DNA of 34,656 nt from Bacilli bacterium (GTDB taxonomy: Bacteria; Bacillota_I; Bacilli_A; RF39; UBA660), in assembly GCA_017542065.1 (NCBI GenBank), contig JAFXXX010000014.1, forward strand, positions 1 through 34,656, given 5' to 3'. The notes beneath the pieces were generated by a model that was not told the DNA's origin, searched no databases, and was given only the letters and a program-made list of their open reading frames with translations. Position numbers and translations under genes: made by a program. Below are positions 1 through 34,656 of this stretch, piece after piece; positions within the stretch are counted from its first letter, which is position 1, and the number at the start of each line of letters is the position of its first letter.

Positions 1-359
1 GTGTATTACTACGTGGTATCAACAGAGAAGATGTAGAAAGAGGACAAGTTTTAGCTAAACCTGGAACAGTTACTCCACATACAAACTTCGAATGCCAAGT
101 ATATGTTCTAAGTAAAGATGAAGGTGGTAGACATACTCCATTCTTCACAAAATATCGTCCACAATTCTATTTCAGAACTACAGACGTAACTGGTGAAGTT
201 ACTCTTCCAGAAGGAACTGAAATGGTAATGCCTGGTGATAACGTAACTATGACAGTTGAATTAATTGCTCCTATCGCTCTAGAAGAAGGAACTGAGTTCT
301 CAATTCGTGAAGGTGGTAGAACAGTTGGTGCTGGTAAAGTTACAAAGATTATTAAATAA
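1..359 (+). CDS. tuf: Elongation factor Tu, C-terminal part (5' end outside the window)
   Basis: EF-Tu is the GTPase that delivers aminoacyl-tRNA to the ribosome. Only the last ~118 codons are present, in the frame starting at base 3. The visible protein covers the end of domain 2 and domain 3, with the family signatures [38 protein letters not shown] and [10 protein letters not shown] before the TAA at 357-359. The G domain lies upstream of the window. A strong hairpin terminator follows at once, so this is the end of its transcription unit. The match to bacterial EF-Tu is unambiguous. Confidence 0.98.
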
Positions 360-378
360 TTAATAATTAAGTAAATTA

Positions 379-405
379 AAAGTAGGTTTTAAACCTACTT
401 TTTTT
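379..405 (+). terminator. Rho-independent terminator of tuf
   Basis: An 11-bp perfect inverted repeat (AAAGTAGGTTT / AAACCTACTTT, 379-389 and 391-401) runs straight into a T tract ending at 405. It sits 19 bases after the tuf stop codon. Confidence 0.93.
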
Positions 406-411
406 GTGTAT

Positions 412-438
412 AAAAAAACCAGTGTATTATAACACTGG
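412..438 (-). terminator. Rho-independent terminator of the FemAB-type gene
   Basis: On the minus strand CCAGTG-(TTATAATA)-CACTGG is followed by seven T (plus-strand A run 412-418). The stem starts inside the last codons of the gene and the TAA stop lies in the loop. Tail to tail with the tuf terminator, it isolates the two convergent genes. Confidence 0.88.
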
Positions 439-1692
439 AGTATTTAACCATTCGATTATTGGATTTATTCTATTATATCTACTTGTTTTGCTCTTGTTTA
501 TTACTAAAGTAAATTCTCCTAGATATTCTTCTACGTGAGCACCAAATCCAAGTTTAAATCTAGTTAAATCATAGTATTTAGATCCTTTAGTAAAGTCTCC
601 TGAAATACCATTTAAATTAAATCTATTATATCCTTGAGAATGATACATATCCATTAAGATATATTTTAAATAGTGATTTGGACAATAGTCTTTATAATTA
701 CTATCTAATCCATCAATTAAGAAGAATATTTCACCGTTATATTTAACTACTGCACAAGCTGCTACTACAATACCAATAGGATTAGTTTTAAATAATTCTG
801 CTGATTTAATAACACTTTGTTTATAACTATTTAATAATGAATCTGAGTTCATTTTTCTCTTTATAATAGTACTCTTGTTATTACTATCTATGTTTTCTTG
901 TAATTCCATATTTAATTCATTATTTCTGATTTCTTCTTTTTCATATAGATTCTTACTTCTTTCTATGTATTTTGAAGTATTAATTCTAGCAAAGAATATA
1001 TCAAACATATCTGATTTACCAAATATTTCAAACATATCTAAGTAATAGTTTAATTTTCTTTTTTCATTTTTATAACTAATTAGTTCATAGAAGTCTCTAA
1101 TATTTTCAGGTTCACCTTTGATAACTTCTACACCTCTATTATCTGCTTTTCTAATTTTATTTCTAATCTCTTTTGAATATAGACTAAATATTTTATCTTC
1201 TGGCTTACAAGTTACTACTGCATTCCATCTTGGTTTTAGATTTTCAAAGTTTAAATTAAAACCACCATGCTGGTATCCACAGTTAAGTAATGTATTATAA
1301 ATACCTTCGTTATCTACTAAAGTATTTACTTCACCAGTATTCTCATGAGATTTATAAATAATTTGAGGATCTATCTTAATAAACATGAAGTTTCTTTTCT
1401 TTAGAAATTGAGTTATTTGCTCAGTAAAACTTCTAACTAGTTCTTCATTTTTATAATCAATTAAGTATCCTCTTGGACAATATCCCCATTTATATCCAAT
1501 CATAACTCTATTAACAAGTATTAGAGTAGCTGCGACTAAGTTATTCGCATCATCTATTAGACCTAGGTAATAGTCATTAAAGGCATGTCTATCCATTAAT
1601 GTGCCATACTCTGCAGTCTGATAAAAATTTTTATATGGATAGTTCTTGGCAAAATTGTCGAATTCTTCAGCAGTTAATTGCCTTATTTCCAT
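427..1692 (-). CDS. FemAB/MurM-type peptidoglycan cross-bridge aminoacyltransferase
   Basis: This 421-residue protein has the architecture of the FemA/FemB/FemX/MurM family, which adds amino acids from aminoacyl-tRNA to the lysine of lipid II or its cross-bridge at the cytoplasmic face of the membrane. It shows two GNAT-like halves: an N-terminal YPYKNFYQTAEYG...GYKWGYCPRGY block and a C-terminal block with IFFLIDGLDSNYKDYCPNHYLKY and FNLNGISGDF. Between them lies a charged helical arm, roughly residues 245-305, as in Fem proteins. The ATG at 1692 is chosen because GGTGAT stands 4 bases before it; the upstream in-frame GTG is part of that ribosome-binding site. It is the only minus-strand gene of the window. 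Family assignment is firm; which residue it adds, and to which precursor, cannot be read from sequence. Confidence 0.9.
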   Translation of the reverse strand: MEIRQLTAEEFDNFAKNYPYKNFYQTAEYGTLMDRHAFNDYYLGLIDDANNLVAATLILVNRVMIGYKWGYCPRGYLIDYKNEELVRSFTEQITQFLKKRNFMFIKIDPQIIYKSHENTGEVNTLVDNEGIYNTLLNCGYQHGGFNLNFENLKPRWNAVVTCKPEDKIFSLYSKEIRNKIRKADNRGVEVIKGEPENIRDFYELISYKNEKRKLNYYLDMFEIFGKSDMFDIFFARINTSKYIERSKNLYEKEEIRNNELNMELQENIDSNNKSTIIKRKMNSDSLLNSYKQSVIKSAELFKTNPIGIVVAACAVVKYNGEIFFLIDGLDSNYKDYCPNHYLKYILMDMYHSQGYNRFNLNGISGDFTKGSKYYDLTRFKLGFGAHVEEYLGEFTLVINKSKTSRYNRINPIIEWLNTPVL

Positions 1693-1709
1693 GATAATCA
1701 CCTATTGTA

Positions 1710-1718
1710 ATTATATCA
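1710..1718 (-). promoter_or_regulatory. Extended -10 promoter of the FemAB-type gene
   Basis: The minus strand reads TGATATAAT. Seven bases separate the end of TATAAT from the GGTGAT ribosome-binding site, so the expected start of transcription lies right at the ribosome-binding site. No convincing -35 was seen. Confidence 0.7.
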
Positions 1719-1786
1719 TATAACTAAAATATCTTTAAAAAAAGTTATATTTTTTTGTAAAAAAATGACAAAATGTATTGCCGATA

Positions 1787-1795
1787 TGATATAAT
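1787..1795 (+). promoter_or_regulatory. Extended -10 promoter of the tandem paralogue operon
   Basis: TGATATAAT lies about 43 bases before the ATG at 1838. The possible -35 (ATGACA at 1765-1770) is at a long 19-base spacing. The ribosome-binding site is the GGTGAT six bases before the start. The 1693-1837 gap therefore carries divergent promoters. Confidence 0.65.
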
Positions 1796-1837
1796 TTAGA
1801 TAATAGAGTAGAAGGGTGTAAGTATGGTGATGTACTC

Positions 1838-3748
1838 ATGAAAAAATATTGCGGAAAAGTAAAAGAATTTATAAAAAAGAACCAATTATTATGTATAGCA
1901 ATTTTAGCTGTTATTGTATTAGCTATTTTTGTATATGTAATATTTTTTAAGTTAAATATAACTACAATTAAATTTACTAAGAAAGTTAGTGGTTCTAAAA
2001 ACTATAGTGTTGAATGTTTAGATACTAATTGTGATTATATTGTAGCATCTAAAGGTGATCAATATGGTAAGTATACTACTAATGTATATAGTGCTAAGGG
2101 TAAGAAAATAGCTAAATTAAATAATACTTACGATTCAAAAGCGTCATATACAGAATCTGTAGTAGAAGCTTCTAAAAACTATATCATTACATCTAAAGTT
2201 GATTATTCAACTAAAAAAGAAATTGGATATGTTTTAAAGAATACTAATGGTAAAGCTAAATATAATTCTAAAACTGAATTAAAAGCTATTACTGATTATT
2301 TAATTAGTGAAAAAACAAATGACGGATATAAAATCATAAACTATAAAGGTAAAACTCTATATAAAGATGTTAAATCTTTAGAAACATTTGGTAATAAAGA
2401 AGTGGTTTCTATTATAACTAAGAGTGAAAACTTAATAGTAGATGCTAAAGGTAAATCTATTCTAAGTGGTTATAGAATTGTTTCTGAAGTATTTGATAAA
2501 AAAGGTAAAGTATTATACTTTGTATTACAAGATGCTTATAAGAATTCATATTATTACTATGATTATAAGAATGATAAATTAGATGAAGATTCATTTAATG
2601 GATATATAAGTGGTAATAATGCTGGTGAATTAATTATTACTGAAAGTAAAAACGGAACATATAAAAAATATCTTTTAAATAAAGATGGTAAGAGAACTGA
2701 ATTATATGGTGAAGATTCAAATGAAATAATTGAAACTATCAAAAAGAAAGTAGATAGTGAAAAATACTATATTTATACTGGAAGTATTGGCAATGAAAAA
2801 ACTAAATATGTTTTAGCAAATGATAGAAAGAATAATACTGCAGGTATTTATAATGTATCATCAAAGAAATATACTAAATTAGTTGATTATTCAAAAGAAA
2901 ATGGAACAATTAATTTAAGAGTATTAAATTCTGAAGAAGATGATCTATATATCATGATTAATTGTAGCGAATCAAATTGTAAGAAGAATACTACAATTGT
3001 TTATGATATGAAGAACAACAACAAAGAATTATTTAGAACAGAATCAGGTAATATGCCTGAAGAATATACTTCATATAAAGATGGTTATAGTGTAGTTAAA
3101 TATGATATTAATTCTTCTGAAGAATATAAGCAAAAATATGTTGTTTATGATAAAAATAACAAAGAATTATATAAGTCAGATAATCAAGTTATTATAGTTA
3201 ATAAAAAGCTAATATTTGGTGAAGAATCATCTAATAAACTAGTATTATTTGATGTTAAGAATAATAAAGCAATTAATAGTGAAGAAAGTTTGGCTACTAA
3301 AATAATTGCAGGAGATTCAACTGCATATAAATATAGTGATAACAAAAATACTTATATTGTAAGTAATAATGGTAAATTATTAGCTAAGATGTCTAATGAT
3401 AATGCTTCATTTACTTATAGTGAAGATACTATTATTTATGTTGAAAATAGTAAGATTAATATTGTTAATATTAAAGACAATAAAGTTAAATCTTATAGAC
3501 TTAAGAAAAACGAAAAAATAAATGATAATAGTGGTCAAAGTATTTATCCATATAAGAATACTATTTATGTTAATAATACTGTGAATAACTATGTTAAAGT
3601 TATTAATGCTAATGGACATGTAGTTAAGAAAATTAATGGAGCAAGCATTAATAGAGTTACTAAGAATCAAAAAACAAATAGAGTTATTTTAATAACTAAG
3701 AAGATTAAAGATAATAATAATTTATATGGATTATATATTTTAAAATAG
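1838..3748 (+). CDS. Membrane-anchored extracellular protein of unknown function, paralogue 1
   Basis: The protein has 636 residues. A basic N-terminus and one hydrophobic segment (about residues 17-37) anchor it, and the remaining ~600 residues, rich in Lys, Asn, Ser and Tyr, are predicted to be outside. They look like repeated beta-strand units ending in turns such as NTNGK, NYKGKT, DAKGKS, NKDGKR and NANGH, reminiscent of WG-repeat or beta-propeller blades, though I do not see a clear WG motif. Two CX4C pairs are present: C60/C65 and C376/C381. It is followed after 20 bases by a colinear paralogue and then by the giant surface-protein gene, which suggests a role at the cell surface. No enzyme motif was recognised. 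GGTGAT decides the start. Confidence 0.85.
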   Translation: MKKYCGKVKEFIKKNQLLCIAILAVIVLAIFVYVIFFKLNITTIKFTKKVSGSKNYSVECLDTNCDYIVASKGDQYGKYTTNVYSAKGKKIAKLNNTYDSKASYTESVVEASKNYIITSKVDYSTKKEIGYVLKNTNGKAKYNSKTELKAITDYLISEKTNDGYKIINYKGKTLYKDVKSLETFGNKEVVSIITKSENLIVDAKGKSILSGYRIVSEVFDKKGKVLYFVLQDAYKNSYYYYDYKNDKLDEDSFNGYISGNNAGELIITESKNGTYKKYLLNKDGKRTELYGEDSNEIIETIKKKVDSEKYYIYTGSIGNEKTKYVLANDRKNNTAGIYNVSSKKYTKLVDYSKENGTINLRVLNSEEDDLYIMINCSESNCKKNTTIVYDMKNNNKELFRTESGNMPEEYTSYKDGYSVVKYDINSSEEYKQKYVVYDKNNKELYKSDNQVIIVNKKLIFGEESSNKLVLFDVKNNKAINSEESLATKIIAGDSTAYKYSDNKNTYIVSNNGKLLAKMSNDNASFTYSEDTIIYVENSKINIVNIKDNKVKSYRLKKNEKINDNSGQSIYPYKNTIYVNNTVNNYVKVINANGHVVKKINGASINRVTKNQKTNRVILITKKIKDNNNLYGLYILK

Positions 3749-3768
3749 ACTATTAAGTAGGTGAAAAT

Positions 3769-5583
3769 ATGAAAAAGATATTTAAAAATAGGGTTGTACT
3801 TATTGCTATTTGTTTAGTAATTATAATAGTTTTAGCACTATTAATTATATTTAATAGAACTAATGAAGACATGGTTACTAGAGCAACAAAAGTATTTGGT
3901 AAAAAGTATTATAGAATTAATTGTATTAATACTGATTGCAAATATATGGTTACTTATAAAGGTAGAAATAAAGGCAAAACTGAGATAAAAATTATTAATG
4001 GTAACGGAAAAACTATATCTAAATATGATATTGATTATTCTTCTGATGAATTAATAATGGAACCTGTTAATGCTGCTGAAAAATATGTAATTGTATCTTT
4101 AAAAGATAGTAAGAAATATACACATGGATATGCTGTTTTAAATAATAGTGGTAAAGAAGTATTAAGAGAAGAAGATTATACTTTATATCCAATAACAGAT
4201 AAATATATCTATGGTAAAAAAGATGATCTATATACAATTTATGATTATAAAGGTAATACACTTTATAAAGATGTTAAATATGTTACTTTCTATAATGAAG
4301 GTAAAATAATTACATTTGTGTCTGATAAAGTAAATACTATTGATGAAAATAGTAAAAGAATATTAGATGATTATGAAATAGTAGAAGAAGTAAAAGATGA
4401 TGAAAAAACATTATATTTAATTGTACAAGATGGTAATGGTGTATTCTATTACTTTGATGTTAATAAGTATAAATTAGTTGGAGATTCATTTAATTCTTAC
4501 GTTATTCTTTCTGATAACAAATTAATTGTTACTAGAAAAGCTAATAGTTCTATTAAGAGAGTATTATTAGATACTAATGGTAAAGAAGAAAGTGAAATCT
4601 CACCAAAGAAAGGTATAGCTGATAAAGTAAAAGAAGGTTATACTGTATTTGAAGATAGTATCGTTAGTGCTAAACAAAAAGGTGTATTAGCTACATATGA
4701 AAATAGATTTGGATCATATGATCTAAAGACTGGTGAATTCAACGGATTCTTTAATTTTAAAGGTTCTGAAAAGAGAGTAGAAGCTTATAATATCTATGAA
4801 GATTTAGAAACTGCTAGACTTGAAATTGGATGTTCTAATACTTATTGTGAAAATAGAACAATAGTAGTTTATGATCCATTTAATAACTCTGCAGTATTTA
4901 GTTATGCTGGTGATAAAGAAATAACTAAATATAGAGAATATAAGAATAGTTATAAAGTAGTTATGTTTAGAGATAATACATATGCTTTATTTGATGATAA
5001 GAGTGAATTAGTTCTTGAATCAGCAAATAACATAGTTGTTATTGATGATGAAGAATTAATTAGTGATACTACAGGAAAATCAAATGTATTATTATATTCA
5101 GCAAAAGAAAAGAAACTTCTAAATGATGAAAACTCATTAGCATTATTAGATAATACATCTAACTATGATTTATATAGATATTTTGATGAAAAATATATGT
5201 ATTTATTTAATAAAGAAGGTAAATTATATAAGAGAATTCCTATAGAAGAATCAAGTCTTTCTACTGGGGACAAATATATTCTTCATAGTAAGAAAAACAA
5301 AGTTAATGTTTATAATTTAATAGATAATTCTGATATTACTATTAAACTTGGTAATAATGAAGATACTAATAACTATGAAGGTGTTCCTATTGTTCCAAAT
5401 AAAGGAATGATTGTAGTTAGTAACTATAAAGATAACATTATAAAGATCTATAATTATAAGAAAAAACTTATTAAAAAGATAAAAAAATCTGAAGTTATTA
5501 GTGCAGATTATAATGAAGAAAATAATACAATTTTCTTAGTTACTAAGAAGAGCAAAAAATATAACTTATACATAATAAAATAA
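3769..5583 (+). CDS. Membrane-anchored extracellular protein of unknown function, paralogue 2
   Basis: This 604-residue protein is a colinear paralogue of its upstream neighbour. Matching stretches include YKGNTLYKDVKY (YKGKTLYKDVKS in the first copy), LYLIVQDGNGVFYYFD, GDSFN, and the C-terminal ILITKK/FLVTKK...LY-I-K ending. It has one N-terminal membrane segment (about residues 8-28) and an extracellular region of repeated beta-strand units. The two CX4C pairs are conserved in position (C52/C57 and C355/C360) although overall identity looks low, so they probably form disulfides or a metal site. The ribosome-binding site GTAGGTGA lies in the 20-base gap, so both copies are read from one operon. 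The stop codon opens the terminator stem. Function unknown. Confidence 0.85.
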   Translation: MKKIFKNRVVLIAICLVIIIVLALLIIFNRTNEDMVTRATKVFGKKYYRINCINTDCKYMVTYKGRNKGKTEIKIINGNGKTISKYDIDYSSDELIMEPVNAAEKYVIVSLKDSKKYTHGYAVLNNSGKEVLREEDYTLYPITDKYIYGKKDDLYTIYDYKGNTLYKDVKYVTFYNEGKIITFVSDKVNTIDENSKRILDDYEIVEEVKDDEKTLYLIVQDGNGVFYYFDVNKYKLVGDSFNSYVILSDNKLIVTRKANSSIKRVLLDTNGKEESEISPKKGIADKVKEGYTVFEDSIVSAKQKGVLATYENRFGSYDLKTGEFNGFFNFKGSEKRVEAYNIYEDLETARLEIGCSNTYCENRTIVVYDPFNNSAVFSYAGDKEITKYREYKNSYKVVMFRDNTYALFDDKSELVLESANNIVVIDDEELISDTTGKSNVLLYSAKEKKLLNDENSLALLDNTSNYDLYRYFDEKYMYLFNKEGKLYKRIPIEESSLSTGDKYILHSKKNKVNVYNLIDNSDITIKLGNNEDTNNYEGVPIVPNKGMIVVSNYKDNIIKIYNYKKKLIKKIKKSEVISADYNEENNTIFLVTKKSKKYNLYIIK

Positions 5584-5607
5584 TGGTTGAAAAACCATTA
5601 TTTTTTT
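5581..5607 (+). terminator. Terminator of the tandem paralogue operon
   Basis: TAATGGTT-GAAA-AACCATTA is a perfect 8-bp stem with a GAAA tetraloop and a following T7. The stem begins with the TAA stop codon. Confidence 0.9.
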
Positions 5608-5650
5608 ATTATTTTTTGGGTGAAAAATGTAGAATTTTGTAAAGTTTTTG

Positions 5651-5659
5651 TGATATAAT
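5651..5659 (+). promoter_or_regulatory. Extended -10 promoter of the giant surface-protein gene
   Basis: TGATATAAT is followed 29 bases later by ATG, with AGGAG as the ribosome-binding site at 5678-5682. No good -35 was seen. The gene appears to be transcribed alone, as terminators flank it on both sides. Confidence 0.72.
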
Positions 5660-5688
5660 GGATATGTATAATAAAATAGGAGACTAGT

Positions 5689-8600
5689 ATGAAAAATAAG
5701 AGATTAAGTAAATTAAAATCTAAAAAATATTTAGCAGGAGTATTACTTGTTTTAGTAGTAGGTGTTTTGGCATGTCTACTAAAATTTGGTAACCTAGATA
5801 AGCTTAAAGGAACTATTAAAGTAACTGATGCATATTTATCTAATGTTACTACAAAACTAAGTGCAAACATATCAGATATATCTGGAGATGCACCAGTTGT
5901 AAGTAATGGTTATGATGAAGTTAAGTATGAATTAAAATATAGACTATCTGCATCTAATCAAGATAGAGATGTAATTATTACTGGTACTTTAGATTCTGAT
6001 AATGGTTATGCATCGTTTAAGAGACTATATGGAGATAATGTTACAAGTACTTTATCTGATAATGATAGAAAGATTGAAATAACTATTCGTAATTTACCAG
6101 CTGACACTGAAATTACTACAGTTATTCCTATCGTTGTTAATGGAGCTCCTGATGGATATAGAGTTAATCCTACATTCAAGATTAAAGAATCTACAGCAGA
6201 AGAGTTCACAGATGTTTATACTAATCCTATTCAAGTAAGTACTAATGACTTAAGAGGTACTGTTACAGATGTTGAAGGTAATAGAGTACCAAATATATTA
6301 GTTACTGTTTATAAAAATAAAAAATTAATAAGAGAAACTTATACTAATGATAATGGTGAATATATTATTAGTGATTTAAATCAAGATAATTATACTATTG
6401 ATATCAATGAAGAAATATATGACGTTGTTAATGTTTCAAATGTTAGTGTTAGTGGTGATACTTCGTTAGATATTACAGTTTCAAGAGTATATCCATTTAA
6501 TATTGAAGTTCATAAGTATATTACTAAAGTTGATGTTAATAACTTAGGTATTAATACAGTTAAAACTTATGATAATGCAAGTATAGTTAATTTCCCTGTT
6601 AAGAAATTAAATAATCTTAATGGTAAAGTATACTACAAGATAGTAGTAGAAAATACTGGCGAAAAAGAAGGAATTGTTTCTATAGTAAAAGATGAACTTC
6701 CTGATTTCATGGCATTCATTGAAGATGAAAATAGCGGTTTTGAATTAGTTGATGGTGTAATCTATGATAGAAACTTAGAAGGTATTGAATTAATGCCTGG
6801 CGAGATAGTTGAAGACTCACTTGTATTAACTATTAAAAATACTAGTCAAGCTAGAGAATATCTAAATAGAGTAACTGCTACAGGTGAAATATATGAACAT
6901 GTAGTATATCTATTAGATGGTAACACTTACAGAGAAGAAGATATTCTTGAAGGTGAAAAACTAGATAGAATAGCTGATCCAGTTGCTAACTTTGGTGGTT
7001 GGTATACTGATCCTGAATATACAAATAAATATAATTACAATAATAGAGTTACTAAGAATTTAATTCTTTATGGTAAAACTACTAGAAAATATAGAGTTGA
7101 ATTCTTTGATAAAGATCCAGAAACTGGTGATGAAGATCCTTATAAAGAAGATGAAGTTCCTGCTGGTGATCCAGTAGATGAACCAGATGATCATCCTGAA
7201 CATCCTGGATATGATTTTGAATATTGGTGTATGGTAGATGGTACTAAATATATCTTTAGTACACCAGTAACTGAAGATTTAAAATTAGTTACATGCTATA
7301 AAATAAAGAAATATGATGTTAATTTCTATAACTATCAAGATACTAAAGAAAAGACAATTAAAGTAGAATATAAGAAATTAATTGATCAAAATGAAGCTCC
7401 AACATTTGATGAAACAGGATATACATTTATTTGTTGGACTGAAGATAAAGATAATTGTTTTGACTTTACTACTCCAGTAACAAGGGAAGTAAATCTATAT
7501 CCAAAACATGAAAAACTAAAAAATGCTGTTGTATTCAATGATGAAAATAGAATAACTACAGTTGATAATATTCCTTATGGTGATACTGTTGATCCAATTG
7601 CTGATCAAGGAAAAGAAGGACATACATTTAGATGTTGGTCTGAAGATAGAACTAATTGTTTTAATTTCAATACACCAATAATTGAAACTAAAACATTATA
7701 TGCTATTTATGATATTAATACATATTTAGTTCATTTTATTGATAGAAATCCTGAAACATTAGTAGAAACTCAATATATTCCTGATCAAACAGTTGAATGG
7801 GGAGGATTTGCTACTAGACCTGTTAATAATCCAGAGCATACTGGTTATACATTTGTAGAATGGACAAAAGATAATACAACATATAGTTTTGATACACCTG
7901 TTAAATCTGAAATAACATTAGTATCAAGTTATAGAATTAATTCTTATCCAGTTCATTTCCATGCTGATAGTGAAGTAACTACAGTTAATGTTGAATATAA
8001 ACATACTGTAACTCCTATCACTGATCCAGAAAAAGAACATCATATATTTACTAAATGGTTAGATGAAAATGATGAACCATTTATCTTTACTACTCCAATT
8101 GTTGAAGAAACTGATTTATATGCTGAATTTGAGGAAATATTACCTCCAGTAATTAGTCATACTCCAACTATGTGGACTAATGAAGATGTAACTGCTACAT
8201 TAACTAAGAATGCTAATGTATTAGATGATACTGGTTATACATATTCATATAAATTAGCTAATGGAACATATAATACTTATAGCGCTCCATTTGCAGTATC
8301 AGAAAACACTACTATAACTGCAAAAGGAACTAAGAGTGGCGTTGATTCAGTAGTAACTAACCATGAAATAGTTAATATTGATAAATTAAATCCAAGTATT
8401 ACATTATTTAGTTTAAATACTGTTAATAGAAATTCAGCAGTATTAAATGTTAATACTATAGATAATGAATCTGGTATTAACTATTATGAAGTTTATAAAG
8501 ATAATGTTAAGATTGGTGAAAAACATTTTGAATGTTATAACGAAACTACATTTGATGAATATGAAGCTTGTAGAGCTAATTATGCTGAACAAAAAGTAAC

Positions 8601-11600
8601 TACTTATACTGTTACAGGTTTAACTCAAACAACTACATATACATTCAAAATTAAAGCTTACGATAAAGCTGGTAACTATGTATTTAGTGATGATCTAGAA
8701 GTTACTACAACTACTCCTAGAATAGTTGCTAGATTAATTGGTTATAATAACAGTTTATTTACTGATACAGTAGATGAAAATACTGGAGATGTTATAACTC
8801 CAAAAGAAGATAAATATATCAACTTTGAATCATTAGAAGAAGCTTTTGATTACGAAGATTTATATGATTGTAAGAATGTTCAATGTACTATCCAAATGGT
8901 TACTAGTACAAATGAAAGTGTTCAAGTATTAGAGGGACAAAATCTTACATTAGATTTAAATGGTAAGATTGTTTCTGGAATTATACCTGAATATACTATT
9001 AAGAATAATGGTGATTTCACTTTAATTGAAAGTACAGTTGAAGGAGAAGATCCTGGTAAATTAATTAATAATCAAGGAATAGCTATATTAAATAAAGCTG
9101 AATCTCATTTAACTTTGGGAGAAGGTTATTCAGATGTTAAAGTTAATAATTCATTCGTATCAACTACTAGACCATATGTTTATGGTGAAATAAATGGTGT
9201 TAAGAATGAAACAAATGGATACTTTACTTTATTTGATGGAAAAATAGTTGCTCCTCAAAGTCAAACTCCAGGTTATGGTGCTGTTAATGGTAAAGTTACT
9301 GGTACAGAATATTCATATGAAGCTGTATCTAATGGTGAAATTATTAGTGGTAATAACTATCAAGCAGTAACATTAAATATTTTAACTTCACCTGAAGCTA
9401 GAATTAATAACTCTGTTTATTATTCAAGATTAGCTAGTGCTATGGATGATGCTAATAGAGGAACTACTACTATTTATACAGGTAGTACTCCAACAAACTT
9501 AATGCAAAGTGTTGAATCTAAAGGTGCATTTACATTTGAATATGATGATGTTACAGGTACATTAGTATCACATTCTGGAACTAAAGAGTCAGAAAAAACT
9601 AATTCTTATATAGTAATAGATTTAACTAACGAAACAAAGAATAAAGTCTTAAGCATAGATTATACACCTAGCTATACAGAAGAATACTATAATGATGGTG
9701 GTAACATTTCTACTACAAGTTACTTAACAGGAGTTTGGAGCGGATATGAAATCTTCTCAGTAAACGAATGCCTAGATTATTCTAAGAAGATTCTTGGCAA
9801 TAGTGTTTCTCCATATCGCCATGATTTAGAAAATTATTCGTTTGAACTTGAAAAAGGTAAAATGTATTATTTAGATATGACATATTATAAATATACAAAC
9901 AATTCATATTATCAATATTTAGATGAATTAACAATTAATAATATCACTTTATCTGATTTAGATAAGAATACTAATAATTTTAATGTTCAATCAAATGTTT
10001 CGGTATCTAACTATGGATTCTATTATGATGAATCAGATGGATCTATTAGATCAAGCAATCAATATGTTGCTGAAACAAGTTCAGCTTATGGAATTATTGA
10101 AATAGACTTAACTGAATATGAAGGTAGATATTATGATGTTGAATTGACATATGTTATGCAAAGTTATTATGAGCGTTATAATTCTAATGAAACTGCTCTT
10201 TCATATGCAAAGATCTATATTGGTGAAGATAAACAACCTACTAGTGGTTCTTGGCTTGGTGATAGTTATGGTTCTGGTTATTCTATTCGTAGAAATAAAG
10301 AAGGTTTAGATGTTGATGGTACATCATTTGGTGGTTGGGAGACTTATGGTCCAATAACTAGAACTACATCATTAGATGGTGGTAAAAAATACTATTTAAA
10401 ACTTTCTTATGAAAAGATGGTAAAGAATCCAGATATGTATCCAACTAGAGAAGAATATGAAGCTGCTGGAAACTTAGACCAATTAATTATTACTTCTGTA
10501 GATATTCATAAAAGAGGCGATACATATATATTAAAAAATAGTACTGATACTGTTCCTGTTGAAGGTTACACAGTAATGGAAGATGTATTAAGCAGTTCAA
10601 ATGGTGGATTTGTTCAAAATCAAGATGGTACTATTTCGACAAACTTTACTGCTCCTAACCAAAGAGTAGAAGCTAAGACTACAATTGATTTAACAAATGA
10701 TTCTAAAGGTGCTGCCTTAAGAGTAATTATGGATACTGAAGAAGGAGTTTCAGGTAACGGATATTCTTATGATCTTGATTATCTTTATACTCGAGGATAT
10801 GATGTATACGATTACTTCTACTATAATCAGTCATTCCATAATCATTTGGCTGTTAGACAAAAACGTACAGTAGATGGTGTAGAAAAATTATACGTAATTG
10901 AACCAGGTGATGGATCTTATTGTGACGACAATGGAAGCAATTGTAAACGTAGTTATTTATATAACTTACAAGGCGGATTTGAATATGAAGTTTCAGTAGG
11001 AGTTCAATCTCCTGATATGGTTTTAACTACATATCCTAAATTAACATTTACTGCCTTTGAATTAAATAAACCAAAGAATTATTTGGGTAATTATTTCAAT
11101 AGTCCTGGTGTATCAAATAACTTATTTGGTTTACCATCAACTGAATATAGAGATTCATTTATCAAAATAGATTTAACAGATAAAGAGTATGATCAAGAAT
11201 TATATATTTCAGGTGGTACAGGAAGTTATGTTCAAAACAGAATTTATTTAACAGATAACAATAGAGCATTAACTAAAGAAGAACTTGAAAAGAATAGAAT
11301 ACATATATTAACAACTAATGCAAATGGAAAATACATTCTTGAAAAAGGAAGAGTATATTATCTTCACTTTGCAGGATTTGGTTATGATATGAAATATGGT
11401 CTAGATGACTATGTAAGTTCATATATTAATAATTATACTTGGGGTATTTCTGCAGGAGTATTTTTAGCTCCTGCTCTAGAACATGTTTATTCATTAGGTT
11501 CTTATACAGTATTTACTGGAACATATGATGTTGCTGGTGAAAGAGAAGAAAGTACTTATATTCCTAAGAAAGTAACTAGTGAACCTGTATTTGTTAATAA

Positions 11601-14600
11601 TGATGCTGTATATGGATTTGAATATAATGACGAAACAGGAATGTATGATTCATTAAATGTAAATAATGGAGAAGTTGCAGTTAAAGTATTTAAACTTGAT
11701 TTAACTGATGCTACTTCTGATAGAACATATGCATTTAATACTAATAATGGTGGTAGTAGAAATATCTACACAATAAGTGAAGATGAAAATATTAAACCAC
11801 TAAGTATTTCTACATATATTGAATTATTTGATGACTGGAAATATACTATGCCAGCTGAATATTCAAAAATTGATGACAAACCAACATTCAATTTACAAAA
11901 AGGTAAAGTATATTATTTACAAGTTGTTACATATAATTCAGGTGGGTCAACATTATCATTTAAACTTGATGAAATGAATACAAGTAATTCAACATCTGAA
12001 TTTAATCCAATCAATGAAATTAGAGAATTTAATGAACATGTTGATACAGTTCAATTACTTAGAACTGTTAGTACTACAGCATCTATTGATATTGATTATA
12101 GTGAAGAAGTAGTTCTTGACTTAAATGGTTATGATTTAAGTACAAGTGATGATTATGTTATTAATAACTATGGTAAATTAACGTTAGTTGATACTAAATA
12201 TCAAAGAAAACTTGAAACATATGATTCTGATTTAGCTGAATATCAAGAGTATGCAGGTTTATGTGATGGATGCTCTGTCAGTGAAGAATATAAATTAGAT
12301 CATATTATGGATTACTTAGATGAATTTGGTATTGATTTAAGTAATGTTGATCAATCAAGTATTACTGATTTTGATTACACTGGATCTGTTCAAACTTATG
12401 TTGTTCCTGAAAGTGGTCTATATAAATTAGAAGTTTGGGGTGCACAAGGTGGATCTAGATCTGATTTAAGTAGAGGTGGTAAAGGTGGTTACTCTACAGG
12501 TATTCTTGAATTAGAACAAGGTGAAACTGTATATGTATATGTAGGTGGTTCTGGTAATACTGGTGGAACTGCCGGAGGATTTAACGGTGGTGGTGCTAGA
12601 GACACTTATAATGGTGGTGGTGGTGCCACAGATATAAGAGTTGAAGGCGATTCATTATTTAACAGAATTATTGTTGCCGGTGGTGGTGGTTCTGATGGTT
12701 ACTCTAGCTACGGCGGTGGTGTCGGAGGAGGTACTGTTGGTTACGCAGCATCACAAAGTGGATATGGATCAGGTGGATCTGGTGGTACACAAACATCTCC
12801 TGGTGAAGGCGGAAGCTTTGGTCAAGGTGGTTATGGACAAAATAAAAACGGTGGCTACGGCGGTGCCGGAGGAGGCGGCTGGTTCGGTGGCGGTGCTACT
12901 ACTCCAGACGGTTCTGGCGATGATGACAACGGTGGTGGTGGTGGATCTGGATTTGTATATTTAGATCCAACAAATGCTCCTGTTGGTGGTTATCTAGTAG
13001 AAAATCACTATATATTAACTGGTTCCACAACTGCTGGTAGTGATTACATGATTGCTCCAGATGGTACATATCAATATGGTAATGGTGGCGATGGATACGC
13101 TAGAATCTCTTTAGTTGCTGGTGAAGAGTATTCTCAATTAAGAGAAAACTTACCAAAAACATATAATATTAAGAAGGAACCTAGCTTAGAAGGAATGTCT
13201 CAATTATCTAATGGATCTGGTACAGGTATTATTAGTAATAAAGAAAATGCTTACTTAACTTTAAGAGACGTTAAACTTGATGTTACTTCTAAATATGGTA
13301 TTTATAACGAAGGAACTATTACTACAGAAAGTTCACCAATAATAAATATTAATGCTTTAGATAGTTATGGTATTTATAACATTGGTGGAGATATTGTTAA
13401 TAATGGTAACTTAAAACTAAAACTAAACTATGCTTATTGTTCAACTGACAAAGAATTTGGTGCAGTAGCAATTGCATATAGAACAGGAACACATGATTTA
13501 ACTAACGTTACTATTGAAGGTAGAGCTGGAACAGGTATTATTGTATATCCTAACACTGAAGTAAACTTACATTCATCCAATATTAATATGAATGAATACC
13601 AATATTCAGATTATGATTGTTTATATGCTGAATTTATGAATAATCATGATAGAACAAACAACGTAAATTCTGATCTTTATAATAAGATTTATGATTTTAA
13701 AACTAAATTTGCTAAAAAAGTTTATAGTTATTATTCTTCTGAATATTTTAATAGATATGATGGTTCTATATATAATAGAGGTACCTTTAGAGTTGATGAA
13801 GGTTCAACAGTAGTTGGTCAAATTGGAAACTTCGGAACTTCTTATATTACTGATGGTACAAGTTTCAATAACTTATATCAATATACTAAAGTTCGTGGAA
13901 GAAGAGAAGGCTCTTTCGAAAATCCAAATGCTACAACAAACATTTATAATACAACAGCTAATGTTGATCAAATTGTTAATATTGAAGGTATACTTAATAT
14001 TGGTGAAGATGAAAATAAAACTTTATCATTAACTTCAAAAACTACTTATCCTGCTGTTACAAATATAGGAACAGCTAATATTAATGGTGGTTCAATAGCA
14101 AGTCTTTATAACATGGGTGAATTAAACTCTACAAATGCTACTTATAGTAAACTATATAATTTACATACAGTTTTAACTGGTGGTATTTGTATTGATTCAT
14201 ATCAAAATTTACAAACTAGTGTCTTATGTGAAAAAGATATTAAAGGAACTGCAAATATTACTGGTGGTGAAGTAAACACTAACTTCTTATTAAATGAATA
14301 TAAGATGACATTAGATAGTGTTAATGTTCCATCTAGTATTATGAACCGTGGAGATTTAACTGTTAAAGGTAGTAGTATTATTACTGGTGATGGTAAGTCT
14401 GCTATTCAAAACGTTCCATTCTTAATTAAATACTGGATTCAAGACAATTCATGGTATCATGAGGGAGTTGCAGGTTATAACTATGTTAGAACTTCATTAA
14501 CTATCGGTGATAATGATGGTAATGTAAATGAAGGACCTACAATTACTACAACAGATAGTAATTATGCTATATCTGGTGATTGTCATCCAATGGGTACAGT

Positions 14601-17600
14601 TGGTATGGATGATTTCACATTCAAGAAGAGTGAAATGTATAACTACAATGCTGTATTAAATAAAGATTATCTATATAAAGATGCAAGTGGTAGAGTTAGT
14701 ACATTAGCTACTGAAGATAATGTAAGTGGATTTAATGAGAAGAACTTTATTCCTGTTGAATCTATTGAGTATCCTAATAACTCAGATAATCTATGTGATA
14801 TTAAATATTATGATGGTACTATTCAAAATACATCTACAAGTAGTACTATGACTGATGTTGTATATATACCAATCAGTGATATGACTGATGGATATGATGT
14901 ATTATATGATGGTGCTGGTAAAGTTACTCTAGATACTATTGATAGTTCTGCTAGAAATAGTGTTATAGATGTAAATGGAACTGGTTATAAATCATTACAA
15001 GCAGCTATTAGTAATGCTCCTTCCGGTGCAACTATTAGTGTTACAGAAAACTATAACACTGCTAATAGAGTTACAATTCCTCAAGATAAAGCATTAACAA
15101 TTAATTATGCTAATGGTGTTAGAGTTAACTCATATAGTAAAGATTCACTAATAACAAATAATGGTTCATTAAATGTTACTGGTGCAGGATCAACTTATGT
15201 TGTTGGTCAAACTGCATTTGAAAACAATAATTCAATGACATTTACTAATGGTAACTTTAATAATGTATTTACTCAAAGTAACTTAGTTAAGAATAAGGGA
15301 AATCTAATTATTGATAATCTTGTATCAAATGGATTAGATATTATTTCTGATACTGATAGTGAAGAAAAAATTAGTATGTATATTAATAATGGTGAATTTA
15401 ACACAAATACTATTTATGCTAATAACACTATTGTTCATGTAAATGGTGGATATTTCTATTCTGGTGAAAGCAATGGAAACTATGAAGCATACTATGCTGA
15501 TTCAGTTCAAGATTTAACAACTGCTCATACAAAACAATTATTTAATGCTCATAATTCAATTGTTAACTTTAATGCATTTAATGTTGATAATGATTCAAGA
15601 TACAATAGTATATCTAATGAATCTAACTTAGGTAGATTTGTTGATTCAACACTTAACTTAAATGCTTCTAAGTTTGGTGGTAAATCATCTAAGAGTAGAA
15701 TCTATACTACAATTGCTAATCAAAATAGCAAGAGTATAGTAAATGTTAATGATGGTGAATATACTAACCTTAGATTTAATATTATTGGTGGTGGTAATGA
15801 ATACTACCAAAATAAAGGTACCATTAATGGTTCATTACTTGTAACAGGATCTGGTCATAAAGTTAATGTTACAGGTGGTAAGATTAATTCTAGTGAAGAT
15901 GCTATCTTAATTAAAGATGGTTCTAGTATTGAAGTAACTGTTGGTACAAAAGGTGATTTAAAACCTAATTCAGATAAATTAAATGTATCTAAGACTGAAC
16001 CTGAAATTAGAGGTGGAAACTTCGGTATAACTGAAACTGGTTCGTCTTATGCACAAAACAATTTATATTTCTATGATGGTATATTTAAAGCTAGTGGAGA
16101 TCCAATTGATGCTCACATAGAAGATGTAGAAGTAGGATATGATGTTATCTATGATAACCAAAAGAGCCCTAAAGAAAAATATCTTGATATGTTACCATTA
16201 GTACTTAACTATACTACTGGTAAGTATTACTATGATGCTCAAGAAGCATTTGATGAAGCTAATACAAATGATCAATTAATATGGACAAGAAACTATACTA
16301 ACTTTGCTGATACTCCATCATTAGTAATTGCTCAAGATAAGAAATTTAGTTTATACTTCAGTTATGGAACAGCAACTAATAGACCAATCTATTATGGATA
16401 TTATTTAGATAATCCATCTGCTGATCCACTTAATACTACAGCAAGAGATGAATTTGAACCATATGATGGTACAGGATCATTCTCAGTTGCAGGTATGAGT
16501 GCTGGAGTTAACCGTGTTAAGATTAATAACACATCTTATATTGATGAAAATACTGGTGAAGAAATTGAAAGACCATTTATTATCAATAATGGTGATGTAA
16601 CTATTTATGGTTCTGTTACTCCAGGAGCTGGAGAAGATCCAATATTTGATATTATGACAAGAACAACTGCTATAGTTAATAATGGTACTATGAAATTAAG
16701 TAGATTCTCTGTTAGAAATGTTAAAGCTAATAAAACTATTATTCAAAATAATGGAGATATGGAAATCTATAGAGGTGACTTTATATCATATCAATCAAAT
16801 GTTATTACAAATAATGGAACTCTAAACTTTGTTGGAGATTCTAATGATACATCTAGTTGTTATGTTCCAACTAGTATTAAAGTACATTCAGATCAATCTC
16901 TAGAAGATGCAATTAATTATGCTTTAGAAAATGCATTTATTGATATTCGTTCAATATTATCTGAATCTATTATTAATAATGCGAATGCAACTATGAATAT
17001 TAATTACTTAGTATTTGATAGTGATTACACATATACAGCTTTATTAAATAATGGAACTATGGATGTTCAAAATACTATTATTGAAACATATAAAGGAAAT
17101 AATTTTGAAAAAGCTGCTTTAGCAGGAAAATCAATTATTAATAATAGTGTAATGACTACTACTAACTTACAATTATTCACAGAACAAGGTGTTCAAAATA
17201 ATGGCACTTTAACAACTAATGGTGGTATTATGGATGCTGCATATGATACTGTAGTAACAAATACAGGTATATTCAATATGAATGGTGGTAATATTTTTGG
17301 TGCTAGACAAGGTATTGTTGATACTGGTGAAACACATATTGATAATGCTTATATCAGTACATATGGTGAAGCATATCATGGAACAGGATTTAGTGAATCA
17401 ACTATACTTGGTTCATCAATCAATTCATATGGATACAATACTACAAATTATGAAATATCATATTCAATTAGAACAATATGCTCTCATGATTCTGAATCAA
17501 GTAGAACAGTTAGTGGAAGACCATATCTTGATACAGATAAAGAATTCCCTGAAGGATATTACAAAATTAATAATGCTGTTATTTATATAGGCCCTGGTAA

Positions 17601-20160
17601 ACCATTAAAACTAGGCAAAAATGCATCTGGTTATACACCATATGTTGCATTAGATAGTAGTATGACAATTGAACACTTCTGTGATTATGCTTGGGATAAT
17701 AATTATAATAGATATTATCATTGTGATGCTCCATATGCACATGAAGGTGAAGGCGGAGCAAATTATACTGTAGCTGCTATTGAATCTAACCGTGGTATTA
17801 TTACTATGGAAGGTGGTTCAATAAATCATGGCTCAAGTAATGATTATAAATATGCTATTAACATGTATACAGATAATTCTTATCTTGGCGGAGGATCATT
17901 CACTCAAACTGGTGGTTATGTTTCTAAACTATATAATGATATGGGAACTGTAACTATGGGTACAAAAGATAATAATAATGATTCAAGCCTTCATATAGCA
18001 TCTGCCGCATGTAGTAATAAAGCCGAAAATATATTTAATCTATATGATGGTAGTGTATTTATGAATCAAGATAAACTTTGTCACTTTACTGATAAAGAGA
18101 CAAATTATACTATAATTAGACCTAATGGTGGTCCGTATTCATTAACAAACTCTTCAAATGTAATTGTTAATGTTGAGCAAGATGAACCTTATAGTTCAGT
18201 AAGAGAAGCTATCTCACATGCTAATGCTGGAGAAACATTAAAATTCATTAATAGTGTCTCTGAAGTAACTAGTGATTTTGATATAACTGTTGATAAGAAT
18301 ATAACAATAGATCTATATGGTAATACATTAGATGCTAATCTTGTTATTGATTCTGGTACAACTACAATTACTGATAGTTATTACTTAGAAGACACATCAA
18401 GAACTAAAGGAAAATTATCTAATATTACAGTTAATAATACTGGTACATTAAGTATTACTGAAGGTTCGTTTGATAAGATTATTAATAAGGGAACTGCTAA
18501 TGTTTCTAGTGGTAATATTAAACAAATTGATAATAGTTATGAAAATGCAACAAATAATCCAGTATTAACTATTACTGGTGGTAATGTAGACTATGTCAAT
18601 AACTATGAAGGTGGAACTGCAAATATTAGTAATGCAACAGGAAAAAAATTTATTAATAGAGCATCTGATCATAATAAACAAGGCATAATGAGAGTTACTA
18701 ATTCAACTGTTGAAAGAATTGAAAACTATGCTCCATTTGAAATTGGTGCTGATTCTGAAATAGCATACTTCTATAATGATAGTGGAAGTCAAAATAATCC
18801 AATAGTATTTACTACTGGTACAATCCAACAACTAGAGAATGGTGAATATATAGATATAGATGGTGCAAGAGTATCTAGACTTAATAGTGAGTATGGAGTA
18901 GTAACTGTTCATTCTGGATCTGTTGGAACTCTAATAAATGATAGATTTTCATCTACAACTATTTATGGTGGCGCAGTTGATTATATTAGTAATAAAGCAT
19001 ATGATGATTATTCTGTAACTATTAATAGTGGATCTATTGGTTCAATTAGTAATGACAAGATTTCAGTTCTTATTATTCTTGGTGGTGAAACTAGAGGTAT
19101 TAGTAACCAAGGTGTCTTAACTATTGGTACTAAAGATGGTATTGTTAATACTAATTCACCAAAAATAACTAACTTAAATGGATATGCACTTAGTAGTTCT
19201 GGTTATCAAAGTGCAGTTAATATCTATGATGGTTACTTCAAGAGTAGTAAAACTATAGTAATAGATGCTAATATTGCTGATACTGAACCAGATTATAGTC
19301 CTTATGTAGCTCCTGAATATGATGAACTTGGTGTATTAACTGGAAATCATATAATGTTCTTAAAACATGCTGATGAAGTTGATACTAAGATTGCATGTGT
19401 TCAAGGTATTTGCTATGATACACTTCAACAAGCTATTAATGCGAGTGTACAAAACTATTCTGAGTCAGAAGGTTGTCCTGAAGTTAAGATAGGAGATGAA
19501 TTCTACTTCTCTGTTGAATTAACTGAAGACTTAGTACTAGATCCTCAATATTCATTAACAATTAACTTAAATTACCATAATATTAATGATAATGGTTATA
19601 CAATTCCAGATAACATTACATTAAGAAATGGTTCTAGAAATGGAACTGACTTACAATCTAATATATCTAAGTTATTATCTAATATCTTTGGTATAAATGA
19701 TAATGGTAAAGATATAATTATTACTAGAATGGAAGATGGTAATGCATTAGATACTTCTAAGACTTATAACTTATATAAGTATGAAGGAAGTTCTTATGAA
19801 TTAGTTAAAGTTAATTCTGATGGAGCTGGTAAATATGTTATTGGTAGAAAAACAACTGATTTAAAACCTATTAAAGGTAGAATATATATTAATGATTTAG
19901 ATTCTGGTGAATATAAGTTAGTTGATAATTATAATAATGAATTACAATTTACTATATATGATGATGGAACTCTAAGTCCTAATATTAAAGAAAATATTGT
20001 TTCTGATTTTGGACATATGTCTGCTTCTTCGGTAGCAACATTAGTTATAACAATTCAAACAGGTATATTAAAGATTAATTATATGCTTATAGCTATTTCT
20101 ATAATTGCAGTATTATCTATAATGTTTGTATTAAAAAGAAAATCAGATGCTAATAACTAA
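5689..20160 (+). CDS. Giant multidomain cell-surface protein (4823 residues)
   Basis: A single uninterrupted frame encodes a probable adhesin or cell-surface structural protein. In order: an N-terminal hydrophobic segment (~14-32); a beta-rich region; a CnaB/carboxypeptidase-regulatory-like domain (~188-264, GTVTDVEGN...NGEYIISDL); a DUF11-like region (~268-404); about six InlB/Listeria-Bacteroides-type repeats (~424-815); an FN3-like domain (~900-1010); a beta-solenoid-like block; about five 'IDLT...KGKxYYL' modules (~1280-2100); a glycine-rich ALK/LTK-like domain (~2225-2480); beta-solenoid-like blocks with NNG turns and 'SLxEA...LTIDLNG' headers to ~4700; a SpaA-like domain (~4725-4775); TIQTG (4788-4792), a ~20-residue hydrophobic stretch and KRK. 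The tail has the layout of a sortase signal without LPxTG. Ligand and function are unknown; no catalytic motif was found. Confidence 0.93.
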   Translation: MKNKRLSKLKSKKYLAGVLLVLVVGVLACLLKFGNLDKLKGTIKVTDAYLSNVTTKLSANISDISGDAPVVSNGYDEVKYELKYRLSASNQDRDVIITGTLDSDNGYASFKRLYGDNVTSTLSDNDRKIEITIRNLPADTEITTVIPIVVNGAPDGYRVNPTFKIKESTAEEFTDVYTNPIQVSTNDLRGTVTDVEGNRVPNILVTVYKNKKLIRETYTNDNGEYIISDLNQDNYTIDINEEIYDVVNVSNVSVSGDTSLDITVSRVYPFNIEVHKYITKVDVNNLGINTVKTYDNASIVNFPVKKLNNLNGKVYYKIVVENTGEKEGIVSIVKDELPDFMAFIEDENSGFELVDGVIYDRNLEGIELMPGEIVEDSLVLTIKNTSQAREYLNRVTATGEIYEHVVYLLDGNTYREEDILEGEKLDRIADPVANFGGWYTDPEYTNKYNYNNRVTKNLILYGKTTRKYRVEFFDKDPETGDEDPYKEDEVPAGDPVDEPDDHPEHPGYDFEYWCMVDGTKYIFSTPVTEDLKLVTCYKIKKYDVNFYNYQDTKEKTIKVEYKKLIDQNEAPTFDETGYTFICWTEDKDNCFDFTTPVTREVNLYPKHEKLKNAVVFNDENRITTVDNIPYGDTVDPIADQGKEGHTFRCWSEDRTNCFNFNTPIIETKTLYAIYDINTYLVHFIDRNPETLVETQYIPDQTVEWGGFATRPVNNPEHTGYTFVEWTKDNTTYSFDTPVKSEITLVSSYRINSYPVHFHADSEVTTVNVEYKHTVTPITDPEKEHHIFTKWLDENDEPFIFTTPIVEETDLYAEFEEILPPVISHTPTMWTNEDVTATLTKNANVLDDTGYTYSYKLANGTYNTYSAPFAVSENTTITAKGTKSGVDSVVTNHEIVNIDKLNPSITLFSLNTVNRNSAVLNVNTIDNESGINYYEVYKDNVKIGEKHFECYNETTFDEYEACRANYAEQKVTTYTVTGLTQTTTYTFKIKAYDKAGNYVFSDDLEVTTTTPRIVARLIGYNNSLFTDTVDENTGDVITPKEDKYINFESLEEAFDYEDLYDCKNVQCTIQMVTSTNESVQVLEGQNLTLDLNGKIVSGIIPEYTIKNNGDFTLIESTVEGEDPGKLINNQGIAILNKAESHLTLGEGYSDVKVNNSFVSTTRPYVYGEINGVKNETNGYFTLFDGKIVAPQSQTPGYGAVNGKVTGTEYSYEAVSNGEIISGNNYQAVTLNILTSPEARINNSVYYSRLASAMDDANRGTTTIYTGSTPTNLMQSVESKGAFTFEYDDVTGTLVSHSGTKESEKTNSYIVIDLTNETKNKVLSIDYTPSYTEEYYNDGGNISTTSYLTGVWSGYEIFSVNECLDYSKKILGNSVSPYRHDLENYSFELEKGKMYYLDMTYYKYTNNSYYQYLDELTINNITLSDLDKNTNNFNVQSNVSVSNYGFYYDESDGSIRSSNQYVAETSSAYGIIEIDLTEYEGRYYDVELTYVMQSYYERYNSNETALSYAKIYIGEDKQPTSGSWLGDSYGSGYSIRRNKEGLDVDGTSFGGWETYGPITRTTSLDGGKKYYLKLSYEKMVKNPDMYPTREEYEAAGNLDQLIITSVDIHKRGDTYILKNSTDTVPVEGYTVMEDVLSSSNGGFVQNQDGTISTNFTAPNQRVEAKTTIDLTNDSKGAALRVIMDTEEGVSGNGYSYDLDYLYTRGYDVYDYFYYNQSFHNHLAVRQKRTVDGVEKLYVIEPGDGSYCDDNGSNCKRSYLYNLQGGFEYEVSVGVQSPDMVLTTYPKLTFTAFELNKPKNYLGNYFNSPGVSNNLFGLPSTEYRDSFIKIDLTDKEYDQELYISGGTGSYVQNRIYLTDNNRALTKEELEKNRIHILTTNANGKYILEKGRVYYLHFAGFGYDMKYGLDDYVSSYINNYTWGISAGVFLAPALEHVYSLGSYTVFTGTYDVAGEREESTYIPKKVTSEPVFVNNDAVYGFEYNDETGMYDSLNVNNGEVAVKVFKLDLTDATSDRTYAFNTNNGGSRNIYTISEDENIKPLSISTYIELFDDWKYTMPAEYSKIDDKPTFNLQKGKVYYLQVVTYNSGGSTLSFKLDEMNTSNSTSEFNPINEIREFNEHVDTVQLLRTVSTTASIDIDYSEEVVLDLNGYDLSTSDDYVINNYGKLTLVDTKYQRKLETYDSDLAEYQEYAGLCDGCSVSEEYKLDHIMDYLDEFGIDLSNVDQSSITDFDYTGSVQTYVVPESGLYKLEVWGAQGGSRSDLSRGGKGGYSTGILELEQGETVYVYVGGSGNTGGTAGGFNGGGARDTYNGGGGATDIRVEGDSLFNRIIVAGGGGSDGYSSYGGGVGGGTVGYAASQSGYGSGGSGGTQTSPGEGGSFGQGGYGQNKNGGYGGAGGGGWFGGGATTPDGSGDDDNGGGGGSGFVYLDPTNAPVGGYLVENHYILTGSTTAGSDYMIAPDGTYQYGNGGDGYARISLVAGEEYSQLRENLPKTYNIKKEPSLEGMSQLSNGSGTGIISNKENAYLTLRDVKLDVTSKYGIYNEGTITTESSPIININALDSYGIYNIGGDIVNNGNLKLKLNYAYCSTDKEFGAVAIAYRTGTHDLTNVTIEGRAGTGIIVYPNTEVNLHSSNINMNEYQYSDYDCLYAEFMNNHDRTNNVNSDLYNKIYDFKTKFAKKVYSYYSSEYFNRYDGSIYNRGTFRVDEGSTVVGQIGNFGTSYITDGTSFNNLYQYTKVRGRREGSFENPNATTNIYNTTANVDQIVNIEGILNIGEDENKTLSLTSKTTYPAVTNIGTANINGGSIASLYNMGELNSTNATYSKLYNLHTVLTGGICIDSYQNLQTSVLCEKDIKGTANITGGEVNTNFLLNEYKMTLDSVNVPSSIMNRGDLTVKGSSIITGDGKSAIQNVPFLIKYWIQDNSWYHEGVAGYNYVRTSLTIGDNDGNVNEGPTITTTDSNYAISGDCHPMGTVGMDDFTFKKSEMYNYNAVLNKDYLYKDASGRVSTLATEDNVSGFNEKNFIPVESIEYPNNSDNLCDIKYYDGTIQNTSTSSTMTDVVYIPISDMTDGYDVLYDGAGKVTLDTIDSSARNSVIDVNGTGYKSLQAAISNAPSGATISVTENYNTANRVTIPQDKALTINYANGVRVNSYSKDSLITNNGSLNVTGAGSTYVVGQTAFENNNSMTFTNGNFNNVFTQSNLVKNKGNLIIDNLVSNGLDIISDTDSEEKISMYINNGEFNTNTIYANNTIVHVNGGYFYSGESNGNYEAYYADSVQDLTTAHTKQLFNAHNSIVNFNAFNVDNDSRYNSISNESNLGRFVDSTLNLNASKFGGKSSKSRIYTTIANQNSKSIVNVNDGEYTNLRFNIIGGGNEYYQNKGTINGSLLVTGSGHKVNVTGGKINSSEDAILIKDGSSIEVTVGTKGDLKPNSDKLNVSKTEPEIRGGNFGITETGSSYAQNNLYFYDGIFKASGDPIDAHIEDVEVGYDVIYDNQKSPKEKYLDMLPLVLNYTTGKYYYDAQEAFDEANTNDQLIWTRNYTNFADTPSLVIAQDKKFSLYFSYGTATNRPIYYGYYLDNPSADPLNTTARDEFEPYDGTGSFSVAGMSAGVNRVKINNTSYIDENTGEEIERPFIINNGDVTIYGSVTPGAGEDPIFDIMTRTTAIVNNGTMKLSRFSVRNVKANKTIIQNNGDMEIYRGDFISYQSNVITNNGTLNFVGDSNDTSSCYVPTSIKVHSDQSLEDAINYALENAFIDIRSILSESIINNANATMNINYLVFDSDYTYTALLNNGTMDVQNTIIETYKGNNFEKAALAGKSIINNSVMTTTNLQLFTEQGVQNNGTLTTNGGIMDAAYDTVVTNTGIFNMNGGNIFGARQGIVDTGETHIDNAYISTYGEAYHGTGFSESTILGSSINSYGYNTTNYEISYSIRTICSHDSESSRTVSGRPYLDTDKEFPEGYYKINNAVIYIGPGKPLKLGKNASGYTPYVALDSSMTIEHFCDYAWDNNYNRYYHCDAPYAHEGEGGANYTVAAIESNRGIITMEGGSINHGSSNDYKYAINMYTDNSYLGGGSFTQTGGYVSKLYNDMGTVTMGTKDNNNDSSLHIASAACSNKAENIFNLYDGSVFMNQDKLCHFTDKETNYTIIRPNGGPYSLTNSSNVIVNVEQDEPYSSVREAISHANAGETLKFINSVSEVTSDFDITVDKNITIDLYGNTLDANLVIDSGTTTITDSYYLEDTSRTKGKLSNITVNNTGTLSITEGSFDKIINKGTANVSSGNIKQIDNSYENATNNPVLTITGGNVDYVNNYEGGTANISNATGKKFINRASDHNKQGIMRVTNSTVERIENYAPFEIGADSEIAYFYNDSGSQNNPIVFTTGTIQQLENGEYIDIDGARVSRLNSEYGVVTVHSGSVGTLINDRFSSTTIYGGAVDYISNKAYDDYSVTINSGSIGSISNDKISVLIILGGETRGISNQGVLTIGTKDGIVNTNSPKITNLNGYALSSSGYQSAVNIYDGYFKSSKTIVIDANIADTEPDYSPYVAPEYDELGVLTGNHIMFLKHADEVDTKIACVQGICYDTLQQAINASVQNYSESEGCPEVKIGDEFYFSVELTEDLVLDPQYSLTINLNYHNINDNGYTIPDNITLRNGSRNGTDLQSNISKLLSNIFGINDNGKDIIITRMEDGNALDTSKTYNLYKYEGSSYELVKVNSDGAGKYVIGRKTTDLKPIKGRIYINDLDSGEYKLVDNYNNELQFTIYDDGTLSPNIKENIVSDFGHMSASSVATLVITIQTGILKINYMLIAISIIAVLSIMFVLKRKSDANN
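6958..8130 (+). repeat. InlB/Listeria-Bacteroides-type repeats within the giant protein
   Basis: About six protein repeats of 60-70 residues share the pattern V-F-x-(D/N)...G-(Y/H)-x-F-x-x-W-x-(E/D)-(D/N)...F-x-TP(V/I)...L-Y-x-x-(Y/F). Examples are GYTFICWTEDKDNCFDFTTP, GHTFRCWSEDRTNCFNFNTP and GYTFVEWTKDNTTYSFDTP. This matches the small beta-grasp-like InlB B-repeat, common in surface proteins of Firmicutes. The DNA copies have diverged, so recent duplication is unlikely. Confidence 0.82.
9520..11980 (+). repeat. Unrecognised 'IDLT...KGKxYYL' repeat modules in the giant protein
   Basis: About five modules of 120-170 residues follow one another. Each opens with a short strand segment (FEYDDVTGTLVS, FYYDESDGSIRSS, FVQNQDGTIS, FEYNDETGMYDS), then I-x-(I/L)-DLT (VIDLTNE, EIDLTEYE, TIDLTND, KIDLTDKE, KLDLTDAT). 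Most later carry (L/F)-x-(K/G)-G-(K/R)-x-YYL (LEKGKMYYLDM, LDGGKKYYLKL, LEKGRVYYLHF, LQKGKVYYLQV). In the third copy I find DLT but no clear YYL. The layout suggests a jelly-roll-like extracellular domain, but I do not recognise a named family. Confidence 0.7.
12361..13120 (+). other. Segment encoding an ALK/LTK-like glycine-rich domain
   Basis: Residues ~2225-2478 begin FDYTGSVQTYVVPESGLYK, continue LEVWGAQGG...GGKGGYSTG and run through long glycine tracts to GGDGYARISL. This order (YTGS-QT-(F/Y)-VP, LEVWGAQGG, glycine-rich core, GG-GYARI) is the layout of the glycine-rich domain first described in the ALK and LTK receptor tyrosine kinases, which also occurs in bacterial surface proteins. 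The core is locally GC-rich (38 of 60 bases are G or C at 12841-12900) and uses GGC and GCC codons that are rare in the rest of the gene. Confidence 0.8.
20050..20145 (+). other. C-terminal sorting-like tail of the giant protein (TIQTG, hydrophobic stretch, KRK)
   Basis: TIQTG (residues 4788-4792) precedes a hydrophobic segment (about 4797-4815) and a short basic end, KRKSDANN. The arrangement and spacing match a sortase cell-wall sorting signal, but the LP of LPxTG is replaced by TI. It may be a variant signal or simply a membrane anchor. Confidence 0.55.
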
Positions 20161-20165
20161 TAAGA

Positions 20166-20190
20166 AAAGCACTTAATAAGTGCTTTTTTT
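20166..20190 (+). terminator. Terminator of the giant surface-protein gene
   Basis: AAAGCACTT-AAT-AAGTGCTTT is a perfect 9-bp stem followed by a T tract to 20190. The T tract abuts the eno promoter. Confidence 0.92.
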
Positions 20191-20191
20191 A

Positions 20192-20200
20192 TGTTATAAT
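20192..20200 (+). promoter_or_regulatory. Extended -10 promoter of eno
   Basis: TGTTATAAT begins one base after the upstream terminator's T tract. Seven bases separate it from GGTGAT (20208-20213), giving a predicted leader of only ~12 nt. Confidence 0.75.
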
Positions 20201-20217
20201 TATTATAGGTGATATAT

Positions 20218-21447
20218 ATGAGTAAGATAATAGATATTAAAGCTAGAGAGATATTAGATTCTAGAGGAAATCCTACTATAGAAACAGAAGTATTTACTGA
20301 GAAAGTAAGTGCATATGCATCTGTTCCTTCTGGGGCTTCTACAGGGTCAAAAGAGGCTTTAGAACTTAGAGATGGTGATAATACTAGATATCTAGGGAAA
20401 GGTGTCTTAAAAGCCGTTAAAAACGTTAATACGACTATTAAAGATAAGTTAATAGGTATGGATGTATTGGAGCAAGAATTAATAGATAAAACAATGATAG
20501 AATTAGATGGAACAGATAATAAATCTAATCTAGGAGCTAATGCTATTTTATCTGTATCTTTAGCTTGTTTAAAATGTGCAGCTAAAGAAAATAATAAAGA
20601 ACTATATGAATATGTAGGAAATACTTATTCTATGCCATATCCTATGATGAATATATTAAATGGTGGAGCTCATGCAGATAATAAATTAGATTTCCAAGAG
20701 TTTATGATTATTCCTAATTCATCTAATATCAATGAAAGAATTAGACAGGGTGCAGAAGTATTTCATAATCTTAAAAAGGTATTAAAAGAAAAAGGATATA
20801 ATACTAATGTAGGTGACGAAGGAGGATTTGCTCCGAATTTATCATCTAATAAAGAAGCATTAGATTATGTAATGGATGCTATTAATAAAGCTGGTTATAA
20901 ACCAGGAGTTGATGTATTTATAGCACTAGATGTAGCTGCATCAGAGTTTTATAATAAAGAAACAGATACATATCATTTAGAGGGTAAAGATATTACAAGA
21001 GAAGAGTTCCTATCTTACTATAATGAACTTATAAATAATTATCCAATTATATCTATAGAAGATCCATTTGATGAAAATGATTATGATGGATTTAAATCTA
21101 TTACTCAAAAATATGGAGATAAGATTCAAATAGTAGGTGATGATCTATTTGTTACTAATGAAAAACTATTAAGAATTGGTATAGAAGAAAAACTTGCTAA
21201 TGCAATTCTTATTAAGTTTAATCAAATAGGAACAGTTACTGAAAGCTTAAATACTATTAAACTTGCTAAAGAAAATGGATTTAAAACAATTATTTCACAT
21301 AGAAGTGGGGAAACAGATGATACATTTATAGCTGATTTATCAGTAGGTTTAGATCTAAAACAAATTAAAACAGGATCTATGTCTAGAGTAGATAGAGTAG
21401 CTAAATATAATAGATTAATGAAAATAAATGAATATATTGAAAAGTAA
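20218..21447 (+). CDS. eno: Enolase (phosphopyruvate hydratase)
   Basis: Enolase converts 2-phosphoglycerate to phosphoenolpyruvate in glycolysis, in the cytoplasm. The 409-residue protein carries the family landmarks in order: [94 protein letters not shown] (Mg ligands), [13 protein letters not shown] (catalytic Lys), [10 protein letters not shown] and the C-terminal [16 protein letters not shown]. It is about 20 residues shorter than usual, and its C-terminal GSMSRVDR differs slightly from the more common GAPSRTDR, but all catalytic residues I can place are there. The ATG at 20218 follows GGTGAT; the earlier GTG is inside that site. It is not in a glycolytic gene cluster here and stands before secG. 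Confidence 0.97.
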
Positions 21448-21465
21448 ATAAATATATGATAAAAT
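21437..21465 (+). promoter_or_regulatory. Promoter of secG
   Basis: TTGAAA (21437-21442), a 17-base spacer and TAAAAT (21460-21465) with an extended TG. The -35 lies within the end of eno. Read-through from eno is also possible, because I see no terminator between the two genes. Confidence 0.6.
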
Positions 21466-21489
21466 AACACATGTTTGGAGGTAATACAG

Positions 21490-21708
21490 ATGGACGTAGT
21501 ATTATTAGTTATATCAATTTTATTAATAACAGTAGTTTTATTACAAAGTGACAAAGCAGAAGATGCTTCAAATATATTACTAGGAGCAAGCTCTGAATTA
21601 TTTGCTCAAAGAAAAGAAAGAGGACCTGAACTATTTATAAGTAGACTTACTTTAGTATTAGGTATTCTATTCTTTGTTCTTTGTCTAGTTATGTCAGTTT
21701 TAAAGTAA
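21490..21708 (+). CDS. secG: Preprotein translocase subunit SecG
   Basis: SecG is the small accessory subunit of the SecYEG export channel. The 72-residue protein has the expected two membrane helices (about 3-19 and 50-70), the conserved LLQSDKAED turn after helix 1, and the ASNILLGASSELF loop corresponding to the usual GGSAEQLFG segment. The ATG at 21490 is preceded by GGAGGT; the in-frame TTG upstream is within the leader. secG followed by rnr, smpB and ssrA is a classic Firmicute order and supports the call. Confidence 0.93.
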   Translation: MDVVLLVISILLITVVLLQSDKAEDASNILLGASSELFAQRKERGPELFISRLTLVLGILFFVLCLVMSVLK

Positions 21709-21733
21709 AAAGACTTTTATTAAAAGTCTTTTT
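21707..21733 (+). terminator. Terminator of secG
   Basis: AAAAAGACTTTT-ATT-AAAAGTCTTTTT is a 12-bp perfect inverted repeat that starts in the stop codon and ends in T5. Because the stem is itself A/T-flanked it could also act on the opposite strand. Confidence 0.85.
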
Positions 21734-21737
21734 ATTT

Positions 21738-21743
21738 TATAAT
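21738..21743 (+). promoter_or_regulatory. -10 element of the rnr promoter
   Basis: TATAAT, without the TG extension, lies a few bases after the secG terminator and eight bases before GGTGAA, the rnr ribosome-binding site. Confidence 0.55.
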
Positions 21744-21760
21744 GAATTTAAGGTGAAACT

Positions 21761-23887
21761 ATGAGAGATAAGATATTAGAAATATTAAGTAGTTCAGAAA
21801 AAGCATTGTCTTCTATAGAGTTATTAGAAGCACTAAACATGAATTCTGTTAGTGAACTAACTTCTTTATATGAAGTATTAAATGATTTAGAAGATGAAGC
21901 TTTAATATATAAGACTAGAAAAGATAAATATATGCTTTTTGAGAATAGTCATCTAAAAATAGGTAGATTATCTGTTAATAAAAAGGGATTTGGGTTTGTT
22001 ACAGTTCCTAATTTAGAAGATGATATCTATATAGATGAATCTAATCTTAATGGAGCATTAGATGGCGATACTGTTATAATTGAAGATATTAAAGGTACAG
22101 GTAAAAAAGATGAAGGAAGAGTAGTTAAAATACTTAAAAAGAGTAATAGTTATGTTGTTGGAACATATGACATAGTTAATGGTAAACCTTCATTTACTCC
22201 AGATAATCAAAAACTAAAGATGCATATTATAATTGATAAAGCAGATTTAGATGATTTAGTACCTGGTCATAAAATAAGAGTTAAAATTGAAAAAGAACTT
22301 CCAAACCATAGATATTTAGGAAGAGTAGATAAAATAATAGGTCATAAGAATGATCCAGGAGTAGATATACTATCTATAGTATATGACTATGGAATTAATG
22401 ATGTTTTCTCTGAAGATGTTATGAACGAGGTAGACAAACTACCTTCAGAGGTAAAAAAAGAGGAAACACTAGAAAGAGTTGACCTAACTAATGAATGTAT
22501 ATTTACCATTGATGGTGATGATACTAAAGATATAGATGATGCTGTTTCTATTAAAAAAGACGGAGAAAACTATATTTTAGGGGTACATATAGCAGATGTT
22601 TCTTATTATGTTAAAGAAGGAACTAAATTGTATGAAGAAGCAAAAGATAGAGGGACTTCAGTTTACCTAGTAGATAGAGTTATACCAATGCTTCCACATA
22701 AACTTAGTAATGGTATATGTTCTTTAAACCCAGGTGTTGAAAGACTTGCAATATCTTGTGTAATGACTATTGATCCAAGAGGAAAAGTAATATCACATGA
22801 TATATTTGAATCTGTTGTTAAATCAAGAAAACAAATGACTTATAAGAATGTTAATAAAGTATTAGATGGAGATATTCCTGAAGATTATAAGGAATTTGCT
22901 TCTGATTTAAAACTAATGGAAGAATTAGCTACTATTCTTAGAAAAGAAAAATTATCTAGAGGATATCTAGACTTTGATACTAATGAAGCTAGGATATTAG
23001 TAGATGAAAATTGTAAGCCATATGATATAGTGCTTAGAGAAAGAGGTAAAGGAGAAAACATAATTGAAGACTTTATGATAGCTGCTAATGAAACAGTAGC
23101 TTCTCATATATTCTATATGGGTTATCCATTTGTATATAGAGTACATGAAGTACCAGATGATGAAAAAGTAAGTGATTTCCTTAATTCTTTATCTTTAATG
23201 GGTATAAATATCAAAGGAACAAGACATTTTGATAATCCTAAAGTAATGCAAAATATATTAGATTCTTTAAGAGATAAAGAAGGATTTGATATATTATCTA
23301 TGCTTTTACTTAGATGTATGAGAAAAGCTGAATATAAAGATCAAAACTTAGGTCACTATGGACTTGGTTCTAAATGTTATACACATTTTACTTCTCCAAT
23401 AAGAAGATTCCCAGATACAACAGTTCATAATTTATTAAGAAAATATGTATTTAATAAACCAAATGAACATGAATTAAATGAACTTATTAGTTATTATGAA
23501 ATGAAATTACCAGAAATATGTGAACATTCATCAAAGAAAGAAAAAGATTCTATAGATTGTGAAAGAGATGTAGAAAAGATGAAAATGGCTGAATATATGG
23601 AAAGTCATATTGGTGAGGAATATGAAGGTATTATTAGTTCATGTCTTAACTTTGGTATGTTTGTACAATTACCAAACATGGTAGAGGGACTAGTTCATGT
23701 ATCAGATATAGTAGGAGACTATTTTAATTATAACGAAGAACTAAATGCATTAATTGGTCAAAGAACTAAGAAGATGTATAAAATAGGAGACAAAGTTAAG
23801 ATTAAAGTAATTAATGCATCTAAAGAAACAAGTACTATAGATTTTGAACTAGTAGAAAAAGGTGATAAACATGGAAATACTAAATAA
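21761..23887 (+). CDS. rnr: Ribonuclease R (3'-5' exoribonuclease)
   Basis: RNase R degrades structured RNA from the 3' end and works with the tmRNA system in clearing faulty messages. The 708-residue protein shows an N-terminal winged-helix domain (about 1-70), cold-shock/OB domains (about 70-230, starting GRLSVNKKGFGFV), the RNB catalytic domain with the metal-binding aspartates D251, D257, D259 and D260 in DGDDTKDIDDAVS, a YCxF-like stretch YTHFTSPIRRFPD, and a C-terminal S1 domain (about 625-700, YEGIISSCLNFGMFVQL). The usual long basic tail is very short. The gene ends 17 bases inside smpB, so translation is probably coupled. Confidence 0.97.
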   Translation: MRDKILEILSSSEKALSSIELLEALNMNSVSELTSLYEVLNDLEDEALIYKTRKDKYMLFENSHLKIGRLSVNKKGFGFVTVPNLEDDIYIDESNLNGALDGDTVIIEDIKGTGKKDEGRVVKILKKSNSYVVGTYDIVNGKPSFTPDNQKLKMHIIIDKADLDDLVPGHKIRVKIEKELPNHRYLGRVDKIIGHKNDPGVDILSIVYDYGINDVFSEDVMNEVDKLPSEVKKEETLERVDLTNECIFTIDGDDTKDIDDAVSIKKDGENYILGVHIADVSYYVKEGTKLYEEAKDRGTSVYLVDRVIPMLPHKLSNGICSLNPGVERLAISCVMTIDPRGKVISHDIFESVVKSRKQMTYKNVNKVLDGDIPEDYKEFASDLKLMEELATILRKEKLSRGYLDFDTNEARILVDENCKPYDIVLRERGKGENIIEDFMIAANETVASHIFYMGYPFVYRVHEVPDDEKVSDFLNSLSLMGINIKGTRHFDNPKVMQNILDSLRDKEGFDILSMLLLRCMRKAEYKDQNLGHYGLGSKCYTHFTSPIRRFPDTTVHNLLRKYVFNKPNEHELNELISYYEMKLPEICEHSSKKEKDSIDCERDVEKMKMAEYMESHIGEEYEGIISSCLNFGMFVQLPNMVEGLVHVSDIVGDYFNYNEELNALIGQRTKKMYKIGDKVKIKVINASKETSTIDFELVEKGDKHGNTK

Positions 23888-24311
23888 GAAAGCTAGATAT
23901 GATTATGAAATCCTAGAAAGATATGAAGCAGGTATTGTTTTAACAGGAAATGAAATAAAGTCTATTAGAAAAGGATCTTGTAATCTAAAAGATAGCTATG
24001 TAATAGTAAAAAATGGTGAAGTATTTATACTTGGTATGCATATATCTAATTATAAAGAAGGATCTATTACTAACTTAGATGAAACTAGAACTAGAAAACT
24101 TCTTTTAAATAGAAAAGAAATAAATAAATTACAAGGAACTGTAGAAATAAAAGGATATACTATTGTTCCTGTTAAATTATATTTTGTAAATAATAGAGCT
24201 AAACTTGAAATAGCTGTTGCCAAAGGTAAACATACTTATGATAAAAAAGAAGCTATTAAGAAAAGAGATAATGAAAGATTAGCTGCTAAAGAACTTAAAA
24301 ATTATAGGTAA
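23871..24311 (+). CDS. smpB: SsrA-binding protein SmpB
   Basis: SmpB binds tmRNA and places it in stalled ribosomes for trans-translation. The 146-residue protein has all hallmarks: NKKARYDYEILERYEAGIVLTGNEIKS, the RKGSCNLKDSYVIVKNGEVF block, NRKEINKLQG, KGYTIVPVKLYF and the basic C-terminal tail KKEAIKKRDNERLAAKELKNYR. The ATG at 23871 is preceded by GGTGAT, which lies within the last codons of rnr. The tmRNA gene itself follows 42 bases after the stop. Confidence 0.98.
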   Translation: MEILNKKARYDYEILERYEAGIVLTGNEIKSIRKGSCNLKDSYVIVKNGEVFILGMHISNYKEGSITNLDETRTRKLLLNRKEINKLQGTVEIKGYTIVPVKLYFVNNRAKLEIAVAKGKHTYDKKEAIKKRDNERLAAKELKNYR

Positions 24312-24315
24312 AAAT

Positions 24316-24343
24316 TTGACTTTTTACTTATTTTGCCTATAAT
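24316..24343 (+). promoter_or_regulatory. Promoter of the tmRNA gene
   Basis: TTGACT (24316-24321), a 16-base spacer and TATAAT (24338-24343). The predicted start of transcription is at or a few bases before 24354, the 5' end of the mature RNA. Confidence 0.82.
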
Positions 24344-24353
24344 TTTTATACAT

Positions 24354-24729
24354 GGGGCTGTATTTGGCTTCGACAAAATGTTTGAGTATTTTAGGTGCAA
24401 GCCGGAGTGACACGTCACGTCTTTAATAAAATAATTTCAAACAAAATTAAAAACGCATTCGCATCACTATTCAGAGTTAATAGTGCTGCTTTAGCTTAAT
24501 AATTAGTGAGTGCACTTTCTACTACTTATTTTCTGCGTAGGTTTTAGAAGGTTCGATTTAGCAGAATATATTATTATATAGTCTAGATATAATAAAGAAT
24601 CTTATAGACTTACTAAATTAGATGTTGTTAGTTACTTACTAGTTTAGGAAATCTTATAACTAAATAAGCTTGTAGTATCCTATTTATGATACATTTTGGA
24701 CAGGGGTTCGACACCCCTCAGCTCCACCA
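24354..24729 (+). ncRNA. ssrA: Transfer-messenger RNA (tmRNA)
   Basis: tmRNA rescues stalled ribosomes by acting first as alanyl-tRNA and then as a short message for a degradation tag. The 5' end GGGGCTGTATTTGGCTTCGAC pairs with the 3' end AGCTCC-A-CCA, including the G3-U wobble recognised by alanyl-tRNA synthetase. The T arm AGGGG-TTCGACA-CCCCT and an encoded CCA are visible at 24703-24729. The likely tag frame is 24455-24499, starting at GCA after AAAAAC and reading AFASLFRVNSAALA before two TAA stops. The tag thus ends in ALA rather than the common LAA. Length is 376 nt. The smpB neighbour supports the call. Confidence 0.96.
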
Positions 24730-24740
24730 TAAAAGAAATA

Positions 24741-24764
24741 AAAGAACCGTGTGGTTCTTTTTTT
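24741..24764 (+). terminator. Terminator of tmRNA
   Basis: AAAGAACC-GTGT-GGTTCTTT, 8-bp stem, then a T tract; 11 bases after the mature 3' CCA. Confidence 0.92.
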
Positions 24765-24765
24765 A

Positions 24766-24774
24766 TGTTATAAT
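24766..24774 (+). promoter_or_regulatory. Extended -10 promoter of the small membrane/zinc-ribbon gene
   Basis: TGTTATAAT directly after the tmRNA terminator, seven bases before GGTGAT (24782-24787). Confidence 0.7.
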
Positions 24775-24791
24775 GATGATAGGTGATAAAA

Positions 24792-25142
24792 ATGAAACTA
24801 GCAAAGAAATATATTCTATATTTAATAAGATGGCAATTAAGTACTCCAATACTTGCCATTGTGTTAAAACTATTATCTAACATGAGTACTTTATGGGCTA
24901 CTATAATAGCAAATTTAATTGGAGGTCTAATATTTTTCTGGATAGATAAATTTATATTTAAGAAGAAAACTGATGTACCTCTTTGGGAAATAAAAGAAGA
25001 TGTTGAATGCCATGATTGTCATAAAAAGACTAAAGGATACAGAATAGTTGAATGGGGAAAATATGATAGATCTGATGATAAACATCCTCAATATCGTTGC
25101 AAAGATTGTAGTATTGAAAAGATGAAAACTATAAATAATTAG
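24792..25142 (+). CDS. Small membrane protein with C-terminal zinc-ribbon-like domain
   Basis: The protein has 116 residues. Residues ~15-60 form two membrane helices; LWATIIANLIGGLIFFWIDK followed by FIFKKK resembles the last part of GtrA-like membrane proteins (small flippase-like proteins of polysaccharide modification), but only a half-length hairpin is present. The soluble tail carries CHDC and, 27 residues on, CKDC, a spacing compatible with a zinc ribbon. The ATG at 24792 is set by GGTGAT. It has its own promoter and terminator. Function unknown; a GtrA relationship is only suggestive. Confidence 0.78.
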   Translation: MKLAKKYILYLIRWQLSTPILAIVLKLLSNMSTLWATIIANLIGGLIFFWIDKFIFKKKTDVPLWEIKEDVECHDCHKKTKGYRIVEWGKYDRSDDKHPQYRCKDCSIEKMKTINN

Positions 25143-25162
25143 AACCAATAGGTTCTTTTTTT
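25141..25162 (+). terminator. Terminator of the small membrane/zinc-ribbon gene
   Basis: AGAACC-AATA-GGTTCT followed by T6; it overlaps the stop codon. Confidence 0.85.
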
Positions 25163-25172
25163 ATTTTATGTA

Positions 25173-25201
25173 TTGACAAATAATTTTTTTAGATATACAA
25201 T
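25173..25201 (+). promoter_or_regulatory. Promoter of the GntR/ABC operon
   Basis: TTGACA (25173-25178), 17 bases, TACAAT (25196-25201): a near-consensus sigma-A type promoter and, with the L13 promoter, the only one here with a full TTGACA. Confidence 0.85.
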
Positions 25202-25211
25202 ATCATTGTAT
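25195..25211 (+). promoter_or_regulatory. Candidate operator for the GntR-family regulator
   Basis: ATACAAT-ATC-ATTGTAT is a perfect inverted repeat with 7-bp arms that covers the -10 element and the start region. A dimeric regulator bound here would block RNA polymerase, so autorepression by the product of the first gene of the operon is likely. Confidence 0.65.
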
Positions 25212-25245
25212 TAAGGAAGTAATACAGTCAAAAAGGAGTGATATT

Positions 25246-25605
25246 ATGGATTTCACATTTGATAACAATATACCTATTTATATACAGTTACTTGAATATA
25301 TAAAAATATATTTAATATCAGGCGTATTTAAAGCAGGTGATAAGTTACCATCAGTAAGAGATTTTGCTAATACATTTAAGGTTAATCCTAATACAATGCA
25401 AAAAGCTCTTCAAGAACTTGAAAGCATGAATTTAATTTATACTGAAAGAACTAATGGTAAATATGTTACAAAAGATGAAAAATTACTTGAAAAATTAAAA
25501 GATGAATATGCTATTACATTAGCTAAAAGTTATATTTCAGGTATGAAAAAGATTGGTCTTGGAAAAGCAGATTCAATTAAGTATTTGGAGGGTTTAGATG
25601 GGTAG
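25246..25605 (+). CDS. GntR-family transcriptional regulator, YtrA type
   Basis: The 119-residue protein has an N-terminal winged helix (about 8-75) with the family sequence PIYIQLLEYIKIYLISG, KAGDKLPSVRDFANTFKVNP and NTMQKALQELE, then a short ~40-residue helical C-terminus. That short tail without a large ligand domain defines the YtrA subfamily, which usually controls an adjacent ABC transporter and often responds to cell-wall-active antibiotics. The start follows AAAGGAG. The stop overlaps the start of the ATP-binding protein by 8 bases. Inducer unknown. Confidence 0.93.
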   Translation: MDFTFDNNIPIYIQLLEYIKIYLISGVFKAGDKLPSVRDFANTFKVNPNTMQKALQELESMNLIYTERTNGKYVTKDEKLLEKLKDEYAITLAKSYISGMKKIGLGKADSIKYLEGLDG

Positions 25606-26299
25606 TTTATTAGAGATTAAAAACTTAAGTAAAACTTTTGATAATAAAAAAATATTAGATAATGTTAATCTTAATATTGAAAAAGGTAGAATAATAGGAT
25701 TACTTGGTAAAAATGGTGCTGGTAAATCAACATTAATAAAATTAATTAATGATTTATTAACTGCTGATGAAGGTGGAGTAATACTATTTAAAGGTAAGAA
25801 ACTAGGAGTATATTCTAAAGAACATATTTCTTATTTACCAGAAAGAACTTATCTTGATAAAGGTATGAAAGTATCTGATGTTATTAAATTCTTTAAAGAT
25901 TTTTATAGTAACTTTGATGAGAAAAAAGCATATGCTTTATTAAAAGATTTAAATTTAGATTCTGATATTAGAATTTCTAAGATGTCTAAAGGTATGCAAG
26001 AAAAATTACAATTAATATTAGTTATGTCTAGAGATGCTGATCTATATATATTAGATGAACCTCTATCAGGGGTAGATCCTGCTACTAGAGATTATATTTT
26101 AGATACTATTTTATCTAATTTTAAAGAAGGATCTAGTATTATTATTTCTACACATTTAATATCAGATATAGAAAGAATATTAGATGATGTAGTATTTATA
26201 GATAAAGGTAAAGTAGTTATATCTTCATCTGCAGATGAACTAAGAACAAAAGAAAAAGCATCGATTGATGACATCTTTAGGAGGGAGTTCAAATGTTAA
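25598..26299 (+). CDS. ABC transporter ATP-binding protein
   Basis: This is a 233-residue nucleotide-binding subunit. Walker A is GLLGKNGAGKST (residues 34-45), the Q-loop region is SYLPERTYL, the signature is MSKGMQEKL in place of LSGGQ, Walker B is DLYILDEPLSGVDP and the H-loop is IISTHL. It resembles the YtrB/CcmA-like ATPases of GntR-linked transporters. GGAGG precedes the ATG, and the gene overlaps both the regulator before it and the permease after it, so the three are translationally linked. Substrate unknown; by context, export or sensing of an envelope-active compound is possible. Confidence 0.94.
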   Translation: MGSLLEIKNLSKTFDNKKILDNVNLNIEKGRIIGLLGKNGAGKSTLIKLINDLLTADEGGVILFKGKKLGVYSKEHISYLPERTYLDKGMKVSDVIKFFKDFYSNFDEKKAYALLKDLNLDSDIRISKMSKGMQEKLQLILVMSRDADLYILDEPLSGVDPATRDYILDTILSNFKEGSSIIISTHLISDIERILDDVVFIDKGKVVISSSADELRTKEKASIDDIFRREFKC

Positions 26300-27078
26300 A
26301 AAAATTATTTAAATATGATTTTATATGGATTAATAAAATAATGATTATTTATTATATTATTTTATTAGTTATTAGTATTCTAACTAAAACAGTAGAATCT
26401 ATGAATCAAACATTTTTATTATTAATAATAGATAAAATACTTTCTAGTATGTTTATTGGATGTGCTATATCTGTTATTATTACAACATTTATGAGAATCT
26501 GGGCAAGATTTTTAGTTAATAACTATAAAGATGAAAGTTATTTAACACATACTCTTCCTGTTACTAAAAATCAAATATTCAATTCTAAAATATTAGCAGG
26601 CATAACATCTATACTTATATCTACTTTAGTAATAGTAGGATGTATAGCTTTAATATATTTAAATGCTAATAACTGGGAATTTTTAAAAGCTATGTTTGAA
26701 TCACTTGTTCAAGCATATAGTAAATTTACTGCAGTTTCATATATAGTTGGTTTAATAGTACTTGTAATATTAGAACTATTCTATATAATGTTTGCTGGTA
26801 TACTAGGACTAGTAATAGGACATAGATCAAATAATCATAAGATACTTAAATCTGTTATTTTTGGATTTATTAGTTATATGGTTTTATTAGTATTATCTTT
26901 TGTTATAGTAGGTATTACTAGTAGCTTTACTGATTCATCATTAATATATAATGGATTCCCACCAGTTAGTACTATGAAAGCAATAGGACTTACATTTGTT
27001 ATAATTTATATTATTTACAATATAAGTCATTACTTACTAGCTAAACATTTATTTAATAAGGGTGTTAATGTAGAATAA
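26293..27078 (+). CDS. ABC transporter permease
   Basis: The 261-residue protein is hydrophobic with about six membrane helices: ~17-35, ~50-70, ~100-122, ~150-180, ~190-215 and ~230-250. Between helices 2 and 3 lies the charged loop NNYKDESYLTHTLPVTKNQI. This loop, with its TLPVTKxQI sequence, is typical of ABC-2-type permeases partnered with GntR/YtrA-controlled ATPases. Its ATG overlaps the end of the ATPase gene by 7 bases and is preceded by GGAGGGAG. It should form the membrane part of the transporter encoded by this operon. Confidence 0.88.
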   Translation: MLKKLFKYDFIWINKIMIIYYIILLVISILTKTVESMNQTFLLLIIDKILSSMFIGCAISVIITTFMRIWARFLVNNYKDESYLTHTLPVTKNQIFNSKILAGITSILISTLVIVGCIALIYLNANNWEFLKAMFESLVQAYSKFTAVSYIVGLIVLVILELFYIMFAGILGLVIGHRSNNHKILKSVIFGFISYMVLLVLSFVIVGITSSFTDSSLIYNGFPPVSTMKAIGLTFVIIYIIYNISHYLLAKHLFNKGVNVE

Positions 27079-27104
27079 AAAAGAACTAACAAGTTCTTTT
27101 TTTT
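27079..27104 (+). terminator. Terminator of the GntR/ABC operon
   Basis: AAAAGAACT-AACA-AGTTCTTTT and T run to 27104, immediately after the permease stop. Confidence 0.9.
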
Positions 27105-27113
27105 ATTGTAATG

Positions 27114-27122
27114 TGTTATAAT
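27114..27122 (+). promoter_or_regulatory. Extended -10 promoter of the HIT-like/ATPase pair
   Basis: TGTTATAAT, twelve bases before the GGTGAT ribosome-binding site at 27135. Confidence 0.7.
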
Positions 27123-27144
27123 AATTAACCATAAGGTGATATCT

Positions 27145-27624
27145 ATGAATAAAATTATTGATATACTAGGAGAAGAAAAATTATTTGATTGTATGGGATG
27201 TGATATAGGTTCTCATAAAATGACACCTCCAGGAGGTTTGATTTACGAAGACGATCTATATACGGTATCACAAGATCCTGAAATACCTATTGTAGGTTTT
27301 ATGATATTAGGTATTAAAAGACATATTAAAAGTATTAATGAGTTATCAAGAGATGAACGCATCAAATTAATGGATGTATTAAACTTAACAATAGAGAATA
27401 TGAAAAAGATTGGACTTTGCTCTGAAGTAATGTTATTAGAAGAAGAAAGATCATCTCACTTTCATATGTGGATATTACCAATACTTCCTTGGATGGATAA
27501 GTTTGATAAGAATGCTAGAAACATAGATGACATTATTAATTATTCATATGAAATATATAATGATGAAGTTAAAGAAGAACTATTAAATACAATAGATAAG
27601 TTAAAAGAAAAATTTAAAAAGTAA
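27145..27624 (+). CDS. HIT-superfamily-like protein
   Basis: The 159-residue protein reads as a histidine-triad (HIT) fold protein, a family of nucleotide hydrolases and transferases: an N-terminal CMGC (C16/C19), then GGLIYEDDLYTVSQDPEIP, GFMILGIKRHIKSINELS and the active-site strand HFHMWILP (H105, H107, W109). The normal motif is HxHxH; here the first two histidines are kept, including the presumed nucleophile H107, but the third is Trp. It may therefore be a variant hydrolase or transferase, or a binding protein. The ATG at 27145 follows GGTGAT. The ATPase gene follows 10 bases later, so they form an operon. Confidence 0.8.
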   Translation: MNKIIDILGEEKLFDCMGCDIGSHKMTPPGGLIYEDDLYTVSQDPEIPIVGFMILGIKRHIKSINELSRDERIKLMDVLNLTIENMKKIGLCSEVMLLEEERSSHFHMWILPILPWMDKFDKNARNIDDIINYSYEIYNDEVKEELLNTIDKLKEKFKK

Positions 27625-27634
27625 TGGTGATACT

Positions 27635-28375
27635 ATGAGTTTAGATGATAGTTTAATTGTTAGAAAAATAATATTAGAAAGAGATAAAATTGAAGATTTC
27701 AATAAGTATCCATTTAATATAGAAATAGTAAAAAACTTTGAAGAATTAACATTAGATTCTCCAGTAACTTTCTTTGTTGGAGAAAATGGTATAGGTAAAT
27801 CTACTTTTATCGAAGCTATAGCAGTTGCTTTAGGATTACCTGCTGAAGGTGGGACACAAAACTTTATGTATGAAACAAAAAATACTACCTCAGAATTATC
27901 TAATTATATTAGAATAGGTACAAGTAATAGACCTAAAACAAAGTTTTTCTTAAGAGCAGAAAGTTTCTATAATTTTTCAACTGAGGTTGATAGATTAGTA
28001 AGAGAAGATAACTTTAACGCTTTACTAAATTCCTATGGAGGAAGTTTGCATGAATGCTCTCATGGAGAATCTTTCTTACAACTTGTTAGAAATAGATTTT
28101 CAGATCATGGTTTATATATACTAGATGAACCAGAAGCTGCTTTATCTCCTCAAAGACAAATGTCATTATTATGTTATATCGATGAATTAGTGAAAGAAGG
28201 ATGTCAGTTTATAATAGCCACTCATTCACCAATTCTTATTAGTTATAGGAATGCTAAAATACTTGATTTAAATAATAATTTTGAAGAAGTAAAATATAAA
28301 GATACTGAAATATATAAACTATATAGAATGTATTTAGATGACCCGGATGGTATGCAAAAAAGATTATTTGACTAA
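27635..28375 (+). CDS. Stand-alone ABC-type/AAA ATPase
   Basis: The 246-residue soluble protein has Walker A GENGIGKST (49-57), a signature-like SHGESFLQLV, Walker B GLYILDEPEAALSPQRQ, and FIIATHSPIL as the H-loop. There are no membrane segments and no room for a long coiled coil, so it matches the small predicted ATPases related to SMC/RecF heads (COG3910-like), not a transporter subunit. GGTGAT precedes the ATG. It is co-transcribed with the HIT-like gene, which suggests a shared but unknown nucleotide-dependent process. Confidence 0.88.
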   Translation: MSLDDSLIVRKIILERDKIEDFNKYPFNIEIVKNFEELTLDSPVTFFVGENGIGKSTFIEAIAVALGLPAEGGTQNFMYETKNTTSELSNYIRIGTSNRPKTKFFLRAESFYNFSTEVDRLVREDNFNALLNSYGGSLHECSHGESFLQLVRNRFSDHGLYILDEPEAALSPQRQMSLLCYIDELVKEGCQFIIATHSPILISYRNAKILDLNNNFEEVKYKDTEIYKLYRMYLDDPDGMQKRLFD

Positions 28376-28398
28376 AAGAATCAAATGATTCTTTTTTT
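28375..28398 (+). terminator. Terminator of the HIT-like/ATPase operon
   Basis: AAAGAATCA-AA-TGATTCTTT and T7. An in-frame ATG inside this hairpin (28385) is not the start of the next gene. Confidence 0.9.
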
Positions 28399-28399
28399 G

Positions 28400-28408
28400 T
28401 GTTATAAT
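28400..28408 (+). promoter_or_regulatory. Extended -10 promoter of helical protein 1
   Basis: TGTTATAAT begins one base after the terminator's T tract; GGGGG, the ribosome-binding site, follows nine bases after it. Confidence 0.72.
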
Positions 28409-28429
28409 CTAATTAGTGGGGGACAATTT

Positions 28430-28987
28430 ATGGATGCAATGGAGACAAGATTATTAGATAGAATTAATGAATGCGTTGATAATAGTATTTTAAGAGATAA
28501 TTTGAACTCTGAAGTTGATAAATATCAAGAAATAATAAGTAAACTAAAAATGGGGAAAAAAGTACCAGGTTATTCGAAAAGTAATCTACCTAGCTATAGA
28601 ATGTATTTGGTTAAAATATTACAACAATCAAGAGATGCTGAAGTAGAATTGAAAAATTCTAGAAGAATTTATAATAATATTCTTAAAGAGTGTAATAAAA
28701 ATGTTATTTCATTTATTTGTAAGATGTTAAGTCAAAAAATAGCTAATATAGAGGATCAAATATTGCTATTACAAACAGATATATATGTTAAAGAGAATGC
28801 TCGTAAAGCTGCTGGTAAAAGAAATAAAGTTTATTCTGCTTTAGTTGAGGCTGTTATTAATGAATCGAAGAGTGCAGTTACTCAATTAGTAATGAGAAGA
28901 TCATACTATAATACATATTTATTATATTTATCTGAACAAATTGGTCTTGTTATGCCAAAGGCATTTGAAAAGAAATTAAAAGAATGA
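28430..28987 (+). CDS. Unknown helical protein 1
   Basis: I do not recognise this 185-residue protein. It is charged, almost wholly alpha-helical in appearance, without a signal peptide or membrane segment, and contains a probable coiled-coil stretch (about residues 95-130, KMLSQKIANIEDQILLLQ). Its last ~25 residues (YNTYLLYLSEQIGLVMPKAF then EKKLK) match the end of the next gene's product. The ATG at 28430 is chosen because GGGGGA lies before it; the longer frame would start inside the upstream terminator. It stands alone between its own promoter and terminator and ends in TGA. Confidence 0.75.
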   Translation: MDAMETRLLDRINECVDNSILRDNLNSEVDKYQEIISKLKMGKKVPGYSKSNLPSYRMYLVKILQQSRDAEVELKNSRRIYNNILKECNKNVISFICKMLSQKIANIEDQILLLQTDIYVKENARKAAGKRNKVYSALVEAVINESKSAVTQLVMRRSYYNTYLLYLSEQIGLVMPKAFEKKLKE

Positions 28988-29021
28988 ACTTAGAACATAT
29001 AATTTAGTTTGTTTATAATAT

Positions 29022-29045
29022 AAGGAATCTTATGATTCTTTTTTT
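29022..29045 (+). terminator. Terminator of helical protein 1
   Basis: AAGGAATC-TTAT-GATTCTTT, 8-bp stem with one G-T pair, then a T tract. Confidence 0.82.
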
Positions 29046-29046
29046 A

Positions 29047-29074
29047 TTGAAATTATTAGCTTTTATGATATAAT
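29047..29074 (+). promoter_or_regulatory. Promoter of helical protein 2
   Basis: TTGAAA (29047-29052), 16 bases, TATAAT (29069-29074) with extended TG. Confidence 0.78.
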
Positions 29075-29099
29075 ACTTTCTACCGAAGGGATGATTATA

Positions 29100-29516
29100 A
29101 TGTGTTATGTCGATACTGTAATATTACGTAAACTTGAAAGTTATGTAGATTTTTATGCAATAAGTGAATCTATATATAGAGGAGAAGTATCTAAGAATAA
29201 TAATGTTGTTGATGAAAAAAAAGATAAATTAAGAAAAGAAAAATTATCAACAAGAACAAGTTGGGTTTGTGAAAGTGTTATTGATCCTATTGGATTAGAA
29301 AGAATTGCTGCAATTTTTGATATATTAGTTGTAAGAAGAAACGAATTTGATAAATGTGTAACACTTTTAGAAACAGAAGAAACTAATGAACCAGAAGAAA
29401 CAAAATTACAATGTAGAGATAGAGTAAGCGCATATAATCACATGATAACTTATATAACTGCTAAATATGGTATAGTTGAACCAGAACCTAAAACTAAAAA
29501 ATTAAAGAGCAATTAA
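29100..29516 (+). CDS. Unknown helical protein 2
   Basis: I do not recognise this 138-residue, charged, mostly helical protein. It has no signal or membrane segment. Its C-terminus AYNHMITYITAKYGIVEP, then EPKTKKLK, aligns without gaps with the end of the preceding gene's product, which is otherwise not obviously similar. The ATG at 29100 is preferred because GAAGGG lies nine bases before it; the ATG at 29091 directly abuts that site. The stop codon lies inside the loop of the terminator hairpin. Confidence 0.72.
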   Translation: MCYVDTVILRKLESYVDFYAISESIYRGEVSKNNNVVDEKKDKLRKEKLSTRTSWVCESVIDPIGLERIAAIFDILVVRRNEFDKCVTLLETEETNEPEETKLQCRDRVSAYNHMITYITAKYGIVEPEPKTKKLKSN

Positions 29517-29527
29517 GCTCTTTTTTT
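29504..29527 (+). terminator. Terminator of helical protein 2
   Basis: AAAGAGC-AATTAA-GCTCTTT and T run. The TAA stop of the gene is in the loop. Confidence 0.88.
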
Positions 29528-29543
29528 GTGCTTTAAATTAGTG

Positions 29544-29549
29544 TATAAT
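29544..29549 (+). promoter_or_regulatory. -10 element of the D-Ala-D-Ala carboxypeptidase gene
   Basis: TATAAT lies seven bases before GGTGA, the ribosome-binding site. Confidence 0.55.
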
Positions 29550-29568
29550 TATTATTGGTGAATAGAGA

Positions 29569-30723
29569 ATGAAAAAGAAAATATTTTTAGCTTTATTTTT
29601 ATTTCTTATATGCTTTAATGTTAAAGCAATTGAGATAAATTCTAAAAATGCTGTATTAGTTAACTTGAACACTGGAAGCGTTGCCTATGAAAAGGCTAAA
29701 GATGAACATGTTTCGGTTGCTTCGCTTCAAAAGATATTAACATCTATAGTAGCTATAGAAAATATTAAAGATTTAAATGAAACAGTTATTATAAATGATG
29801 ATAAATTATCTTCAATAGACTGGGATGTTTATGTTATTGGGCTAAAAGATGAAGAAGAAGTTACATATTATGATTTATTATATGCAACTTTATTAGATTC
29901 AGCTGGTGATGCTGCTAAATACTTAGCATTAACTGTTTCTCCTTCAGAAGAAGAATTTGCAAAACTTGTTAATGCTAAAGCTAAAGAAATTGGTCTTGAA
30001 AATACTGTGTACAAAGATCCTATTGGATTAGAAAGAGAAGGCCAATATTCCACAGCATATGATATGTATAAAGCATTAGAGTATTCTCTTAAGAATAAAG
30101 ACTTTAAAAAGATATTTACCACAGCAGAATATAAATTTACTGATGAAGAATTTGAAATAAAAGGGCCTAGAAAGAAAGCAAGTGATCTAGATGCTCCATA
30201 TATTATGGGAGCTAAAACAGGATTCACTGATGAAGCAGGTATATGTTTAGCTAGTTATATTAAGAATGGTGATGAAGAATTTATTCTTGTTACATTAAAT
30301 GCAGATTATGATGTTAATAAGAATCAAAACTTCTTAGATCAAAAACATTTAATGGACTTTTATATAGATAAGTATGCTGTTAAGAAAATAATTAGAAAGA
30401 ATACTATTTTAGCCACAGTAAAAACTAGTTTTGGTGAAAAAATAGATATTAAAACTGATGAAGATTATTATGCATATGTTAAGAAAGATGCTGAAATAGA
30501 ATATAAATATGATGGATTAACTAAGGTAACTACTAAGAATAAAAATGGTGATAAACTTGGTAATTATATAGTTTTAGCAGACGGAGAAGAAATCTATAAA
30601 AAAGATGTATTCTTAAATAAAAGAGTAACAATATATATTCCTCCAAAGGTAAGATATATTTTAATTGGAGTATTAGTAGTTTTAATTATTATAGGTTTTA
30701 TTAGAAGAAAGAAAAAAATATAA
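29569..30723 (+). CDS. D-alanyl-D-alanine carboxypeptidase (PBP5/DacF type)
   Basis: Family members trim the terminal D-Ala of peptidoglycan stem peptides outside the membrane and so limit cross-linking. The 384-residue protein has a signal peptide (about 1-20), the serine motif S52-L-Q-K55, the KTG motif K216-T-G218 in GAKTGFTDEAG, a PBP5 C-terminal domain-like region (about 275-350), and a C-terminal membrane helix (about 361-380) followed by RRKKKI instead of the more usual amphipathic anchor. The second motif, normally S-x-N (SGN or SAN), reads S111-A-G113, so the conserved Asn is Gly; activity may be altered. It has its own promoter. Confidence 0.92.
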   Translation: MKKKIFLALFLFLICFNVKAIEINSKNAVLVNLNTGSVAYEKAKDEHVSVASLQKILTSIVAIENIKDLNETVIINDDKLSSIDWDVYVIGLKDEEEVTYYDLLYATLLDSAGDAAKYLALTVSPSEEEFAKLVNAKAKEIGLENTVYKDPIGLEREGQYSTAYDMYKALEYSLKNKDFKKIFTTAEYKFTDEEFEIKGPRKKASDLDAPYIMGAKTGFTDEAGICLASYIKNGDEEFILVTLNADYDVNKNQNFLDQKHLMDFYIDKYAVKKIIRKNTILATVKTSFGEKIDIKTDEDYYAYVKKDAEIEYKYDGLTKVTTKNKNGDKLGNYIVLADGEEIYKKDVFLNKRVTIYIPPKVRYILIGVLVVLIIIGFIRRKKKI

Positions 30724-30731
30724 TAAAAATA

Positions 30732-30760
30732 TTGAAATAATACTATTAAAATGATAAAAT
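30732..30760 (+). promoter_or_regulatory. Promoter of the acidic membrane-protein gene
   Basis: TTGAAA (30732-30737), 17 bases, TAAAAT (30755-30760) with extended TG. I see no clear terminator between the carboxypeptidase gene and this promoter. Confidence 0.7.
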
Positions 30761-30786
30761 TGTTATAAGAATAGGAAGAGGGAATT

Positions 30787-31317
30787 ATGAAAGAAATAAT
30801 TGAAAAAGTAACAAATTTTATAAATGAAAATACAATGCTTTTAATCGGTATATGTGCATTTTTAATAATAGTGTTAATTGTATATCTAATTGATAATAGT
30901 ATTAAAACTAAGAAAATGCAAAAAGCAATTAAAGAAATGGATGAAGTTGAAGATAAAGTTATTGATAGTAACTTAGATGAAGAAGTATCTGATGATACTC
31001 CTGTTGATATTCATATTAAAGATGAAGAAGTAAAAGAAGAACCAAAGTTTGATAGTATTTCTTTAGTTGATGAAGACAAAGAATATGAAGAAGAAACTGA
31101 AATTGATGAACCAGTTGCTCCTACTAATATTGATGTTGAAATCAATCCTGAAGATATTCCTTCTGAAGAAATTAAAAAAGAAGAAAAAACTGAAGAACCT
31201 AAATTTACTAATAAAAAATCTTTATCTGAAATATTAGCTAAGAAAAACAATTCTATTAATAATAATGATGCTGATAAAACATTAGAAGAAACAACAGATT
31301 TTAGTAATACATTTTAA
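30787..31317 (+). CDS. Single-pass membrane protein with acidic cytoplasmic tail, unknown function
   Basis: The protein has 176 residues. One membrane helix (about 17-35) is followed by the basic stretch KTKKMQKAIK, so the C-terminal part should be inside the cell. That tail (about 48-145) is strongly acidic (runs of D and E, few hydrophobics) and probably disordered. It ends with a short basic/hydrophobic motif KKSLSEILAKK (about 145-156) that may be a docking peptide. The ribosome-binding site is AGGAAGAGGG. I do not recognise a family. Confidence 0.78.
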   Translation: MKEIIEKVTNFINENTMLLIGICAFLIIVLIVYLIDNSIKTKKMQKAIKEMDEVEDKVIDSNLDEEVSDDTPVDIHIKDEEVKEEPKFDSISLVDEDKEYEEETEIDEPVAPTNIDVEINPEDIPSEEIKKEEKTEEPKFTNKKSLSEILAKKNNSINNNDADKTLEETTDFSNTF

Positions 31318-31346
31318 TATATAGCATTCATGCTATATATTTTTTT
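31317..31346 (+). terminator. Terminator of the acidic membrane-protein gene
   Basis: ATATATAGCA-TTCA-TGCTATATAT, 10-bp stem, then T6. The stem begins at the last base of the stop codon. Confidence 0.9.
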
Positions 31347-31355
31347 ATAAGAATA

Positions 31356-31364
31356 TGATATAAT
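31356..31364 (+). promoter_or_regulatory. Extended -10 promoter of the lipoprotein-cdaA-cdaR operon
   Basis: TGATATAAT, followed by ACGGAG as the ribosome-binding site at 31372-31377. Confidence 0.72.
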
Positions 31365-31384
31365 TTATTTTACGGAGATTAATT

Positions 31385-32092
31385 ATGAAGAATATAAAAA
31401 GGATATTAATAATTTTATTTTTTGTTATAATGATTTCTGGTTGTAAAGTTAACTATGAGTTACAAATTAATAAAGATTTATCAGTTAATGAGAGAGTAAC
31501 TGCTAGTGAAAATACTGATAGAATGAAGTCAAGAACTAATCTTGATATTAACCAATCTGTTAGTTATTTATATAAGATATATAAGACTGATAGTATGGGT
31601 GAAGATCAGTATGCTATTACTTCTGCTAATAATACTGCTTCAGCTACTGTTAATAATAGTTATAAGAGTATTAAAGAATATTCAAAAAATTTTAAAACTG
31701 ATATATTTGAAGAAAAGATTGTTAGTGAAGATAAGAATCATATAAGAATTGAATTTGAACAATTTGGTTTAATAAATACTAAAGCATCAAATAGATATGT
31801 ATATGATGAAATAGAAGTAACAATGGAAGTTCCATTTGAAGTTATTAAACATAATGCTGATAAGAATGTTAATAATAAATATATATGGTATGTAAAAGCT
31901 GATACAGATGAATATAAAAATATTATGATTGAATTTGATGGCAATAGACCTAAAAATACTGCTGCTATTAAATTTGGTGATAAAGCATTTAGTATTGGAT
32001 ATGAATATATATTTATTATTGTAATAGTACTTGCAATAGTTATTGCTATAGCTGTTGTATATATTAAGAATAAAAAGAATAACGTGGTGTAG
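31385..32092 (+). CDS. Lipoprotein with C-terminal membrane helix (LppM-like)
   Basis: The protein has 235 residues. The N-terminal signal ends in a lipobox, I-S-G-C20, so the mature protein should be lipid-anchored outside. The start of the mature part, KVNYELQINKDLSVNERV, resembles the LppM/DUF3153 pattern (a Cys followed by strands with a DGS/DLS turn). A second hydrophobic segment (about 203-226) precedes a basic end KNKKNN, so the protein would span the membrane as well. cdaA starts 8 bases after the stop with its own AGGAGG, and no terminator intervenes, so the three genes form one operon. Its role there is unknown; a link to c-di-AMP control is inferred from position only. Confidence 0.78.
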   Translation: MKNIKRILIILFFVIMISGCKVNYELQINKDLSVNERVTASENTDRMKSRTNLDINQSVSYLYKIYKTDSMGEDQYAITSANNTASATVNNSYKSIKEYSKNFKTDIFEEKIVSEDKNHIRIEFEQFGLINTKASNRYVYDEIEVTMEVPFEVIKHNADKNVNNKYIWYVKADTDEYKNIMIEFDGNRPKNTAAIKFGDKAFSIGYEYIFIIVIVLAIVIAIAVVYIKNKKNNVV

Positions 32093-32100
32093 GAGGATAT

Positions 32101-32925
32101 ATGAGTTTAGATAGTGTATTATCGATAATTAAAAAGATTGTAGATATATGTTTAGTATGGTTAATTCTATACTATATATTAAAAAATGTTAGAAAAAATG
32201 TTAAGTTTTCTATGATTTTAAAAGGAATAGCAATAATAGTTATTATTAAACTAGTAAGTGATTACTTTGGTTTAGTAACTATTGGTTTATTATTTGAATA
32301 TGTTATTTCTTGGGCTCCAATAGCTTTAATAATTATATTCCAACCAGAGATAAGATCTGCGTTAGAACAATTAGGTAAAGCAAAATTACTTGGTAGTCAT
32401 AAAACTTTATCACTTAGTGAAAGAGAAAAGATGGTTACTGAAATTGGTGGTGCTTTAGAATATCTAAAGAAAAATAGAATAGGAGCTATCATAGTAATTG
32501 AAAGAGATACATCTTTATTAAATTATATTGAAAAAGCTAAGAAAATATATGCTGATATTTCTAACGAATTATTATGTTCTATATTCTTCCCAGATAATCC
32601 ACTTCATGATGGTGGTGTAATTATCCAAGGAAATAAAATTACATGTGCAGGAGCTGTTTTTCCAACTACTGTTGATATGAAATTTAGTAAGAGATTAGGA
32701 ACTCGTCATAGAGCTGCTATTGGTATCTCTGAAGAAAGTGACGCAATTGCTATTATTGTTTCAGAAGAAACAGGTAGAATATCAGTTGCTATTGAAGGAA
32801 AATTAAACTATAACTTATCTATAGACGAAGTAAAATCAATCATCTTAGAAGAGTTAATGCCAAAATCTGAAACTTTTGTTGTAGAAAAAGAAGAAGAGGA
32901 GGATGACATAGATGAGATTAATTAA
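32101..32925 (+). CDS. cdaA: Diadenylate cyclase CdaA (c-di-AMP synthase)
   Basis: CdaA makes cyclic di-AMP from two ATP at the membrane; the messenger controls potassium and osmolyte uptake and wall homeostasis in Firmicutes. The 274-residue protein has about three N-terminal membrane helices (to ~85), then WAPIALIIIFQPEIRSALEQ and the DAC domain. Its catalytic motifs are D170-G-G172 in PLHDGGVIIQ, where DGA is usual, and R202-H-R204 in LGTRHRAAIGISEESDA. The start follows AGGAGG, and the end overlaps the downstream gene by 14 bases. The acidic tail EEEEDDIDEIN is presumably flexible. Confidence 0.95.
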   Translation: MSLDSVLSIIKKIVDICLVWLILYYILKNVRKNVKFSMILKGIAIIVIIKLVSDYFGLVTIGLLFEYVISWAPIALIIIFQPEIRSALEQLGKAKLLGSHKTLSLSEREKMVTEIGGALEYLKKNRIGAIIVIERDTSLLNYIEKAKKIYADISNELLCSIFFPDNPLHDGGVIIQGNKITCAGAVFPTTVDMKFSKRLGTRHRAAIGISEESDAIAIIVSEETGRISVAIEGKLNYNLSIDEVKSIILEELMPKSETFVVEKEEEEDDIDEIN

Positions 32926-34243
32926 GAAAATAATTAAGTTCTTTGATAGACATTTAATAATACCAGTTACTAGATTCTTTGTAGGTATTGGTAAAAAACT
33001 AAAAATAGTTAATAAACCATTAGAAGGTATTTTAAGAACTAAAAGAAGTATTATTATCCTATCTTTAGTATTTGCTATTATTATCTTCTTTGTAGTTGAT
33101 AGAGCAAGTACTACACTTGTAGAAACTGAAGCTGAAGTATTATATAATCAACCTGTTTCTGCTAACTATAATGACGAAGAATATGTTGTTGAAGGTTTAC
33201 CTGAAAAAGTAGATATTACTATGATTGGTACTAAAGCTAACTTATATTTAGCTAAACAATTACCTTCACAAAATGTTACTGTAGATTTAAGTGATTTAAC
33301 TCCTGGAGTACATGAAGTTAAATTAAACTATAAACAAGCTATAACAGCTGTTGAGTATAAACTAGATCCATCAACAGTAACAGTAGTAGTAAGTACTAAA
33401 CAATCTGCTACTAAAGATATTTCTTATGAAGTATTAAACTTAACTTCATTAGATAGTAAGATGTCTATAAAAGATATAGATTTAAGTACAAATAGTGTTA
33501 TTGCTAAAGGTACTGAAGAAAAGATTAATAAAATAGCTACTATTAAAGCTTTAATTAATGTTAATAACTTAACTGATCCATCAGTTGGAGAAAATACAAT
33601 TAAAGATAATCAAGTAGTTGCTTATGATGAAAATGGTAAAATTCTTAATGTAGAATTAGTTCCTAATAAAGTAGATGCTAAAGTTGAAATAGAATCTCCT
33701 AGTAAGACTGTTCCATTAAGAGTAGTTCCTGTAGGATTAGATAGAATAGTATTTGGTAAATCTGTTGAATCTATTACAAGTTCAGTTAGTGAAGTTACTA
33801 TTTATGGTTCTGAAAAAGCATTATCTAAAGTATCATCAATAGATGTTAAAGTAGATGTATCTGATATTAAGACTAATAAAAAGTATACTAAGACTATTAA
33901 GAAACCAGCTGGTATTAGAGAAGTTTCTACTAAGACAGTTACTATTGAAATATCACTTGGTGATGAATCATCTACAGAGTTATCAGATGTAAGATTAAGT
34001 TATATTAACTTAGGCGAAAATTATGCTATTGAAAATGTTGATACTACAACAATTTCAGTAATATTAAAAGGTGTATCATCTGTTATTGATAAGATAGTAC
34101 CAGCAGATATTAATGCTTACATAGATCTTAATAATTTAGGACCTGGTGAACATGATGTTGATGTTATAGTAGAAGGTAAAGATGAAAAAGTTCAATATAC
34201 ACCAAAAACTACTAAAGTTAAAGTTCAGATTGCTAATAAATAG
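32912..34243 (+). CDS. cdaR: CdaA regulatory protein CdaR (YbbR-domain protein)
   Basis: CdaR binds CdaA at the membrane and tunes c-di-AMP synthesis. The 443-residue protein has one membrane helix (about 45-63, SIIILSLVFAIIIFFVVDR) and an extracellular part of about four YbbR domains. These show the typical recurring 'V-x-(I/V)-x-G-(T/S/P)-x-x-x-(I/L/V)' pattern (for instance VDITMIGTKANL, VIAKGTEEKINKI, VTIYGSEKALSKV, VILKGVSSVIDKI). The ATG overlaps cdaA and is preceded by GAGGAGG. In many Firmicutes glmM follows; here a terminator and the L13 leader come next. Confidence 0.93.
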   Translation: MRLIKKIIKFFDRHLIIPVTRFFVGIGKKLKIVNKPLEGILRTKRSIIILSLVFAIIIFFVVDRASTTLVETEAEVLYNQPVSANYNDEEYVVEGLPEKVDITMIGTKANLYLAKQLPSQNVTVDLSDLTPGVHEVKLNYKQAITAVEYKLDPSTVTVVVSTKQSATKDISYEVLNLTSLDSKMSIKDIDLSTNSVIAKGTEEKINKIATIKALINVNNLTDPSVGENTIKDNQVVAYDENGKILNVELVPNKVDAKVEIESPSKTVPLRVVPVGLDRIVFGKSVESITSSVSEVTIYGSEKALSKVSSIDVKVDVSDIKTNKKYTKTIKKPAGIREVSTKTVTIEISLGDESSTELSDVRLSYINLGENYAIENVDTTTISVILKGVSSVIDKIVPADINAYIDLNNLGPGEHDVDVIVEGKDEKVQYTPKTTKVKVQIANK

Positions 34244-34257
34244 CAATCTTTTCTTTT
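34227..34257 (+). terminator. Terminator of the cdaA-cdaR operon
   Basis: AGATTGCTA-ATAAA-TAGCAATCT, 9-bp stem overlapping the last codons and stop of cdaR, followed by TTTCTTTT. Confidence 0.8.
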
Positions 34258-34289
34258 GTCTTATAAGTGTAAAAATATTGTTATAATTA

Positions 34290-34318
34290 TTGACAATAAA
34301 GGGATTTTCTAGTAGAAT
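34290..34318 (+). promoter_or_regulatory. Promoter of the L13 operon
   Basis: TTGACA (34290-34295), 17 bases, TAGAAT (34313-34318). A second extended -10 (TGTTATAAT, 34279-34287) lies just upstream and could be an additional start. Confidence 0.82.
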
Positions 34319-34324
34319 TAGTAT

Positions 34325-34401
34325 CGGTACATTTAAAAACCCACAAATATTAAATTAACTGCGGGAAGGTTAATTTAAGATTTAAGAAAGGGAAATTATT
34401 T
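34325..34401 (+). promoter_or_regulatory. Candidate ribosomal protein L13 leader
   Basis: The ~77-nt leader holds a perfect 9-bp stem, TAAATTAAC (34351-34359) with GTTAATTTA (34369-34377), around the loop TGCGGGAAG. An upstream CCC (34340-34342) can pair with the GGG in that loop as a pseudoknot. Firmicute L13 operons carry an autoregulatory leader of this kind in the same place, so feedback by L13 is likely; I have not matched it to a covariance model. GAAAGGG (34386-34392) is the ribosome-binding site. Confidence 0.62.
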
Positions 34402-34656
34402 ATGGACACATTTATGGCTAAAAAGTCAGATGTAATACGTAATTGGTATGTAATTGACGCTGAAGGTAAAAACCTTGGACGTGTTGCTTCTAAAGCTGCT
34501 ACTATATTACGTGGAAAACATAAGGCAATATATACACCTCATGTTGATTGTGGTGATTATGTAATAATAATCAACGCTGAAAAAGTTAATTTAACTGGTA
34601 ATAAGTTAGATCAAAAAATGTATTATAATCATAGTGGATATCCAGGTGGATTAAGA
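34402..34656 (+). CDS. rplM: 50S ribosomal protein L13, N-terminal part (3' end outside the window)
   Basis: L13 is an early-assembly protein of the large ribosomal subunit. The first 85 codons are present. Clear family sequence: [59 protein letters not shown] and [11 protein letters not shown]. The ATG at 34402 follows GAAAGGG; a second in-frame Met (MAKK) lies four codons later, but the spacing and the form of related proteins favour the first. rpsI would be expected downstream of the window. Confidence 0.97.

Follow-up and report, generated by a model that had tools for sequence, protein, structure and literature searches.

An ALK/LTK-type glycine-rich domain as a putative binding head within the beta-solenoid of a giant surface protein from uncultured Bacilli

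The stretch of Bacilli DNA analysed here (34,656 nucleotides, hereafter the window) contains a single very large open reading frame (5689-20160, + strand), which encodes a giant surface protein of 4823 aa. Sequence profiles and structure prediction support the assignment of aa 2227-2483 of this protein (12367-13137, + strand) to the ALK/LTK glycine-rich domain (GRD) fold, as a bacterial member composed of a TNF-like sandwich and a glycine lattice and lacking cysteines. The ALK/LTK ligand-binding fold is mainly regarded as a part of animal receptors. We regard the domain as a putative binding head, most likely for adhesion, and put the probability of this reading, which draws on an analogy to phage adhesins, at roughly 60%.

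Pfam family PF12810 (ALK_LTK_GRD) matched aa 2241-2475 (12409-13113) over profile positions 6-242 of 243, with a score of 135.2 bits (E 4.9e-39) against a curated cut-off of 24.5 bits. The initial annotation, made from the sequence alone, had placed an ALK/LTK ligand-binding GRD at 12361-13120 (residues 2220-2480) and had proposed this profile search and a structure prediction as checks; its coordinates agree with the modelled domain, and the identification holds by Pfam, profile and predicted fold. The motifs it listed are all present, namely YTGSVQTYVVP, LEVWGAQGG, GGKGGYSTG, the glycine tracts and GGDGYARISL. As glycine accounts for 80 of the 257 residues (31%), the region might be a low-complexity linker that resembles a GRD in composition only. 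A profile built from 79 relatives, excluding the window domain and its two close orthologues, scored the window domain at 225.8 bits, while the best of 500 residue shuffles scored -23.4; the match is therefore not a matter of glycine composition. The full-length profile match and a confident model with a specific fold match (see below) also speak against such a linker, making it extremely improbable, and a disordered linker was rejected on the model confidence and the negative shuffle scores. A single-sequence phmmer search against PDB gave no match, and an alignment profile was needed to find one: the profile of 18 aligned relatives matched the solved SCD-2, ALK and LTK chains (E 7e-7 to 3e-3), with the alignment to ALK stopping before part of the region that holds the ALKAL cytokine-binding residues.

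The AlphaFold2 model of the domain, built with 82 relatives, had a pLDDT of 94.1 and a pTM of 0.93, with no stretch below 50. In a Foldseek search against PDB, all 21 significant chains (E 3e-7 to 3e-5) were ligand-binding domains of ALK, LTK or SCD-2, and the first match beyond them had an E-value of 0.8. A structural aligner (VIA) gave Z scores of 13.7-15.9 with rmsd of 2.9-4.0 A over 180-190 residues for the same domains, and the next structural match was the tail-tip protein of phage Bxb1 (Z 8.0). The Foldseek TM scores against ALK were modest (0.4-0.5), in line with different loop lengths in the model, and superposition on ALK suggests that the domain contains a hexagonal polyglycine lattice. 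The region is thus matched by PF12810 and confidently folded, the opposite of the disordered glycine linker that the initial annotation had named as the outcome against it. Compared with the TG (TNF-like + glycine-rich) domain of ALK, LTK and C. elegans SCD-2, family and predicted fold are alike over the whole domain, whereas the window domain lacks cysteines, sits on a bacterial solenoid stalk and is about 27% identical when aligned by structure. Membership of the ALK/LTK receptor tyrosine kinases was rejected, because the 4823-aa protein gave no Pfam match to a kinase. No EGF family match was generated in Pfam either, and the GRD is followed by a helix and solenoid.

The giant protein comprises an N-terminal hydrophobic segment and, in Pfam, CarboxypepD_reg, Flg_new repeats and a weak fn3 match. 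The Flg_new (Listeria-Bacteroides) repeats form six stretches at approximately 6901-8190 (+ strand; Pfam E 2e-28), with self-similarity over aa 417-817. Between them and the GRD, at about 9556-11990, lie some five repeats of a beta-rich module (F.YD..TG.....IDLT) that are visible by eye, do not appear in self-BLAST and generate no Pfam match. It also has a large Asn/Thr-rich beta-solenoid and a C-terminal transmembrane (TM) segment with a KRK tail, the solenoid extent and the TM having been assigned by reading the sequence; no LPXTG was seen by eye in the C-terminus. The protein is probably located at the cell surface. It shares its Flg_new repeats, Asn/Thr-rich solenoid and terminal TM with other giant surface proteins of bacteria that combine Flg_new and a beta-solenoid, and differs from them in carrying a GRD within the solenoid via a helical CxxC socket, and in that the heads held by this socket vary among its paralogues.

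The same kind of solenoid repeat is found ahead of the domain (EEVVLDLNGY..YVINNYGKLTLVDT) and past it (SNGSGTGIISNKENAYLTL). A 546-aa model (pLDDT 84.6, pTM 0.64) predicts strands followed by a helical hairpin (aa 2169-2212) and the GRD, after which come a single helix and further strands. The solenoid rungs ahead of the insertion (EEVVLDLNGYDLSTSDDYVINNYGKLTLVDT; 12043-12189, + strand) are strands in this model, and their motif precedes the GRD in paralogues too. The entry linker, or socket, is a predicted helical hairpin with a CxxC motif (12193-12324, + strand; model helices 75-95 and 105-118) and contains AGLCDGC..SEEYKLDH, conserved in paralogues. On the far side, the socket exit helix (13123-13161, + strand; model helix 385-397) begins the stretch YSQLRENLPKTYNIK, in which LPKTYNxK is conserved in paralogues, and the solenoid resumes at 13201-13593 (+ strand; predicted strands 411-541). 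In sequence, the domain is inserted into the beta-solenoid, and it is flanked by a predicted helical collar with CxxC. The initial annotation had put the domain between unknown modules and beta-solenoid blocks; sequence and model refine that placement to an insertion inside a beta-solenoid. Because the pTM of the socket model is only 0.64, the orientation of the head relative to the stalk is unsure. The CxxC itself (12262-12273; Cys aa 2192 and 2195) is conserved in giant proteins that are otherwise poor in cysteine.

The layout and the helix sequences (AGLCDGC..SEEYKLDH ... LPKTYNxK) recur in the giants of contigs 15 and 16 of the same genome and in related genomes, so that sockets and heads could be compared among 14 proteins sharing the socket layout. 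Socket identity and head identity were uncorrelated (rho 0.10, over pairs that are not independent); the proteins G011_C19 and G010_C3, for example, are 73% identical in the socket and 35% in the head. In a GRD tree of 67 rows, the socket heads split into three supported groups, those of the window, contig 15 and contig 16 proteins, and the window head grouped apart from the heads of the other giants in its own genome. The window group lies inside a clade (96/99) that also contains GRDs of phage tails and those of Nomurabacteria, Erysipelothrix, Clostridia and Bacteroidales. Support for the contig 15 group is 100/99, and the contig 16 group joins GRDs of the same bacterial family that are borne on pilins or anchored by a TM segment (larger clade 100/100). 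Forcing all socket heads into one clade, a group chosen for the AU test after a quick tree had been inspected, was 188 lnL units worse and was rejected (AU p 6.9e-75). Two of the 14 sockets are diverged, and the three head groups are independent of those two. The socket-only tree was poorly resolved, with two long rows (G142_C2 and G009_C6), and was used just to show socket likeness, with no branch-by-branch comparison. The simplest reading of these sequence comparisons is head replacement in a conserved socket, probably by recombination, which is more likely than that heads were inserted repeatedly together with the same collar. The giants of contigs 15 and 16 (L008 and L009) also carry a second, shortened GRD, likewise within the solenoid, which lacks the mid-profile segment (approximately positions 123-170), as at aa 3036-3260 of the L008 giant ORF.

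Of the 193 genomes sampled from the order, 84 carried the domain; they represent 43 of 83 genera and belong to one family, and the copy number was often high (up to 14 matches per ~1 Mb genome). Outside that family, a single genome carried it in a class-wide sample of 247 genomes, and the same genome was again the only one in a phylum sample of 295. Scattered occurrences elsewhere include Bacteroidales, Nomurabacteria, Spirochaetaceae, Erysipelothrix, Peribacillus and others, and the domain was absent from all 14 control genomes. Uncultured Bacilli appear in the record titles of the relatives, and many of these come from rumen and gut. Within this one family, the ALK/LTK fold is a surface module of common occurrence.

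Several display contexts were observed. The GRD caps proteins with a type IV prepilin start, two of which (in L030 and L037) carry both N_methyl and GRD in Pfam; the window giant generated no N_methyl or prepilin motif match. In genome G106 (contig 3, about 965872-978276), six type IV pilin-like genes lie consecutively (L116, 1528-11436), each bearing one or two GRDs as its head, a row that resembles a set of alternative tips for a pilus. The genomes with pilin-borne GRDs hold the pilus platform family PF00482, which was not found in the window genome (81% complete) or in G006, giving no type IV pilus link there. In other proteins, GRDs occur in tandem and alternate with cadherin-like or Flg_new modules. 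On phage contigs, GRD protein genes directly follow the tape-measure and tail genes. The window domain matches PHROG 1589, 7388 and 5811, for which the PHROG listing gives no function, and its model matched predicted phage proteins at TM 0.9. Phage tail GRD proteins also include Pam3 gp24, which is reported to resemble SCD-2 and was compared with it by its authors (PMC9608196), and the Bxb1 tail tip (9d93). The phage GRDs are tail parts beside tape-measure genes, whereas the window GRD belongs to a cellular surface protein with orthologues at a fixed chromosomal place. A few genes past the phage GRD protein, L122 encodes at 8319-9317 a second glycine-rich tail protein of another kind (PHROG 863, tail fiber assembly).

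The domain alignment contains 41 glycines and 28 other residues that are near-invariant, and between them many segments vary in sequence and length (e.g. 4-30 residues). This pattern resembles the variable loops tied to receptor binding in gp38 and Pam3 gp24 (PMC12892980, PMC9608196). In gp38 of phages S16 and PP01, a constant glycine stem bears hypervariable receptor loops (PMC12892980), and a beta-helix domain stands where the TNF-like sandwich would be (PMC9608196). These polyglycine-II adhesins serve as a working analogy for hypervariable receptor loops on a glycine lattice; gp38 of S16 is not among the structural matches listed, though the folds may still be alike. As conserved glycines with variable loops are like those of phage polyglycine adhesins, the domain is held to be a binding head. 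Hypervariable loops could also arise without binding, from relaxed constraint or from immune or phage pressure, and the glycine-rich domain of a C. difficile prophage receptor-binding protein, which is N-terminal, lacks a demonstrated role of its own (PMC9615553).

Two other functions were considered. The GRD might pack on itself or on neighbouring stalks, as happens with GRDs in trimeric phage fibres, and organise a surface layer, with neutral loop variation. Pam3 gp24 is part of a trimeric fibre (PMC9608196), the window domain lies mid-protein instead of at a tip, and cadherin-like and Flg_new modules are interleaved with the tandem GRDs in a spacer-like manner, all of which would suit such an assembly module. 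A conserved socket that holds different head subfamilies would be odd for a specific self-assembly interface, however, and GRDs also cap pilin-like proteins; we consider this module unlikely. Of the two options raised by the initial annotation, a glycan- or protein-binding head is better supported than an assembly interface. The other possibility is that the head has a surface glycan or a wall polymer of bacteria as its ligand, holding the protein on its own wall or clumping kin. Phage tail GRDs must touch bacteria, the window head falls in a supported clade with them, and it is 56-61% identical to the nearest of them, compared with 41% for the main heads carried by its paralogues. A phage GRD could, though, be a structural tail part, and the clade also holds GRDs of cellular proteins in many phyla, so that binding to wall or kin seems rather improbable.

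For the binding head, we propose the following arrangement. The TNF-like beta-sandwich would carry a stiff lattice of glycine strands, and the variable loops between the conserved glycine tracts would form the ligand site. The helical socket would hold the head sideways on the long beta-solenoid stalk, and the membrane-anchored giant protein would present it outside the cell. The head would act as a module, with other subfamilies occupying the same socket and the same head used on pilin-like proteins, tandem-domain surface proteins and phage tails. By adhesion, it would most likely attach the cell to surfaces, either of the host or of neighbouring bacteria, with a specificity set by the head. 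More tentatively, ALK-type GRD heads may form a cassette system, moving between the tails of phages, pilin-like proteins and giant stalks and into the conserved helical socket, so that a bacterium would change the binding of its stalk by exchanging one head for another, some of them shared with phages.

Bacterial members of PF12810 are already in Pfam, and their use by phages is published. The literature searched yielded no description of GRD surface proteins in bacteria; it was mostly open-access, making the absence weak evidence. Nor did this limited search return a description of the solenoid-inserted socket, of different heads per socket or of pilin-borne head arrays. The stalks, pilin-like proteins and phage tails offer a natural sequence set for how a glycine lattice sets binding specificity, and the bacterial GRDs bear on the origin of the animal ALK/LTK domain. 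The GRD heads also point to a way in which gut bacteria that still resist cultivation may adhere.

Upstream of the giant gene, the window encodes a single-TM protein of 636 aa (1838-3748, + strand) and a 604-aa paralogue of it (3769-5583, + strand), neither of which matched a Pfam family. The orthologues of the giant gene in G006 and G001 retain both genes, and the contig 16 giant, too, has one homologue ahead of it; the two are possibly partner genes of the giant. The G006 locus further keeps EF-Tu, a FemX-like gene, enolase, secG, rnr and smpB around the giant gene. As this neighbourhood is kept in the orthologues, the giant gene is a stable chromosomal gene and not an assembly accident. In the window, smpB is followed by a tmRNA gene at 24354-24729, missed by ARAGORN and detected with Rfam RF00023 (137 bits).
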